This document shows, piece by piece, positions 1 through 64,000 of a stretch of DNA of 64,000 bases (position 1 is its first letter; the number at the start of each line of letters is the position of its first letter). The position numbers and the translations under genes were made by a program. The notes under the pieces were generated by a model that searched no databases, was not told where the DNA came from, and was given only the letters and a program-made list of their open reading frames with translations. The stretch comes from Dysgonomonas sp. ZJ279 (GTDB lineage Bacteria; Bacteroidota; Bacteroidia; Bacteroidales; Dysgonomonadaceae): NCBI RefSeq assembly GCF_011039205.1, contig NZ_JAAKEL010000013.1, positions 1-64,000 of the forward strand. Direction: 5' to 3'.

Positions 1-80
1 AAAACAGGTACCGATTTAGTACCTATTTCTTGTCTGCCGTTGGCTTTTTGTAGTCTTTAAATTGGAATAGATATTAAAAA

Positions 81-113
81 AATAGCTTCCAATCTATTGA
101 TTTGGAAGCTATT
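81..113 (-). terminator. Intrinsic terminator after tRNA-Gly
   Basis: A perfect 12-bp inverted repeat (81-92 with 102-113, 9-nt loop) is followed, on the minus strand, by a run of T residues (rc of 71-80). It lies about 40 bases past the 3' end of the tRNA, which fits termination of the tRNA-Gly transcript. Bases 1-80 hold no gene that I can see; a second small inverted repeat (6-11 with 19-24) is of unknown role. Confidence 0.75.
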
Positions 114-149
114 ATCTATATATTTCTCTCTGATGTCTCTCAGAGACAG

Positions 150-222
<73 letters not shown>

Positions 223-298
223 AATTGAGAGTGCAAATATAGATGCTATTTTTAATTATTCAAAATTTTCTCTCAAATTTCCTCTAAAAATATTACAA

Positions 299-1330
299 TT
301 ATTTGACTTCCCAAGTATCTTTAGTCATCAAATAATCTCTTAATGTGCGGGTTGTATCTTTTTCCTGCACATCTTTTATTTGTTGTACTACCCCCTGATC
401 ATAAACCGGACTATTAACATCACGCACAACACCTAATGCGATAGGTAATCCCTGCTCTAATGACATCATGCCCAGCTTTTGATGCAAAGTATTATCTATT
501 TCTTTAGCATCATGTACCAACACATCATCCATTGTATAGCTTTCCTGACCAATAGTCACAGCTTTCAGCTTCCAACCGTCAACAACAAGCCCTTTATCTT
601 TATTTGTACCGAACAACATCTTCTCACCATGCTTAAGCAAGATAGTACGCTCGTCTCTCCAAGCCTTGTTCACAATATTGCTATGAATATCGTCATTAAA
701 GATTACACAATTCTGAAGTATCTCAACTACAGAAGTCCCTTTATGATTAGCAGCTTTTACCAGCGTATCAGTAGTATTAGCCAAATCGACATCGATAGCA
801 CGGGCAAAAAATGTTCCGCGCGCACCAAGGCACAATTCTACAGGATGAAAAGGATCTTCAATCGTACCATAAGGCGACGATTTAGAAACAAAACCTCTAT
901 CCGATGTCGGAGAGTATTGCCCTTTCGTCAATCCGTATATTTTATTATTCAGTAGCAATATATTCAAATCTATGTTGCGACGTACGGCATGTATAAAGTG
1001 ATTACCCCCAATCGCCAAACAGTCTCCATCGCCTGTTGCCAACCAAACCGAAAGCTCAGGCTTAGCCGTTTTCACACCCGTTGCCACAGCTGCCCCACGT
1101 CCATGAATAGTATGGAAACCATAAGTATTCATATAATAAGGCAAACGCGAAGAGCAACCAATACCCGAAACAACAGCTGTCATATGGGGTTCGAGTTTCA
1201 ACTCAGCCATCGCCTTATAAAGGCAGTTAAGTAAAGCGTGGTCACCACACCCGGGGCACCAACGTACATACTGATCACTCTTATAATCTTTCGCCTGACG
1301 CGTATCTATTTGCAAATTTGTATCTATCAT
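299..1330 (-). CDS. korB: 2-oxoacid:ferredoxin oxidoreductase, beta subunit (KorB-like)
   Basis: The 343-residue protein is the thiamine-diphosphate-binding beta subunit of a 2-oxoglutarate/2-oxoacid:ferredoxin oxidoreductase. The enzyme interconverts the 2-oxoacid plus CoA with the acyl-CoA, CO2 and reduced ferredoxin in the cytoplasm. The N-terminal motif WCPGCGDHALL carries cysteines that in the family help bind an Fe-S cluster, and the TPP/Mg motif is seen as TGDGDCLAIGGNH followed by LLNNKIYGLTKGQ. It begins 5 bases after the stop of korA on the same strand, so the two form an operon. In Bacteroidales this pair usually serves the branched TCA cycle and glutamate synthesis. The 2-oxoglutarate preference is inferred from family and context. 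Confidence 0.9.
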   Translation of the reverse strand: MIDTNLQIDTRQAKDYKSDQYVRWCPGCGDHALLNCLYKAMAELKLEPHMTAVVSGIGCSSRLPYYMNTYGFHTIHGRGAAVATGVKTAKPELSVWLATGDGDCLAIGGNHFIHAVRRNIDLNILLLNNKIYGLTKGQYSPTSDRGFVSKSSPYGTIEDPFHPVELCLGARGTFFARAIDVDLANTTDTLVKAANHKGTSVVEILQNCVIFNDDIHSNIVNKAWRDERTILLKHGEKMLFGTNKDKGLVVDGWKLKAVTIGQESYTMDDVLVHDAKEIDNTLHQKLGMMSLEQGLPIALGVVRDVNSPVYDQGVVQQIKDVQEKDTTRTLRDYLMTKDTWEVK

Positions 1331-1335
1331 AATGT

Positions 1336-3183
1336 TTACTCCCCCATCTTTTTAGTGAAAGCCCCTATTAAATCTGACACCTCAAATGGTTGTCCTTCTA
1401 TTTTATTATAACGCGAAAGTTGTAATCCGCTTATTTTCTCTTGCAGGTATCCTGCAAATTGTCCACTATTTTGCTCTGCCACAATCACTTTCTTATATTG
1501 CTTCAAAACAGATTCTGCATTCTTAGGCAATGGACTGATAAAATGGAAATGAGCTAGAGCAATCTTCTGACCTGCATCATTCATTTTCTCAATAGCTTCG
1601 CGTAAATGTCCATATGTACCACCCCACCCTACAACAAGCAAATCGGCATCTTTAGAACCAACAATTTCGAGTTCGGGTATATAATCGGCAATCTTATCTA
1701 TTTTAGCCTGACGTACATCCACCATTTTTTGGTGATTAGCCGAGTCTGTAGAAATAGCACCTGTGTTGTAATCTTTCTCGAGTCCGCCTATACGGTGCGT
1801 ACAGCCTTCTGTTCCTGCCGCAGCCCAATAACGAGCATAAGTCTCATCATCACGCAATGCACTGCGCCATTCATTACTTCTAAATAGACTAACATCATGC
1901 GGAGTGATAGACGGAAATCTATCTAAATCGGGGATTCTCCATGCCGACGAGCCGTTTGCAATATATCCGTCTGTTAGTAATATAACAGGAGTAATATGCT
2001 CTAACGCTATTTTGGATGCCCAATAAGCCATATCGAAACAATTTGTCGGACTTGCTGCCGCAACTACCACAAGAGGACTTTCGCCATTACGACCATAAAG
2101 AGCCTGACGCAAATCTGTTTGTTCAGTTTTAGTTGGTAAACCGGTAGAAGGACCTCCTCGCTGAACATCGACTACCACAAGCGGAAGTTCCGCCATAACA
2201 GCCAAGCCAATAGCCTCCCCTTTAAGAGCAAGCCCCGGACCGGATGTTGTAGTTACCGCAAGGCTTCCTGCAAAGCTGGCACCAATAGCAGTACATACAC
2301 CTGCTATTTCATCTTCTAATTGAATCGCTTTTACGCCCAACTGTTTTAACTTAACTAGTTCGTGCAATATATCGGTAGCTGGTGTAATCGGATAAGAACC
2401 CAAGAACAATGGCTTACCCGAAGTCTCGGAAGCCGCAACCAAGCCATAAGCCGTCGCTGAATTCCCATTTACATCTATATAAAATCCTTTTTCTACATCT
2501 ATTGTTTCTACACGATATGAGGAGACAGTCATATCACGGTTTTGTCCGTAATTGAAGCCATCGGTCAAAACCTTTAGATTCGCCTCAACAAGTATCGGTT
2601 TTTTAGAAAATTTAGTCGAAAGCATATGGTTCGCCACATCCAACGACCTATTAAATAACCAACAAACAAGACCTAAAGAAAACATATTTTTGCAACGCGT
2701 ACGCGATTTACTATCCAAATCGAAACCTTCGAGGCTGGCACGCGTTAGCGACGTGATCGGCACAGCAACCACCTCTTGTGTAGTTAATCCGATTTCGACA
2801 AACGGATCTTCTGTCGCAAATAAAGCCTTCTCCAAATCTTTCTTCGAGAATGAGTCTGTATCGATAAGAATCACAGAATCCTGTTTCAAATATTTAGCAT
2901 TAACCTTCAATGCAGCAGGATTCATGGCAACCAAAACATCGGCTTTTTCGCCCGAGTTGTGAATATTAGCACCTAAATGTACCTGAAAACCCGAAACACC
3001 GGAAAGTGTGCCCTGAGGTGCACGGATTTCGGCAGGATAATCCGGAAATGTAGCTATTTGATTACCAAAAATCGCTGATAAATTAGAGAAGATTGTTCCT
3101 GTTAATTGCATTCCATCTCCCGAGTCTCCCGAGAAGCGGATAACGACATCTTTTACGTCTTTTATGTTTACTTTATTCTGCAT
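1336..3183 (-). CDS. korA: 2-oxoacid:ferredoxin oxidoreductase, fused gamma-alpha subunit (KorA-like)
   Basis: About 615 residues in two modules. The N-terminal gamma-type domain starts with VIRFSGDSGDGMQLTG and is followed by the PYR-type alpha domain, seen as GSYPITPATDILHEL, an LEDEIAGV segment and TTTSGPGLALKGEA. This gamma-alpha fusion is the usual KorA layout. The open frame extends 57 codons further upstream, but that part has no domain similarity; the ATG at 3183 gives the family N-terminus (MQNKVNIKDVKDVV) and is preferred. It forms the heterodimer with KorB encoded directly downstream. Gene boundaries are firm; the exact 2-oxoacid is inferred. Confidence 0.9.
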   Translation of the reverse strand: MQNKVNIKDVKDVVIRFSGDSGDGMQLTGTIFSNLSAIFGNQIATFPDYPAEIRAPQGTLSGVSGFQVHLGANIHNSGEKADVLVAMNPAALKVNAKYLKQDSVILIDTDSFSKKDLEKALFATEDPFVEIGLTTQEVVAVPITSLTRASLEGFDLDSKSRTRCKNMFSLGLVCWLFNRSLDVANHMLSTKFSKKPILVEANLKVLTDGFNYGQNRDMTVSSYRVETIDVEKGFYIDVNGNSATAYGLVAASETSGKPLFLGSYPITPATDILHELVKLKQLGVKAIQLEDEIAGVCTAIGASFAGSLAVTTTSGPGLALKGEAIGLAVMAELPLVVVDVQRGGPSTGLPTKTEQTDLRQALYGRNGESPLVVVAAASPTNCFDMAYWASKIALEHITPVILLTDGYIANGSSAWRIPDLDRFPSITPHDVSLFRSNEWRSALRDDETYARYWAAAGTEGCTHRIGGLEKDYNTGAISTDSANHQKMVDVRQAKIDKIADYIPELEIVGSKDADLLVVGWGGTYGHLREAIEKMNDAGQKIALAHFHFISPLPKNAESVLKQYKKVIVAEQNSGQFAGYLQEKISGLQLSRYNKIEGQPFEVSDLIGAFTKKMGE

Positions 3184-3321
3184 TTTTCTATAAGAAATAG
3201 TCTTTATTAGTTTTAGAATAACAAAGTAACAAAATATATACAAGAAAACAAGGTTCTTACATATAGAAAATAAACTTTGCCTTTTAATGTCATTTAGATT
3301 ACAAAAACAAGCTGATACAAC

Positions 3322-3357
3322 AATGTGAGCCAAACATTTGAATATCCGGCTCACATT
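3322..3357. terminator. Hairpin between the VOC gene and korA
   Basis: A perfect 10-bp inverted repeat (3322-3331 with 3348-3357, 16-nt loop) lies 22 bases past the stop of the minus-strand VOC gene. The T-run after it on the minus strand is poor, so termination there is uncertain. Confidence 0.35.
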
Positions 3358-3378
3358 TTAACTATTCGATATTAAAAA

Positions 3379-3789
3379 TTATTCTTTAGGAATAGCTGCT
3401 TCATCCATAAAAACCACTTCCCATAGATGCCCGTCGGGATCTTGAAATCCCCAACTATACATCCAGCCGTAATCCTGCGGTTTATTCGATGGAGCTGCTC
3501 CATTTTTAAGAGCGGTATTAATTAGGTCTTCGACACGTTGCCTACTCTGAACCGAAAAACAAACAATAGCTTCGGTTGATGTTTTAGAATCGCTTATCAC
3601 TTTCTTCCCAATAAAATCTTTAAAGAAAAGCTCCTTTAAAAACATTACGTATGAATCGTTCGTAATAATCATACATGTCGCATTGTCGTCAGTAAAATCC
3701 GGATTGAATTTAAAATCCAACTTTTCCCAAAACTCTGTTGTCCGCTTCAGGTCTTTAACCGGCAGATTCACATATATCCCTGTTGCCAT
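3379..3789 (-). CDS. VOC (glyoxalase/bleomycin-resistance fold) protein
   Basis: A 136-residue single-domain protein with the vicinal-oxygen-chelate pattern: an N-terminal strand plus FWEKLDF helix start, and a C-terminal WGFQDPDGHLWEVVFMD motif typical of the family, which includes glyoxalase I, dioxygenases and antibiotic-binding proteins. The sequence does not tell which substrate, if any, it acts on. It is flanked by korA and a rhodanese gene on the same strand with gaps over 100 bases, so it is probably its own transcription unit. It could equally be a lyase-like or a binding protein. Confidence 0.75.
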   Translation of the reverse strand: MATGIYVNLPVKDLKRTTEFWEKLDFKFNPDFTDDNATCMIITNDSYVMFLKELFFKDFIGKKVISDSKTSTEAIVCFSVQSRQRVEDLINTALKNGAAPSNKPQDYGWMYSWGFQDPDGHLWEVVFMDEAAIPKE

Positions 3790-3898
3790 ATTATCACATC
3801 AATTATATTACTAATAAAAACTATATCCTATTAATAACAAATACCTAACTGAAAATGCTTCCGGATTAACTATGTTTTACAACAATAAACTTTGATAC

Positions 3899-4195
3899 TT
3901 ATTCACCCCAAGCCTCATAGCCTCCATCGATACTATATACCTCCTGAAAGCCTTGCTGAGAAAGATACATGGCAACAGACTGGCTACTATTACCATGGTA
4001 ACACATCACCAGAACAGGCTGGGAAAAATCTGTTTTTTGTATAAAATCAAAAATACTGTCCTGAGACAAATGAATAGCACTTGAAGCATGCCCCTCTTTA
4101 TAACTTTCGGAATCTCTAACATCCACTATAACAACATTATCATCATTCAACATCTCCTTGGCTTTTGCAGCGCTTATCCTTTTAAATACATTCAT
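3899..4195 (-). CDS. glpE: Rhodanese-domain sulfurtransferase (GlpE-like)
   Basis: A 98-residue single rhodanese domain. The active-site loop reads VLVMCYHGNSSQS, with the persulfide-forming Cys in a CYHGNSS loop as in E. coli GlpE, and the C-terminus ends with YSIDGGYEAW, also as in GlpE. Such proteins move sulfane sulfur, for example from thiosulfate to cyanide or thioredoxin, in the cytoplasm. It has no signal peptide. The start ATG at 4195 gives a compact family-like N-terminus. The 95-base gap to the divergent outer-membrane gene at 4291 probably holds both promoters, but I see no clear boxes. Confidence 0.85.
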   Translation of the reverse strand: MNVFKRISAAKAKEMLNDDNVVIVDVRDSESYKEGHASSAIHLSQDSIFDFIQKTDFSQPVLVMCYHGNSSQSVAMYLSQQGFQEVYSIDGGYEAWGE

Positions 4196-4290
4196 TTTAT
4201 TTTCTATTCTTTATTTATATTCCAGGTAACTCAATTATATATGAACAATACCAAGCTGCTTTTGTTATAAAATTACAATAAATTTATACT

Positions 4291-5094
4291 ATGTTAAAAA
4301 AAACACTAATTGTCCTAGGCACATTACTTTTATCAATTTCAGTATTCTCACAAACAGAACTGGCTTATAAAAAAGGAAAATTCTACGCTCTTTGGGGATG
4401 GAACAGAAATGCATACACCAACTCCAATATTCATTTTAAAGGTAACGACTACGATTTCACACTCTATCGTGTGAAAGCATCGGATAAGCAGAATAAGTTC
4501 AGCTATCACAACTATTTACAGCCAAATCGTATTACAATTCCTCAAACTAATTTAAGGCTAGGTTACTTCATTAAAGACAACTTAGCGATAACATTAGGTG
4601 TCGATCACATGAAATATGTAGTAAATCAAAATCAAACAGTAGACATATCGGGTAATGTACGCCCGGGATTTGAATCGCATGTCAACGATGATAATTCGAT
4701 AAAACTCACAGAAGATTTTTTGATGTTTGAGCACACTGACGGCCTTAATTACATCAACTCGGAAATAGAATATTACCGTAACTTCTATAAAAAAGACTTC
4801 TTGAAGGTAAATGGTCTGATCGGCGGCGGTGCCGGATTCCTTCTACCCAAAACTAATGCAACACTTATGGGTGAAGAAAGGCACGATGCATTTCATCTGG
4901 CAGGATTCGGACTTACGGCAAAAGGTGGATTAGATATTCTTCTTTGGGATTTATTCTTCCTCAGAAGCGAAATAAAACAAGGTTATATAAATATGCCTAG
5001 TATAAGAACAACAGCCGATAGCAGCGACAAGGCTAAGCAGACCTTTTGGTTTGTAGAATGGACATATATGTTCGGGTTTAGCTGGAATTTTTAG
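4291..5094 (+). CDS. Predicted outer-membrane beta-barrel protein
   Basis: A 267-residue protein with a clean signal peptide (residues 1-20, ending VFSQ) followed by alternating hydrophobic/aromatic segments typical of a small barrel. Examples are FYALWGWNRNAYTNSN near the N-terminus, LRLGYFIKDNLAITLGVDH in the middle, and a C-terminal segment ending in an aromatic residue (MFGFSWNF), as seen in barrels inserted by the BAM complex. I do not recognise a named family. It is convergent with the FISUMP gene at 5164 and divergent from glpE, so it is probably monocistronic. Function unknown; transport or adhesion are possible. Confidence 0.65.
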   Translation: MLKKTLIVLGTLLLSISVFSQTELAYKKGKFYALWGWNRNAYTNSNIHFKGNDYDFTLYRVKASDKQNKFSYHNYLQPNRITIPQTNLRLGYFIKDNLAITLGVDHMKYVVNQNQTVDISGNVRPGFESHVNDDNSIKLTEDFLMFEHTDGLNYINSEIEYYRNFYKKDFLKVNGLIGGGAGFLLPKTNATLMGEERHDAFHLAGFGLTAKGGLDILLWDLFFLRSEIKQGYINMPSIRTTADSSDKAKQTFWFVEWTYMFGFSWNF

Positions 5095-5163
5095 GTTTTA
5101 TAATATTTATCTTTTAGATATCAATCTAATAGATTCTAAGTCGTATTTCTTTTTTAAGATAAA

Positions 5164-6408
5164 TCAGTTTTTCTTACACCTAACAGACCACAAATACCTG
5201 CGATCGGTATTACCGCGGCCAGTGCCAACGGCATCAGAACTCAAATTCCGATACACGGAAACAGTAGCCACACTATTTTGGCTGCCAGAACTGCTCGTCC
5301 AGAAAAAACTGCGATTACCATAATTCAAAAGCGTATTGCCATCCAGGTAACCGACAAGAAGAGCATTAAAACCACCTTCTGCAGAAGTTTTTGATGTACC
5401 ATTAGTATTGATAGATACGTCAACAGAAGGAGTGCAGCTACTCTTCATCGCTGCACCATGACCAGAGGTCGTGGTAGAACCTCGATAAACATTCATATAT
5501 ATATGGTTAGGCTCCCCTCCCCAATCGACAACCCATGAAGTAGGGGTAAAGTTCAAAGTAGATGAACTACTATAGGTGGCAGCATTATTATAAATGTTTT
5601 GTTCGAGTTGATTCCACTCGCGATCGCTCGGGAGATGCCAACCATCAGGGCAGACTCCCTGAACATATTTATTGGGTGCTGTACCTAGTGGTCCTGTCAT
5701 TTCGACTTCATACGATGCAACTGCAACCGATGTTACCTGCTGGTCGATAGTTATACTGGTATTGCCTTTGGCTGCGGCAAACCAACTATAAAGCAAACCT
5801 TGGTTTGGGCTCCATGTTGAAGGTGCAACACCCCAGTTAGCAGAGTTTCCATTAGGATAAGCGTATGCTACAATCGTGGATTCTGTTCTGCCTGTATGAA
5901 CAGGTATAGCTCCGCCGCCCATGCTAGGAGCATAGCTTTTAGCCATGAGATTTTCTGTCATCCAAATTCCGGCGCTTCCAAACGCGGCTGCTTTAAAACT
6001 ATTACCATCCTGATCTTTATACATTTTGACATTCGCTGACAATAGCTCATCCCCAAGAAGTTGCCACTTCGAACCATCCCAAACATTCATACCTGTCGGT
6101 GTGGGTGCGCAAACATTTGTGTTGTAAACCATCAGCCCGACATGCGCTATTTTCTGTGTAGCATAATCAGATTCGCTACCTGTGAGCATCGGATAAAGAT
6201 TAGTCAAGCTCGTAAGAGATACGCGAGGCATCAGTAACCCTTTAGTAGAGGTTGCCAGATTGCCCGACTCAGCATTCTTATCTTTTAATTCGAGCAATGC
6301 ACCCGATGCAGGAGGTATATTCGAACCGATAGTTACTTGCGCATATAGACCTGAAGTTAAAGCTAATAAACTAATAAAAGTTAGTTTAGTTAAATAAATC
6401 ATCTTCAT
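5164..6408 (-). CDS. Secreted FISUMP-domain protein (copy 1)
   Basis: A 414-residue exported protein: signal peptide 1-23 (ending GLYAQ), then a short N-terminal region with ALLELKDKN and TKGLLMPRVSLTSL that is common in Bacteroidota surface proteins. A Fibrobacter succinogenes major paralogous domain follows, with CPDGWHLPSDREWNQLE, FFWTSSSG and the C-terminal WSVRCKKN. The molecular role of the domain is not known; members are surface-exposed or secreted. Two close paralogs lie in tandem at 28.3-31.0 kb on the other strand. This copy lacks the duplicated promoter and terminator hairpins seen with the tandem pair, so it is a separate, older paralog. Confidence 0.85.
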   Translation of the reverse strand: MKMIYLTKLTFISLLALTSGLYAQVTIGSNIPPASGALLELKDKNAESGNLATSTKGLLMPRVSLTSLTNLYPMLTGSESDYATQKIAHVGLMVYNTNVCAPTPTGMNVWDGSKWQLLGDELLSANVKMYKDQDGNSFKAAAFGSAGIWMTENLMAKSYAPSMGGGAIPVHTGRTESTIVAYAYPNGNSANWGVAPSTWSPNQGLLYSWFAAAKGNTSITIDQQVTSVAVASYEVEMTGPLGTAPNKYVQGVCPDGWHLPSDREWNQLEQNIYNNAATYSSSSTLNFTPTSWVVDWGGEPNHIYMNVYRGSTTTSGHGAAMKSSCTPSVDVSINTNGTSKTSAEGGFNALLVGYLDGNTLLNYGNRSFFWTSSSGSQNSVATVSVYRNLSSDAVGTGRGNTDRRYLWSVRCKKN

Positions 6409-6909
6409 ACTTAATTTATTGGTAATTGTAAGTTAGTGTGAACTCTTAGCTCCTACAATATTAACGAGCAAATGAGTTAGTGAAAAACAAAGGAATGACG
6501 AGCATTCCGAAAATCTAAATTATGTATACTTTGTGCGTAATATCGCACCTTTTCAATAAAATACACATAACAAGTCCGGCTTAAGTAATATAATATTTGT
6601 GGCTGACGTAATTTATAAAATTTAGTTGCAAAAATAACTTTATAATTTCAAATACAAGAGATTTAAGTTGTAATTTTTTAGTTAAAAAAGATCACAACTC
6701 ATTATATCGTACATTTAACACAATATAAGAGCAAAACTATCTGCAAGTAAAACACTTTTAAGCATTAAAATGTTCTCCGAAGGCAATAGTCTTTATGGAT
6801 TTATATACGATTAATCACACTATAAATTACTGACACGAAAGAGCGTGAAGATTTATATTATTTTCGTAACTTTGTTTCTCTATTAGAATTACCATTATAA
6901 TATTACGAG
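6409..6909. other. 500-base AT-rich intergenic region
   Basis: This divergent region separates the FISUMP gene from metA. Apart from a likely metA promoter near its right end I see no open frame, no RNA gene and no strong hairpin. I looked for a SAM riboswitch ahead of metA and did not recognise one. Confidence 0.5.
6867..6874 (+). promoter_or_regulatory. Bacteroidota -7 box (TAACTTTG) before metA
   Basis: TAACTTTG matches the TAnnTTTG -7 consensus used by the Bacteroidota primary sigma factor and lies 35 bases ahead of the metA ATG, leaving a short leader. No convincing TTTG (-33) box stands 19-21 bases upstream. Confidence 0.5.
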
Positions 6910-7875
6910 ATGCCTGTAAAAATCCCCGACAACTTACCTGCAATAGAGCTTCTTAAGAAGGAGAATATATTCGTTATGAGCCAACTAAGGGCCGACGAAC
7001 AAGATATACGCCCTCTGAGGGTTCTCGTTCTTAATCTGATGCCTATAAAAATCACGACTGAGACCGATTTGATACGCTTGCTGTCAAACAATCCGTTACA
7101 GGTAGAAATCGAGTTTCTTAAGTTGCAGACTCATACATCTAAAAATACACCGGAAGAGCATTTACTTGCATTCTACAAAAATTTTGAGGATGTAAAAGAC
7201 GATTATTATGACGGCATGATTATTACAGGTGCACCTGTTGAAATGTTCGAATTCGAAGATGTAAACTATTGGGGAGAAATTACCGAAATATTCGATTGGG
7301 CGCGTAAGCGTGTCACATCCACTTTATATATATGCTGGGCAGCTCAGGCAGCTATGCATCATTTTTACAAGGTAAAAAAAGAATTGCTACCCGAAAAAAT
7401 GTTCGGTGTATTCAAGCATATTGCTCACGACAAAAAATTCCCTCTCTTTCGTGGGTTCGACGACGAATTTTACATTCCTCACAGTCGACATACAACTGTA
7501 ACGAGAGAAGATATTGTGAAGCATAACGAACTAAGAATATTATCAGAATCGGACGATTCGGGTGTTGGCATCGTGTGCTCAAGAGGTGGACGTGAATTTT
7601 ATCTGACAGGGCATTCGGAATATGCTCCGCATACTCTGCATACCGAGTACACGAGAGATAAAGAAAAAGGGATGGATATTAAATTACCTCAGAATTATTA
7701 TAAGAACGACAATCCGGATAATGCTCCTTTAGTGACTTGGGCCGGACATGGCAATTTATTATTCAACAACTGGTTGAACTATTTCGTTTATCAGGAAACA
7801 CCTTACGATAAGACGCTAATTGAGAAGCTAGACGAGATAAAATCTACTAACGATTCATATATGTATCACATATAA
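6910..7875 (+). CDS. metA: Homoserine O-acyltransferase MetA (predicted acetyl-CoA type)
   Basis: A 321-residue MetA-family enzyme that activates L-homoserine by O-acylation in methionine synthesis. The numbering matches the reference enzymes exactly: nucleophile Cys142 (YICWAAQAAMH), His235 and Glu237 (TGHSEYAPH). Position 111 is Glu (ITGAPVEMFEF). In this family Glu111 is associated with acetyl-CoA use and Gly111 (as in E. coli) with succinyl-CoA, so I predict homoserine O-acetyltransferase activity despite the usual succinyltransferase label. It is followed 12 bases later by a hydrolase gene. The ATG at 6910 gives the family N-terminus MPVKIPDNLPA. Confidence 0.93.
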   Translation: MPVKIPDNLPAIELLKKENIFVMSQLRADEQDIRPLRVLVLNLMPIKITTETDLIRLLSNNPLQVEIEFLKLQTHTSKNTPEEHLLAFYKNFEDVKDDYYDGMIITGAPVEMFEFEDVNYWGEITEIFDWARKRVTSTLYICWAAQAAMHHFYKVKKELLPEKMFGVFKHIAHDKKFPLFRGFDDEFYIPHSRHTTVTREDIVKHNELRILSESDDSGVGIVCSRGGREFYLTGHSEYAPHTLHTEYTRDKEKGMDIKLPQNYYKNDNPDNAPLVTWAGHGNLLFNNWLNYFVYQETPYDKTLIEKLDEIKSTNDSYMYHI

Positions 7876-7887
7876 ATTAAATAACAG

Positions 7888-8508
7888 ATGAAAAGATTAT
7901 CTTGTCTGATATTAGGTGTTATTCTTTCTTTAACATCGATACATGCACAATCTGTAAGAGAGAATATGAACAAAGCGCTTATCATAATAGATATACAAAA
8001 CGACTACTTCGAAGGGGGAGCTAATCCGCTTGTGGGTTCTTATGAAGCCAGCCTGAATGCGAATCTACTACTTAACGATTTCAGAGCAAAAGACTTACCG
8101 GTTATACATATACAACATCTTGCAAACAGGGAGGGTGCAACTTTCTTTGCACCGAATACAAAGGGAGCCGAAATACATGCAAATGTAACTCCTGTTGATG
8201 GCGAAAAAGTGATTGTAAAACATTTTCCCAATAGCTTTAGAGAAACAGAATTGCACGCTTATCTGCAATCTCTCAAGATCGACAAATTGGTTATCTGCGG
8301 AATGATGACCTCTATGTGTGTCGATTCTACTACACGTGCTGCCAAAGACTTAGGATACAACTGCACTGTTGTAGGCGATGCGTGTGCTGCTCCTAACTTA
8401 CAAATCAATGGAGAAACTGTGGCAGCAAAAGATGTGCAAAATGCTTTTCTTGCAGCCTTAAACTATTTCTACTCCACAGTTTTAACTACAGAACAATACC
8501 TCAAATAA
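7888..8508 (+). CDS. Exported isochorismatase/nicotinamidase-family cysteine hydrolase
   Basis: A 206-residue protein whose first 21 residues look like a signal peptide (MKRLSCLILGVILSLTSIHAQ), followed by a complete isochorismatase-like domain. The Asp-Lys-Cys triad is visible: Asp35 in LIIIDIQNDYF, Lys111 in VIVKHFPNSF and Cys144 in MMTSMCVDSTTRAA. Members hydrolyse amides or isochorismate-type substrates; the substrate here is unknown. An internal ATG at residue 27 (MNKALIIIDIQ) would yield a cytoplasmic protein of normal family length, so the localisation depends on the start. It lies between metA and the U32 gene (1-base gap), suggesting co-transcription with both. Confidence 0.8.
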   Translation: MKRLSCLILGVILSLTSIHAQSVRENMNKALIIIDIQNDYFEGGANPLVGSYEASLNANLLLNDFRAKDLPVIHIQHLANREGATFFAPNTKGAEIHANVTPVDGEKVIVKHFPNSFRETELHAYLQSLKIDKLVICGMMTSMCVDSTTRAAKDLGYNCTVVGDACAAPNLQINGETVAAKDVQNAFLAALNYFYSTVLTTEQYLK

Positions 8509-8509
8509 A

Positions 8510-10339
8510 TTGATAAAAGCCCGAAAAATAGAATTATTAGCTCCAGCTAAGAATTTAGAATGCGGTATCGAAGCTATTAATCATGGCGCAGATGCTGTTT
8601 ATATAGGATCACCTCAGTTTGGCGCACGTGCTGCCGCCAGTAATACACTCGAAGATATAAAAGAACTGGCAGAATATGCCCATCTTTTCGGAGTAAAGGT
8701 ATATGTGGCCCTCAATACTATACTATCGGACAGAGAATTAGCCGATGCCGAAAAACTGATTTGGGATCTTTACAATATCGCAAAGGCAGATGCACTAATC
8801 GTACAGGATATGGGTATAACAATGCTTAACCTCCCTCCTATTGCGCTGCATGCAAGTACGCAAACAGACAACAGAGATGTAAATAAAATAAAGTTTCTCA
8901 GAGATGCAGGCTTTAAACAAATAGTCTTAGCTCGTGAATTGACACTTGACGAAATACGAAATATCGCTTCACAAGTCAACACCCCGCTCGAAGCCTTTGT
9001 GCATGGTGCTTTATGTGTTTGTTATAGCGGTCAATGCTATCTTAGCCACGCCCTATCGGGCAGAAGCGCAAACAAAGGGGCATGCGCTCAATACTGCCGC
9101 TTACCTTACGATCTGGTTGATGCAACAGGCGAGAAGGTAATTTCTAAAAAGCATTTACTTTCGATGAAGGATCTTAACTTGTCGGAAGATTTGGAAGAAC
9201 TACTCGATGCAGGTGTCAGCTCGCTAAAGATAGAAGGGCGATTGAAAGATGTATCGTATGTAAAAAATACGGTAGCTTATTACAGGAAAAAGTTAGATGC
9301 AGTTTTAGCAAAGCATCCCGAATACATCAGAGCATCCTCGGGAAAATCGACCTATACATTCGAACCCTTATTGGACAAGAGTTTCAACAGAGGATTTACC
9401 AAGTATTTCCTGCACGATCGTACCGATAATATATGGTCTGCTGATTCACCTAAATCGATAGGCGAACCAATCGGAAAAATTACAGAAATCACAACACGAT
9501 TTATTAAAATAAGCACTTCAAAGAAATTGCATAATGGCGATGGGCTTTGCTTTTTCAACAACAAGAAAGAGTTGGAAGGTATCCATGTCAATCGTGTGGA
9601 GGGAGATATGATTTACCCCTTATCAATACCCGAAGCCAGAAAAGGAACATTTGTGTACAGGAACTTTGATCATGAGTTTGAAAAGAACTTGTCAAAGAAA
9701 ACTGCCGAGCGAAAAATCAATGCAATTATTGATATCAACGAAGTCGCTTTCGGTTTTTCTATACAAATAACCGATGAAGATGATAACTATGCTATCCTGA
9801 ATTTTGAACAGACAAAAGAGCCGGCACAAAAAGATCAGTCGGATAACATACGGAACAACTTAAGCAAAACAGGAAATACTATATTTCAAGTAGAAAAAGT
9901 GAATATTAATTTCACTCAAAATTGGTTTCTACCTTCTTCCGTCGTGTCTGAATGGAGAAGGCTACTTGTCGAGAAACTTCTTTCAGTTCGATCGATCAAG
10001 TACCGTCAAGATACCATTACACACAAGCAAACAACCCATGCATTTCCATTAAAAGAACTTACTTATCTTGGTAATGTAATGAATACTAAAAGCCAGCAGT
10101 TTTATCTGCAACATCAGACGAATGTTATACAGCCTGCCTTCGAAAAAGAAGCACAAAAAGATGTACCCCTGATGTTTACACGCCATTGTATCAAACAATC
10201 GCTTGGTTATTGTCCGAAAGAAAAGACAGAGAAACATCCATATGCCGAGCCGTTCTATTTAACATATAACAATACCCGCTTACGCTTATCTTTCGATTGC
10301 AAAAATTGTGAGATGAAAGTGTTTCACGATTCACATTGA
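8510..10339 (+). CDS. U32-family protein (RlhA/TrhP-type RNA hydroxylation)
   Basis: A 609-residue protein of the peptidase U32 family. The N-terminal barrel begins IELLAPAKNLECGIEAINHG, and the U32 signature is present as AFVHGALCVCYSGQCYLS followed by a Cys-containing KGACAQYCRLPYD. A long C-terminal extension ends in a Cys cluster (HCIKQSLGYCPKE and DCKNCEM). Despite the family name, the E. coli members RlhA and TrhP are prephenate-dependent hydroxylation factors for 23S rRNA and tRNA; the length is nearer RlhA. The start is TTG at 8510, one base after the upstream stop; no ATG gives the conserved N-terminus. Confidence 0.85.
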   Translation: MIKARKIELLAPAKNLECGIEAINHGADAVYIGSPQFGARAAASNTLEDIKELAEYAHLFGVKVYVALNTILSDRELADAEKLIWDLYNIAKADALIVQDMGITMLNLPPIALHASTQTDNRDVNKIKFLRDAGFKQIVLARELTLDEIRNIASQVNTPLEAFVHGALCVCYSGQCYLSHALSGRSANKGACAQYCRLPYDLVDATGEKVISKKHLLSMKDLNLSEDLEELLDAGVSSLKIEGRLKDVSYVKNTVAYYRKKLDAVLAKHPEYIRASSGKSTYTFEPLLDKSFNRGFTKYFLHDRTDNIWSADSPKSIGEPIGKITEITTRFIKISTSKKLHNGDGLCFFNNKKELEGIHVNRVEGDMIYPLSIPEARKGTFVYRNFDHEFEKNLSKKTAERKINAIIDINEVAFGFSIQITDEDDNYAILNFEQTKEPAQKDQSDNIRNNLSKTGNTIFQVEKVNINFTQNWFLPSSVVSEWRRLLVEKLLSVRSIKYRQDTITHKQTTHAFPLKELTYLGNVMNTKSQQFYLQHQTNVIQPAFEKEAQKDVPLMFTRHCIKQSLGYCPKEKTEKHPYAEPFYLTYNNTRLRLSFDCKNCEMKVFHDSH

Positions 10340-10366
10340 GATAATACATTTTTGCTATATTTTCTG

Positions 10367-10374
10367 TATCTTTG
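10367..10374 (+). promoter_or_regulatory. Bacteroidota -7 box (TATCTTTG) before the VanZ-like gene
   Basis: TATCTTTG matches the TAnnTTTG consensus and lies 40 bases ahead of the ATG at 10414, just past the U32 gene stop. It probably drives the long VanZ-TlpA-SMR-his run. There is no -33 TTTG at the ideal spacing. Confidence 0.5.
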
Positions 10375-10413
10375 ACCTCACTATGTTATAACTAATTAGC
10401 ATAGTTGATATTT

Positions 10414-10809
10414 ATGTTGAAGAAATTATTGAAATATAGCTGGCCACCGGCAATTATAGCTGCTATTATATTTTACCTTTGCTGTCTGATTCCGAGCGAT
10501 GATGTTCCCAATTCAGAAATTCCGCATTTCGACAAAATTGTGCATTTCTGCATGTATTTCGGGCTTTCGCTTGTTGCTTCATCCTACTATATCTACGAGA
10601 AGAAAGGTAAGGTTATTATCCTCAAATTGATTATATTTGCAATTATAATTCCCATATTCTACGGGGGATTAATTGAAATATTGCAAGATGTTTTTTTCGA
10701 CAGAAGTGGCGATTGGTTCGATCTGCTTGCCGATATGCTCGGCTCGTTAGCAGCACTTCCTTTCGCTCTATCATTTAGGAAATTATTATTAAAACAACAA
10801 GAATTATGA
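10414..10809 (+). CDS. VanZ-like membrane protein
   Basis: About 131 residues with four likely membrane spans. It contains the VanZ-family features IPSDDVPNSEIPHFDKIVHF near the first loop (the conserved D-K-hydrophobic-H pattern) and GLIEILQDVFFDRSGDWFDL before the last span. The role of such proteins is poorly known; the name derives from teicoplanin resistance. A TTG at 10405 is possible, but the ATG at 10414 is preferred because it starts a normal positively charged N-terminus (MLKKLLKYSW). It overlaps the next gene by 4 bases (ATGA), indicating translational coupling. Confidence 0.8.
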   Translation: MLKKLLKYSWPPAIIAAIIFYLCCLIPSDDVPNSEIPHFDKIVHFCMYFGLSLVASSYYIYEKKGKVIILKLIIFAIIIPIFYGGLIEILQDVFFDRSGDWFDLLADMLGSLAALPFALSFRKLLLKQQEL

Positions 10810-11327
10810 AAAAGTTATGGCTTCTCTTGGCATTTATCTTAGTATTTGGTACAATGCAAGCACAAGATGCAGATAAACAATATAAGGTAAAAGTGGGCGA
10901 CATGGCTCCCGATTTTGAAATGAGTCTACCATCGGGTGAGATTGTAAAACTATCGTCACTTCGAGGCAAGGTCGTTATGCTTCAGTTCACAGCCAGCTGG
11001 TGTGGTGTATGCAGAAAAGAAATGCCTCACATAGAAAGTCAGATTTGGCAAAAGCATAAAAACAACCCCAACTTTGCTCTATACGGCATAGACCGTGAAG
11101 AGCCTGCCGAAACTGTTATCAAATTTGCTGAAACAACAAAGGTTACTTACCCAATTGGACTAGATCCAAAGGCTGATATATTTGCACTTTATGCTGATCG
11201 TAAAGCCGGTATAACCCGAAATATTATTATAGATAAATACGGAAAAATCGTAAAACTCACCCGCTTATTCGAAATGGAAGAGTTTAACGAAATGGTTAAA
11301 TTAATAGATGGCTTATTAGCCGAATAA
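10806..11327 (+). CDS. TlpA/ResA-type exported thioredoxin
   Basis: A 173-residue thioredoxin-fold protein with a signal peptide (1-20, ending GTMQAQ) and the redox motif ASWCGVCRKEMP (Cys66, Cys69). The GDMAPDFEMSLPSGE start is typical of AhpC/TSA-TlpA relatives. It should act in the periplasm as a thiol-disulfide reductase. It is coupled to the VanZ-like gene by a 4-base overlap and followed 1 base later by an SMR gene. The link with guanidinium/drug exporters is positional only. Confidence 0.88.
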   Translation: MKKLWLLLAFILVFGTMQAQDADKQYKVKVGDMAPDFEMSLPSGEIVKLSSLRGKVVMLQFTASWCGVCRKEMPHIESQIWQKHKNNPNFALYGIDREEPAETVIKFAETTKVTYPIGLDPKADIFALYADRKAGITRNIIIDKYGKIVKLTRLFEMEEFNEMVKLIDGLLAE

Positions 11328-11328
11328 A

Positions 11329-11688
11329 ATGGCTTGGATTTATTTACTCATAGCCGGTGCTGCTGAAATAGTATGGGCCTATGGCCTGAAGATGTCGCAT
11401 GGCTTTACCAATATAGGATGGACTTTGTCCACCTTCTTTTTTATAGCATTTAGCTTTTATTTCTTTGCCCGCTCCATGCGGACAATACCGATAGGAACTG
11501 CTTATGCCGTATTTACGGGCATTGGAGCAGCGGGGACTGCTATTGTAGGAATCGTATATCTGAATGAGGATTTAAACTTTTTGAAAATAGCATCCCTAAT
11601 TGTTCTTATTTCAGGCATAGTAGGCTTAAAAATGCTTGATAAAGGAGAGAGCAAAGGGCCGGAAACAAATAAAACAAAAGAACAATGA
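11329..11688 (+). CDS. SMR-family exporter subunit, YkkC/SugE-like
   Basis: A 119-residue, four-span small multidrug resistance protein. The essential membrane Glu13 lies in AAEIVWAYGLKMSHGF, which fits the Gdx/SugE-YkkC subgroup known for guanidinium export, and GTAYAVFTGIGAAGTAIVG is the typical second motif. A hydrophilic tail follows span 4. It overlaps the next SMR gene by 4 bases; paired SMR genes usually encode the two halves of an antiparallel heterodimer. Guanidinium as substrate is an inference; quaternary ammonium compounds are the alternative. Confidence 0.88.
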   Translation: MAWIYLLIAGAAEIVWAYGLKMSHGFTNIGWTLSTFFFIAFSFYFFARSMRTIPIGTAYAVFTGIGAAGTAIVGIVYLNEDLNFLKIASLIVLISGIVGLKMLDKGESKGPETNKTKEQ

Positions 11689-12005
11689 TAAGTTGGTTAT
11701 TACTTTTCTTAGCAGGTCTGTGCGAAATTGGATTCGTAACAATGATGAAGCTATCGAAGGGATTTAAAATATTGAAATTCTCAGTACTTACAATATTATT
11801 TATGGCGGTCAGTTTTACACTCCTATCCACTGCATTACGCACTATACAAATTGGTGTCGGTTATGCTGTATGGTCTGGAATCGGAGCAATAGGAAGCGTG
11901 CTTGCAGGTATGATCTTTTTCAAAGAATCGAAAGATATAAAAAAACTATTCTTCATATCGCTGATTATAATCGGTATCGTAGGACTTAAACTATCTACAA
12001 ATTAA
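11685..12005 (+). CDS. SMR-family exporter subunit, YkkD-like
   Basis: A 106-residue, four-span SMR protein with Glu14 in AGLCEIGFVTMMKLS and the motif GYAVWSGIGAIGSVLAG, followed by FFKESKDIKKLFFISL, which resembles the YkkD half of heterodimeric SMR pairs. It is coupled by a 4-base overlap to the YkkC-like partner and lies 16 bases ahead of hisH. I see no guanidine riboswitch upstream, and the pair sits inside an operon with unrelated genes. Confidence 0.87.
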   Translation: MISWLLLFLAGLCEIGFVTMMKLSKGFKILKFSVLTILFMAVSFTLLSTALRTIQIGVGYAVWSGIGAIGSVLAGMIFFKESKDIKKLFFISLIIIGIVGLKLSTN

Positions 12006-12021
12006 TAAACAGACAAGAAAA

Positions 12022-12615
12022 ATGAGTATTGTCATTATAAAGTATAACGCAGGAAATATATTCTCAGTCGAAAATGCGCTTAAACGCTTAGGAACCGAAG
12101 CCATTGTTACAGGTGATATTAAACTGATTCGTGAAGCCGACAAGGTTATATTTCCAGGAGTGGGCGAAGCCAGTTCGACGATGAAATATTTGCGCGAACA
12201 TGGTTTAGATAAATGCATTCAAGGACTGAAACAACCAGTGTTGGGTATCTGTCTGGGTATGCAACTGATGTGTTCCCGATCGGAAGAAGGCGATACAGAT
12301 TGCTTGAATGTTTTTGACATTGATGTGAAGCGATTTATTTCAAAGAAACATGAGGATAAAATTCCGCACATGGGTTGGAATACTATTACCGATCTGAAAA
12401 GTGCAATATTCGACAGCTCGATGGAGAATGAATATACTTACTTTGTACACAGCTACTATGTTCCAATGTGTGATCACACGGCTGCCACAACCGACTACAT
12501 TCTTCCATTTAGCGCAGGATTACATAAAGAAAATTTTTATGCTACACAATTTCACCCCGAAAAGAGTGGAACGGTAGGCGAAGGTATATTACGAAATTTC
12601 TTAGATATAAAATAA
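12022..12615 (+). CDS. hisH: Imidazole glycerol phosphate synthase, glutaminase subunit
   Basis: A 197-residue class I glutamine amidotransferase that supplies ammonia to HisF for formation of imidazole glycerol phosphate and AICAR in histidine synthesis. Catalytic Cys77 is in LGICLGMQLM and His178/Glu180 in QFHPEKSGT. The start codon ATG at 12022 gives the usual short first strand (MSIVIIKYNAGN). It is immediately followed, with no gap, by hisA and then hisF. Confidence 0.96.
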   Translation: MSIVIIKYNAGNIFSVENALKRLGTEAIVTGDIKLIREADKVIFPGVGEASSTMKYLREHGLDKCIQGLKQPVLGICLGMQLMCSRSEEGDTDCLNVFDIDVKRFISKKHEDKIPHMGWNTITDLKSAIFDSSMENEYTYFVHSYYVPMCDHTAATTDYILPFSAGLHKENFYATQFHPEKSGTVGEGILRNFLDIK

Positions 12616-13341
12616 ATGATCGAGATTATTCCCGCTATAGATATTATTGACGGAAAGTGCGTGCGCCTTTCGCAAGGTGACTACAATATCAAAAAAGTAT
12701 ATAACGAAGACCCGCTCGAAGTAGCCAAGATGTTCGAAGATGCTGGCATAAGCCGTTTACATCTGGTCGATCTGGACGGTGCGAAAGCCAAACATATTAT
12801 CAACCATGCTGTTTTAGAAAAAATAGCTTCCAACACCTCTTTAACTATCGATTTTGGTGGTGGCGTGCAAAGTGATGAAGATATAGATATCGCTTTCAAT
12901 GCAGGTGCAGCAATGGTAACAGGTGGTAGCATTGCCGTAAGAGATAAGGAACTGTTCACAGGCTGGGTTAAAAAATATGGGGCTGATAAAATAATATTAG
13001 GTGCTGACTGCAAAGATCATAAAATAGCCGTTGCAGGCTGGCAGGAATCCACGTCTTTAGACATTCTTTCTTTTATAGGTGATTATAAAAAAGAGGGTGT
13101 GACAAAAGTAGTGTGTACAGACATAAGTAAAGATGGAATGTTGGAAGGTCCATCAACTGACCTGTATAAAGAAATACTAGTCTCTTTCCCCGATTTGTAT
13201 CTGATTGCAAGCGGCGGAGTAAGCTGTTTTCAAGACATACTTGATCTTGAAAATGCAGGCGTACCCGCTGTAATACTGGGTAAAGCCATTTATGAAAACA
13301 GAGTAACCTTAGAAGAATTATCTAACTATAGTAAACACTAA
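12616..13341 (+). CDS. hisA: ProFAR isomerase HisA
   Basis: A 241-residue (beta/alpha)8 barrel that isomerises ProFAR to PRFAR in histidine synthesis. The N-terminal catalytic strand reads [15 protein letters not shown] (Asp9), [12 protein letters not shown] is the first phosphate-binding loop, the second-half catalytic strand reads [15 protein letters not shown], and the C-terminal phosphate site is ASGGVSC. It abuts hisH directly and is 5 bases ahead of hisF. Confidence 0.96.
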
Positions 13342-13346
13342 AACTT

Positions 13347-14099
13347 ATGCTAGCAAAAAGAATAATTCCTTGTTTAGATGTAAAAGACGGAATGACCGTA
13401 AAAGGTACAAACTTTGTCAATCTCCGTCAGGCAGGCGATCCCGTCGAATTAGCGATTCGTTATTGTAAAGAAGGTGCTGACGAACTTGTTTTTCTCGATA
13501 TTACAGCTTCGCACGAAGAACGAAAAACATTTACAGATTTAGTAAAACGTATTGCCGAAAATATCAACATTCCCTTTACGATTGGTGGAGGTATTAACGA
13601 GCTATCGGATGTAGACCGGCTGTTAAGTGCAGGAGCCGATAAAGTGTCTCTGAACTCGATAGCTATAAGAAATCCTAAAATAATAGAAGAAATAGCGAAA
13701 AACTTTGGTTCTCAGGTGTGTGTTTGCGCAATAGATGCTAACTTTGAAGATGGCGCATGGAATTGTTACACAAGTGGCGGACGTATTAAAAGTGACAAAG
13801 AGCTTTTCTCATGGGCAAAAGAGGTTGAAAATCTTGGTGCAGGAGAAATCCTTTTCACAAGTATGAGCCATGATGGTGTGAAGACAGGTTACGCCAATGA
13901 GGCATTGTGCCAACTGTCCGAATCGTTGAATATTCCGATTATCGCATCAGGAGGTGCAGGTAGTATGGAACATTTCCGCGATGTGTTTACACAAGGAAAA
14001 GCTGATGCAGCATTAGCGGCAAGTGTTTTTCATTTCGGCGAGATCGATATAAAAGATTTGAAAGATTATTTGAGAAAAGAGAATATAAACGTAAGATAA
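13347..14099 (+). CDS. hisF: Imidazole glycerol phosphate synthase, cyclase subunit
   Basis: A 250-residue (beta/alpha)8 barrel partner of HisH. Catalytic Asp11 ([11 protein letters not shown]) and Asp130 ([13 protein letters not shown]) are at the canonical positions, and the [11 protein letters not shown] phosphate loop is present. It normally would lead straight into hisIE, but a four-helix-bundle gene with inverted-repeat ends separates the two. Confidence 0.96.
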
Positions 14100-14104
14100 T
14101 GATG

Positions 14105-14117
14105 AATTATAAATTAT
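14105..14117 (+). repeat. Left inverted-repeat arm of the four-helix-bundle cassette
   Basis: AATTATAAATTAT occurs 5 bases after the hisF stop and matches, in reverse complement, 14478-14490 exactly. The match continues beyond the arm: GAGTGATGAA here corresponds to GAGTTATGAA in the right arm once a 7-base insertion there is skipped. The arm runs up to the start codon of the gene inside. Confidence 0.8.
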
Positions 14118-14122
14118 GAGTG

Positions 14123-14467
14123 ATGAATATAGTAAAAGATAAAAGCTATAAATTCGCCATAAGAATTGTTCGTTTATATAAATTCCTGACGAATGACAGA
14201 AATGAGTTTGTCTTAAGTAAACAGCTCTTGCGGAGTGGAACAGCAGTTGGAGCTTTAGTTAGAGAAGCTCAAAATGGAGAAAGCAAAGCGGATTTTATAC
14301 ACAAAATGGGCATAGCCCAAAAAGAATGCGATGAATCAATATACTGGATCGAATTACTTAAAGATACAGAATATATAAAAGAGTATGAATTTCGAACCAT
14401 ACATAATGATGCAACTGAAATATTAAAAATAATCAGAAGCATCATTCTGACTTCAAAAAATTCATAA
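14123..14467 (+). CDS. Four-helix-bundle protein (S23/Avd-like) inserted in the his operon
   Basis: A helical protein of about 114 residues of the four-helix-bundle family, related to the 23S rRNA intervening-sequence S23 proteins and to the diversity-generating-retroelement Avd protein. Family signs are IRIVRLYKFLT in helix 1, LSKQLLRSGTAVGALVREAQ in helix 2, a KADFIHKMGIAQKECDES helix, and IYWIELL. Starts at GTG 14120 or ATG 14123 differ by one residue. It lies between hisF and hisIE and is bracketed by AT-rich inverted repeats, suggesting a small inserted cassette. Its function is unknown; RNA or nucleic-acid binding is plausible from the family. Confidence 0.8.
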   Translation: MNIVKDKSYKFAIRIVRLYKFLTNDRNEFVLSKQLLRSGTAVGALVREAQNGESKADFIHKMGIAQKECDESIYWIELLKDTEYIKEYEFRTIHNDATEILKIIRSIILTSKNS

Positions 14468-14490
14468 CTCATAACTTATAATTTATAATT
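14461..14490 (+). repeat. Right inverted-repeat arm of the four-helix-bundle cassette
   Basis: The segment contains ATAATTTATAATT (14478-14490), the exact reverse complement of the left arm, preceded by TTCATAACTC, which matches the inner part of the left arm with one mismatch. The first bases overlap the last codons and the stop of the enclosed gene, so the repeat forms the gene's 3' end. It ends 7 bases before the hisIE ATG. Confidence 0.8.
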
Positions 14491-14497
14491 AAATAAC

Positions 14498-15094
14498 ATG
14501 ACTCTCGATTTTGATAAAGTAGGCGGACTCATCCCTGCCATTATACAAGATAATGAAACCAATAAAGTATTGATGCTTGGTTATATGAACCAAGAAGCTC
14601 TTACTAAAACAAAAGAGATTGGTAAAGTAACATTTTTCAGTCGTACTAAACAACGCCTATGGACTAAAGGCGAAGAAAGTGGTAACTTCCTCAACGTAGT
14701 AAGTATTGTTGATGATTGCGACCACGATACATTACTCATAAAAGTAAACCCTGTTGGCCCTGTTTGCCACACAGGAACAGATACTTGCTTCAACGAAGAG
14801 AATAAAGAAGATATACTCTTCCTGAAGTACCTTCAACACTTTATAGAGAAACGCTATAAAGATATGCCCGAAGGTTCTTATACGACCTCGCTTTTTGAGT
14901 CGGGTATAAACCGTATGGCACAGAAAGTTGGTGAAGAGGCTTTAGAATCTGTTATAGAGGCATGCAATGGCACAGACGACCGCCTAATCTACGAATCGGC
15001 AGATATGCTCTATCATTTGATCGTATTACTTACATCAAAAGGACTGAGTATTGAAGACCTATCTCGCGAACTTCAGAAAAGACATAAAAAATAA
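14498..15094 (+). CDS. hisI: Bifunctional HisIE (PR-AMP cyclohydrolase / PR-ATP pyrophosphatase)
   Basis: A 198-residue fusion. The N-terminal HisI domain (about 1-105) has VLMLGYMNQEAL, FFSRTKQRLWTKGEESGN, the metal-binding DDCDHDTLL and the Cys-bearing PVGPVCHTGTDTCF. The C-terminal HisE domain (about 110-198) has RMAQKVGEEALESVIEA and an ESADMLYHLIVLL helix. It catalyses the second and third steps of histidine synthesis. hisG, hisD, hisC and hisB are not in this window. Confidence 0.96.
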   Translation: MTLDFDKVGGLIPAIIQDNETNKVLMLGYMNQEALTKTKEIGKVTFFSRTKQRLWTKGEESGNFLNVVSIVDDCDHDTLLIKVNPVGPVCHTGTDTCFNEENKEDILFLKYLQHFIEKRYKDMPEGSYTTSLFESGINRMAQKVGEEALESVIEACNGTDDRLIYESADMLYHLIVLLTSKGLSIEDLSRELQKRHKK

Positions 15095-15103
15095 TTACCC
15101 GCT

Positions 15104-15805
15104 ATGAATAATGACAAAGATGTTATAGTTGAATATAAAGGTGTTGAGCTAGATCGTGATGGAAACGTTATTCTAAGCGACATTAATGTATCGATATGCG
15201 AAGGCGATTTTGTATATCTGATAGGAAAAGTCGGTGCAGGGAAAAGTACTTTTCTGAAAAGCCTTTATCGTGAAATACCGGTTAATAAGGGTACGGGAAG
15301 AATCTTGGAATACGAATTGGGAAGTATGAAAAAGAAAGACATTCCCTATCTGAGAAGAAAGATCGGTATCGTTTTTCAGGACTTTCAATTACTGATTGAC
15401 CGCTCTGCGTCTAAGAATCTGGAATTTGTTCTTCGAGCCACAGGTTGGAGTAACAAAGATCTTATAGATATTCGTATCAATGAAGTACTTACACAAGTAG
15501 GTATGCAAAATAAAGGCTATAAAATGCCTCACGAACTATCGGGTGGCGAACAGCAACGTATTGTTATTGCACGTGCTTTACTTAATTCTCCCGAAATAAT
15601 TCTAGCCGATGAACCTACGGGAAACCTCGACCCTGAAACAGGAAATCAAATTGTACAACTATTGCATGATATATCGAAAGAAGGAACGGCCGTCATTATG
15701 TCGACACACAACTATGCAGTAGTACAGAAATATCCCGGACGCATTGTAAAATGTGAAGACGGACACCTAAAAGAAGTAAATGTTGGAAACAGAGAGCATG
15801 CATAA
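15104..15805 (+). CDS. ftsE: Cell-division ABC ATPase FtsE
   Basis: A 233-residue ABC ATPase with Walker [10 protein letters not shown] (41-49), signature LSGGEQQR (145-152) and Walker [10 protein letters not shown]. It most resembles FtsE, which with FtsX controls peptidoglycan hydrolases at the septum. No ftsX is adjacent; the next gene is a phosphatase lipoprotein. In Bacteroidota ftsX is often encoded elsewhere, so the call is reasonable, but a different ABC partner cannot be excluded. It lies 9 bases after hisIE, so it is probably co-transcribed. Confidence 0.8.
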
Positions 15806-15853
15806 GATGCTCTCGCACTAGCTGAACTTCTCACAATATTCTATTAATAACTT

Positions 15854-16900
15854 ATGAAAATAATCATTATAATGTCTTCAATCCTCCTATCCTTAGCCAT
15901 TACCTCATGCGATACAAATAAAGCGGTAAGAGCAGAATATGCGGGTGTTGACATTTCTGATAAAGCATCCATTGTTAGAGACAAGAATACAAAACAAGCA
16001 TCGCTAATAATAGATACAGATGGTAAATGGGCACTATACGCAGGCCCATCTGCCGATCAAATCAATTTCGAAAAAGCCATAGCAACAGGCGAAAATAGCG
16101 GAACATTCCCATTAGATGGGAACGACTCAACCAGAACATATTTTCAACTTGTCACCAATGATGGGAAAGCAATCCTTGCCGAACGTCATTTGCCCATGGC
16201 AGGAGGATACAATTTCAGGGATATAGGAGGAATAAAGACTACAGACGGGAAATACGTTAAATGGGGAAAAGTTTTAAGATCTGACGAACTGCATAACCTT
16301 ACAGAAGCCGATTTAAACTATTTGAGTAGTATTCCACTTATTTCGATTGTCGATTTCAGAGCTAACAACGAAGTAGAGAAAGCACCGGATAAAAACCCGG
16401 TTTCGTTACATAAAAACTATCATCTGCCTATCAGTCCGGGTAACTTACTATCCATAGAAAGTATAGTTACTTTACCTGAAGCAGATATGGACAGCATCAT
16501 GAGAAATATAAATAAAATGCTGGTTACTGATAGTGCCAGTATAAAGCAATATAAAATATTTTTCGAGTTGCTGCAAAACGAGAAAGACATTCCACTTATG
16601 TTTCACTGCTCGGCAGGTAAAGACCGCACGGGTATGGGAGCTGCGCTATTTCTTTATTCATTAGGCGTTGATGAAGAAACAATACTTAAAGATTACTTGG
16701 CATCTAATAAATATCTAGGTGATAAATATACCCCTATAGTTTCGAAATATCCTAACTTAAAACCATTATTGGAAGTCAGACCTCAATATATACAAGCCGG
16801 CATCGAAGAAATAAAAAATAAATATGGTTCTATCGATAATTTCTTAACGAAAGAACTTAAAGTAGATACTCTAAAAATGAGAGAACTGTATTTATATTAA
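15854..16900 (+). CDS. Tyrosine-phosphatase-family lipoprotein
   Basis: A 348-residue protein with a lipoprotein signal (LAITSC, Cys19), an N-terminal strand-rich region to about residue 110, and a protein-tyrosine/dual-specificity phosphatase domain. The family start GGYNFRDIGGIKTTDGK (118 on) and a VDFRANNEV Asp-bearing segment are visible. The CX5R P-loop is HCSAGKDRTG (Cys252, Arg258). It should be anchored in the cell envelope and hydrolyse phospho-monoesters; the substrate could be phosphotyrosine, a phosphosugar or a phosphoinositide-like compound. Confidence 0.85.
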   Translation: MKIIIIMSSILLSLAITSCDTNKAVRAEYAGVDISDKASIVRDKNTKQASLIIDTDGKWALYAGPSADQINFEKAIATGENSGTFPLDGNDSTRTYFQLVTNDGKAILAERHLPMAGGYNFRDIGGIKTTDGKYVKWGKVLRSDELHNLTEADLNYLSSIPLISIVDFRANNEVEKAPDKNPVSLHKNYHLPISPGNLLSIESIVTLPEADMDSIMRNINKMLVTDSASIKQYKIFFELLQNEKDIPLMFHCSAGKDRTGMGAALFLYSLGVDEETILKDYLASNKYLGDKYTPIVSKYPNLKPLLEVRPQYIQAGIEEIKNKYGSIDNFLTKELKVDTLKMRELYLY

Positions 16901-16923
16901 GAATCCATTTTAAGCATAAAACA

Positions 16924-17454
16924 ATGATATTACAACGATTAGACATTTCGAGCAATAAAGAATATACTTTTGTGGAAAATCTATATATAGAATCTTTTCC
17001 CCTCAGTGAACGTCGCCCTGTGGAAAAAATGTTTAATCTCTACAAAGAGAATCCCAGATTTACAATTGCCATTCTAATTGAAGATGAACAACTTGTAGGT
17101 TTCCTAACCTATTGGGATCTGGATACATTTATCTATGCAGAACATTTTGCTATTTCGCCCGAATTTAGAAACGGTGGTTATGGCAAAAAAGTTATGGATT
17201 TATTTATTGAAGACATGTCGAAGCCTATAATATTGGAAGTAGAGCTTCCGACAACTATTCTTTCGGAGCGCCGTATTGGTTTTTATCAGCGTATAGGATT
17301 CAAACTGTGGGAGAATATACAATATCAACAGCCTCCTTATATACAAGGAGGAAGTAATATTCCAATGAAGCTCATGTCTATTGGTGATATAGACCTAGAA
17401 GCGAATATCACAGAAATAAGAAGTGCAATATATAGCAATGCTTACGGTTGCTAA
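16924..17454 (+). CDS. GNAT-family N-acetyltransferase
   Basis: A 176-residue GCN5-related acetyltransferase. The acetyl-CoA-binding motif A is seen as FAISPEFRNGGYGKKVMDLF, followed by a VELPTT strand and an ERRIGFYQRIGFKLW motif B. The substrate is not predictable. It follows the phosphatase gene by 23 bases on the same strand. A C-terminal tail of about 25 residues extends beyond the usual domain. Confidence 0.85.
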   Translation: MILQRLDISSNKEYTFVENLYIESFPLSERRPVEKMFNLYKENPRFTIAILIEDEQLVGFLTYWDLDTFIYAEHFAISPEFRNGGYGKKVMDLFIEDMSKPIILEVELPTTILSERRIGFYQRIGFKLWENIQYQQPPYIQGGSNIPMKLMSIGDIDLEANITEIRSAIYSNAYGC

Positions 17455-17523
17455 ATAGCCATTGTCATCGAAAACTCTCTTTGATTTTATAAGGTAAAGA
17501 AATAAGTGAGTAAAATCTGCCAA

Positions 17524-18303
17524 ATGAAGTCCAAAATATTACTTTGTATATTTTTCTTTTTGTTCTTAGTTACACCTTCAGCATACTCTCAGGAAAATGT
17601 GCAAACAAAGCAAATCAATCATAATGTCCACACTTGGAATGGGCTACTTACTACCCATCGTCTTTCTGACAATTGGGGAGTCACTGCCGATTTCATCATC
17701 AGAAGGGATGACTTTCTAAAAGAACCGGGGTTCTATTTTGCTCGATTAGGAGGAGGATATTGGTTTAATGACAATGTATCTGTCTCTGGAGCGTATGGTA
17801 ATCTCTGGCTTTACAGGCCTCAACTTAGAGATAAAAACTTCACACTTGAATACCGTTTCGACCAACAATTAATAGTGGCATCCAGCCTTTGGAAGTTTAA
17901 TGTAACGCAACGTTTCAGAATAGAATCGCGTTGGCGAGAAATAGTAGAAGGTGATCAAACAATGGGCAGAACGTTTTCGGAACGTATCAGATATTTATAT
18001 ACTTTCCGCTTACCCATATCTAAAAAACCTAACGTGCCACAATTGATGTTTAGCAACGAAGTTCTGCTCCAATTTGGCAAGCATATTGTTAATAATCCAT
18101 TGGATCAGATTCGTTTATTTGTAGGTATTCGTCAATCGTTGGGTAAAGGTGTTGCTTATGATTTCGGATACTTCCCTATCTATCAGCAAACCGGTGCAGG
18201 AAATGTATATAACCTGAACCATACAATGCGGCTTTTATTCTATTTCTCAACAAATAAGTCGAAGCTCGACAATCACAATCTTCAAATGGAAGAACAGGAG
18301 TAA
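17524..18303 (+). CDS. DUF2490 outer-membrane-type protein
   Basis: About 259 residues with a signal peptide (MKSKILLCIFFFLFLVTPSA, cleavage near YSQ) and the DUF2490 pattern of amphipathic strands with aromatic ends: HNVHTWNGLLTTHRLSDNWG, a GYWFNDNVSVSGAYGNLW segment, and QLMFSNEVLLQFGK. The last strand motif is HTMRLLFYFS. A GTG at 17506 would add six residues ahead of the signal peptide; the ATG at 17524 is preferred. It likely forms a small barrel in the outer membrane; the function of the family is unknown. Confidence 0.8.
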   Translation: MKSKILLCIFFFLFLVTPSAYSQENVQTKQINHNVHTWNGLLTTHRLSDNWGVTADFIIRRDDFLKEPGFYFARLGGGYWFNDNVSVSGAYGNLWLYRPQLRDKNFTLEYRFDQQLIVASSLWKFNVTQRFRIESRWREIVEGDQTMGRTFSERIRYLYTFRLPISKKPNVPQLMFSNEVLLQFGKHIVNNPLDQIRLFVGIRQSLGKGVAYDFGYFPIYQQTGAGNVYNLNHTMRLLFYFSTNKSKLDNHNLQMEEQE

Positions 18304-18320
18304 TATTTTCTGATAGAGTT

Positions 18321-18479
18321 CGTCTTGACTTTTAACCACAGAGTCGCACAGAGTACCACGGAGTATATATTACTGTAAAATTGAATGTTTCATCTTTAGA
18401 ATATGATTCATTTCAGTACTGAACTTAAAAAACTCCGTAAAACTCCTTTTACTCTGTGGTTAAAGTAAAAGTCGAGACG
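18321..18479. repeat. Palindromic intergenic repeat with ACCACAGAG arms
   Basis: The left arm (18321-18364, containing CGTCTTGACTTTTAACCACA) matches the reverse complement of the right arm (18431-18479, containing ACTCTGTGGTTAA and GTCGAGACG) with small gaps. The ACCACAGAG/CACAGAG/ACGGAG series is a known style of dispersed intergenic palindrome in bacterial genomes. About 65 bases of unrelated sequence lie between the arms. It contains no open frame. Confidence 0.75.
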
Positions 18480-18495
18480 ACTTCACAAGTAAAAA

Positions 18496-18526
18496 AGATT
18501 GCCCGAAAATTTCTCTCGGGCAATCT
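18496..18526 (-). terminator. Intrinsic terminator after susD
   Basis: A perfect 11-bp stem (18496-18506 with 18516-18526, GC-rich core GCCCGA/TCGGGC) is followed on the minus strand by TTTTTT. It lies 69 bases beyond the SusD stop and ends the SusC-SusD transcript. Confidence 0.85.
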
Positions 18527-18594
18527 AAACTCAAACATGCATTAAAACACAAACACTAAAAGGAAATCTATCCATCTTAATTAATCACTCGATA

Positions 18595-20526
18595 TTAATT
18601 CCATCCCGGATTTTGCACTAAAGTAGGTGAGCGTTGAATCTCGGTTTCCATAATAGGGAACAAATAATGGCGTGGTACATCAAATACCCTCTCTTCTACG
18701 CAATAACGCTCCATTCTATACTTTACGCCATTTATTACAATCTTTCCGTTCGGATCTTCTACGGGACGCATACCATTAATCATACGCTGGCTTTTAGGGT
18801 AAGACCTTAAACCTGTTGCCCAGTATTTCTGAGAACGTTCATCGTTTGTCGATCCGGCAGACCTCCAAGCTTGCTCCTTTATCAGCTCAGCTTCATTACT
18901 TGGCTCAACGTATAAGCGGCAATCCCAAGCACGTTTATTCTCATAGTAAAACTCAACCCTGCGCTCGCGTTTGATGTACTCACGCATAAGATTTTTATCC
19001 GTTTTGGTAGCAGGTGGCATTGGCGCCATAAACGAACGGGCTCTCACCGCATTTACCTTTTGATATATTTCTTCGTTTGGACCCGATATCTCATTTACCG
19101 CTTCACAGTAGATATAGACAAAGTCGGGCAGACGCCATATAGGAGGTGCACTTATGCTGACGCTTCCGCTTCTGTTCCATGAATCTCTGAAATATTTACG
19201 GTGATAATAGCCTGTTTTAGTAGCATTAGACGCGTTGATCTTATCAGAACCTGTAGCAACATCGACAGTAGCCGGATTGTTATTACCATCGCGAAAAGGT
19301 GCTCCATGATAAATAATATCTCTATAAAAACGAGGATCACGCTTTACCGATTTATATGGATTGCCATCGTCATATCCGTCTGCTTTGGCTTTTGCCGAAT
19401 ATACGGGATAACCATATCCATCGGGCGAAATATATTCATACTCGTCTACTTGCTCTTGTACCGGTTGCTGACGGGCACTACCCCCACGAGACGGAGGGTA
19501 CATATCGCCATACCAACCTTCATATTTGTCTTTTGTAACAAACCATACAGCTTCATTTTGAAATGCCGTCATATCATAATACATATCCCAGAGACGAGCA
19601 TAGACAGTCGATTCATTCTTATTCTCCCCTGCGTCGTCGTTAAAATCTGTTTCGGAGTGTGTATCATACAGTTTATACCTAAGCTTTCCATCGTTTTGAC
19701 ATTCTAATACAGCTTTTGCGGCATCTCTGGCGGAAGCCCATCGTGATTGGTCGTAAGTATATTCATTTTCAAAAACACGCTCACCTGTATAACCGGCCTC
19801 TTTTGCTCCATTCCAGAGAGGAGTGGCAGCAGTCCATCTGGCAATGGCAATAAGGCCTAAGCATGCCCCTTTGTCAACTCGTCCGAAATGTTCACCTCCC
19901 CATGCTCCGGGAACTCTTTTGTATCCTTCCTCAGCATCGGCTACTATCTTCTCAACAATAGAGTGAACAGATTCTTTAGTAAAATCCATAGACGAATTAG
20001 GATCAATGGAATGATCTAAATAAGGAATTTCTCCGTATGAGCGCAAAAGTAAATAATGCAAATAACCCCTAAGGAAATAAACTTCTCCTATCCTTTTTTC
20101 TAAACTGCCTGGCTCTAGTGGATTGTCAGGCGAATTATATTTTGCTACACCTTCAAGAATTACATTTGCACGTCTTATAAAAGCATAAATATCCCACCAG
20201 TATTGTCCATTGCTGCCTGCAAGGCTCATTGTACTCCAGTCGCCAGTATTAAACCGGTTTGTAATATTACCTTCAACTGTTGTTCCTTCAGCCTCGTCGG
20301 TAATCGCTGCCGACGAAAAATGATAAAACCATGCTAGAGGTCTATTTGCCACTTTGGATCTCGAATACAAATCTGTAACCAGTTTATTAACCTCGGTATA
20401 GCGTGTAAAAACCTCTTCTTCCGTTTTCTGATCATCCGGCTGCTTATCAAGATAATCTTCGCAGGCAAAAGATAGTATCGCAAACAGAATACAACTTATT
20501 ATATATTTTATATTTCTCATATTCAT
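18595..20526 (-). CDS. SusD/RagB-family outer-membrane lipoprotein
   Basis: A 643-residue lipoprotein (Cys22 in LSFACEDYLDKQPDD, a typical SusD mature N-terminus). It shows the family layout of TPR-like helices early (FLRGYLHYLLLRSYGEIPY) and the C-terminal features RLPDFVYIYCEAVNE and REYIKRERRVEFYYENKRAWD. It caps the SusC transporter and binds the ligand, usually a glycan or peptide, at the cell surface. It lies 22 bases downstream of the susC-type gene and ends before a strong terminator. No glycosidase, SusE/F or sigma/anti-sigma gene accompanies the pair, so the ligand cannot be guessed. Confidence 0.95.
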   Translation of the reverse strand: MNMRNIKYIISCILFAILSFACEDYLDKQPDDQKTEEEVFTRYTEVNKLVTDLYSRSKVANRPLAWFYHFSSAAITDEAEGTTVEGNITNRFNTGDWSTMSLAGSNGQYWWDIYAFIRRANVILEGVAKYNSPDNPLEPGSLEKRIGEVYFLRGYLHYLLLRSYGEIPYLDHSIDPNSSMDFTKESVHSIVEKIVADAEEGYKRVPGAWGGEHFGRVDKGACLGLIAIARWTAATPLWNGAKEAGYTGERVFENEYTYDQSRWASARDAAKAVLECQNDGKLRYKLYDTHSETDFNDDAGENKNESTVYARLWDMYYDMTAFQNEAVWFVTKDKYEGWYGDMYPPSRGGSARQQPVQEQVDEYEYISPDGYGYPVYSAKAKADGYDDGNPYKSVKRDPRFYRDIIYHGAPFRDGNNNPATVDVATGSDKINASNATKTGYYHRKYFRDSWNRSGSVSISAPPIWRLPDFVYIYCEAVNEISGPNEEIYQKVNAVRARSFMAPMPPATKTDKNLMREYIKRERRVEFYYENKRAWDCRLYVEPSNEAELIKEQAWRSAGSTNDERSQKYWATGLRSYPKSQRMINGMRPVEDPNGKIVINGVKYRMERYCVEERVFDVPRHYLFPIMETEIQRSPTLVQNPGWN

Positions 20527-20548
20527 TATAATTTATTGTTTTACAATT

Positions 20549-23500
20549 TTAGAATGTGACATCTACGCCAAAGTTCATGACCTTAAGTACCGGATACCAA
20601 TAACCACTTGTTTGTCCTACTTCCGGATCGATATCAACATCACCCAAACCATCCCACGTAATTAAATTCTGGGCTTGAGCATAAAGCCGTACTTGCTTTA
20701 GACCTGTTTTACGAAGAAGATTACGAGGAAGATTATATCCCACCTCCACATTTTTCAATCGGATATACTTTGCATCGTACAAGAAAAGGCTACTTTGATT
20801 ATTCTTATTATTTGTATGCGCCCCCATATGCAAAGCAGGATACTTGGCGGTTTCAGCAGTTTCGGGAGTCCATCGGTCTAAGTGCATAGGGCGCACCTTT
20901 CCCAATTTATCCTGATCATATTGCGGAAAATCCCAAACCGACCCATCAGTAAGCAATACCGATGTATTGGCAGCTCCCTGAAACAAGAAACTGATGTCGA
21001 ATCCCTTATATTGCAATGTGATCGGAATACCAAATTGAATCTCGGGACTACGTGGATTTCCCATTATAGTACGGTCACCCAAATCATCTATTTTACCATC
21101 GCCATCTAAATCTTTGTAAACAACATCTCCCGGTATTAATTTGCCCCATGGTTGGAAACCATTACCATTATTCATACCGTTCAGTTTATCAGCCTCTTCC
21201 TGATTATTAACAAAATGATCAAATACATAAACGAAGTTTTCATATAATCGGGATCCTGTTTCAGTTCTCCAGCTATTTTCTCTGGGAATCTCATTCATAA
21301 ACACAATTTTATTTCGTGCAAACGTTAAATTCGGTTTGATAAAATATCTGAAATCTTTACCAATTTTATCAGACCAGGTAACTTCAAAATCAATTCCTCG
21401 GTTTCGTACTTTTCCCGAATTGATATACGGAGCGCCTTTACCTACTATTGTAGGGAAACCAAGTTTGTTGTCATCGCCGACATTGGTAATAATATCGTAT
21501 CTGAATTCGTTAAACACATCAAATGCAATACCTAGCCTCTGATTTAAGAAAGAAGCATCAATCCCTATATTTGTTTTACGCGATTTTTCCCATGTCAAAT
21601 CAGGATTGGCTAAGCGTCCTTCCCTTATACCCCCGGGATTCGTATTGAAATATTGCGTACCGAAGTCGTACCCGTCTCCTCCTTCGAAGAATGGTAAATA
21701 TGCAAACCTTCCGCTAGGCAATTTATCGCTACCTACCAAACCGTAAGAACCTCTTAACTTAAGATGATCTAACCAAGATTTCGTACCATCCATAAACTTC
21801 TCGTTCGACATAACCCAACCGGCAGATGCTGCGGGAAAGAACCCGAAACGTTTGCTTTTTGCAAAATTCTCCGATCCGTTATATCCAAAATTAAATTCGA
21901 ACAGATAACGTTTATCATAATTATAAGTCGTTTGCCATGTTAAACCCTGATAGCGATAATCAACATCAGCTCTATCAGTTGTATATGCGCTTTGAGATGA
22001 ACGATTCAATAATGCCATCGCTGCAACTTCATGCAGTTTATTGAAAATATTGGCATAACTGAGTCTAAACTGAAAATAGGTTCTGTTGCTAGGAGCAGAC
22101 TGAGTCAATCTATTACGGACTGTTTGATCAACATCAAATTTATTACCTGTCTTAAAGGCACCATCATAAAAGCCGGGGGTCATAAACACATCTCGTCCGT
22201 CTACCGGTTGAAATGTCGCATAACCGGGATATTCACGGTAACCTTCGCTATATGTTTCCACATCTCTGTAAATCCATTGCTCTTCTTTGGTATCGTACGA
22301 AAATAGCCCTTCAATTTTGAGTCCATCTGTAATAAAATCGAGATCGTATCCCATAGAATAACTACCATCGAATGAAGATATTTTTTGGTTATGGTATCCT
22401 GTACGGCTTAACTCACCCAGTATATTGAAACGATACAACTGATCTCCAAAAAGTAGCCCTTGAGGGTTATTCAGTATGTACGCCTGATTAGCTGGATTAT
22501 CGTTAGGTGCCAGTGTTATGGGCAAATGGGGAGGTTGTGTCATTGCGAGTGTCATAAGTCTGGATGCACTTGTTCCCGGTGCATTACGATCTGTAATGCG
22601 TGCTCCGAGATCTAATCTGACCCAGAATTTATCTGTGATATTGACATCGATATTAGATCGGAAATTATATCTTTTAAAAACGGCCTGCGTATCCGATTCA
22701 CCCAAATCGGTATGCTTATAATTACCCCCTTGTTGGAAATAGCCTGCCATTACATAATAACGGGCTCTGTCATTTCCACCGCGTACCGATAATGTATAAT
22801 CTTGTTGTTTTCCAGTCTTAAATATATAGTCGAAATAATCCCAATTGTAGCCTAAGCCATCACTATTATCACCTTTAGCCATTCGGAATTTATCAATAGC
22901 ATCCTGAGTAAATAAATTCGTCATACCGGGATTGTCATTTCTCATAGCCTCGTTATATAGCATTGCATAATCGCCAGACCCTAATAATGAAGGTAATTTG
23001 GTCGGACTATTAAATCCGTATGCTGCTTTAAAATTTACTGTTGCACCATCCTGAGCCTTTCCTCTTTTGGTTGTTATTACCACAACACCATTGGCTCCCC
23101 GTATTCCAAAAGGGGCAGTAGATGACGCATCTTTCAGAATAGTAAATGTCTCTATTTCTTCCGGCGAGATATACGACATCTCACGCTCCACACCATCTAC
23201 GATAACGATGGGTGATTGATCGCCATAAGTTGCTTTACCTCTGATAAATATTTCACTCTTATCGACTCCGGGTTCTCCCCCACTATACTGATTAACAATC
23301 AGCCCGGGAAGACGACCAGCCAAAGCATTATTGATATTTGCCGTAGGGCTTTGTACCAGATCCCGGGTAGTAATAGTAGATACCGCTCCGGTTATCGTCA
23401 TTTTCTTTTGCGTAGTATAACCAACTACTACCACTTCTTCCAATGCTTTGGTATCCTCCACTAGATAAATCTCGAGAGTCTTCTTACCTGCTAGAGATAT

Positions 23501-23836
23501 CTCCTGTGGCTGAAAACCTAAGTAGGAAAATGTGAGTAAAGCATTTGCAAAAGGAACTGTGATAGTGAAATTACCATCAGTATCAGTCATTGTTGCAGTA
23601 TTAGTTCCTTTAACGATTACACTTACTCCCGGTAAGGTTTCTTTTGTTGATTGATCGAATACTTTACCTGTAACTTTAGTGGCATCTTGTTGCGTACTGT
23701 TTATTTCATTCTTGCTTACGCCAATAGCATTTATCCCTATACTACTACCTCCCAGCATAAAAAATGTAATCAGGAAAAGTAGCGTTCGGATATGAACGTG
23801 CGTATTCTGCATAGAATCGTTTTTTTCCATAGTCAA
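20549..23836 (-). CDS. SusC/RagA-family TonB-dependent transporter
   Basis: A 1095-residue outer-membrane transporter. It has an N-terminal signal/membrane segment (about 17-40), a carboxypeptidase-D-regulatory-like domain (VTGKVFDQSTKETLPGVSV to about 140) and the SusC-specific LEEVVVVGYTTQKK TonB-box region. The plug with LAGRLPGLIV and the SPIVIVDGVERE signature, ending in GANGVVVITTKRGK, is followed by the 22-strand barrel. It imports ligands with energy from TonB. A later start at residue 9 (MQNTHVH) would give a more usual signal peptide. Its 5' region holds a 66-base CT repeat about 355 bases upstream of the ATG. Confidence 0.95.
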   Translation of the reverse strand: MTMEKNDSMQNTHVHIRTLLFLITFFMLGGSSIGINAIGVSKNEINSTQQDATKVTGKVFDQSTKETLPGVSVIVKGTNTATMTDTDGNFTITVPFANALLTFSYLGFQPQEISLAGKKTLEIYLVEDTKALEEVVVVGYTTQKKMTITGAVSTITTRDLVQSPTANINNALAGRLPGLIVNQYSGGEPGVDKSEIFIRGKATYGDQSPIVIVDGVEREMSYISPEEIETFTILKDASSTAPFGIRGANGVVVITTKRGKAQDGATVNFKAAYGFNSPTKLPSLLGSGDYAMLYNEAMRNDNPGMTNLFTQDAIDKFRMAKGDNSDGLGYNWDYFDYIFKTGKQQDYTLSVRGGNDRARYYVMAGYFQQGGNYKHTDLGESDTQAVFKRYNFRSNIDVNITDKFWVRLDLGARITDRNAPGTSASRLMTLAMTQPPHLPITLAPNDNPANQAYILNNPQGLLFGDQLYRFNILGELSRTGYHNQKISSFDGSYSMGYDLDFITDGLKIEGLFSYDTKEEQWIYRDVETYSEGYREYPGYATFQPVDGRDVFMTPGFYDGAFKTGNKFDVDQTVRNRLTQSAPSNRTYFQFRLSYANIFNKLHEVAAMALLNRSSQSAYTTDRADVDYRYQGLTWQTTYNYDKRYLFEFNFGYNGSENFAKSKRFGFFPAASAGWVMSNEKFMDGTKSWLDHLKLRGSYGLVGSDKLPSGRFAYLPFFEGGDGYDFGTQYFNTNPGGIREGRLANPDLTWEKSRKTNIGIDASFLNQRLGIAFDVFNEFRYDIITNVGDDNKLGFPTIVGKGAPYINSGKVRNRGIDFEVTWSDKIGKDFRYFIKPNLTFARNKIVFMNEIPRENSWRTETGSRLYENFVYVFDHFVNNQEEADKLNGMNNGNGFQPWGKLIPGDVVYKDLDGDGKIDDLGDRTIMGNPRSPEIQFGIPITLQYKGFDISFLFQGAANTSVLLTDGSVWDFPQYDQDKLGKVRPMHLDRWTPETAETAKYPALHMGAHTNNKNNQSSLFLYDAKYIRLKNVEVGYNLPRNLLRKTGLKQVRLYAQAQNLITWDGLGDVDIDPEVGQTSGYWYPVLKVMNFGVDVTF

Positions 23837-24186
23837 TAAGATATTAGATTAATAATAAATGTTTTAACTGAATCTCATCCTCTAATGCTATTATGTAAGA
23901 AGCAGAAACAAAGGCATGAGAATCACGATTAATAGGTTAACTGTTAATTTAAGATTTGCGTCTCATCATAGGCCTCGATTTAAAATATTAGACATAGGTT
24001 TATAGCTCAATACCCGATTGGGATTAAGGAAATGTTCTAATTTTGGACGGAAAATAAGAATTGATATGGCTAAGGTAGGTACATAGAAAAATAGAATAGA
24101 AGCTAATTCTCTTAAGAAAATCAGCCTATTCTTTGATATAAATAATATTTTGGTTAAATTATCGCAGGGGTGCCCGTTATAGTGTG

Positions 24187-24257
<71 letters not shown>

Positions 24258-24554
24258 ATAAAATAGAGCTAACGTCCAAATTTCCAAGAAAGAAAATGGT
24301 CAAATCAGTAATAAATTTTTGAGGATATTTTAGCATTAAATAAGGTCTTGATATACTTCGTATAATAATATCGACAGCAAATATAGCACATAATATAAAA
24401 TATACAAATATTTATTAATAAAAACATCGCCATAATTAAACCTCACTGAAAACAACACACACAATTATCATTACAGCTATACTTATTAAATAATATTACA
24501 ATAGACTAATGTATCATAAAACAAATAGCACGCAACACATATTATTTACAAAAA

Positions 24555-24584
24555 AAAGGAGTTGTCAAATTTGACAACTCCTTT
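24555..24584 (-). terminator. Intrinsic terminator after the TPR lipoprotein gene
   Basis: A perfect 30-base palindrome (15-bp half-sites, 24555-24569 with 24570-24584) around GGAGTTGTCAAA/TTTGACAACTCC, followed on the minus strand by T residues. It lies 30 bases past the stop at 24614. Confidence 0.8.
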
Positions 24585-24613
24585 CAAGCGAAATATATAA
24601 TTTTATACTTCTA

Positions 24614-26311
24614 TTATCTTAATAGCATATTCTTAATATCAGGATTTGCCAAGAATCGTGCAAATTCTCCATCAATAGCGATATCGGATGCTGATGCACC
24701 ATTATCTAACGCCGATTTAAGATTTCCTGCTACACCTGCTGCATTATTTGTTCTGGCAGCAACAATAGCCGCTAAATAATAAGTTGTTGCATCCTTAGTA
24801 GGAACAGCATCTAATATTTGTAGAGCTTTACTATAATTCTTAGTCAATAGTTGAGCTAAAGCAGCATTGTTCGATTTAGTTTCACCAAAAGCCTGAACAG
24901 CTTTGCTGTATTCGCCATTCTTAATATATAGCAATCCTAAAGCTTCACCTAAAGTATTTGCTCCGGCTGCACTACCCAATAATTGCTCTGCCTTAGCAGT
25001 ATTATTATCAGCCATTGCTAACAAAGCAAGATTCATATTTGCTTCAGGGGCACGGGATGAAACTTGATTTGCTTTAGTGAATGCTTGCGAAGCTTTAGCC
25101 ATATTTCCTCTTTCGAAGTAATATGCTCCTAGGTTATTCCATCCACGGTAATCGTTAGGATATTTTTGAGTCACGTATGTATATACTTTATCTTTTGAAA
25201 CACCATCTAAAGTTGCAGCATATAACAATTCTTCTACTGATAAACCAGTCATACCAGAGTTTACGGCAGCCTTCAATTCTTCATTTGTTTTTCCAATAAC
25301 TTCAACATTTGCAATCAAACGCGAACGACGAAGTTTTGGTAAAATAGTTGCAGCCAAATCTGAATATACAATAGAAATATTCTTAATTTCTTTTTCTCTT
25401 TCTACAGGATCAGAATACATAGAAAGAACACTCAATATCAGATCTTTATCTTGCAAACTAGAAGCTTGAACAAGTTTTTGGAATCCTTCCCAGTCTTGAG
25501 CCGTATATTTTGCATTGATTTCTGTATCAACATTCTTTTTCTCGAACTCTTTCGACAAGAATTTAGTTGTATTTTGCTCACGTTTTTCTGCTAGTTTTTC
25601 ATTCAATTCAAAACCACCATCAGGAGAAGCATAAGCAGAAACCTCAACATTTACATTTTTACGATCATTATGATCTGCTTCTTTTACAAGATCTTGCCAT
25701 GCTGCAAGGTTTTTAGATGTCAATTCGCTAGAACGCAGTTCTGCTTGTTGAATCAAGAACATTATATCAGCATCGTAAGTCTCTTTAATAATACGTTGGA
25801 AAGCATCCGGAGCAACCGCAGGAGTCGAAGATGCAGCACTTGCCAAAGCGGCTGTTGCGATAACACCGTCGGCAATCTTCATATCAGGGAAATTAACAAG
25901 AGCCTTACCATTTTTAAGTACATCGACTCTCAAGCAAAGTTCCGATTTTTTCATTGCCGGAATGTAGTCGAAAGCCGATCGAAGAGTAATTGCGCCCCCG
26001 TCAGCCTGACTTATAACAATACCGTTTCCGGCAACTTTCTCTCCTTGGTAGGTTTCTGATGTCCCTAAAGCTTCGCCACCATCGTATTTCAATACCGGTG
26101 TTACAATAACTGTTACATTTTTGTCGAACCATTTTGCAGGGAAACGACCATTGACTGTTACCGGAACTTTTGTTCCTACTAACTCTAAAGGAGATGGATT
26201 TGCAGTGAATAACGAACTTGATAACGGATTCATTTTCTTACTACACGAAGTCATCATTATAGCCGCAAAAGCTATAAAGCATAGAAATAATTGTAATCTC
26301 TGTTTTTTCAT
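24614..26311 (-). CDS. TPR lipoprotein with OmpA-like segment
   Basis: A 565-residue lipoprotein (Cys23 in IMMTSCSKKMNP). The N-terminal third is strand-rich and of unknown type. A middle segment (about 200-260) with VEVSAYASPDGGFELNEKLA and KREQNTTKFL resembles the peptidoglycan-binding OmpA-like fold. The C-terminal part (about 360-565) has TPR-like helices, for example YRGWNNLGAYYFERGNMAKA. The order is the reverse of PorE-type proteins (TPR first). It is probably attached to the outer membrane with an envelope-scaffolding role, but no specific function is known to me. It is transcribed alone and ends in a strong terminator. Confidence 0.75.
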   Translation of the reverse strand: MKKQRLQLFLCFIAFAAIMMTSCSKKMNPLSSSLFTANPSPLELVGTKVPVTVNGRFPAKWFDKNVTVIVTPVLKYDGGEALGTSETYQGEKVAGNGIVISQADGGAITLRSAFDYIPAMKKSELCLRVDVLKNGKALVNFPDMKIADGVIATAALASAASSTPAVAPDAFQRIIKETYDADIMFLIQQAELRSSELTSKNLAAWQDLVKEADHNDRKNVNVEVSAYASPDGGFELNEKLAEKREQNTTKFLSKEFEKKNVDTEINAKYTAQDWEGFQKLVQASSLQDKDLILSVLSMYSDPVEREKEIKNISIVYSDLAATILPKLRRSRLIANVEVIGKTNEELKAAVNSGMTGLSVEELLYAATLDGVSKDKVYTYVTQKYPNDYRGWNNLGAYYFERGNMAKASQAFTKANQVSSRAPEANMNLALLAMADNNTAKAEQLLGSAAGANTLGEALGLLYIKNGEYSKAVQAFGETKSNNAALAQLLTKNYSKALQILDAVPTKDATTYYLAAIVAARTNNAAGVAGNLKSALDNGASASDIAIDGEFARFLANPDIKNMLLR

Positions 26312-26442
26312 AGAGCTAAAATTACTGATTTTATTATTGATATTATATGATTAACCTTATCATACAAAGCTAGCCTATTTATTTGGCACAATAGAATGTT
26401 GAAATCACTGTTTTCTCTTATCCATACTAGTTTTAATATTTT

Positions 26443-27309
26443 TTAATCTTTCAGCATTTTCACCGCCACTGTTGCTGAAGCATAAATAGCATTTTCAATG
26501 AATGCAGAATAGATTGCCTCATTCAGCGACACATTTATAGAAGCATAATCCGAAGAATCTACCCATACACGTATAGTAACATCTATTGTCCCATTATTAA
26601 GCATAGTTACCCCAACAAAAGGAGCCGGACTTTGTTTTATTTTAGCTTCTTTGCTGATAACCGATGAAAGAATATCTTTTACTTGCAAAATATCAGCCCC
26701 ATAGCTAACAGACAAAGTAATATCGATACGTCTCTCATTTTGAGTAGAATAATTTGTAATACTACCTGTAGATAAAGGACCGTTAGGCATAAATATCGTT
26801 CTATTATCTCCTGTCAGAAGTACGGTATATAAAATACCAATCGATTGAACAACTCCATCCATACCTTGTGCTACAATACGGTCTCCAATCTTAAATGGTT
26901 TATTGATAAGAATCATTATACCACCCGCAAAATTAGACAGGTTATCTTTCATTGCCATACCGATAGCCAAACCTGCAGCAGCTAGAATTGCAGCAAAAGA
27001 TGTCAAAGAGAATCCTAAGATATTAACAATAAGCAGGAATAGAGTAATTTGAAGTGTTATATTGGCCAGGCTATCTAAGAAAGATTTTACGGTACTCTCA
27101 ATATGGCGTTTTTCAAGAAAACGACCGATCAATTTTCGCAGCCACCCAATAAGCCAACGGCCAACAAAAAAGATTATAGCAGCCAGAATTATCTTCTGAC
27201 CCAACACAATAGCATGGTCGAATAACTGACCTAACAAATTATCGATTCGGGAAACTGATAGTTCTCCATTTTGAAGCACTTCTGCCGGAATTACATCTAA
27301 AAACATCAT
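26443..27309 (-). CDS. MscS-family small-conductance mechanosensitive channel
   Basis: A 288-residue MscS-type channel: three membrane spans in the first 125 residues, the pore-lining helix with AAAGLAIGMAMKDNLSNFAG, and the family signature GIMILINKPFKIGDRI heading the beta domain. It is close in length to E. coli MscS. It opens on membrane tension and releases solutes on osmotic downshock. It is probably a single-gene unit; the divergent PepSY-like gene begins 170 bases away. Confidence 0.93.
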   Translation of the reverse strand: MMFLDVIPAEVLQNGELSVSRIDNLLGQLFDHAIVLGQKIILAAIIFFVGRWLIGWLRKLIGRFLEKRHIESTVKSFLDSLANITLQITLFLLIVNILGFSLTSFAAILAAAGLAIGMAMKDNLSNFAGGIMILINKPFKIGDRIVAQGMDGVVQSIGILYTVLLTGDNRTIFMPNGPLSTGSITNYSTQNERRIDITLSVSYGADILQVKDILSSVISKEAKIKQSPAPFVGVTMLNNGTIDVTIRVWVDSSDYASINVSLNEAIYSAFIENAIYASATVAVKMLKD

Positions 27310-27478
27310 AGCTTATTTTTTAATTATGAATTAAATTAATTATATTGCAAAAATTTCAATAATAAAGGAATAAGAAAGAAAAGAATTATCTTCCCAAAAA
27401 GTCAGAACTTATGGGTAACCTCATTTGTTACATTTTAATAAGGCAACAAACTAAACTCTAATTTAAAACAAAATAATT

Positions 27479-27925
27479 ATGAAAAAGTTATTATTTACGT
27501 TTATTTTATTAATCACTTCTTTTTCTGTTATTGCTTGTAGTAATGATGATGACGACAGAATTATTTCGCTAAAAGAGCTTCCAGCAATTTCTCAAGCTTT
27601 TTTAGAGAAGCACTTCCCTGAACAAACAGTAACGTTGGCCGAAAAAGATGATGATGGCTATGAAGTTGTTTTGAATAATAAATTCAAAATTGATTTTTCA
27701 TTATCGGGCGATTGGGATGATATCAATGGATATGGACAGGCAATTCCCAAGAGTATATTAGAATTACTGCCCACAGGAATCGTTTCACATGTTGAAACAA
27801 ATTACCCCTCGGAGATATTTATAACCGAAATAAATAAAGAAACTTATGGATTTGAAATAGAATTATCGAATAAGTTAGAATTAAAATTCAAATCTGACGG
27901 TACATATATTGGAATTGATAAGTGA
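27479..27925 (+). CDS. PepSY-like (DUF2874) lipoprotein
   Basis: A 148-residue lipoprotein (Cys20 in SVIACSNDDDD). Two repeats of a PepSY-like/BLIP-like fold are visible: LPAISQAFLEKHFPEQTV with YEVVLNNKFKIDF, and LPTGIVSHVETNYPSEIF with FEIELSNKLELKF. Family members are periplasmic or surface proteins, sometimes next to two-component systems; none is nearby here. Its function is unknown. An intrinsic terminator follows 25 bases after the stop. Confidence 0.8.
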   Translation: MKKLLFTFILLITSFSVIACSNDDDDRIISLKELPAISQAFLEKHFPEQTVTLAEKDDDGYEVVLNNKFKIDFSLSGDWDDINGYGQAIPKSILELLPTGIVSHVETNYPSEIFITEINKETYGFEIELSNKLELKFKSDGTYIGIDK

Positions 27926-27950
27926 TATTGATAAGACAAAAAAATTCACA

Positions 27951-27980
27951 CAGGAGATACTAAATGTTTAGTATCTCCTG
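27951..27980 (+). terminator. Intrinsic terminator after the PepSY-like gene
   Basis: A perfect 14-bp stem (27951-27964 with 27967-27980) whose core CAGGAGATACTAAA pairs with TTTAGTATCTCCTG, followed by TTTTG. The same core recurs in the terminators at 29529 and 31120. Confidence 0.85.
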
Positions 27981-28085
27981 TTTTGTTATACACTTAAGCA
28001 CATTCATTTACCTTAACCTATTAATTACTGCGTCATAATATTCTCTAAATGTTTTCACTTCAATAAAAAATTTAAATATTAATCA

Positions 28086-28116
28086 TTTGCATTACAACGA
28101 TTAATATTTAAATTTG
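28086..28116 (+). promoter_or_regulatory. Promoter of FISUMP copy 2 (TTTG-N19-TAAATTTG)
   Basis: TTTG at 28086-28089 and TAAATTTG at 28109-28116 are separated by 19 bases, matching the Bacteroidota -33/-7 consensus. The surrounding ATCATTTGCATTA is repeated ahead of FISUMP copy 3. Confidence 0.75.
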
Positions 28117-28265
28117 CCGACAGTTAAGGAATTTGTTAAATTTTATGCATCATATTATTCAAAATATGACGTAAATATTACCACCAAAACTTAAATATCT
28201 TTTACAAAACTTTTTTCTCACCCGTCTCCAAATAGAGAGGCTGAGGCTACTTAATCAACAAACAT

Positions 28266-29474
28266 ATGAAGATTACCTATCTAACAAAAAAAATCTTATT
28301 TTTTCTACTGATCTCTTCTTCCTCAACACTGAATGCCCAAGTAACTATTGGCTCTGATATTCCTCCAAAAGAAGGCGCTTTACTCGAATTAAAAAACAAT
28401 ATCGATGGCTCATCTACTAAAGGGTTAGGGATGCCACGAGTGGCAATTACCAGCTTAACTGACATCAAGTTAAGCATACCCAGTGTTCAAGTAGGGGAAG
28501 AAGCCCAACATGCCGGATTAATGGTGTATAATGTAAATGAAGACCAATGTGCCCCGACCCCTATCTTTAAAGGTTTATATGTCTGGGACGGTTCTGTATG
28601 GCAGCATCTAGGTAATGCAACATCTCCTGATGTTCAAATATATCAGGATCAGGATGGCAACGACTTTAAAGCTCGTCAGTTTGGTGCAGCAGGTGTATGG
28701 ATGCTAGAAAACCTATATGCAAAAAACTTTGCGCCCGGGATGGGCGGTGCACCTATCCCTTTACCCACCGGTACTATTGTTTATAGTACTATAGCCTACG
28801 TCTATCCTAAAGGAACCTCTAGCAACTGGAGTGCTGTACCTCCCACTTGGGATAAAAGTCAGGGGTTGCTCTATACTTGGGCTACTGCTGCAAAAGGCAA
28901 TACATCGACAGCGAATCAAGGTCAGATATCCGGAGCAAGTCCCGGTGTGGCAGAGGTGGAAAATATTGGACCTCTTGGTAGTGTTCCTCTTAAGTACGTA
29001 CAGGGTGTTTGCCCTGATGGCTGGCATTTACCAAGTGACCGCGAATGGAATGAGCTTGAAAAAGAAATCTACAACAAAGCGAATATTTATAGCACTTCAT
29101 CATCGTCGGAATTCTCTCCTACTACGTGGGTTTCAAGCTGGGAAACAACTCCTGATGATCGTGGTTCTAGTAGCACTCACGGTCATGCTAATGCAATGAT
29201 GGTTCAATGTAGATTAGCGGGTAGCGGCATTGGTAATCCTGCCGGAACAAGTAGACCCGCAGCACAAGGAGGCTTTAGCGCCACTCTTCCCGGTGGCATA
29301 TTCGCCAGCAGCGCACAAAACTATGGCTATTATAATTACTTATGGTCAAGCAGCTCCGCGGGCAATAGCGAGTCCGCATGGTCTCGGGATATTCATGTAA
29401 ATAAAGCTACAGTAGCCCGTAAGAACAGCTCCCGAAATAGTATGTACTCGGTAAGATGCAAAAAGAATCAATAA
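28266..29474 (+). CDS. Secreted FISUMP-domain protein (copy 2)
   Basis: A 402-residue exported protein with a signal peptide (1-25, ending LNAQ), then VTIGSDIPPKEGALLELK and TKGLGMPRVAITSLTDIK, followed by the FISUMP domain. Visible domain motifs are DVQIYQDQDGNDFKARQFG, CPDGWHLPSDREWNELE and a C-terminal SVRCKKNQ. It is very similar to copy 3 immediately downstream and more distantly to copy 1 at 5.2 kb. Promoter, gene and terminator form a repeated unit. Function unknown; the family is secreted or surface-bound. Confidence 0.88.
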   Translation: MKITYLTKKILFFLLISSSSTLNAQVTIGSDIPPKEGALLELKNNIDGSSTKGLGMPRVAITSLTDIKLSIPSVQVGEEAQHAGLMVYNVNEDQCAPTPIFKGLYVWDGSVWQHLGNATSPDVQIYQDQDGNDFKARQFGAAGVWMLENLYAKNFAPGMGGAPIPLPTGTIVYSTIAYVYPKGTSSNWSAVPPTWDKSQGLLYTWATAAKGNTSTANQGQISGASPGVAEVENIGPLGSVPLKYVQGVCPDGWHLPSDREWNELEKEIYNKANIYSTSSSSEFSPTTWVSSWETTPDDRGSSSTHGHANAMMVQCRLAGSGIGNPAGTSRPAAQGGFSATLPGGIFASSAQNYGYYNYLWSSSSAGNSESAWSRDIHVNKATVARKNSSRNSMYSVRCKKNQ

Positions 29475-29528
29475 ATTAAATGATATCCTCATCGATATGT
29501 AATATTAATAAAGCACAGTAAAATTCTG

Positions 29529-29560
29529 ACAGAGGATACTAAACATGCAGTATTCTCTGT
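29529..29560 (+). terminator. Intrinsic terminator after FISUMP copy 2
   Basis: A 12-bp stem with one G-T wobble (29529-29540 with 29549-29560, core ACAGAGGATACT/AGTATTCTCTGT), followed by TTTT. Confidence 0.8.
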
Positions 29561-29694
29561 TTTTATCACACGCTTATATATTTAGTATATTTAAGCAACT
29601 GATATCATTTTAAGTTAAAAAAAACGATTCAAATTCAATTATTAAGCCACATTCTCTAAATATTTACATCACAACAAATAATAACCCTTAATCA

Positions 29695-29725
29695 TTTGCA
29701 TTATAGCGATTTATATCTATATTTA
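29695..29725 (+). promoter_or_regulatory. Promoter of FISUMP copy 3 (TTTG-N19-TATATTTA)
   Basis: TTTG at 29695-29698 and TATATTTA at 29718-29725 (one mismatch to TAnnTTTG) are separated by 19 bases. The flanking sequence AATCATTTGCATTA is the same as in the promoter of copy 2. Confidence 0.65.
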
Positions 29726-29868
29726 CAGAGTATTAATGAAGAGTTTATTAGACTTTGTGATTCATTTGTTCTAGATTAATATATACTGGAATTATTTTAT
29801 ACAACTACTCTTCTTCTTTTTCTTCCAAATTATTAGGAAAAAAGAGAATGATTAACACTAAAAAGCAG

Positions 29869-31038
29869 ATGAAAAAGAAATATTTAAGAGAGTTTTTTAT
29901 AATTACTTTCCTCTTCCTTTTTTCAATAGTAAATGCTCAGGTAACTATTGGCTCTGATGCTCCTCCAGGAATAGGATCCCTGCTTGATTTAAAAGAGAAA
30001 GCCGATGGCACGTCAACCAGAGGGCTAGGTATGCCACGGGTAGCAATTACTAATTTAACAGACATCAAAGTAAATATTCCTAGTGTTCTGGCCGGAGAAG
30101 AATCCGCACATACAGGCTTGATGGTTTACAATATCAACGAAAATTGGTGCTTAAAAACGCCTATCACTAAAGGTCTTTATGTATGGGATGGTTCGATGTG
30201 GGAGAATCTTCTCTCACAGGAATCTCGTGAGGTAACAACCTATAAAGATCAGGATGGAAATAATTTTAGGGCACGAAGGTTTGGAAATGCGGGAATTTGG
30301 ATGATAGAAAACCTTGCAGCAAAAACCTATGCTTCGGGCATGGGCGGCGGTAATATCCCTGTTCATACCGGTGGCCAAAACACTAGTACTGAAGGTCGTG
30401 CCTATCCTCAACCTACTAGTAGCAGCGGAACCGACTGGGGAGCCGTGCCTCCCACATGGGAAAAGAAACACGGATTGCTTTACAGCTGGCCGACAGCTGC
30501 GAAAGGTAATACTTCTACTGTGGATCAAGGTCAGGGAGCAGCAGAAGAAAATATTGGAGTAATGATTCAGGGAGTTTGCCCTGACGGCTGGCATTTACCG
30601 AGCGATCGCGAATGGAATGAACTTGAAAAGGAGATTTATAATAATGCCGGCACATACAGTAGTTCTTTGACTTCAAGTTTCAATCCCACATCATGGGATC
30701 CGGCATGGGAAACTGTTATAGGCGGACGTGGTTCTGGTTCTTCTATTGGACACAGCACTGCTATGAAAAGTGAGTGCCCTCTAACTGGTAGTACCAAGAT
30801 TAATGGCACAAGTAAATCTGCGGCACAGGGTGGATTTGCGAGTATGCTTACCGGCTATGTGGACGGCGTCACAATCCAGAGTTATGGTGCGAGTACTTTT
30901 TTTTGGTCCAGTAGTAGCTCCGAGGCTGCTGGTGGTACCAACGCATACTACCGGAACTTGTATAAAGACACCATTACAATCTTCCGAAGTCCCATCCGTC
31001 GGTTCTACTTGTGTGCGGTCAGGTGTAAGAAAAACTGA
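29869..31038 (+). CDS. Secreted FISUMP-domain protein (copy 3)
   Basis: A 389-residue exported protein with a signal peptide (MKKKYLREFFIITFLFLFS, ending VNAQ) and the same N-terminal block as copy 2 (VTIGSDAPPGIGSLLDLK, TRGLGMPRVAITNLTDIK). The FISUMP domain carries CPDGWHLPSDREWNELE, FFWSSSSSE and the C-terminal CAVRCKKN. An ATG at 29848 would add seven residues before the signal peptide; the start at 29869 gives a normal one. It is the downstream half of a tandem duplication; the two have diverged mainly in the loops between motifs. Confidence 0.87.
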   Translation: MKKKYLREFFIITFLFLFSIVNAQVTIGSDAPPGIGSLLDLKEKADGTSTRGLGMPRVAITNLTDIKVNIPSVLAGEESAHTGLMVYNINENWCLKTPITKGLYVWDGSMWENLLSQESREVTTYKDQDGNNFRARRFGNAGIWMIENLAAKTYASGMGGGNIPVHTGGQNTSTEGRAYPQPTSSSGTDWGAVPPTWEKKHGLLYSWPTAAKGNTSTVDQGQGAAEENIGVMIQGVCPDGWHLPSDREWNELEKEIYNNAGTYSSSLTSSFNPTSWDPAWETVIGGRGSGSSIGHSTAMKSECPLTGSTKINGTSKSAAQGGFASMLTGYVDGVTIQSYGASTFFWSSSSSEAAGGTNAYYRNLYKDTITIFRSPIRRFYLCAVRCKKN

Positions 31039-31119
31039 TTTTCTTTTTTGAGCCATAGTCGATTTAGTTACTTTACCGAGACAGATAAGTAATATCAATA
31101 ACGTATAAACAAGCTTACA

Positions 31120-31150
31120 CAGAGAATACTATATCGCTTAGTATTCTCTG
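31120..31150 (+). terminator. Intrinsic terminator after FISUMP copy 3
   Basis: A perfect 12-bp stem (31120-31131 with 31139-31150, core CAGAGAATACTA/TAGTATTCTCTG) followed by TTTT. It shares its core with the terminators at 27951 and 29529. Confidence 0.85.
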
Positions 31151-31220
31151 TTTTGATATATACATATATATTATGCTATGAAATATATAACTTTACTTCT
31201 TTAACATAGAAAACTATATT

Positions 31221-32018
31221 TTGGACAACAAACAAATAATCGATCTTAAGGATTTTCTCAACCAAAAGGTAGAGCAATACAACACTCCCGATTTTATTGC
31301 GAACGATCCTATCTGCATTCCCCATAGTTTTACATCGAAACAAGACATTGAAATTATGGGATTCTTTGCTTCGATATTCGCATGGGGGCAACGCAAGACT
31401 ATTATAAATAAATGTAAAGAACTTGCTCTACGAATGGATAACAGTCCTCATGATTTTATAACGAATCACAAAGATTCGGATCTGAAAGTTCTACTGGAAT
31501 TTAAACATCGTACATTCAATGACACCGATCTGCTATACTGTATCCACTTCATGAAACAGCATTATGCCAAGTATGAAAGTTTAGAGGATGCCTTTGCTTC
31601 AAGGTCAGATATGAGTGCAGAAGAAGCTTTAAATCATTTCGAATCTTATTTCTTTTCTCTACCCGAAGCTCCCCATCGTACGCGGAAGCACATCCCATCC
31701 CCTCACCGACAATCGGCATGTAAACGATTGAATATGTACCTGCGATGGATGGTCAGGGATGACAATAAAGGTGTAGACTTTGGCATATGGAAACAACTGA
31801 AACCTAAAGATCTTATTTGCCCTTTAGACCTTCATGTAGAGCGCACAGCACATATGTTAGGACTATTACAACGAGACAAAGCTGACTGGAAAGCAACAAT
31901 TGAACTAACCGAAAATTTAAGATTGTTAGATATTAATGATCCTGCAAAATATGATTTTGCCCTGTTTGGAATCTCCATCGAAGAAAAATGTCTCATTGAC
32001 AGAAGCATACGAATATAG
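31221..32018 (+). CDS. TIGR02757 (DUF2400) family protein
   Basis: A 265-residue protein of the TIGR02757 family of conserved cytoplasmic proteins of unknown function. Recognisable blocks are DPICIPHSFTSKQDIEIMGF, FFASIFAWGQRKTIINK, KRLNMYLRWMVRDD, and PLDLHVERTAH. The pattern of a helical domain with a conserved late Asp recalls the HhH-GPD DNA glycosylase fold, which is an inference only. The start is TTG at 31221; no upstream in-frame ATG is present and MDNKQIIDLKDFLNQK is a good family N-terminus. The gene ends about 110 bases before rsmI. Confidence 0.85.
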   Translation: MDNKQIIDLKDFLNQKVEQYNTPDFIANDPICIPHSFTSKQDIEIMGFFASIFAWGQRKTIINKCKELALRMDNSPHDFITNHKDSDLKVLLEFKHRTFNDTDLLYCIHFMKQHYAKYESLEDAFASRSDMSAEEALNHFESYFFSLPEAPHRTRKHIPSPHRQSACKRLNMYLRWMVRDDNKGVDFGIWKQLKPKDLICPLDLHVERTAHMLGLLQRDKADWKATIELTENLRLLDINDPAKYDFALFGISIEEKCLIDRSIRI

Positions 32019-32085
32019 AACGACGAATTTTTAACATGTAAATCTACAATATACGTGTTTTATATACGTAAACTTAATTTTTTAG

Positions 32086-32093
32086 TATCTTTG
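32086..32093 (+). promoter_or_regulatory. Bacteroidota -7 box (TATCTTTG) before rsmI
   Basis: TATCTTTG lies 34 bases ahead of the rsmI ATG. A TTTT rather than TTTG stands near the -33 position (32058-32061). Confidence 0.55.
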
Positions 32094-32127
32094 CTCTGTT
32101 ATTCGAACTTATATTATTCGACAACCG

Positions 32128-32802
32128 ATGGGCAAATTATATATCATACCCACGCCAATAGGGAATCTCGAAGATATGACTTTCAGAGCCATCAGGCTAT
32201 TAAAAGAAGTCAATCTCATTCTGGCAGAAGATACACGTAAAACGGGTATCCTTCTCAAGCATTTTGAAATTCAGAACAAAATGCAATCATACCACAAATT
32301 CAATGAACATAAAGCGATATCTCATATTATAGATAGGATAAATGCAGGGGAAGACATGGCTCTGGTCTCGGATGCGGGCACGCCAGGTATATCCGACCCC
32401 GGCTTTCTGGTTGCACGTGAGTGTGCCAAAGAAGGTATTGAAGTAATATGCTTACCGGGAGCTACGGCTTTCGTTCCGGCTCTTGTTGCATCGGGCATAC
32501 CATGCGACAAATTCTATTTTGAAGGTTTCCTTCCGCAGAAGAAAGGGAGGATGACCCGTCTAAAGGCTTTAGCGGAAGAAACCAGAACAATCGTATTATA
32601 TGAATCGCCTCATAGAGTGGTTAAAACATTGACCCAATTAGCTGAATATATGGGCGAAGAAAGATATGCAGCGACCTGCCGCGAAATATCAAAAATATAT
32701 GAAGATACCCGCAGAGGAAATTTACAAGAACTAATTTCTCATTTTTCGGTGAACGAACCTAAAGGAGAATTTGTTATAATAGTATCAGGTAAAAATGAAT
32801 AA
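32128..32802 (+). CDS. rsmI: 16S rRNA 2'-O-ribose C1402 methyltransferase RsmI
   Basis: A 224-residue SAM-dependent methylase of the tetrapyrrole-methylase fold that methylates the ribose of C1402 in the 16S rRNA decoding centre. Clear motifs are LYIIPTPIGNLEDMTFRA, ILAEDTRKTGILLKHF, LVSDAGTPGISDPG, CLPGATAFVPALVASG and YFEGFLPQKKGRM. The length suits the shorter Bacteroidota form without the C-terminal HTH extension. A more divergent relative lies at 62.4 kb. Confidence 0.95.
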   Translation: MGKLYIIPTPIGNLEDMTFRAIRLLKEVNLILAEDTRKTGILLKHFEIQNKMQSYHKFNEHKAISHIIDRINAGEDMALVSDAGTPGISDPGFLVARECAKEGIEVICLPGATAFVPALVASGIPCDKFYFEGFLPQKKGRMTRLKALAEETRTIVLYESPHRVVKTLTQLAEYMGEERYAATCREISKIYEDTRRGNLQELISHFSVNEPKGEFVIIVSGKNE

Positions 32803-32829
32803 ATATTAAATTAACCAAAATAATTGGAT

Positions 32830-33708
32830 ATGAATATGAAAAAGTTAATTATTGGATGTCTATGCGCCCTTGCATTAGCATCGTGTAACGTGAAAAATTC
32901 GGATGAATATAAGGCTTTGCAGGCTGAAAGGGACTCTCTATTGCAGAAAAATGCACAGGGAAGTACTGAAATGGCAGAGATGATGGGTATCATCAACGAA
33001 GTTGAAGAAAACTTCAACCAAATAAAGGAAGCGGAAAAATATCTGACTGTTGAATCGAAAGCAAAAGGTGAGATGACAACAGATACCAAAACCCGTGTAA
33101 GAGACAATTTCGAAATGATCCATGAAATTTTGAAAAAGAATCAAGCTGAATTAGATAAATTAAATGCACGCCTTAAAAATAGTTCAGGCGAAATGTCGGG
33201 TTTGAAAAAGACTATCGAACGTCTTAGCGCTGAATTGACAGAAAGAGCAAATACAATTACCGAATTGCAAACATCTTTAGCAACTCGTGATGCTCAAATT
33301 GCACAATTGGAAACAAGTGTACAATCACTTTCTGAAAATGTAGATAATCTTTCTACTCAAACTGCCGCTCAAGCTTCTAAAATTAAGGAGCAAGATAAAG
33401 AACTGAATACTGCTTACTACATGTTTGGTACTTCTAAAGAATTGAAAGAAGCAAAAGTAGTTTCAGGTGGTTTCTTGGCTTCTCCTAAAATCTTGAAAGA
33501 AAATATTGAGAAAAGTCAGTTTATTAAAATTGACATTCGCGAAACTAAAAGTATACCTGTGTATGCAAAGAAAGCTAAACTTCTTTCTAACCACGCTAGT
33601 GATAGCTATACACTAGAAAAAGACGCGAACGGAAATATCACTATAAAAATTACAGATTATAAGAAATTCTGGAATCTTAGCAGCTTCTTGATTATAGAAG
33701 TAGGATAA
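32830..33708 (+). CDS. Coiled-coil lipoprotein
   Basis: About 292 residues: a lipoprotein signal (CALALASCNVK), then a long helical coiled coil (about 25-190) with SAELTERANTITELQTSL and TRDAQIAQLETSVQSLSENV, and a compact C-terminal domain of about 100 residues (YYMFGTSKELKEAKVVSGG to the end, SSFLIIEVG). ATG codons at 32830 and 32836 are both possible. It probably spans part of the periplasm from a lipid anchor; the specific role is unknown. A strong terminator follows 25 bases after the stop. Confidence 0.75.
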   Translation: MNMKKLIIGCLCALALASCNVKNSDEYKALQAERDSLLQKNAQGSTEMAEMMGIINEVEENFNQIKEAEKYLTVESKAKGEMTTDTKTRVRDNFEMIHEILKKNQAELDKLNARLKNSSGEMSGLKKTIERLSAELTERANTITELQTSLATRDAQIAQLETSVQSLSENVDNLSTQTAAQASKIKEQDKELNTAYYMFGTSKELKEAKVVSGGFLASPKILKENIEKSQFIKIDIRETKSIPVYAKKAKLLSNHASDSYTLEKDANGNITIKITDYKKFWNLSSFLIIEVG

Positions 33709-33732
33709 GTAGAATTATAGTATAATAACAAA

Positions 33733-33762
33733 AAAGGCCGGTATTGACTAATACCGGCCTTT
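33733..33762 (+). terminator. Intrinsic terminator after the coiled-coil lipoprotein gene
   Basis: A perfect 13-bp stem with a 4-nt loop (33733-33745 with 33750-33762, core AGGCCGGTATT), flanked by A and T runs and so possibly bidirectional. Confidence 0.9.
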
Positions 33763-33851
33763 CTTGTTATGACAAATATATAAGTTAACGTGAGTTTGAA
33801 ATAAACACCGTATAATTGTGCGTTATAATCTGGTATCTGCCTTTAGTACAT

Positions 33852-33952
33852 TCTGTCATCCTGATACGCAGTGAGGAATCTTTTATACCTAGATGTTATT
33901 AACTGCCAACTTATTTCATAGGAGATCCCTCCTTTCTGTTCGGGATGACAGA
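33852..33952. repeat. Palindromic intergenic repeat with TCTGTCATCC/GGATGACAGA ends
   Basis: The left arm (33852-33884) starts TCTGTCATCCTGA and contains GTGAGGAATC; the right arm (33921-33952) contains GATCCCTCC and ends CGGGATGACAGA. They pair imperfectly over about 30 bases. It resembles the widespread GTCATCCTGA...TCAGGATGAC type of dispersed repeat seen in Bacteroidota intergenic regions. No coding capacity. Confidence 0.75.
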
Positions 33953-34009
33953 GTCTTCGGGAAATTTTATTCGTTATTGTCTCTTCTTTTATTTCGAATT
34001 CATGTTAGA

Positions 34010-35470
34010 TTAAGTAGTTCTTATTGCTGTCACCCCTTTTTGATTTATACACCACAACCCAAAGGCAGTTAACAGACCATTCAACAATAGTATTTCATAG
34101 CCTACAGTATAACCAAATTGATATTTCAAAGCAATCTCTAGTCCATAACAAAGTATCGGTGCTATAATACACACAACCGGCACAAATTTATCTTTCAGCG
34201 ATATCTTTGTAAACAGCCCCATAAAGAATAAACCAAGTAGAGGTCCGTAGGTATACGATGCTGCCTTATAGATTGTATCTAAAATATTGCTTCTTCCTAA
34301 AAAATCGATCAGAAATATTGTGACAAGGAAAAGCAAACTAACGAATATATGCACTCTATTTCTAATTCTTTTAGCTGTTTTAGCGTTCTTCTTTTCAGTT
34401 CCAAGCAAATCGACACAAACAGATGTAGTCAAAGATGTTAGCGCAGAATCAGCGTTAGAGAAAGAGGCAGCAACGATACCGATCGCAAAACAGATCAAGA
34501 CAGGTAATCCTAAATATTCAGTAGCTAGTAAAGGCAATATTTCATCCGAATTCTCGGGTAATGAAATATTATATTGAGAGGCAAAAGCAAGAAGCAAAAT
34601 ACCTAAAGCCAGAAACAGATAATTCATAGGTATGAAGCCGAATCCGTAGCTTACCATATTTTTCTGTGCATCTTTCAAGTTTTTACAAGATAAATTCTTC
34701 TGCATCATATTTTGATCAAGCCCAGTCATCACAATTACAATCAATATTCCGCTAAGAAATTGTTTAAAGAAATTTTGCTTCGAAGCCCAATCATCAAAAA
34801 CGAATATACGTGAATGTTCGCTGCTCCTTATTACATCTATTGCTTGTGGAATATCAAGCCCCAATCGCGATACAACCTGCCAGATGATTAGGATTAATGC
34901 TGTGAGTAAACATATGGTTTGCAAAGCATCAGTCCACACAATTGTCTTTATTCCACTTCGGAACGTATATCCGCAGATAAGAACTATTATTCCGGTAACC
35001 GTTATATAAAAAGGAATATTCCACTGGTCGAAAACCAGAACCTGAAGAATCAGTGCAACCAAATATAGTTTGGATGCAGAACCTATTATTCGAGATAAGA
35101 TAAAAAATGATGCTCCTGTTTTATAAGAATAGAATCCGAATCGCTTCTCCAGATACCCATATATTGTTGTCAAATTCAGCTTATAGTATAGTGGAAGCAA
35201 AACAAAAGCTATAATCAGATAACCCGGAAAAAAACCCAAAACCATCTGCATATAACTCATATCGAATTGCCCAACCATACCCGGCACAGACACAAATGTT
35301 ACTCCTGATATGGAATCGCCCAACATACCAATAGCAACTATATACCATGGCGACTTCCTATTACCTAAAAAAAATGCATCATTATCGGTATGTTTTCTGC
35401 CGACCAGATATGAAATCAGAAGTAAAACTCCAAAATATACAGCTATGACAATTAAGATAGATGTTCCCAT
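34010..35470 (-). CDS. Sodium:solute symporter (SSS family)
   Basis: A 486-residue, roughly 13-span transporter of the SSS family. Recognisable parts are GNRKSPWYIVAIGMLGDSIS, VPGMVGQFDMSYMQMVLGFF, TIYGYLEKRFGFYSYKTG, and a SNADSALTSLTTSVCVDLLG segment typical of the sodium-binding core. The substrate is not predictable; sugars, sialic acid and carboxylates are all known for relatives. It begins directly next to the stop of the upstream GT39-like gene, so the two are co-transcribed. Confidence 0.9.
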   Translation of the reverse strand: MGTSILIVIAVYFGVLLLISYLVGRKHTDNDAFFLGNRKSPWYIVAIGMLGDSISGVTFVSVPGMVGQFDMSYMQMVLGFFPGYLIIAFVLLPLYYKLNLTTIYGYLEKRFGFYSYKTGASFFILSRIIGSASKLYLVALILQVLVFDQWNIPFYITVTGIIVLICGYTFRSGIKTIVWTDALQTICLLTALILIIWQVVSRLGLDIPQAIDVIRSSEHSRIFVFDDWASKQNFFKQFLSGILIVIVMTGLDQNMMQKNLSCKNLKDAQKNMVSYGFGFIPMNYLFLALGILLLAFASQYNISLPENSDEILPLLATEYLGLPVLICFAIGIVAASFSNADSALTSLTTSVCVDLLGTEKKNAKTAKRIRNRVHIFVSLLFLVTIFLIDFLGRSNILDTIYKAASYTYGPLLGLFFMGLFTKISLKDKFVPVVCIIAPILCYGLEIALKYQFGYTVGYEILLLNGLLTAFGLWCINQKGVTAIRTT

Positions 35471-37144
35471 TTATTTTTCGTCTTCAATATACACATTTTG
35501 ATAACCATTTGAGAAAAACACCTTCCGTTTGACCGTTGCATCATTACCCGAATCAATAATTACATAACCCTGATGTCTGATTGTATCTGCGCTTATCCTT
35601 TCGTTAGTGTCGATAGTAAGATCTTGCGAGTTATACCCTCTACTAATAAACTCGAATTCGAAATTGATATATGATGGACCTATATAGTAGGTCTTGTTTT
35701 TTTCTTTCAGAACCAGATTATTTATTTCACTACTTTGCGTATTAAATGATTCGAGGGCACCGATTTGCCGACTAAAGTTTACAAATGAAATTATCTGTAT
35801 AACTATAACACCTATGATCAGAACAACATTTGGCAATTGTTCTATATATCTTCCAATGGACACACCAATAAGAAAAATAAGCACAAATGCGTAATAAACA
35901 AATGTACGAGGGAATGGTATAACAGAATGAGCAATAAGTAAAACAACAGGAGCTAAAAGAAAAAGTACCCAAAGTACCATCGTCCACTTGTCCTTATTCT
36001 TAAAAGCGATTACAAATCCAGCTAAAATTAAAATAATAGAAATAAAAAACGGTAACCCGAAGATATCTTGCAATGTCTCCCTAAAAAAATCGGGCAAAGC
36101 CTCTATAACTACAAATCGACTTTTAGGTTCCACAAATTGGTTGCCTGTCAAAGCCTTTATTCCATCTACAATCATAATAGGGGCATAGAGAAGTATTACC
36201 GAAGCGATAGTAAGCACATTATACACGATCTGCTTTTTTATATTTCTGTAATTATAAATCAGAATCAATGCATTAAGTATTACAAAAGGGTATAAAAATG
36301 ATGGCATTGTATAAAACCCTAAAACACTACTAACCATAAAAAAGAGCCAATCCTTCGTTCTATTATTATTCTTAATAATATTATAGCTCGCATAAAGGGC
36401 TATAATGAAAAATAAAGTTACCATACCATATCCCCTAGCCATAAAATTGAAATACACCGACATAAAAGTCATCGAAACAATACCAACAACAAACATGGCA
36501 ACCTTCTGAGAATAAAATCTCTTAACAAAAGAATATGCTATCGTCCAGGCCAGAATAGACGAAATGATAGCTGTTAAACGCAAACAAAAAAGCGTTGGTA
36601 AGAATGGGATACAGTCTGTTATATTCGTTAGTAGAGAATGTAATACATGATTGTTAGGATAGGGATAGAAGATCATGCAATAGTAAAACGGCTTATTGGT
36701 AAAATTAAGGAAAGTAAAGGCTTCATCGTATGATACAGGAATAGTTAGCCCTAAATAAATTGACGAAACTATAGGAATGGCTAAAACAAGTAAAGCTTTC
36801 TTAGTCTTAAAATCCGTAAAAACTGATTTAACAGCACGCAGAAAATAATATATAAACTTCTGTATGTAAGTGTACACTTTATCAAATGAGAAGAAAAGGA
36901 ATCCAATAAGAAGCAAGCCAAACAACAAGGCACCTTGCAAAATAAGTAATCGGGAAGGATTTATCATTTCAGCTAAAACATCCCGCTTATCTGATGGATA
37001 ATTCACTAATTGCAAAACCAAGTCTATAAAAGCATCATAAGGAAATATAAAAGAAAGAACCAACACAGCGAATAGCAACATGAAAGAGACTATAACACCT
37101 AACTTGAGAATGAGCTTATTTATACTTTTATTCTTTATTTTCAT
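35471..37144 (-). CDS. GT39/ArnT-like multi-span glycosyltransferase
   Basis: About 557 residues with roughly 11-13 membrane spans and a C-terminal soluble part. The first large loop has the acidic GT-C motif (SYDEAFTFLNF) followed by YPYPNNHVLHSLL, as in PMT/ArnT-like enzymes that transfer sugars from polyprenyl phosphate on the outer face of the inner membrane. The ATG at 37144 is preferred over a TTG at 37165. It lies directly upstream of the symporter. Acceptor and donor are unknown; it could modify lipid A, protein or glycan. Confidence 0.75.
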   Translation of the reverse strand: MKIKNKSINKLILKLGVIVSFMLLFAVLVLSFIFPYDAFIDLVLQLVNYPSDKRDVLAEMINPSRLLILQGALLFGLLLIGFLFFSFDKVYTYIQKFIYYFLRAVKSVFTDFKTKKALLVLAIPIVSSIYLGLTIPVSYDEAFTFLNFTNKPFYYCMIFYPYPNNHVLHSLLTNITDCIPFLPTLFCLRLTAIISSILAWTIAYSFVKRFYSQKVAMFVVGIVSMTFMSVYFNFMARGYGMVTLFFIIALYASYNIIKNNNRTKDWLFFMVSSVLGFYTMPSFLYPFVILNALILIYNYRNIKKQIVYNVLTIASVILLYAPIMIVDGIKALTGNQFVEPKSRFVVIEALPDFFRETLQDIFGLPFFISIILILAGFVIAFKNKDKWTMVLWVLFLLAPVVLLIAHSVIPFPRTFVYYAFVLIFLIGVSIGRYIEQLPNVVLIIGVIVIQIISFVNFSRQIGALESFNTQSSEINNLVLKEKNKTYYIGPSYINFEFEFISRGYNSQDLTIDTNERISADTIRHQGYVIIDSGNDATVKRKVFFSNGYQNVYIEDEK

Positions 37145-37511
37145 CAGCTTATATCTAATAAGCACAAAGATACTACTTTGCCATTAACTGACAAGAGGCC
37201 ATTTACCTCAGAATATAAATGAACAGATAGCTTCTGGTATTTGATTATGATGTTGTTTTTCTTAAGTTTGTAACTCAACATACTGAAATATTTATTAAGC
37301 GCCAATTTTCCCAAAGAACAATAAAAATGTCATATTCAAATTCATCATTCCGACAAAATGACAGTCCGAATGTTAAAATAATGATAAAGCTGAAACAGAG
37401 GGTTAAAAGTGTTAAAAAATAGACTTTGAATATCCTAAATGAATGATTTTTGTGTTTACATTTGAAGAAATTTCAAGTAAAAAATTTACAAACTAAAAAC
37501 AATACTTACAT
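37145..37511. other. 367-base divergent intergenic region
   Basis: AT-rich region between the GT39-like gene and htrA, with a -7 box for htrA near its right end. No gene or strong hairpin is visible. Confidence 0.5.
37457..37464 (+). promoter_or_regulatory. Bacteroidota -7 box (TACATTTG) before htrA
   Basis: TACATTTG lies 47 bases ahead of the htrA ATG. No TTTG at exactly 19-21 bases upstream was found; one at 37425 is 28 bases away. Confidence 0.5.
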
Positions 37512-39053
37512 ATGAAAAAGATTTGGAAAAACATTTCAACTTATGCTATGGTTGCGTTAGTGAGTATCGGTGCAACATATGGAATGTATCGCTTTATGGA
37601 CGCTAAAGGTCATTATAGCTCATCTGATATTTTCAGCTACGGCCAAGAATTCGATCAGCAAAATGTACATTTAGCCAGTTTAACAGCAGATGGATATCCT
37701 GACTTTACAAAAGCTGCCGAAAGCTCCATACACGCCGTAGTACATATAAAATCTACTGTAAAAAGCCAGGCAGCCGCTCAACCGCAAGGACGTCAGCGAA
37801 TGATAGATCCTTTTGAATACTTCTTTGGCTTCGGCGATAGAGGAGGCAATGACTTTCAATACGGCAACCCTCAGCCAAGCGTTGGTTTCGGTTCGGGTGT
37901 TATTATATCCAAAGACGGATATATTATTACCAACAACCACGTAATCGATAAGGCTACCGAAATAGAAGTTACGCTTAATGACAATAGCAAACATAGTGCT
38001 AAACTTATTGGTGCAGATCCAACAACTGATATCGCCCTATTAAAAATTGAAGGGAATGATTTCGCATACGTACCATTCGGCGATTCAGACAATCTTAAGG
38101 TTGGAGAATGGGTATTAGCTGTAGGAAACCCATTCAATTTGACATCGACCGTTACAGCCGGTATAGTTAGTGCCAAAGGACGTGGAGGTATAGGAGCAGG
38201 AGGTAAGAATGATATGACAATACAATCGTTCATTCAAACTGATGCTGCAATTAACCCCGGTAATAGTGGTGGTGCATTAGTAAATACAAATGGACAGCTT
38301 ATCGGTATCAATACAGCCATATATTCACAAACAGGTAATTTCGCAGGATATGGCTTTGCCGTACCTATTTCTATTGCAGGTAAAGTTGTGGCTGATATAA
38401 AAGAATACGGAGCAGTACAACGTGCCGTTCTGGGAGTTATGATCAGTGATTTGTCGGTAGCAAAAGAAGCTACTCCTGAAAAAACTAAAAACCTGAAAAT
38501 AAATGAAGGTGCTTATGTTGGAGGGTTTGCAGAACACAGTCCGGCTAAGCAAGCAGGAATAGAAGAAGGCGATGTTATCATTGCTGTGAACGGAACTAAA
38601 GTGCGTAGTGTAGGCGAATTGCAAGACCAAGTAAATCGCTTCCGCCCTGGGGACAAAGTGAAAATCACAGTAAAACGTGGTGACGCAGATAAAACATTCG
38701 ATGTCACTCTGAAAAATAGCGACGGCAATACCTCTGTTGTGAAAAAAGGAGACGGATTAGCAACTGTAGGAGCAGCGTTCAAAGATTTATCTGCTGAAAA
38801 GAAAAAAGAATATGGCATCAGCTATGGAGTTGAAGTTGCAGGAGTAGACAATAGTGGCAAGTTCAACAAAGAAGGAATCACTAAAGGCTTTATTATCCAA
38901 AAGATAAATAACCAACCGGTTACTTCGCCAAGCGATGTGGAAAGTATAATTCAAGCAGCGGCTAACAGTCAGGATAAAGCCCTGTTTATCACAGGATTTT
39001 ATCCGACTACCGGAGCAAGAAAATACTATGCAATTGATTTGAGTGAGAAATAA
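37512..39053 (+). CDS. degP: Periplasmic serine protease HtrA/DegP (Do family)
   Basis: A 513-residue periplasmic protease-chaperone. An N-terminal membrane/signal segment (about 8-28) is followed by the trypsin-like domain with the complete triad His143 (TNNHVID), Asp173 (TTDIALLKI) and Ser252 (NPGNSGGALV). Two PDZ domains follow, the first from about 300 (LGVMISDLSV; AGIEEGDVIIAVNGTKV) and a shorter second from about 420 to the end. It degrades or refolds damaged envelope proteins. Single gene with its own promoter and terminator. Confidence 0.95.
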   Translation: MKKIWKNISTYAMVALVSIGATYGMYRFMDAKGHYSSSDIFSYGQEFDQQNVHLASLTADGYPDFTKAAESSIHAVVHIKSTVKSQAAAQPQGRQRMIDPFEYFFGFGDRGGNDFQYGNPQPSVGFGSGVIISKDGYIITNNHVIDKATEIEVTLNDNSKHSAKLIGADPTTDIALLKIEGNDFAYVPFGDSDNLKVGEWVLAVGNPFNLTSTVTAGIVSAKGRGGIGAGGKNDMTIQSFIQTDAAINPGNSGGALVNTNGQLIGINTAIYSQTGNFAGYGFAVPISIAGKVVADIKEYGAVQRAVLGVMISDLSVAKEATPEKTKNLKINEGAYVGGFAEHSPAKQAGIEEGDVIIAVNGTKVRSVGELQDQVNRFRPGDKVKITVKRGDADKTFDVTLKNSDGNTSVVKKGDGLATVGAAFKDLSAEKKKEYGISYGVEVAGVDNSGKFNKEGITKGFIIQKINNQPVTSPSDVESIIQAAANSQDKALFITGFYPTTGARKYYAIDLSEK

Positions 39054-39069
39054 TGTTTTTTTAATATAA

Positions 39070-39112
39070 AATAGCGCTCAGGCTAAAACAATCAGAAGGC
39101 TTGAGCGTTATT
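39070..39112 (+). terminator. Likely terminator after htrA
   Basis: A 14-bp imperfect stem with two G-T wobbles (39070-39083 with 39099-39112, core GCGCTCAGGC/GCTTGAGCGT) followed by a short T-rich stretch. Confidence 0.65.
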
Positions 39113-39218
39113 TCATTTAGTAACGATCAAGAAAAAGCTATCTCAAGAACATCTGTTAATTAAAATACCTAGTTAAATAAAAGGGGGCTGACACTGTCGT
39201 TCTTATTCAAAAATTCAC

Positions 39219-39226
39219 TATATTTG
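39219..39226 (+). promoter_or_regulatory. Bacteroidota -7 box (TATATTTG) before rpoD
   Basis: TATATTTG lies 37 bases ahead of the rpoD ATG. The -33 element is not clear. Confidence 0.6.
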
Positions 39227-39263
39227 CAAACATTTTGGGATGCATAAAATTATATATCTATAG

Positions 39264-40124
39264 ATGAGGCAGTTAAAGATTACAAAGTCGATCACTAATC
39301 GCGAAAGTGCGTCGTTAGACAAGTACTTACAAGAAATTGGACGAGAAGACTTAATTACAGTTGAAGAAGAAGTTGAATTAGCTCAAGCTATCAAAAAGGG
39401 AGACAGGGCTGCTTTAGAGAAACTTACACGAGCAAATCTAAGATTTGTCGTTTCTGTTGCAAAACAATATCAGAACCAAGGATTAAGTTTACCCGATCTA
39501 ATTAATGAGGGAAATTTAGGTCTGATAAAAGCCGCAGAAAAATTTGATGAGACAAGAGGTTTTAAATTTATCAGTTACGCAGTATGGTGGATTCGTCAAT
39601 CTATTTTGCAAGCGTTAGCTGAACAATCTCGTATTGTACGTTTACCTCTCAATCAAGTAGGTTCTCTAAACAAAATCAGCAAAGCATTTTCTAAATTTGA
39701 ACAAGAGAATGAGCGCAAACCTTCGGCTGAAGAGTTAGCCGAAAAACTGGATATTCCGGTTGACAAAATTTCGGACTCACTGAAAGTCTCGGGACGACAC
39801 ATTTCTATGGATGCTCCTTTCGTTGAAGGAGAAGACAACAGTCTATTGGATGTGCTTGTAAACGATGACGCTCCGATTGCCGACCGTTCGTTGATGAATG
39901 AATCGCTCCAACAAGAGATTGACAGAGCATTATCAACTTTGACAGAAAGAGAAAGTGAAATCATTAAGATGTTCTTTGGACTTGGGTATCAGGAAATGAC
40001 CCTCGAAGAAATCGGTGATAAATTTCAATTAACACGAGAACGTGTACGTCAAATCAAGGAAAAGGCAATTAAACGTCTACGTCAAAATTCGCGAAGTAAA
40101 CTATTGAAAAGCTATTTAGGCTAA
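39264..40124 (+). CDS. rpoD: RNA polymerase primary sigma factor RpoD (SigA)
   Basis: A 286-residue primary sigma factor of the short Bacteroidota type lacking a long region 1.1. It shows [20 protein letters not shown] (region 1.2), [20 protein letters not shown] and [17 protein letters not shown] (region 2), and [16 protein letters not shown] (region 3). Region 4 ends with [18 protein letters not shown]. It directs transcription from TTTG/TAnnTTTG promoters such as those in this window. The length and region 2 agree with the phylum's housekeeping sigma, not an ECF factor. Confidence 0.96.
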
Positions 40125-40145
40125 ATTTCAATTAGAAATAAACTG

Positions 40146-40169
40146 AAGAGTTGGAGAAATCCAGCTCTT
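40146..40169 (+). terminator. Intrinsic terminator after rpoD
   Basis: A 10-bp stem with one wobble and a GAAA tetraloop (40146-40155 with 40160-40169) followed by eight T residues. Confidence 0.85.
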
Positions 40170-40172
40170 TTT

Positions 40173-40796
40173 TTATTTAAAGTTATATGTGGTAGAGTAA
40201 TAATAATCGACTGTCCCCTCCTCTATTTGTATCACAATATCTTCTATTGCTCTGTCTTTACCCAAAGGATCGTATTCCGTCTTTAAACTATTCCCAAAGA
40301 TACCGGCAAAAGTATTATAAACTCCGGCCTTAAAACTACCGACTAATGATTTTACAATATTATAGGATGATGTATTGCATTGTCTATCGATGAGTTTAAT
40401 CAGTATCTTACCCTGACTACGACTCATCTTCTTCATCTTGGGCTTATAGGTATCCATCATATGTTTTTGAACCACTTCAAGATGCTTTTGCTTAGCTTTT
40501 TCGTCAGGGATAGTCTGCATGTATTCATAAGTTTCAATAATAGAACCAGCTATCATTTTAGCATAAGGATAAGTTGCCTTTACATCTCTCACAAGCTTGG
40601 TATACTCTTCCCTATCTTTTTTGTTTTTAAACTTATATGGGGCAAATACATGTACAGGGCGTAATTGCACAACAGCGATAGTATCACCCTCATATATAGA
40701 GTACATATCCAGATATGTTTTCACCCCCTCCTGCCCTTTCACCGTATTCCATGAAAAGATAAGCAATAGACACGATATAAATACTAATCGCTTCAT
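40173..40796 (-). CDS. DUF4294 exported protein
   Basis: A 207-residue protein with a signal peptide (about 1-21, ending VKGQ) and the DUF4294 domain, seen as YEGDTIAVVQLRPVHVFAPY, REEYTKLVRDVKATYPYAK, and SQGKILIKLIDRQCNTSSYN. The family is confined to Bacteroidota; its function is unknown. It lies downstream of the mtaB-acyltransferase-glycosyltransferase operon on the same strand, separated by 73 bases, so it may share its transcript. Confidence 0.88.
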   Translation of the reverse strand: MKRLVFISCLLLIFSWNTVKGQEGVKTYLDMYSIYEGDTIAVVQLRPVHVFAPYKFKNKKDREEYTKLVRDVKATYPYAKMIAGSIIETYEYMQTIPDEKAKQKHLEVVQKHMMDTYKPKMKKMSRSQGKILIKLIDRQCNTSSYNIVKSLVGSFKAGVYNTFAGIFGNSLKTEYDPLGKDRAIEDIVIQIEEGTVDYYYSTTYNFK

Positions 40797-40869
40797 ATTT
40801 AATATAGAAATTAAACACTCAAATATACAAGAAAAAAATAACCAGAATAGAAGTTTTAGTAAATTTTAT

Positions 40870-41898
40870 CTAGCAGAATTTCTGCAACCTCGAAAAGAAC
40901 TTATTACCTCTGAAATAGAAATCAGCAAGTATGCTTTTAGGGTAAATAGTTTTAAGATTACTTTGGGTCGCCTTCTCTAAATTTTCTCTCCTAGCTAAAG
41001 TGTATGATTGCTTTATCTGTCTAAATTCTTTATGAGCAGCGTGCACAGCTTTAGCATTAGGCATTTTACCCGTCAATGCATATTTCAATGCTGCAATGTA
41101 GTCCAATAATATTCGTTTATTTAATACTCTATCTATCGAATCTTCGGGAAGGTTCTTATAAAGCATCAATAAATTATTTCTAAAATTGAGAAAGGTTTTA
41201 CGTGGGCTTTCTTCCGAAAGTGTAGCACCTCCTACATGATAAACCACAGATGATGGTATACAAACAATGCGTTTTCCTCGCGAGTTTAGCCGCCAACAAA
41301 GATCAATTTCTTCCATGTGAGCGAAGAAAGTAGCATCAAACCCTCCCGCATCGAAAAAATCCCGGGCACGAATCACCATGCATGCACCTGTTGCCCATAG
41401 CACATCTGTTATAGTATCGTACTGACCTTTATCTTGCTCTATTTCTCCAAATATGCGTCCTCTGCAAAAAGGATAGCCATATTTATCTAAAAAGCCTCCC
41501 GCTGCTCCTGCATATTCAAAATACGACTTATTTCTCTGTGCTAACAATTTAGGTTGAGCAGCAACAACATCTTCATTAACATCTAAAAAATCAACAATAG
41601 GCTGTAACCAGCCCTCTCCTACTTCCACATCGGAATTTAAGAGAACAAAATATTTGGCTTCAATCTGTTTCAATGATTGATTATAACCATCTGCATAGCC
41701 ATAGTTTTCGGGTAAAACGATTCGCCTTATTTGTGGGTAAGTCTCTTTAAGGAAACCAATAGAATTGTCTGTCGAGCAATTATCCGCAACAATAATCTCT
41801 ACGTCATCCGACAGTGTATATTGAATAACCGACGGTAGAAACTGCTCTAACAATTTCACACCATTCCAATTTAATATTACAACTGCGGTTTTAATCAT
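40870..41898 (-). CDS. Glycosyltransferase family 2 (rhamnosyltransferase-like)
   Basis: A 342-residue GT2 enzyme with AVVILNWNGVKLLEQFLPSV at the start, the nucleotide-binding VEIIVADNCSTDNS, NYGYADGYNQSL, and the DxD-type FVLLNSDVEVGEGWL. HMEEIDLCWRLNSRGKRI near the end is typical of WbbL/RfbF-type transferases. It probably adds a sugar to a lipid-linked or surface glycan from the cytoplasmic side. It overlaps the upstream acyltransferase gene by 4 bases. Confidence 0.88.
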   Translation of the reverse strand: MIKTAVVILNWNGVKLLEQFLPSVIQYTLSDDVEIIVADNCSTDNSIGFLKETYPQIRRIVLPENYGYADGYNQSLKQIEAKYFVLLNSDVEVGEGWLQPIVDFLDVNEDVVAAQPKLLAQRNKSYFEYAGAAGGFLDKYGYPFCRGRIFGEIEQDKGQYDTITDVLWATGACMVIRARDFFDAGGFDATFFAHMEEIDLCWRLNSRGKRIVCIPSSVVYHVGGATLSEESPRKTFLNFRNNLLMLYKNLPEDSIDRVLNKRILLDYIAALKYALTGKMPNAKAVHAAHKEFRQIKQSYTLARRENLEKATQSNLKTIYPKSILADFYFRGNKFFSRLQKFC

Positions 41899-42809
41899 CT
41901 ATGTTGAATTGATTCTACTTCCTGACGACTTCTTTTCCAGCGTTTATGTGTCCAAAGCCAATAGGCCGGATAACGAAGAATCGTTTTTTCCATTGCCCTG
42001 ATATATCTTTCTGTTATAACAAATTCGGGTTCATCCTGAGGCTTATCTGTTAACAAGCGGATAGTTGCTTTATAATATCCTCGTTTTAATTTCTGAACAT
42101 CAAGATAAAAAACTATAAATCCTGTTTTCTTAGCAATACGCTCCACACCCGTAAACACAGGAGTGTCCTGATTCAGAAAATTAGTCCAATAGTGAATATT
42201 ATTAACCGATGGCGTCTGATCGGCCATAAAGCCTATCAGCATTTGCTTATTTTCCCTTTTCTTTTTGATGATAACCCTCAGTGTATCACTTTTGGGTATT
42301 CCTAACGAACCGAAACGGCTTCGTATCTTAAGGAACAAATCATCAAAAGCTTTATTTTTAAGAGGTTTGTATATCTGTGCTAGAACCTCTCCATCTACAA
42401 AATTCAGATTGAGAGATGGCACCCACTCCCAATTGGCATAATGCCCCATAAACAGCAAACCCGATTTGCCATTTTTCATGTATTCTTTCACCAGCCCAAC
42501 ATTCTCGAATTGTAAACGTTTCTGCATTTCCTCATCGGAGATATGCAAAAGCTTAACTGTTTCAAAAAAATAATCGCAAAAATGATGATAAAACTCCTTT
42601 TCTATAACTAGACGCTCTTTCATCGTCTTGTCGGGAAAAGAACCTGCCAGATTCCGGCGTACAACCCTCTTTCTATATCCGACAATATTATATACAATAA
42701 CATATAAAACATCAGATAAGACATATAGGAACTTTAATGGAAGCAGGGCATGCAAATACATCCAAGCATATACAATATAATAAAGAATATTATTTAATAG
42801 TTTCTTCAT
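41895..42809 (-). CDS. LpxL/HtrB-like lipid A acyltransferase
   Basis: A 304-residue membrane-anchored acyltransferase (hydrophobic N-terminus to about residue 42) with the HX4E catalytic motif HYANWEW (His123, Glu128), the MADQTP loop and a C-terminal YPAYWLWTHKRWKRSRQ typical of LpxL/LpxM. It likely adds a secondary acyl chain to lipid A or a related lipid. It is translationally coupled (4-base overlaps) with mtaB upstream and the GT2 gene downstream. Confidence 0.9.
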   Translation of the reverse strand: MKKLLNNILYYIVYAWMYLHALLPLKFLYVLSDVLYVIVYNIVGYRKRVVRRNLAGSFPDKTMKERLVIEKEFYHHFCDYFFETVKLLHISDEEMQKRLQFENVGLVKEYMKNGKSGLLFMGHYANWEWVPSLNLNFVDGEVLAQIYKPLKNKAFDDLFLKIRSRFGSLGIPKSDTLRVIIKKKRENKQMLIGFMADQTPSVNNIHYWTNFLNQDTPVFTGVERIAKKTGFIVFYLDVQKLKRGYYKATIRLLTDKPQDEPEFVITERYIRAMEKTILRYPAYWLWTHKRWKRSRQEVESIQHR

Positions 42810-44116
42810 TTTTCGACTAGAGCTGTTTTTGCATTGTTGAAATTGCCTAAAGTTATAATTTTTATTTCATTTGCCTGATTTATATCGAAAGGGACTTCTA
42901 CTTTCACATAATTTTCGGTAAAACCATACATAACATCATCATATTGTGCATGCTCTAATAAAACTTTGCGTTGGGTACCTTGCTGCGACTGATAAAAAGT
43001 TTGTAATTTCTGATCCGACAAATCCAATAGAATTTTACTGCGTGTATGCTTCGTTTTAGGATCAACCTCATGGTCGATCTTCAATGCTTGTGTATTCGGA
43101 CGTTCAGAGTATGTAAAGACATGCAATTGTGAGAAGTCCAAACTTTCAAGAAATTGTCTTGCTTCTTCAAAATACTCGTCCGTTTCTCCACGAGTACCCA
43201 CAATTACATCTACACCAATAAAAGCATCGGGTATAATTGATTTTATTTTCTCAACCTTATGACGGAACAAAGCTGTATCGTAGCGACGGCGCATCAATTT
43301 AAGTACCGCATCGGAACCCGATTGTAATGGAATATGGAAATGGGGAGCAAATCGCTTAGAACTTGCAACAAAATCGATAATCTCGTCAGTCAGCAAATTC
43401 GGCTCAATTGAAGATATCCGATAACGTTCAATACCTTCTACCTCATCTAGAGCTTTTACCAAGTCGAAGAACGTTTCCCCTGTTGTACGTCCAAAATCTC
43501 CGATGTTTACGCCTGTCAACACGATCTCTTTTCCTCCTTTAGCGACAACCTCCTGAGCTTGCTCCACTAAACTATCAATTGTTCCGTTACGGCTCCGCCC
43601 TCTAGCGAAAGGTATAGTACAAAACGAACAAAAATAATCGCACCCATCTTGCACCTTAAGAAAATAACGTGTTCTGTCGTCTTGCGAACAGGAAGGTACG
43701 AATGATTTTATATTATTTGTTTTAGATGTATGTATTACACCTTTATCTTTTTTCTTTAGCTCGTCAAGATAAGCAACAACATCCAATTTCTGTTCCGATC
43801 CTAATACAATATCCACCCCTTCTATGCCTGCAATATCTTCAGGTTTGAGCTGTGCGTAACAACCCGTTACAATCACATACGCGCCAGGGTTTTCTTTAAT
43901 CATCTTTCGAACAGCCTGACGGCATTTCTTATCGGCCAATTCCGTTACCGAGCATGTATTTATTATACAAATATTAGCCACTTCCCCTTCTCTTGCCTTT
44001 CTTACACCTACGGAGTTCAATTGCTTTCCGATAGCAGATGTTTCAGCAAAGTTTAGTTTACAGCCGAGAGTGAGATAAGCAGCAAGCTTATTTTCAAATA
44101 TAGAGTTATCAATCAT
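42806..44116 (-). CDS. mtaB: tRNA t6A37 methylthiotransferase MtaB
   Basis: A 436-residue radical-SAM methylthiotransferase. The N-terminal Fe-S cysteines are Cys19 (LTLGCKLNFAE), Cys55 (INTCSVTE) and Cys86 (VTGCYAQ). The radical-SAM cluster motif is Cys159-Cys163-Cys166 (DGCDYFCSFCTIPFARG). A C-terminal TRAM-like region is present. The short N-terminus and LGCKLN motif fit MtaB, which makes ms2t6A37 in tRNA, better than MiaB or RimO. It heads a three-gene overlapping operon with lipid-acylation and glycosylation genes. Confidence 0.92.
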   Translation of the reverse strand: MIDNSIFENKLAAYLTLGCKLNFAETSAIGKQLNSVGVRKAREGEVANICIINTCSVTELADKKCRQAVRKMIKENPGAYVIVTGCYAQLKPEDIAGIEGVDIVLGSEQKLDVVAYLDELKKKDKGVIHTSKTNNIKSFVPSCSQDDRTRYFLKVQDGCDYFCSFCTIPFARGRSRNGTIDSLVEQAQEVVAKGGKEIVLTGVNIGDFGRTTGETFFDLVKALDEVEGIERYRISSIEPNLLTDEIIDFVASSKRFAPHFHIPLQSGSDAVLKLMRRRYDTALFRHKVEKIKSIIPDAFIGVDVIVGTRGETDEYFEEARQFLESLDFSQLHVFTYSERPNTQALKIDHEVDPKTKHTRSKILLDLSDQKLQTFYQSQQGTQRKVLLEHAQYDDVMYGFTENYVKVEVPFDINQANEIKIITLGNFNNAKTALVEK

Positions 44117-44232
44117 TATTATGTATAGTCCTAAATAAATATTGAGTGGGGTAATGTGCAGTTATAATATATAAACCATTACCCAAAAGCCTACAAAATT
44201 ACATAATTGTCTCAACTTTACATAGAGAATAC

Positions 44233-44263
44233 TTGGAGATTATGTTAAGAGTATTTATTTTTG
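44233..44263 (+). promoter_or_regulatory. Promoter (TTG-N20-TATTTTTG) of the acyl-CoA ligase gene
   Basis: TTG at 44233-44235 and TATTTTTG at 44256-44263 are separated by 20 bases. A TTG start candidate at 44261 overlaps the -7 box, so translation must begin further down; this supports ATG 44291. Confidence 0.65.
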
Positions 44264-44290
44264 CACAAATTCACTAAAAATGAGCAATCG

Positions 44291-45958
44291 ATGATCGATA
44301 AAAATTTTGTAAAACTTTACGAAGACAGCTTCAAATACAATTGGGATCTTCCGGCACTTTCCGACTATTCGGAACAAAGCACGCTTTATTATAAAGATCT
44401 TGCAAAAGAAATTGCACGTGTCCATCTATTACTGAAAGGAGCAAATATAAAAACAGGAGATAAAATAGCGCTCATTGGCAAAAACAATATACCATGGTGC
44501 GTTAGTTATTTAGCTGTTATACACTATGGGGCTATCATAGTTCCTATATTACAGGATTTCCATGCTGACAATGTACAGCATATTATCAATCATTCGGAAG
44601 CAAAACTGTTATTTACAGGCAACCAAATATGGGACAACCTCGATGAAGATCGATTGCCACTGATAAGAGGTGTATTTTCAGTAAATGATCTCAAATTTAA
44701 TTGTTTGTATGAACAAAAAGGCGAAAGACTATCATCTATAGCCTCCTCTCTTGAGAGCCTTATGGCAGAAAAGTATCTGAGTGGCTATTCTCAAGGTGAT
44801 GTGAAATACGCAGAGGTGGATAATTCGGAGGTTGTTCTCATTAATTATACATCAGGCACTACGGGCTTCAGCAAAGGAGTTATGCTGACAGCAAATAATC
44901 TGGCGGGAAATATAACTCATGCTCATTATCTACAACTTCTCTTTAGAGGACAAAACATTGTATCCTTCCTTCCTTTAGCCCATGCATACGGATGCGCATT
45001 CGAGTTTTTATACTCGCTGAGCGAAGGTTCACACACAACATTACTAGGCAAAACTCCATCACCCAAGATTCTCACCCAAGCCTTTGCGGATGTAAAACCA
45101 AATCTCATTATTTCTGTTCCACTTGTTATAGAAAAAATATACAAAAAAGCCATTCTTCCCAAAATAGAAAAACCAGCCATAAAAGCTGCATTAAAAATAC
45201 CAATCCTCAAAGATCGGGTATATGCTAAAATCAGGCAAGGACTAATGGACGCACTTGGCGGTAACTTCCACGAAGTAATAATTGGTGGTGCTGCACTGAA
45301 CAAAGAAGTTGAAGCGTTCTTACATAAAATTAAGTTTCCTTTCACCGTAGGTTATGGCATGACCGAATGCGGACCTTTAATTTCTTACGATCATAATTAT
45401 GATTTTATCCCCACTTCGTGTGGCAAGGTATTAGATAATATAATGGAAGTAAGGATAGATTCTGCCGATCCATATAATATTGTAGGCGAGATTCAGGTAA
45501 GAGGAGAAAATGTAATGAAAGGTTATTATAAAAATGAAGAGGCGACCAAAGCTGCATTTACGGAGGATGGTTGGCTTAAAACAGGTGATTTGGGAACAAT
45601 AGACCGCGACAATCGTATATTTATCAGAGGCCGGTGTAAAACGATGCTACTTGGACCTAGCGGACAAAATATATTTCCGGAAGAAATAGAAGCAAGACTG
45701 AACAACATGCCATTCGTTATGGAAAGCCTTGTTGTGGAACGAAGCGGTAAATTAGTAGCACTTATTCACCCTGATTATGAATCGATGGATTCAGCTCAAA
45801 TAGAACAAAATATGCTTCCTGAGATAATGGAAGAAAATAAACGCACTTTGAACAAATTACTAGCCAGCTACGAAAATATAGCATCAGTACAAATATATGC
45901 CAGTGAATTTGAGAAGACCCCAAAGAAAAGTATTAAGCGATATTTATATGAAAACTAG
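44291..45958 (+). CDS. AMP-binding long-chain acyl-CoA ligase
   Basis: About 555 residues of the ANL superfamily (acyl-CoA synthetase). Motifs are the phosphate loop LINYTSGTTGFSKGVMLTAN, the GYGMTECGPLISYD motif with the Thr-Glu pair, KTGDLGTIDRDNRIFIRGR (hinge region), and a C-terminal KTPKKSIKRYLYEN with the catalytic Lys zone. It activates fatty acids to acyl-AMP then acyl-CoA. The start ATG at 44291 is chosen because the promoter ends at 44263. Chain-length specificity cannot be told. Confidence 0.88.
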   Translation: MIDKNFVKLYEDSFKYNWDLPALSDYSEQSTLYYKDLAKEIARVHLLLKGANIKTGDKIALIGKNNIPWCVSYLAVIHYGAIIVPILQDFHADNVQHIINHSEAKLLFTGNQIWDNLDEDRLPLIRGVFSVNDLKFNCLYEQKGERLSSIASSLESLMAEKYLSGYSQGDVKYAEVDNSEVVLINYTSGTTGFSKGVMLTANNLAGNITHAHYLQLLFRGQNIVSFLPLAHAYGCAFEFLYSLSEGSHTTLLGKTPSPKILTQAFADVKPNLIISVPLVIEKIYKKAILPKIEKPAIKAALKIPILKDRVYAKIRQGLMDALGGNFHEVIIGGAALNKEVEAFLHKIKFPFTVGYGMTECGPLISYDHNYDFIPTSCGKVLDNIMEVRIDSADPYNIVGEIQVRGENVMKGYYKNEEATKAAFTEDGWLKTGDLGTIDRDNRIFIRGRCKTMLLGPSGQNIFPEEIEARLNNMPFVMESLVVERSGKLVALIHPDYESMDSAQIEQNMLPEIMEENKRTLNKLLASYENIASVQIYASEFEKTPKKSIKRYLYEN

Positions 45959-46042
45959 GGCTTCTCAGAACTAAAATAAGAAAAAAAATAAAAAACATTA
46001 AAAAAAATACATTTGTGTTATATAACATATAATAAATATGTG

Positions 46043-46050
46043 TATATTTG
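46043..46050 (+). promoter_or_regulatory. Bacteroidota -7 box (TATATTTG) before the small lipoprotein
   Basis: A perfect TATATTTG 62 bases ahead of the ATG at 46113, in a very AT-rich context. The nearest TTTG upstream (46012) is 27 bases away, longer than usual. Confidence 0.55.
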
Positions 46051-46112
46051 CATCGTGTTATCAATAAAATAACTCGAATACATTTACCGTTTAAGTTAAA
46101 TAGAAAAGAAAA

Positions 46113-46331
46113 ATGAAAAAATTAGTATTATTCGCTGTTGCTGCTATCGCAATTACTTTCGCATCTTGTGGAAACAATGCTGCTCAAAACGCAGAAGAAG
46201 CTGCTAAAAAAACTGCTGATTCTCTAGCTGTTGAAGCTGCAAAACTTCAAGAAGCTGCTGCTGCTCAAAGCGATTCTTTAGTTAACGCTGCTGACTCTCT
46301 TGTACAAGAAGTTAAAGCTGAAGTTAAATAA
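46113..46331 (+). CDS. Small Ala-rich lipoprotein
   Basis: A 72-residue lipoprotein: signal with lipobox FASCG (Cys19), then an almost entirely helical, Ala/Glu/Ser-rich mature chain with three DSL triplets (residues 36, 54, 61) and a C-terminal Lys. Codons are strongly biased (Ala mostly GCT), which suggests high expression, and it has its own promoter and terminator. Layout and size recall Lpp-type helical lipoproteins, but no peptidoglycan linkage is shown; that is speculation. Its target and role are unknown. Confidence 0.8.
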   Translation: MKKLVLFAVAAIAITFASCGNNAAQNAEEAAKKTADSLAVEAAKLQEAAAAQSDSLVNAADSLVQEVKAEVK

Positions 46332-46358
46332 TAGAAGCAAAACAGCCTTAATGGTTAT

Positions 46359-46385
46359 AACCTGTATGAGTTACTCATATAGGTT
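46359..46385 (+). terminator. Intrinsic terminator after the small lipoprotein
   Basis: A 12-bp stem with one G-T wobble (46359-46370 with 46374-46385, core AACCTGTATGAG) and a 3-nt loop, followed by TTTTT. Confidence 0.85.
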
Positions 46386-46556
46386 TTTTTAATTTATACA
46401 AAACCATTCAATGCCAATATTCGTTGTATTTGAACAGACTTTACAAATATTCAGATAAAAAATAACTACCTTTACATAAAGATTGGCTATCGTCAAGTCA
46501 GTAGCTCAGAACAAACTCGTAAGCACAAAACATTCTAACAAATTATTATTTATTTA

Positions 46557-47417
46557 ATGGAAGTAGAAAAAGAACACTGGGATATAGAGATAAAACCGAG
46601 AGGCTGTAATTTCTCGCTTAATCTCAAAGAAGTTTGGCAATATAGAGACTTGCTACAAATGTACATCAAGCGAGATATTGTAACAATGTACAAGCAAACA
46701 GTTCTTGGACCTCTATGGTTTATTATACAGCCACTATTCACAACAGTTATGTACATGTTTGTATTTGGTGGAATTGCGAACATACCAACAGACGGCTTAC
46801 CTCAGATGCTATTTTATCTAGCCGGAATCCTTTGCTGGAGCTATTTTGGAGATTGTTTGGGCAGAGCCTCCGGAACTTTTTCTCAAAATGCAGGTGTATT
46901 CAGCAAAGTTTACTTTCCTCGCCTGGTTGTTCCCATTTCTGCTATAACCTCTAACTTAATCCGCCTAGTAATACAATTAGCTATTTTCTTGATTGTCTAC
47001 TTCTATTATATATACAACGGAGAAAATCTACAACCTAATTCGACATTATTCTTATTACCTCTGCTTATTTTAATGTTAGCAGGTCTAGGGATGGGATTTG
47101 GAATTATAATTTCATCTTTGACGACAAAATACAGAGACCTTGCCATATTATTTGGCTTTATTACTCAGCTTTGGATGTATGCAACTCCCATTATATATCC
47201 TTTATCGGCTATACCACCCAAATACAGTGGAGTAAAATGGATAATAGAATTAAATCCTCTTACATCAATTGTTGAAACTTTTAAATACAGTTTTACCGGA
47301 GCCGGAACATTTAGCTGGTTTTCACTAGCATATAGTTTCATTTTTACAATTGTAGTCGTAGTAATCGGCTCATGGATGTTCAACAAAATTGAACGGAAGT
47401 TTGTTGATGTAGTATAA
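46557..47417 (+). CDS. wzm: Polysaccharide ABC exporter, permease Wzm
   Basis: A 286-residue, six-span permease of the ABC-2 polysaccharide-export type. Family marks are VWQYRDLLQMYIKRDIVTMY, the KQTVLGPLWFIIQPLFTT segment before span 1, KVYFPRLVVPISAITSNLIR, and LWMYATPIIYPLSAIPPKY. It pairs with the ATPase encoded 20 bases downstream to move lipid-linked glycan across the inner membrane. A weak -7-like box (TACCTTTA, 46467-46474) lies upstream. It heads the surface-glycan locus. Confidence 0.92.
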   Translation: MEVEKEHWDIEIKPRGCNFSLNLKEVWQYRDLLQMYIKRDIVTMYKQTVLGPLWFIIQPLFTTVMYMFVFGGIANIPTDGLPQMLFYLAGILCWSYFGDCLGRASGTFSQNAGVFSKVYFPRLVVPISAITSNLIRLVIQLAIFLIVYFYYIYNGENLQPNSTLFLLPLLILMLAGLGMGFGIIISSLTTKYRDLAILFGFITQLWMYATPIIYPLSAIPPKYSGVKWIIELNPLTSIVETFKYSFTGAGTFSWFSLAYSFIFTIVVVVIGSWMFNKIERKFVDVV

Positions 47418-47437
47418 TCTAAAAGGAACAAGAAATA

Positions 47438-48697
47438 ATGTCTGATATAGCAATAAAATTCGAAAATATTTCTAAACAATACCGCCTTGGCACAATTGGC
47501 ACAGGAACTATTAGTCACGACCTGAACAGATGGTGGCATGTGGTTAGGGGTAAAGAAGATCCCTATCTCAAAATTGGCGAAGTGAATGATCGCTCGTCGA
47601 AGGCTACCAGTGACTATGTATGGGCGCTCAGAGATATAAGTTTTGAAGTTAAACAGGGAGAAGTACTTGGTATCATTGGTAAGAATGGTGCCGGAAAATC
47701 TACTCTTCTAAAAATTCTATCGAGAGTAACGTCTCCTACAACTGGCACAATTAAAGCAAAAGGGCGTATTGCTTCACTTTTAGAAGTAGGCACAGGCTTT
47801 CATCCTGAAATGACAGGCCGGGAAAACATATACATGAATGGTTCTATCATGGGGATGACGAAGGCAGAAATCACAAGAAAACTGGATGAAATAGTTGACT
47901 TTGCCGGTATTGAAAAGTACATAGATACACCGACAAAGCGTTACTCATCGGGAATGACTGTAAGGTTAGGATTTGCTATTGCCGCCCATCTAGAACCGGA
48001 AATACTTGTAGTCGATGAAGTTTTAGCAGTAGGTGATGCAGAGTTTCAGAAGAAAGCTATAGGTAAAATGCAAGATGTATCGAAGGGTGAAGGTAGAACG
48101 GTGTTGTTTGTGAGCCATAATCTTGAGGCAGTAAGAGAATTATGTTCAAAGTGCATACTGTTAACATCCGGAAGTGTTGCTTTTTCTGGAGAAACAGATG
48201 ATGTTCTAAATGAATATATCAGATTATCTAATGAAGATAAAGCAGGTGAAATATTAGTAAAGAAAGACAATTTCACTTTTCTCGGATTCAATAATAATGA
48301 GAATAGTTTGCGTAATCTTAAGATAGACGATGATATCAATTTAGAATTAAAGTTCCAAACGAAAGAAGATTGGAAAAATGTATTTATTGATATAAGTATC
48401 CGAAACAAAAAGGAGCAAATGATAATAGATAATAAAGCAAAATTCATCTCGCAAGGGATTGATTTCAAAGCAGGTGAGACTTCTATTGTTTCATACACTG
48501 TAAAAAAACCATATCTAGCCCCTGGAGACTATTATATTACACTATACATTTATAATAAAGATGGAAGAATTTATTGGCATGAACTTATTCCACTATTAAC
48601 AATAAATAGCACAAATACATACGATAATGCACAGACAATCCTTCTTGATGATGTGAAAGGAATTATACTTCCCAATTTCAAAATTGAGAAAACATGA
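47438..48697 (+). CDS. wzt: Polysaccharide ABC exporter, ATPase Wzt with C-terminal domain
   Basis: A 419-residue protein. The ATPase part (1-255) has Walker A GKNGAGKST (81-89), signature KRYSSGMTVRLGFA and Walker B ILVVDEVLAVGD. The following 160 residues are strand-rich and correspond to the Wzt C-terminal domain that in O9a-type systems recognises the non-reducing end of the finished glycan. This implies a chain-terminating modification. It overlaps the next glycosyltransferase gene by 4 bases. Confidence 0.92.
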   Translation: MSDIAIKFENISKQYRLGTIGTGTISHDLNRWWHVVRGKEDPYLKIGEVNDRSSKATSDYVWALRDISFEVKQGEVLGIIGKNGAGKSTLLKILSRVTSPTTGTIKAKGRIASLLEVGTGFHPEMTGRENIYMNGSIMGMTKAEITRKLDEIVDFAGIEKYIDTPTKRYSSGMTVRLGFAIAAHLEPEILVVDEVLAVGDAEFQKKAIGKMQDVSKGEGRTVLFVSHNLEAVRELCSKCILLTSGSVAFSGETDDVLNEYIRLSNEDKAGEILVKKDNFTFLGFNNNENSLRNLKIDDDINLELKFQTKEDWKNVFIDISIRNKKEQMIIDNKAKFISQGIDFKAGETSIVSYTVKKPYLAPGDYYITLYIYNKDGRIYWHELIPLLTINSTNTYDNAQTILLDDVKGIILPNFKIEKT

Positions 48698-49992
48698 AAA
48701 AAATACTCATTATAAGCCCTGATATACCTTATCCTCTAACCAAAGGAGGAAGACAGGGTGTTTTTCATTTTATAGACAAGCTAAGAGATAGATATGATAT
48801 TTCCCTTTTATTTATTTTAGAGAATATTGATAAGGAATCGTATATTGAATTAAGCTCCCTATGGAATAATGTGACGTTCTATCCGCTAGAACGGCCTGCC
48901 ATTCAAGAGAGAAAAGAATCGTTATTTTCCAAGCTATATAATTTACCTTATAAGGTTAAGGATAAAATAATGTATTATTCTAAAAAAAATGATACAGATA
49001 AAGTAAGTAATTCTGATTTTGTAAGAGACAACAGCACTTTGAATAGTTCTTTAGTGCTTGTGCATTCAAAAGAATTTATAGACTATGTAACAAAAATAGC
49101 AACACAGGAATTTGATATAATACAAGTTGAATTTTATCCCCTACTATCTCTGGTACACATACTACCTGCTAATGTTGAAAAAATATTTATTCACCACGAA
49201 CTACGGTATGTAAGAAATGAAATAGAGATGTCTTTTTTCCAAAAAGTAACCAATTGGGATAAATATGTATTCAAATCATCAAAATTATTCGAGATAGAAA
49301 CCTTACGACTATACGATAAAATTGTAACAGTTACGGATATAGATAAACTAAAACTGGAACAAGAACTTGAAGGAAAACCTATCTTCGGCTCCCCATTAAT
49401 GGTTAATATGCCTGAAGACAATCTCACCTACAAATATAAATTTAATAATAAACTGACTTTTGTAGCGAGTGCAACACACTTCCCTAATTATGATGGCATT
49501 AAGTGGTTTATTTCGAATATTTGGCAGCAGGTATATAAAAAGCATCCTGAATTAGAACTGCATATAATTGGCGGTGGATGGAATGCCGAAATGTTCCAAG
49601 ATATAGAGCTCCCTAAGAACATCTTTTTTGACGGATATGTAAAAAATTTAAAAGATATACTACCTAACTCTATTTCAATCATCCCAATAAGGATAGGAAG
49701 TGGAATGAGAATGAAAATTATAGATGCTGTTAATTTCAAAATACCTTTTATCACAACGAGTGTTGGAGTAGAAGGACTGGATTTTATTAATGGAAGAGAC
49801 TGCCTTATTGCAGATGATGCCAACAGCTTTGCCCAACATATAACGGATTTAACTAAAAACGAATTATTACAGAATAATCTCATTTTGAGTTCTCATAATA
49901 CGTTACGTAATATGTATAACGAAGACATCTTAATAAATAAAAGAATGCTTGTTTACGAAACAAGCATACCTGATAAAGAATTCGGTAAATAA
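48694..49992 (+). CDS. Glycosyltransferase family 4-type
   Basis: A 432-residue GT-B transferase. The N-terminal Rossmann part starts KILIISPDIPYPLTKGGRQG, and the C-terminal nucleotide-sugar domain has ELHIIGGGWN, SIIPIRIGSGMRMKIIDAV and VGVEGLDFINGRDCLIAD. It resembles the family of sugar transferases that begin with a PYPLTKGG-type loop. Donor and acceptor unknown. Translationally coupled to wzt. Confidence 0.85.
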   Translation: MKKILIISPDIPYPLTKGGRQGVFHFIDKLRDRYDISLLFILENIDKESYIELSSLWNNVTFYPLERPAIQERKESLFSKLYNLPYKVKDKIMYYSKKNDTDKVSNSDFVRDNSTLNSSLVLVHSKEFIDYVTKIATQEFDIIQVEFYPLLSLVHILPANVEKIFIHHELRYVRNEIEMSFFQKVTNWDKYVFKSSKLFEIETLRLYDKIVTVTDIDKLKLEQELEGKPIFGSPLMVNMPEDNLTYKYKFNNKLTFVASATHFPNYDGIKWFISNIWQQVYKKHPELELHIIGGGWNAEMFQDIELPKNIFFDGYVKNLKDILPNSISIIPIRIGSGMRMKIIDAVNFKIPFITTSVGVEGLDFINGRDCLIADDANSFAQHITDLTKNELLQNNLILSSHNTLRNMYNEDILINKRMLVYETSIPDKEFGK

Positions 49993-50029
49993 GTATATTA
50001 GATAGTACAAAGTTTAAATAGAAAAAATA

Positions 50030-50983
50030 ATGATATCGGTTATTCTTCCCAATTATAATCATGCTGCTTTTCTTAAGCAAAGAATTGATTCTATACTAAA
50101 TCAAACTTATAAAGATTTTGAGCTTATTATATTGGATGATAAATCGCCCGATAACAGTAAAGATATCATAGAACAATATAGAGGAAACGAACATATATCA
50201 CACATAGTATACAATGACGTAAACACTGGATCTACATTTAAACAATGGAATAAGGGCATCCAGATTGCAAAAGGTGAGTATATCTGGATTGCAGAGAGTG
50301 ACGACTGTGCTGACAATAATTTATTACAGACTTTGGTCACAAACATCCAAAAAGATAAAAATATTTTCATTTCATTTTGTCAATCTTTTGAAATAAATGG
50401 ACAGAATGAAATCGCTGGAGATTGGATATTCAGAACTCAGGATATGGTTGATTCTGAAATATTTAATTCTGATTTTACAATGAACGGCCAGGAGTTCATT
50501 ACTAAATATTTAATAGAAAGAAATGTTATTCCGAATGCGAGTGCTGTTTTGTTCAAAAAAGAAGAATTCTCTAAAATAGGAAACGTTCCATCAAATATAG
50601 GCTTTGCCGGCGATTGGCTGCTATGGCTGCAACTCCTATCGGCAGGGGATATCGCTTATTCTCATCATAGGTACAATTATTTTAGAAGACATGATAAAAG
50701 TGTAGTTGTATCAACAACAAATAAGAAAATATTTTTAAAAGAATACGAACTAAAGATGCGATTCGCATATCAGAAGTATATGAATCGACACAATAAAATC
50801 ACACATTTGATTAAATTAAATAAAAAATATATCGAAAGTAGTTCTATTCTGGAGGCACGATTTTTATGGAATAATAAGAAATACATAAAAGCTCTGAAAT
50901 ATTACTTATTCTCGATCCGATACTCTAGTGATTTAGTTCAAGTATTACAGCGTGGATTTAAATATGTATTTAGCAAAAAATAG
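50030..50983 (+). CDS. Glycosyltransferase family 2
   Basis: A 317-residue GT-A fold enzyme: SVILPNYNHAAFLKQRIDSI, LIILDDKSPDNSKDII, the DxD-type WIAESDDCADNN, and a late GFAGDWLLWLQLLSAGD with the catalytic Asp zone. A C-terminal helical tail (about 230-317) may bind membrane. Specificity unknown; part of the locus running from 46557. Confidence 0.87.
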   Translation: MISVILPNYNHAAFLKQRIDSILNQTYKDFELIILDDKSPDNSKDIIEQYRGNEHISHIVYNDVNTGSTFKQWNKGIQIAKGEYIWIAESDDCADNNLLQTLVTNIQKDKNIFISFCQSFEINGQNEIAGDWIFRTQDMVDSEIFNSDFTMNGQEFITKYLIERNVIPNASAVLFKKEEFSKIGNVPSNIGFAGDWLLWLQLLSAGDIAYSHHRYNYFRRHDKSVVVSTTNKKIFLKEYELKMRFAYQKYMNRHNKITHLIKLNKKYIESSSILEARFLWNNKKYIKALKYYLFSIRYSSDLVQVLQRGFKYVFSKK

Positions 50984-50998
50984 TTATTTTTATTAATA

Positions 50999-52126
50999 AT
51001 GATAAATATAGCCCACATATCTCCCAATCAGAATGCATATTCTGAGACCTTTATTCAAAGCCATAAAAAGCATTTTAAAGGTAATGTCAGTTTCTATTAT
51101 GGAGGAAGCCACCCTCAATATTTGGAAGGAGAGGGTTTAATTCCCACTAAAAATAAGGTTAGATTAGAATTCTATATAAAAAGACTCCTGTCTAAAGAAG
51201 TATCCGCAGACTTCTTTAGAGAGAAAGCTTTGATAAACTCTTTCAAAGAAAAGAAAATAGATGTTGTATATGCCGAATTTGGCTTGACCGGCGTTGCAAT
51301 GATGAATGTTTGTAAAAAACTAAGAATTCCTCTGATCGTAAACTTTCATGGATACGAAATTTCGGTAACTTCTTTAGTTGAAGAATATAAATACAGATAT
51401 ATCGAACTTTTTCATTTTGCGACAGCAATCATAGCTGTCTCTAAGGTAATGCAACAGCGATTAATAGATTTAGGATGTCCTCCTGAAAAAATAACATATA
51501 CGCCATGCCCACCTGACAATTCTTTTTTTGATATTGTCCCTGATTATTCTGGAGAGATATTTTTGGCCATTGGACGCTTTACTGAAAAAAAAGCTCCATA
51601 CTATACAATCTTAGCGTTTAAGAAAGTGTTAGAGAAACATCCGACAGCACAGCTTTATTTCGCTGGCGATGGGCCCTTATTTGAAGTCTGTGTAAACCTA
51701 GTTCGCTATTTTAAGCTACAGAATAATATTCATCTGCTTGGTAGTCGTCCCCATCAAGAATTATTTCATTATTATTCTATTGCGAAAGGTTTTATACAAC
51801 ATTCAATCACAGCTATGAGTGGTGATATGGAAGGGACTCCGGTAGCAATACTGGAAGCATCTGCAGCAGCGCTACCAGTCGTATCTACAAAACATGCCGG
51901 AATTCCTGATGTTATTATTAATAACGAGACCGGCCTGTTGGTTGATGAACACGATGTAGACCAGATGGCGGATAAGATAATCTATTTGATAGAGAATAAA
52001 GAAGTTGCTGAAGCAATGGGTAAAGCTGGTCGCCTGAACATAAAAGAAAATTTTTGTTTAGACATCCATATGAGTAAACTTAACAAAGTGATACAAAATA
52101 GTATTCATGACAAATTAAAAATATAA
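50999..52126 (+). CDS. Glycosyltransferase family 4
   Basis: A 375-residue GT4 enzyme: N-terminal AHISPNQNAYSETFIQSH, VNFHGYEIS near the interdomain region, LAIGRFTEKKAPYYTILAF and GDGPLFEVC starting the C-terminal domain. The EX7E motif region reads EGTPVAILEASAAALPVVST. It resembles colanic-acid-type WcaL/AmsK transferases. Retaining mechanism from the family; sugar unknown. Confidence 0.9.
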   Translation: MINIAHISPNQNAYSETFIQSHKKHFKGNVSFYYGGSHPQYLEGEGLIPTKNKVRLEFYIKRLLSKEVSADFFREKALINSFKEKKIDVVYAEFGLTGVAMMNVCKKLRIPLIVNFHGYEISVTSLVEEYKYRYIELFHFATAIIAVSKVMQQRLIDLGCPPEKITYTPCPPDNSFFDIVPDYSGEIFLAIGRFTEKKAPYYTILAFKKVLEKHPTAQLYFAGDGPLFEVCVNLVRYFKLQNNIHLLGSRPHQELFHYYSIAKGFIQHSITAMSGDMEGTPVAILEASAAALPVVSTKHAGIPDVIINNETGLLVDEHDVDQMADKIIYLIENKEVAEAMGKAGRLNIKENFCLDIHMSKLNKVIQNSIHDKLKI

Positions 52127-52131
52127 TCAAA

Positions 52132-53085
52132 ATGGAATCTCATATGTTAGCTCCCATAGTGCTGTTCGTCTACAATAGACCGACACACACATTGCAAACA
52201 TTAGAGGCTTTGGCAAACAACTCTCTTGCTAAGGATTCCATCCTCTATATATATGTTGATGGTGCAAAAACAAATGCAAATGTAGAAACAATAAAGAGAA
52301 TTGAAGAGACAAAAGATATCATCAAACAGAAACAATGGTGTAAAGAAGTACATATTATAGAATCGGAAGAAAATAAAGGGCTAGCCAATTCTATTGTAGA
52401 GGGAGTGACTGATATTGTCAATAAATATGGTAAAATAATAGTATTAGAAGATGATATTGTAACATCACCCGGCTTTTTGAAATACATGAATGATGCATTA
52501 GATTTATATGAGAACAAAGATCGTGTTATGCACATATCAGGCTTTGTCCCTGTGACATCAGGCGCTGATAAATTGCCGGAAACCTACTTTCTACGTTTTA
52601 TGAGTTGCTGGGGATGGGCCACATGGAAAAAAGATTGGAGTGAATTGATTCTCGATACAGACTTTTTATACAAAACAATACCTCATCAAAAAGATTATTC
52701 GGCGTTCAATCTAGAGGGTGCCACTAATATGTTTTCACAAATAGAGGCTAACCATAATGGAACTCTCAAAACTTGGGCTATAAAATGGTATTCCACTATT
52801 TTTCTTAAAAAAGGGCTATGCCTTTACCCCCGCTATTCTGTTGTAGATAATGTCGGGATCGATGGAAGTGGCGAAAACAGTGGTAATGCACAAGATTTGT
52901 TTAAGGTAAGTCTGGCTCAATCAGTTGATGTTAAACCAATAAAGATAGAGGAGAATCTGTATGCTAAAAAATATTTAAAGAGATTCTATATTTATGGGAG
53001 AGATTCGTCTTTCAGAAAACGATTAATTCGTTCTATAAAAAAAACATTCCTTTTCAAGGTATATAAAAAACTTAGATACCAATGA
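52132..53085 (+). CDS. Glycosyltransferase (GT2/GNT-I-like)
   Basis: A 317-residue enzyme with APIVLFVYNRPTHTLQTLEA, the donor-site VLEDDIVTSPGFLKYMNDAL and FMSCWGWATWKKDW, the typical pattern of a Bacteroidota sugar-transferase group related to GNT-I. It has a basic C-terminal tail suggesting membrane association. An internal Met at residue 5 is an alternative start. It overlaps the next gene by 4 bases. Confidence 0.82.
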   Translation: MESHMLAPIVLFVYNRPTHTLQTLEALANNSLAKDSILYIYVDGAKTNANVETIKRIEETKDIIKQKQWCKEVHIIESEENKGLANSIVEGVTDIVNKYGKIIVLEDDIVTSPGFLKYMNDALDLYENKDRVMHISGFVPVTSGADKLPETYFLRFMSCWGWATWKKDWSELILDTDFLYKTIPHQKDYSAFNLEGATNMFSQIEANHNGTLKTWAIKWYSTIFLKKGLCLYPRYSVVDNVGIDGSGENSGNAQDLFKVSLAQSVDVKPIKIEENLYAKKYLKRFYIYGRDSSFRKRLIRSIKKTFLFKVYKKLRYQ

Positions 53086-54299
53086 AAGTCGTACACGTTT
53101 CAGCATCTGCCACCGGAGGAGCAGGACTTGCAGCCTACCGATTACATCTAGCTATGGAAGATATAGATGAAGTAGATAGTTATTTTGTGCAAAAAGCCGA
53201 TACCAGCAATGAACAGGCAGCCAATAATACCTATACAGTACCGGAGAGGCATTCTATACCTTACAGAATACTAAGAAAGCTAAGACTTACTCCTGAATAT
53301 GTAAATCAGAAACGAATACCAAAGTTCTCGAATAATTATCAATACGAGATAGCTACGTTCCCGACAACATCGTACAGAATAGAAGATTTCCCACTGATTA
53401 AAGATGCAGATATAATTCATTTGCATTGGGTAGCCGATTTCCTGAACTATCCAACTTTTTTCAAGAAAGTGAAGCAACCTATTGTATGGACACTTCACGA
53501 TAAGAACCCATTTCACGGATTATTTCATACAGAAACAGACGAGGCTGCAAATAAATCCACGTATGGAAATTTAGATGCTCAGATTTTAAAGAGTAAGGAA
53601 GAATATATACATCAAAATAATAATATACATATAGTTACGCCATCAGATTGGCTAAAAAAGAAATCGGAAAACAGCCAAATATTTAAACAATATCCTCATT
53701 ATCTGATACCCAATAGTATCGATCTATCGAAGTGTAATATTAATAGAAAGGAGGCCAAGAAAGAGTTAAATGTGAATAATGGACTAAAAACTCTGTTCTT
53801 CATCGCCCATTCGATAGATATACCTCGCAGAGGCTTTTTCCTCTTGCGTGACGCTATAGAAAAACTTGGATATACCAATTTCAATCTGATTACGCTAGGT
53901 GGTGATAGAATTGATATTAACAGTAATATTAACCACATTCATTACACAACCACTCATAACGAAACATTGATAAATACTATTTACTCAGCATCCGATCTGA
54001 TGGTACTGCCAACAATGGAAGACAACCTGCCTAACGTGATGCTTGAGTCGTTTGCAAATGGAACCCCCGTTCTTAGTTTTAGCAATGGAGGTATGGCGGA
54101 ACACATAAAAACAGGTGAGAACGGCATCCTTATCGACAATATAAGTGTAGAATCTTTAACCGACGGACTTAAAGATTTTCTAGATAATAAGTATACCTTT
54201 GATGAACAGCTAATAAGAGATTATGCGGAAGAGCATTTTTCACCTAAATTACAAACAGACAGATATATAAACTTATATAAGAATATACTGAATAAATAG
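53082..54299 (+). CDS. Glycosyltransferase family 4
   Basis: A 405-residue GT-B enzyme beginning KVVHVSASATGGAGLAAYRL, with IIHLHWVADFLNYPTFFKK, VWTLHDKNPFHG, and a C-terminal SDLMVLPTMEDNLPNVMLES that holds the EX7E-type motif. It is like WcaC-type colanic acid transferases. It overlaps the preceding gene by 4 bases and is followed 4 bases later by a GT2 gene. Confidence 0.88.
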   Translation: MKVVHVSASATGGAGLAAYRLHLAMEDIDEVDSYFVQKADTSNEQAANNTYTVPERHSIPYRILRKLRLTPEYVNQKRIPKFSNNYQYEIATFPTTSYRIEDFPLIKDADIIHLHWVADFLNYPTFFKKVKQPIVWTLHDKNPFHGLFHTETDEAANKSTYGNLDAQILKSKEEYIHQNNNIHIVTPSDWLKKKSENSQIFKQYPHYLIPNSIDLSKCNINRKEAKKELNVNNGLKTLFFIAHSIDIPRRGFFLLRDAIEKLGYTNFNLITLGGDRIDINSNINHIHYTTTHNETLINTIYSASDLMVLPTMEDNLPNVMLESFANGTPVLSFSNGGMAEHIKTGENGILIDNISVESLTDGLKDFLDNKYTFDEQLIRDYAEEHFSPKLQTDRYINLYKNILNK

Positions 54300-54303
54300 A
54301 CAC

Positions 54304-55092
54304 ATGAAGCTATCGATCATTACCATAAACTACAATAATGCACAGGGATTGGAAGATACAATCAAGAGCATTATTTCTCAAAGTTCGCAAGACTTTGAGT
54401 ACTTGGTTATAGATGGCGCTTCTACAGATAGCAGTGTCGATATTATAAAAGATTATGCTGAGAATATAAGCTATTGGGTCAGTGAACCCGATTCAGGCAT
54501 ATACAATGCCATGAATAAAGGCATTAAACAAGCCAAAGGCGAGTATCTCTTATTTGTAAACAGTGGTGATATACTACTCAATGATGCTAAAATAGATTGT
54601 GTAATAAGCCATGCAAGCGGAGAAGATCTAATCTATTATGATATTGATATATTTGATATTGATAACAATACCCATAGATTAAAGACATATCCCGATTTTC
54701 TAGATTTCAAATATTTTGTTTCAGACTCGCTACCCCACCCTGCGACTCTAATAAAAAAAGAGCTCTTTGATAAACATGGTTTCTATTCCGAAAATATAAA
54801 AATCATTTCCGACTGGGCCTTTTTTATGGATGTCGTTTGTCTTAAGGCGTGCACATATAAACACATAAGCGAAAGCTTTTCGTCTTTCAGCTCGGGAGGT
54901 ATTAGTTCACAAACAGAAAATCAAAAATTGATACTGGCAGAAAAAGGTAGGCATATCAGTTTGAACTATAAGCTCTATGAAAGCATTTATAAAGAATGGC
55001 TTTCGAACAGAGAAGAATTATATAAACTAAAAGTTGCTGCAAGTGTTAGATTCTTAAAGAAGTTAGGACTGTTAAGATGGTTAAAGTTATAA
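54304..55092 (+). CDS. Glycosyltransferase family 2 (paralog of 59980-60798)
   Basis: A 262-residue GT2 enzyme: KLSIITINYNNAQGLEDTIK, YLVIDGASTDSSVDII, the diagnostic WVSEPDSGIYNAMNKGIKQA, and the metal-site FVNSGD. It has the same blocks in the same order as the gene at 59980 (WVSEKDTGIYNAMNKG, FLNSGD), so one is a duplicate of the other. WcaE-type specificities are possible. Confidence 0.88.
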   Translation: MKLSIITINYNNAQGLEDTIKSIISQSSQDFEYLVIDGASTDSSVDIIKDYAENISYWVSEPDSGIYNAMNKGIKQAKGEYLLFVNSGDILLNDAKIDCVISHASGEDLIYYDIDIFDIDNNTHRLKTYPDFLDFKYFVSDSLPHPATLIKKELFDKHGFYSENIKIISDWAFFMDVVCLKACTYKHISESFSSFSSGGISSQTENQKLILAEKGRHISLNYKLYESIYKEWLSNREELYKLKVAASVRFLKKLGLLRWLKL

Positions 55093-55096
55093 GAAT

Positions 55097-55933
55097 ATGA
55101 ATCCTAAAATATCTATTATAGTTCCTTGCTACAACCAAGCCGCGTACCTATCTGAAACATTACAATCTGTTTTAGACCAAGAGTATGCTGACTGGGAATG
55201 TATTATCGTGAATGACGGATCGCCCGACAATACGGAAGAGATTGCGATGCAATGGTTCGAAAAAGATAGTCGATTCAAATACTTTTATAAAACAAACAGC
55301 GGTGTGTCGGATACCCGCAACTTCGGTATACAACAGGCCACAGGAGAATATATACTACCATTGGATAGCGACGATAAAATAGGTCCGCGCTATATCAATG
55401 AGGCTCTAGACGTATTCGATAAAAATGCTAATACCAAGTTGGTTTACAGCAATTCGCTCTTGTTCGGGACAAAAAATGACAAAATAATAGCACATGAATT
55501 TGATTTCAAAAGATTGCTTTTCGAGAATTATATTTTTTGCTCGGCAATATTTCATAAAGCTGATTTTCTAAAAACATCAGGATATAATTCGAATATGAAA
55601 CACGGGTTGGAAGACTGGGATTTCTGGCTTACATTTCTAAAGAAAGACGATGTTGTAATAAAGCTAAACGACTTCCATTTCTCCTATCGGATTAAAGATA
55701 TATCAAGATCGCAAGCTATCGATATTGAGAAAAACGAATCTTTATTATTACAAATATTCAAGAATCACACGGAATTATATCTCAGTTATGTAAATCCAAT
55801 CAGAAACTATATAGAAGCCAATTATTATAAAGAACAAGAACAGGTATATAAACGCTCTAACGAATACAAAATCGGATATATTATTTGTACACCTATCAGA
55901 ATAATCAAGAAAATATTGAAACGAATATTCTAA
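55097..55933 (+). CDS. Glycosyltransferase family 2
   Basis: A 278-residue GT2 enzyme: ISIIVPCYNQAAYLSETLQS, CIIVNDGSPDNTEEIA, GVSDTRNFGIQQATGEYILP with LDSDDKIGP as the DxD site, and GLEDWDFWL as the catalytic acidic region. Basic C-terminus. Specificity unknown. Confidence 0.88.
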   Translation: MNPKISIIVPCYNQAAYLSETLQSVLDQEYADWECIIVNDGSPDNTEEIAMQWFEKDSRFKYFYKTNSGVSDTRNFGIQQATGEYILPLDSDDKIGPRYINEALDVFDKNANTKLVYSNSLLFGTKNDKIIAHEFDFKRLLFENYIFCSAIFHKADFLKTSGYNSNMKHGLEDWDFWLTFLKKDDVVIKLNDFHFSYRIKDISRSQAIDIEKNESLLLQIFKNHTELYLSYVNPIRNYIEANYYKEQEQVYKRSNEYKIGYIICTPIRIIKKILKRIF

Positions 55934-55944
55934 AGTAATATATA

Positions 55945-56799
55945 ATGAAACTGAATGTCTTATTAATAACATATAATCAAGAAAAATATATTGAACAAAC
56001 AGTAGAAAGTATTCTGATGCAAGAAACTACTTTCACTTTCAATATAATTGTGGCAGATGATTGCTCATCTGACTCAACGCTTGATATTATTAAAAGATAT
56101 GCAGATAATAATAAAATAGAATTTCATTTTCTCCCCAAAACAAATAACTTAGGCTTTGTAAAAAATTATCAGCGAGCGTTCGATGCTTGCGATGATGAAT
56201 ATATAGCCATTATGGAAGGTGATGATTATTGGATAAATCCTTTTCATCTTGAAAATCATGTGACGTTTCTAGATCAACATCCGGAATGTTCGATGAGCTT
56301 CAACAGACATTTACGGTTATTTGAAGATCAGAAGCGTGAAGAGATTTTCGAATGGGACAATGAAAAAGATTACGAATATATTTCGACAGAGCAGATGGCA
56401 TTGGGCAACCGCATTGGCAATCTATCGTGCTGTGTCTTGAGGAATGAATTTATAAAAAAACTTGATCCTAAATTATTCAATCTCGAATTTGCAGACTGGT
56501 TACTTGGTATGATTATGGGGCAATACGGTCCCCTAGCCTATCTGAAAGAAGTAACATCAGCATATCGCATTCACGACAACGGACAATGGTCGAGAATGAC
56601 AGATAAAGAACAAGGTGAAGCTATTATTGCTGCCATCGATATTTATGATAAAATACTCAACTACAAATACACAGAAGTATTTAAACAACATAAAAAAAGA
56701 ATAAACATCGGTCTCTACGGAGATAAATCGCTAAGAGGACAGATAAAAAGTATTACACCCGAAAGTATACGGAAATTATACCGACGAATTATAAAATAA
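55945..56799 (+). CDS. Glycosyltransferase family 2 (paralog of 59101-59976)
   Basis: A 284-residue GT2 enzyme: VLLITYNQEKYIEQTVESIL, IIVADDCSSDSTLDII, and the metal-site IMEGDDYWINPFHLENHVTF. It shares block order and wording with the gene at 59101 (CEGDDYWTD, QVDFLEQH), suggesting duplication within the locus. Specificity unknown. Confidence 0.88.
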   Translation: MKLNVLLITYNQEKYIEQTVESILMQETTFTFNIIVADDCSSDSTLDIIKRYADNNKIEFHFLPKTNNLGFVKNYQRAFDACDDEYIAIMEGDDYWINPFHLENHVTFLDQHPECSMSFNRHLRLFEDQKREEIFEWDNEKDYEYISTEQMALGNRIGNLSCCVLRNEFIKKLDPKLFNLEFADWLLGMIMGQYGPLAYLKEVTSAYRIHDNGQWSRMTDKEQGEAIIAAIDIYDKILNYKYTEVFKQHKKRINIGLYGDKSLRGQIKSITPESIRKLYRRIIK

Positions 56800-56803
56800 A
56801 GAT

Positions 56804-57919
56804 ATGAGCAAAAAGATATATGTAACACAACCTGCGCTTCCCCCATTGGATGAGTTTATCCCTTATCTCGAAAAAATATGGGATAACAAATGGCTTACCA
56901 ATAATGGTCCATTTCATCAGGAATTTGAAAAAGAACTAGCAGAGTATCTGGGTGTAAAACACATCTCTGTTTTCTCTAATGGTACATTGGCTTTGATTAC
57001 TGCATTGCAAGCCTTACGTATTACAGGTGAAGTTATTACCACCCCATTTAGCTTCGTGGCAACTACACATTCGCTATGGTGGAACAACATCAAGCCGGTA
57101 TTTGTAGATATAGACGACAAACATTTCAATCTCGATCCGCAAAAGATAGAAGCAGCCATCACGCCGCAAACAACAGCTATCATGCCGGTACACGTGTATG
57201 GAAACCCATGTAATGTAGAAGAAATACAGCGAATTGCCGATATTTATGGGCTTCGTGTTATATATGATGCCGCCCATGCTTTCGGTGTAAAGAAAAACGG
57301 TGAATCTATTTTGAATTGGGGCGACCTGTCTATACTTAGTTTTCATGCAACAAAAGTGTATAACACGGTTGAAGGTGGAGCGATTATCTGTCAGGATGAA
57401 AAAACAAAACAACGCATAGATCTCCTTAAGAACTTCGGATTTAAAGATGAGGTTACCGTCATAGAACCAGGTATCAATGCCAAGATGAATGAGATACAAG
57501 CAGCTTACGGCTCACTACAACTAAAATATGTAGACAGTTATATTGCCAAACGCAGAGAAATTGTAATGCTGTATAACAAACTACTGAAAGATATCAAGGG
57601 TATCCAAGTAGTTGATGAAATGGACAATGTAGCTCATACTTACGCCTACTACCCGATATTAGTAAATACGCTGGAATATGGTATAAGCCGCGATGATTTG
57701 TATTACAAATTGCAGGAACATGATATAATAGGAAGACGTTACTTCTACCCACTTATAAGTGATTTCCCTACTTACAGAGGATTACCTTCGGCTAAAACAG
57801 ATAACTTACCTGTAGCGACTAAAGCAGCTAAGGAAGTTATTTGTCTACCGATATATCCCGAACTGGAGTTGAGCGATGTAGAAAGAATATGTAGTATAAT
57901 TAAAAGTTACAAGCTGTGA
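56804..57919 (+). CDS. DegT/DnrJ/EryC1/StrS sugar aminotransferase
   Basis: A 371-residue PLP-dependent aminotransferase acting on a nucleotide-linked keto-sugar. Family motifs are KWLTNNGPFHQEFEKELAEY, VFSNGTLALITALQAL, the PLP-binding YDAAHAFGV (Asp155) and the Schiff-base Lys184 in SFHATKVYNTVEGGAI. It resembles FdtB/QdtB-type enzymes that make 3-amino-3,6-dideoxyhexoses, but the isomerase and RmlA/B genes that would supply the keto-sugar are not in the window. It overlaps the WbqC-family gene by 4 bases. Confidence 0.9.
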   Translation: MSKKIYVTQPALPPLDEFIPYLEKIWDNKWLTNNGPFHQEFEKELAEYLGVKHISVFSNGTLALITALQALRITGEVITTPFSFVATTHSLWWNNIKPVFVDIDDKHFNLDPQKIEAAITPQTTAIMPVHVYGNPCNVEEIQRIADIYGLRVIYDAAHAFGVKKNGESILNWGDLSILSFHATKVYNTVEGGAIICQDEKTKQRIDLLKNFGFKDEVTVIEPGINAKMNEIQAAYGSLQLKYVDSYIAKRREIVMLYNKLLKDIKGIQVVDEMDNVAHTYAYYPILVNTLEYGISRDDLYYKLQEHDIIGRRYFYPLISDFPTYRGLPSAKTDNLPVATKAAKEVICLPIYPELELSDVERICSIIKSYKL

Positions 57920-58626
57920 GATTAGGCATAATGCAACCTTATTTTTTCCCTTATCTGGGATATTTCAGTTTGATTAAGCATACTGATAAATTTATACTGT
58001 TCGATCCTGTGCAGTTTATCAGACATGGCTGGATAGAAAGGAACAGGACGTTGAAACAAAACGAAGGTTGGCAATATATTCAGGCACCATTGGTAAAATA
58101 CAGCCAAGATACACTAATCAAGGATATTGAGATAAATAATAGTACCGATTGGAAAGGTAAAATATTGGCGCAGTTGCAACATTACAAAAAAAAGTCGCCT
58201 TACTATTTTGCTACGATAAAAGTCCTTAACGATATTTTCAGTGAAGATTTTAATGATATAGTTTCGTTCAATTATGTATCGCTGAAAAAAGTTTGTGAAT
58301 ATATTGGAATAAATACACCGATTGAGATTTTCTCGAAAATGAATCTCGAAATAGAACCTGTCAATGCCCCCGACGAATGGGCACTGAATATATGCAAAGC
58401 GATAGGAAATGTTGACGAATACTGGAATCCGATAGGAGGAACATCTTTCTTTGACAGGGATAAATATGTGAAAAATAATCTCATATTGAAATTCCAGAAT
58501 ATGAAACTGGATGAATATAATCAGAATAGAGATACTTTCGAACCTGGTTTATCGATCATCGATGTTATGATGTTTAATTCTCCGGAAGAAATAAACAGAA
58601 TGCTGGATAATTACGAATTAGTGTAA
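57916..58626 (+). CDS. WbqC-family protein
   Basis: A 236-residue protein of the WbqC family. Its GTG start overlaps the aminotransferase stop (GTGA). Marks are LGIMQPYFFPYLGYFSLIKH, DPVQFIRHGWIERNRTL, and NPIGGTSFFDRDKYVKNNL. Members occur in O-antigen and capsule clusters next to sugar aminotransferases, but the reaction is not firmly established. The tight coupling to aminotransferase and acetyltransferase genes here suggests modification of an amino sugar. Confidence 0.88.
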   Translation: MRLGIMQPYFFPYLGYFSLIKHTDKFILFDPVQFIRHGWIERNRTLKQNEGWQYIQAPLVKYSQDTLIKDIEINNSTDWKGKILAQLQHYKKKSPYYFATIKVLNDIFSEDFNDIVSFNYVSLKKVCEYIGINTPIEIFSKMNLEIEPVNAPDEWALNICKAIGNVDEYWNPIGGTSFFDRDKYVKNNLILKFQNMKLDEYNQNRDTFEPGLSIIDVMMFNSPEEINRMLDNYELV

Positions 58627-58631
58627 AGAAT

Positions 58632-59108
58632 ATGCTTGAAACAACGCTGATACATTTAGACAGATCCTCAAAAAGCAGTACAGAACTAGCAGGTTATTAC
58701 AGGCTATTAGACAGTTCATTCGAACCGCCATTGAGTTCGTATGTCAATATAGATACCTATGCCGATAAGTTGGTTAATAATGCTTATGTAGCTATTCTCA
58801 AGAGCAAAGATGAGTTTGTAGGTCTTTTTGCTGTATATATTAACGACAAAGAAGGAAAAATAGCCTACATATCGTCGCTTGCAGTGATGGACAAATTCAA
58901 AGGATCGGGCTATTCTAAATACCTGATGGATGAAGCTGTAAACACGGCAAAACAAGCAGGCATGCAAATGGTGCGTTTCGAAGTAAAAAGTACATATGAC
59001 CGTGCAATTAAATTTCACGAAAAATATGGGTTTAAAAGAAGTGATGAAAAAGCGGTAGACGATTCTACTTTCTACATGTATATGCCTCTAAGTGAAAATA
59101 ATGATTAA
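58632..59108 (+). CDS. GNAT-family N-acyltransferase, sugar-modification candidate
   Basis: A 158-residue GNAT: acetyl-CoA motif SSLAVMDKFKGSGYSKYLMD, then VRFEVKSTYDRAIKFHEKYG. It is located 5 bases after the WbqC gene and overlaps the next GT2 by 8 bases, so it may acylate the amino sugar made by the DegT enzyme. The substrate is an inference from context. Confidence 0.82.
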   Translation: MLETTLIHLDRSSKSSTELAGYYRLLDSSFEPPLSSYVNIDTYADKLVNNAYVAILKSKDEFVGLFAVYINDKEGKIAYISSLAVMDKFKGSGYSKYLMDEAVNTAKQAGMQMVRFEVKSTYDRAIKFHEKYGFKRSDEKAVDDSTFYMYMPLSENND

Positions 59109-59976
59109 CGAGAAAGACATAATGGTATCGATCTGCATGGTTACTTACAACCATGAGAAGTTTATTGCAGAAGCAATAGATAGTATCGTTATGCAACAAA
59201 CAAATTTCCGTTTCGAACTTATAATCGGTGAAGATTGCGGTCCTGACAAAACAAGAGAGATTTGTATCACTTATCAGCAAAAATATCCGGATATTATTAA
59301 ACTTAATTTTCAGGATAAGAATGTCGGCGCTCAACAAAATTTCATGAATACCTACAATCTTTGTAAAGGTAAATTCATAGCTTTATGCGAAGGTGACGAC
59401 TACTGGACAGATATGCACAAACTGCAAAAACAAGTCGATTTTCTTGAGCAACATTCCGATTTCGTGATGTGTGCCCATGCCTCTCAAACATATATGGATG
59501 GAGAATTTAGGGATTGTACGATTGATAAATCAGTACTGACATTCGACGATATTATAGCTGAAGACTGGGGTATAATGACAGCATCCATCCTTTTTAAGAA
59601 AGAAGCTTTTGATGTTCCTGCATGGTTTACTAAAATAAGAAATGGAGATTTCGGGCTTCAATTACTATTATCTATAAAAGGGAAAATAGGCTATTTGTCC
59701 GACAATATGAGCGTCTATCGTCAACATCCGGGCGGTATATCTGCAACACTGCAACCACTGAATCAAGCTGCATGGCTTAGTTATTTACTGTATGAATTCG
59801 ATAAATATACCAATCGGAAATACAAAAAGCAGATCAGAAAAAGAATAAAAAGAATGTATAACAAACAGATTTACTTTGCTAAATATTATCATCTCCGCAA
59901 AGCAGCAGTTATACTTACTTTGTTCCAAATAATAAGTCCGGTAATTCCTTTTGCAATAAAAGACCTACGAAAATAA
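59101..59976 (+). CDS. Glycosyltransferase family 2 (paralog of 55945-56799)
   Basis: About 291 residues: VSICMVTYNHEKFIAEAIDS, LIIGEDCGPDKTREI, NVGAQQNFMNTY, and CEGDDYWTDMHKLQKQVDFL as the DxD region. A GTG at 59092 would add three residues; the ATG at 59101 is preferred and overlaps the GNAT stop by 8 bases. The basic C-terminal helix (KKQIRKRIKRMYNKQI) suggests membrane contact. Confidence 0.86.
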   Translation: MINEKDIMVSICMVTYNHEKFIAEAIDSIVMQQTNFRFELIIGEDCGPDKTREICITYQQKYPDIIKLNFQDKNVGAQQNFMNTYNLCKGKFIALCEGDDYWTDMHKLQKQVDFLEQHSDFVMCAHASQTYMDGEFRDCTIDKSVLTFDDIIAEDWGIMTASILFKKEAFDVPAWFTKIRNGDFGLQLLLSIKGKIGYLSDNMSVYRQHPGGISATLQPLNQAAWLSYLLYEFDKYTNRKYKKQIRKRIKRMYNKQIYFAKYYHLRKAAVILTLFQIISPVIPFAIKDLRK

Positions 59977-59979
59977 GAA

Positions 59980-60798
59980 ATGAAATTATCTATTATAACA
60001 ATCAATCTCAATGACAAAGAGGGTTTACAACGAACCATCGAAAGTGTTATTTGCCAAAAATTTACCGACTATGAATTTATTGTCATAGACGGTGATTCGC
60101 AAGACGGCAGCATCGATGTAATAGATCAGTATAAAGATAAGATCGCTTATTGGGTAAGCGAAAAGGACACAGGCATATACAATGCCATGAACAAAGGTAT
60201 CAGACAGGCAAAAGGTGAATATTGTCATTTTCTTAATTCGGGCGATAGGCTTGCATCTAGCGATGTACTCAGCAAGATATTCGATAATGATCCCCACGAT
60301 AGCTTTATCTGTGGAAACTTTATTACAGAAAAAAATAGAGTGTTGACCAAAGAAACTCCATATAAAAACAGAGATTGGACATTCTCTCTTTACGACATAT
60401 ACTCGGGCGACCTATGCCATCAGGCATTCTTTATTAAAGCAGACAATTTTACCAAATATGAACTATATAATGAGAGCTTTCGGATAACTTCCGATTGGCG
60501 ACTCTTTTTTATTGCAATAGGTATTCATCATGAACCTGTTAAATACAAAGATTTAGACATTGTTATATACAATATGGAAGGCTTGAGTTCCCAGATAGGT
60601 GGGAAAGTGATTTATGAGGAAAGGAGAAAAACAGCACAAGAAGTTCTGTCTCAGAGCGTAGCTGATAAGCTGAACAGATTGTATTATCTTGAACAAAATA
60701 GCTATATTACTGATATTATCAAATCCCGCAAATGGATATCTTTCGCATTCCGTATTTTCTGTAAATTGGGAAAAATACTGGGATTTGTAAAAGAATAG
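59980..60798 (+). CDS. Glycosyltransferase family 2 (paralog of 54304-55092)
   Basis: A 272-residue GT2 enzyme: KLSIITINLNDKEGLQRTIE, FIVIDGDSQDGSIDVI, WVSEKDTGIYNAMNKGIRQA, and FLNSGDRLAS. It starts 3 bases after the preceding gene. It is a close relative of the gene at 54304; both probably transfer the same or similar sugars at different steps. Confidence 0.88.
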   Translation: MKLSIITINLNDKEGLQRTIESVICQKFTDYEFIVIDGDSQDGSIDVIDQYKDKIAYWVSEKDTGIYNAMNKGIRQAKGEYCHFLNSGDRLASSDVLSKIFDNDPHDSFICGNFITEKNRVLTKETPYKNRDWTFSLYDIYSGDLCHQAFFIKADNFTKYELYNESFRITSDWRLFFIAIGIHHEPVKYKDLDIVIYNMEGLSSQIGGKVIYEERRKTAQEVLSQSVADKLNRLYYLEQNSYITDIIKSRKWISFAFRIFCKLGKILGFVKE

Positions 60799-60879
60799 TT
60801 TCGAGATTTTAAATAAAAACCTTTAGCTGGAGCAATAAATAATATCTAATTTTACCAGCTATTTCAAAAAACGTGATAA

Positions 60880-62403
60880 ATGATAAAAAAGCATACTCTC
60901 GAAAGTTTAGTAAATGATAAATCTATTTTTATCATACTATTCTTCTATACTTTTTTATTACTGTTCTTCTGCTCAAAGATGTCTCCACTCTATCCTTTCA
61001 ACGATTGGTCTGACATTAATCTTTACTTCAATATCGGGAAAAGTATATTTAACGGAAAAGTACTATACACAGAAATATTTGATCATAAAGGGCCTCTGAT
61101 ATTTTTCATTTACGGCTTCGGCTATCTGCTCTCGAACGATTCATTTATAGGAATGTATTTCATACAGGCAATAGTCTGGTTAATCATGATTTATGCTGTT
61201 TATTTTACTTCCAGAATGTTTCTGGATAAAGTATACTCATTTATTGTCGCTCTTGCTTTTCCTGTTATTCTTCTATCACACTCACTTGATGGAGGTTCGG
61301 CTGAAGAATTTATTACTGCATTCATTGTCATCAGCCTATTCTACTTTGTCATATATTTTAAAGAGAAGAACATTGCAATACATAAGCCTTACTATATGTT
61401 TATCCACGGATTAATGTGTAGCATGGCTTTATTGATCAAACTCAATCTGGTTGTCTTCTGGATATTCCCACTTCTAGCTGTATTCATCAATATATTATTA
61501 AATAAAGAATATCGAAATCTGTGGCTAAATATCCTAGCTTTCATCGGTGGGATACTTGTTATTACTATCCCCATTTGCATATATCTTTTTATAAACGATG
61601 CGCTGACCGAATCGTATAATATCTATATACTGCTGAATAAAAGTTATGCTAAAATGAGTAGTATGAGCGATACTTTCGGATACCTTACAATCCGTTTTTA
61701 TCAACGCCTGCGATTCGATCCACTCGAATTTACGATCATACTTGTCGGAGCCATTTACTTCCCTATCAGATATATTAAGAATAGAATCGGGCAAATAGGA
61801 CTGATACTTTCCTTCTGGTGTTTGTACACCGTTATATTCATGTCTCCCAACTATGTTTATTACTATTCCATACCCTATTATGTATATGCTATACCGGGAT
61901 TTATTGTAATTGCAGACTATTTAAGTAAATATATAACAATCAGATATGCTTGGCATATTGCCATTATCTTTGCTTTTGTCGCTCTTTGTGGAGGTATTAG
62001 CAGAAAAAATTATTTCGAATACAGCACAGATGTACTGTTAAGACGGGGTGAAGATGAAAGTCTAAGAAATCAATTTGGCCAAATAATTGAAAAAGAGAAA
62101 GATCCCACACTTCTCAATCTTGGTCTTGATAGCGGTAACGGCCTATTTACGAAACTGAATATTTTTCCTAAACATAAATATTTTATTTCGCCCAACCTCC
62201 CCTATGAAATTTATCCTCAAATGCGCGACGAACAAACAAGATATATTGAAAACAGAGAAATAGAATTTATCATACTGGCCGATTACTCATTCAACTTTGA
62301 ATATTTCAGAAGCTTACCTGCTTTAAACGATAATTATACGGTAGTAGATACCTATTTGGAGGACGATTTTAAGACCTATTATCTGTACAAAAGAAACGAT
62401 TAA
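60880..62403 (+). CDS. Multi-span GT39-like glycosyltransferase, surface-glycan locus
   Basis: A 507-residue protein with about ten membrane spans and a C-terminal soluble segment. The first loop has YPFNDWSDINLYFNIGK and YTEIFDHKGPLIFFIYG, an acidic pattern found in GT-C type membrane transferases. Being the only multi-span protein besides the exporter, it could add a side-chain sugar on the periplasmic side or act as a distant polymerase-like protein. I recognise no closer family. Confidence 0.65.
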   Translation: MIKKHTLESLVNDKSIFIILFFYTFLLLFFCSKMSPLYPFNDWSDINLYFNIGKSIFNGKVLYTEIFDHKGPLIFFIYGFGYLLSNDSFIGMYFIQAIVWLIMIYAVYFTSRMFLDKVYSFIVALAFPVILLSHSLDGGSAEEFITAFIVISLFYFVIYFKEKNIAIHKPYYMFIHGLMCSMALLIKLNLVVFWIFPLLAVFINILLNKEYRNLWLNILAFIGGILVITIPICIYLFINDALTESYNIYILLNKSYAKMSSMSDTFGYLTIRFYQRLRFDPLEFTIILVGAIYFPIRYIKNRIGQIGLILSFWCLYTVIFMSPNYVYYYSIPYYVYAIPGFIVIADYLSKYITIRYAWHIAIIFAFVALCGGISRKNYFEYSTDVLLRRGEDESLRNQFGQIIEKEKDPTLLNLGLDSGNGLFTKLNIFPKHKYFISPNLPYEIYPQMRDEQTRYIENREIEFIILADYSFNFEYFRSLPALNDNYTVVDTYLEDDFKTYYLYKRND

Positions 62404-62415
62404 TATATAATAAAC

Positions 62416-63120
62416 ATGCAACCATCTCTTTTTCTGATACCTGTTACATTAGGAGAAACAACGATAGAAAGAGTATTACCCTCTTACAATAAGGAAATTA
62501 TTCTGCAAACAAAACATTTCATTGTAGAAAATATACGTACTGCTCGCCGTTTCCTCAAAAAAGTAGATGCGTCTATCGATATCGACGAACTTACATTCTA
62601 CGAGCTGAATAAACATACCAATCTTGAGCAAATAGAAACATATCTCGCCCCTATCAGCAAAGGATTTCATATCGGAATTATTTCAGAGGCAGGCTGCCCT
62701 GCCATAGCCGATCCGGGTAGCGATATAGTCGCTATAGCTCAACGCAAAAATTATAATGTAGTACCGCTTATTGGACCATCGTCTATTCTCCTATCACTTA
62801 TGGCATCGGGATTTAATGGCCAGAGTTTTGCATTTCAGGGCTATCTTCCTGTCGATAGTGGCGAACGTGTAAAAAAGATAAAACAACTAGAGCACCGCAT
62901 CCTAAACGAAGATCAAACTCAAATATTTATCGAAACACCTTATCGCAATTTAAAAATAGCAGAAGATCTGATTAAAAACTGTCCCTCTTCTCTTAAACTC
63001 TGTATAGCCATGAATATTACTTGTGAAGATGAGTATATCAAAACATTGCCTGTGAAGGAGTGGGCTAAAAAGCTACCTGATATGGCAAAGAAGCCGTGTA
63101 TCTTCCTCTTGTATAAATAG
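62416..63120 (+). CDS. RsmI-like SAM-dependent methyltransferase (divergent)
   Basis: A 234-residue protein of the tetrapyrrole-methylase fold, related to RsmI but with altered motifs: LFLIPVTLGETTIERV in place of the PTPIGNL loop, FIVENIRTARRFLKK in place of AEDTRKT, and IGIISEAGCPAIADPG for the SAM-site loop. LIGPSSILLSLMASGFNGQS follows. The target is unknown; since rsmI itself is at 32.1 kb, this is probably a paralog with another RNA or small-molecule substrate. It lies 12 bases after the glycan locus but is probably a housekeeping gene. Confidence 0.82.
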   Translation: MQPSLFLIPVTLGETTIERVLPSYNKEIILQTKHFIVENIRTARRFLKKVDASIDIDELTFYELNKHTNLEQIETYLAPISKGFHIGIISEAGCPAIADPGSDIVAIAQRKNYNVVPLIGPSSILLSLMASGFNGQSFAFQGYLPVDSGERVKKIKQLEHRILNEDQTQIFIETPYRNLKIAEDLIKNCPSSLKLCIAMNITCEDEYIKTLPVKEWAKKLPDMAKKPCIFLLYK

Positions 63121-63407
63121 AATCTACATTTTATTTACTTATCTATATAGGGCAGCATATTTTGTTGCCTTAAATATCTATACCTCAACCCAAAACATTT
63201 TTCCACAAAACTTCAACACAAACGAGCAAAAAGAAGTCAAATCAACAAATATTTATATGTTTTTGATTTTTATTTGAAATAAAATTGCACAAAAAGATAT
63301 TTTGACATACTTTTACATCATTAAGAATCACAAAGACAGATAAAGACCATATCTAGTATCATAATATAAATAAATATACGATTTTAACATCTATAAATAT
63401 TTTAATT

Positions 63408-64000
63408 ATGAAGACATCATTACTTACGAAGTCAGTCTACTTTTCCTTATTGGCATTCTTGCCAGTACTAGCAACAGCTCAAGATAAATTAAGTGCTAAT
63501 CTCGGTGCCGACCTGGTTAGCTCATATGTTTGGCGAGGAATCAAACAAGGTGGTGGCGCAAGCATTCAACCAGCCTTAAATGCCAGCTATAAAAATTTCA
63601 CTTTAGGCGCATGGGGTTCAACCGACCTTGGAAATTCGGGAGCCAAAGAAATAGATTTTTATACATCTTACGAAAATTCGGGATTTAAATTTCTGATTAC
63701 CGATTATTGGTGGGACAGCGAAGCTGCTTTCCGCTACTTTAGTGCACCTACAGGCGGTAACGGTCATTATCTCGAACTAACAGCAAGTTACAGTTTTGCA
63801 GAATCTTTTCCGTTAAGTGTTTCATGGAACACTTTCGTATTAGGCAAAGGAAATAAAAAAGACAATGGTAATAACTCCTATTCCACATATATAGAGTTCG
63901 CATATCCCTTTACTATCGATAATCTAGAAATGGGAATTTCTACAGGATTTACACCTTGGAGCGGTGCTGTTTATAATACCGACGGCTTTGAATTCACCTC
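63408..64000 (+). CDS. Outer-membrane-type protein, 3' end beyond the window
   Basis: The first 197 codons of a gene that runs off the right edge. It has a signal peptide (MKTSLLTKSVYFSLLAFLPV, cleavage near ATAQ), then SANLGADLVSSYVWRGIKQG, typical of the TorF/Gcw_chp family of outer-membrane proteins, and strands such as LTASYSFAESFPLSVSWNTF. The frame is open throughout. The 287-base upstream region has no recognisable promoter. Function unknown. Confidence 0.75.
   Translation, partial: MKTSLLTKSVYFSLLAFLPVLATAQDKLSANLGADLVSSYVWRGIKQGGGASIQPALNASYKNFTLGAWGSTDLGNSGAKEIDFYTSYENSGFKFLITDYWWDSEAAFRYFSAPTGGNGHYLELTASYSFAESFPLSVSWNTFVLGKGNKKDNGNNSYSTYIEFAYPFTIDNLEMGISTGFTPWSGAVYNTDGFEFT

Follow-up and report, generated by a model that had tools for sequence, protein, structure and literature searches.

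The DNA analysed here (the window), 64,000 nt of Dysgonomonas sp. ZJ279 (G000), carries a small gene between hisF and hisIE that is framed by the two arms of an inverted repeat, and both host genes are intact around it. The features of the junction, in window positions, are the following.

13347..14099, + strand: hisF, the left host gene, which in 6 congeners joins hisIE without a spacer (ATGA overlap)
14097..14128, no strand assigned: left arm of the inverted repeat, made of RTTATRA-type heptamers, with the core AATTATAAATTAT at 14105-14117 and the ATG inside (repeat search, flank score)
14120..14467, + strand: ORF of an S23 (23S-rRNA-IVP) four-helix-bundle protein, starting at GTG 14120 or ATG 14123 (PF05635, TIGR02436, 2RLD, AlphaFold)
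14459..14491, no strand assigned: right arm, a 7-bp tandem array of 4.6 units, reverse complement of the left arm, with the stop codon inside (TRF, repeat search)
14498..15094, + strand: hisIE, the right host gene

The S23 ORF comprises 114-115 codons and ends with a TAA at 14465-14467. As an earlier sequence-only reading had described, a perfect 13-bp inverted repeat brackets the gene (copies at 14105-14117 and 14478-14490) and continues imperfectly to the start and stop codons: the extended arms, 14097-14128 and 14460-14491, are 88% complementary over 32 nt and enclose both the ATG and the stop codon. The tandem 7-bp units were placed by TRF at 14459-14490 (4.6 units). In flank scoring the S23 ORF reached 24, while the other 56 of the 57 window ORFs scored 15 or less. 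The 13-mer alone is not unique, being found 8 times in the 4.1-Mb genome versus 2 times for the reversed pattern, whereas the inverted 13-mer pair is unique. RNA folding of the cassette gave a z of -5.7, with the paired arms closing the ORF in a loop. The cassette sits between two protein genes, outside any rRNA gene, and its genome holds two S23 genes. Elsewhere in the window, a perfect (TC)33.5 dinucleotide run occupies 24190-24256.

Profile searches bore out the proposed S23-type assignment of the gene, with matches to PF05635 (E 1e-26, 93.5 bits, curated cut-off 33.8) and TIGR02436 (E 9e-30, 103 bits, curated cut-off 24). The AlphaFold model of the protein (pLDDT 95.8) folds into four helices, and its best structural match is 2RLD (59% identical over the model, five chains deposited), the S23 protein BT_0352 of B. 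thetaiotaomicron; further matches are 2GSC, an S23 protein of X. campestris, and, more distantly, the DGR accessory protein Avd (4DWL and 8UB7, TM 0.76-0.80, 12-15% identity). Both 2RLD and 2GSC belong to the family of the window protein and are annotated as of unknown function; to our knowledge, S23/IVP proteins have no known function even though structures were solved in 2006-2007. All these structures were deposited with five chains or within Avd assemblies, and for 2GSC a homopentameric ring has been reported (quoted in PMC4990558). The fold is thus common to Avd and the window protein (TM about 0.8), but their identity is low and retroelement parts were not identified beside the cassette, whose immediate neighbours are his genes. 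The Pfam search of the window protein returned PF05635 only and no recognisable catalytic domain; a Y1/HUH tyrosine transposase is absent by Pfam and by fold, and the full-length cassette holds the single S23 ORF and no transposase gene. S23/IVP proteins were found in 157 of 198 sampled Bacteroidota genomes, with up to 16 copies each.

The anatomy of the cassette is general. A comparison covered 106 Bacteroidales S23 genes from relatives, representing about 70 sites (75 synteny groups under a two-sided rule, 67 under a looser one). The inverted-flank alignment score had a median of 21 among these copies, compared with 10 for swapped flanks, 10 for shuffles and 12 for the direct orientation, and with 10 for 236 neighbour ORFs (P = 8e-31). 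The flanks are also periodic at 7 bp, with a lag-7 self-identity of 0.43-0.49 versus 0.25 in sequence 400 bp away. The same anatomy was seen in plasmid-borne S23 genes of Nostoc, Dolichospermum, Planktothrix and Euhalothece (Cyanobacteria), Bernardetia and Chlorohelix (Chloroflexota), with arms such as AATTCGTAATTCGTAATTCGTAATT ... AATTACGAATTACGAATTACGAATT. The S23 ORF and its arms behave as one unit that is found at many unrelated gene junctions, mostly inside operons and in the coding sense. Copies with similar ends, whose lack the sequence-only reading had named as refuting its idea, thus exist in number. The ends are inverted, but instead of one fixed terminal repeat they are 7-bp arrays specific to the protein type, a feature which that reading had not noticed. 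Within a synteny group the copies are mostly inherited in place. Identity between the closest copies of one genome reaches about 67% at most, which gives no indication of a recent burst of the gene-bearing form. With these observations and the lack of a recognisable catalytic domain, the earlier suggestion that the protein could help its own spread is not supported in the form given. That the arms serve to ensure a stop codon in every frame was considered and rejected: TAA recurs at +7/+14/+21 (0.23/0.26/0.17 versus about 0.05) and the arms close all frames in 53% of cases versus 26% of controls, yet the genes themselves do not end in TAA more often (0.72 versus 0.70), and frame closure is therefore at best a side effect. 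As a separate observation, plasmids of Dolichospermum, Planktothrix and Chlorohelix carry heptamer-armed S23 genes with drmD (DISARM-type helicase) on one side and a pglX/N-6 DNA methylase gene on the other (L315, L317, L320).

Arm types vary widely among the copies and include RTTATGA, GGTTAAT, GTTACRA, CAGTTAA, GGCTAAT, AATTAGCAAATT and GC-rich forms. When one copy per site was compared across non-syntenic sites, protein identity predicted arm similarity (Mantel r 0.15-0.17, 0/500), while it predicted little of the similarity of flanks 300 bp away. When the shuffling of arms was confined to each genome, the excess of 3.43 versus 1.07 +- 0.47 was reached in 0/2000 shuffles, compared with 0.44 versus 0.22 (42/2000) for the far-flank control. 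A further set comprised 80 S23 genes whose products share 59-74% identity with the window protein. Their sources include Chryseobacterium, Spirosoma, Pedobacter, Elizabethkingia and Ignavibacteria, and nearly all of their arms fell into two related classes, RTTATGA and GGTTAAT. On the tree of these 80 proteins the arm class changed 3 times versus 18.3 times in shuffles (0/500), and one assembly, MKRO01, holds one cassette of each class (L172, L227). The heptamer sequence thus differs between copies and tracks the protein phylogeny, not the host or the site, and since the arm class follows the protein tree, arms and gene move and diverge together. Such co-divergence is the pattern that would be expected of a protein reading its arms.

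Across the genus, the S23 ORF occupies the hisF-hisIE junction in G000 alone and is absent from all 18 other congeners with hisIE. In line with the expectation of empty sites in relatives, the junction is empty (ATGA overlap, no spacer) in 6 of the 17 congeners with adjacent genes, G000 included in the 17. In G003 the junction holds 63 bp with the left arm of G000 (AATTATAAATTATG), a mini-element or remnant without a gene, G005 has 53 bp of GTTACGA-type heptamers, and the remaining congeners have unrelated spacers of 29-972 bp. The closest cassette lies one junction upstream, at hisA-hisF of Dysgonomonas sp. 521 (G019), where the protein is 71% identical, the arms are the same and the left arm now supplies the hisA stop codon. 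The same arms are found at different sites (hisF/hisIE in G000, hisA/hisF in G019, and C7 of G005) with proteins that are 68-71% identical. A further presence/absence site was found between G003 and G020, which are 92-94% identical around three sites: at one a 492-bp cassette stands against 22 bp, and at the two others an S23 cassette in G020 stands against an unrelated ORF of about 570 bp in G003 at the same junction. In the genus of G160, another site is filled in seven species and empty in G129; searching by DNA in the genus to which G168 belongs did not recover the Chryseobacterium site.

Filled and empty sites were compared between species, not strains, and no target-site duplication was seen at hisF-hisIE, where the stop/start overlap has been rewritten, or in the G003/G020 pair, which is only 92-94% identical; the search for such duplications that had been proposed therefore yielded none that could be read. 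No near-identical filled/empty pair was found among phage and plasmid records because S23 genes are rare in both, with 4 IMG/VR contigs in the scan and 2 phage records, and 25 plasmid records, mostly cyanobacterial. Many unrelated small inserts occupy the hisA-hisF and hisF-hisIE junctions across the genus, and these junctions are therefore hot spots in general. At hisA-hisF, small unrelated ORFs, some of them GNAT acetyltransferase-like, are inserted in several congeners (L140, L150, L151, L154 and L149). From the ORFs that replace S23 cassettes in the G003/G020 pair (L360, L361 versus L076, L077), operon junctions in Dysgonomonas appear to be places where single small genes are exchanged.

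Inverted heptamer pairs also occur between genes without an S23 gene, at a spacing of 10-60 bp and up to about 100. Such pairs were located at rpoB-rpoC in G000, at moxR-DUF58 in G005, at several places in G012 and G005, and in G003. The rpoB-rpoC pair (G000:C12 about 228615-228706; L406:8615-8706) is of the GGCTAAT type, which no S23 gene of G000 carries. In the A/C-type regions inspected, all pairs have one polarity, with TTA-type units on the left and the complement on the right, as a description of regions picked from array matches and not a blind test. In G005, homologous gene-less elements lie on either side of nuoK, one at the nuoJ/nuoK junction and one at nuoK/nuoL (L471:583-925); the two are 85% identical over 155 nt, non-repeat interior included. 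Their interior score was 33.5 versus a shuffled maximum of 19.5, and this similarity indicates that the mini-elements copy themselves or are copied. In long intergenic regions of G000 (L036:1501 and L038:1501; C23 and C54), heptamer arms adjoin another repeat, tgtcattccgaaacrtagtgaggratctact, in a repeat mosaic.

The number of arrays was related to the number of S23 genes. In an unbiased period-7 scan, three genomes with S23 genes (864 kb scanned) yielded 18 arrays and three without such genes (800 kb scanned) yielded 0. Searching 25 congeners with a pattern that covers RTTATGA and GTTACRA arrays, whose matches overlap within an array and are thus not element counts, gave 0-6 matches where no S23 gene is present (seven congeners), 0-17 where there is a single one (five) and 12-143 where there are at least two (thirteen). 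Array matches correlated positively with S23-gene number (rho 0.80, P 1e-6), also in independent contrasts on the hisF tree (r 0.80, sign-flip P 0.0016), and the reversed-pattern control was near zero. The fit is not class by class: G012 has 99 A/C-type matches and three S23 genes with other arm types, and G016 and G008 likewise have many A/C-type arrays and S23 genes of other arm types. Either the matching S23 genes have been lost or another factor spreads these arrays. The idea of a mobile cassette, put forward from the sequence alone, is thus upheld in part, by a unit at many unrelated junctions, empty sites and gene-less derivatives, and not in respect of target-site duplication and recent spread.

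With confidence that is evenly balanced, we propose a REPIN/RAYT-like system in which an unrelated Avd-fold protein would recognise heptamer arrays and the arms, with or without the gene, would form the dispersible unit. A cassette consists of one gene for a pentamer-forming four-helix bundle (S23/IVP, Avd fold) and inverted arrays of about 4-6 heptamers, whose type the protein would recognise in its own arms. The arms may disperse with or without the gene and settle at gene junctions, as RAYT genes and REPIN hairpins do, and one cassette would have arrived at the hisF-hisIE junction of the Dysgonomonas his operon, with start and stop codons from its own arms. TRAP reads repeated triplets, and a five-fold ring might similarly meet about five heptamers, one unit per subunit. 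The S23 protein may help the spread in trans by way of a DNA hairpin or an RNA intermediate; because it has no known catalytic domain, a host enzyme would be needed for movement.

RAYT genes are diverse, single-copy and repeat-flanked, have their closest relatives in other genomes, and are accompanied by hairpin-forming doublets in a long co-evolution (PMC3116915). S23 cassettes share with REPIN/RAYT systems (PMC3116915, PMC2817692) a diverse single-copy gene flanked by its tied repeat, nearest relatives in other genomes, co-diverging repeat types, dispersed inverted doublets that form hairpins, and a repeat number that depends on the gene (rho 0.80; contrasts r 0.80), the match type by type being imperfect (G012). 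They differ in having a four-helix bundle instead of a Y1/HUH tyrosine transposase and heptamer arrays instead of REP palindromes. With a protein other than a Y1 transposase and repeats other than REPs, the S23 cassette is not a member of REPIN/RAYT, although by this comparison its behaviour is closest to those systems.

Against the proposed system stand the lack of clear target-site duplications and of recent in-genome bursts, some array classes without a matching S23 gene, and an occupation of junctions that is not S23-specific, with unrelated small ORFs at the same junctions in relatives. The system could instead be driven by a different enzyme, such as a RAYT or a reverse transcriptase, or by replication slippage in certain hosts, with arrays and S23 genes as passengers; the S23 proteins would then only bind the arrays, for example in regulating their own operon, and so co-diverge with them. 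We consider this somewhat unlikely. It would fit proteins without known catalytic residues, genes without in-genome bursts, and the wealth of A/C-type arrays in G012, G016 and G008 without an S23 gene of that arm type, but the array number follows the S23-gene number after correction for relatedness and the arm type follows the protein type even under within-genome arm shuffling.

Less probable still, and in our judgement unlikely, is an RNA-level element like the intervening sequences (IVS) of rRNA, in which the arms would pair in the polycistronic transcript, RNase III would cut the stem and free the S23 mRNA loop, and any spread would proceed via RNA. The protein family and layout are those of the Coxiella IVS, in which RNase III cuts a terminal stem of 28 bp (PMC4990558), and the window cassette folds with paired arms (z = -5.7) while cassettes lie mostly in operons in the coding sense. 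Yet the own arms of class B pair no better than swapped ones (17.0 versus 17.2) and those of class A only somewhat better (17.8 versus 14.8, 0/5000), none of the copies examined here is recorded in rRNA, and gene-less pairs are also found at convergent gene ends in the same genomes. Exact RNA pairing as a conserved trait was rejected, the complementarity being mostly explained by the shared heptamer class. Compared with rRNA IVSs that carry an S23 ORF (Leptospira, Coxiella; PMC4990558), the cassettes are alike in an ORF of about 115-120 codons, terminal inverted repeats, a unit of about 400-430 nt and a sporadic distribution, and unlike in their place between protein-coding genes, in 7-bp arrays specific to the protein type, and in gene-less relatives genome-wide. 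That the gene is simply an old member of the operon whose AT-rich flanks are a coincidence is highly improbable: same-site inheritance is common in the genus at other S23 loci, but the flank controls, the empty sites and the absence of the gene from hisF-hisIE in every other congener with hisIE refute it.

The reading of S23 cassettes as a REPIN/RAYT-like system also touches on heptanucleotide tandem repeats, which are known as cyanobacterial STRR and as the TAACTGA repeats of Beggiatoaceae, Cyanobacteria and Bacteroidetes (PMC4679880). These resemble the S23 arrays in their 7-bp period, intergenic location and some unit types (TAACTGT/TAACTGA), but they are described with no mention of an S23 gene and with almost no inverted pairing, whereas the S23 arrays are inverted and tied to a gene. 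In the open literature, subscription journals and preprints lying outside the search, no report of a link between S23 genes and heptamer arrays was found, and S23 cassettes are apparently an undescribed, widespread family. Heptanucleotide arrays of Bacteroidota, Cyanobacteria and Beggiatoaceae had been described without a mechanism; that the arm type follows the protein type and that arrays occur with S23 genes joins two open questions, which are now amenable to direct tests of binding and mobility. S23 cassettes would represent a second candidate for a REPIN-like system, one free of a transposase. It is possible, and we suggest it tentatively, that a large and so far unrecognised class of bacterial miniature elements with heptamer-array ends has in the S23 proteins its dedicated, sequence-specific movers. 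If true, this would explain both the function of S23 proteins and the origin of the heptanucleotide repeats in Bacteroidota and Cyanobacteria, and the rRNA IVSs would be a special case that landed in rRNA.
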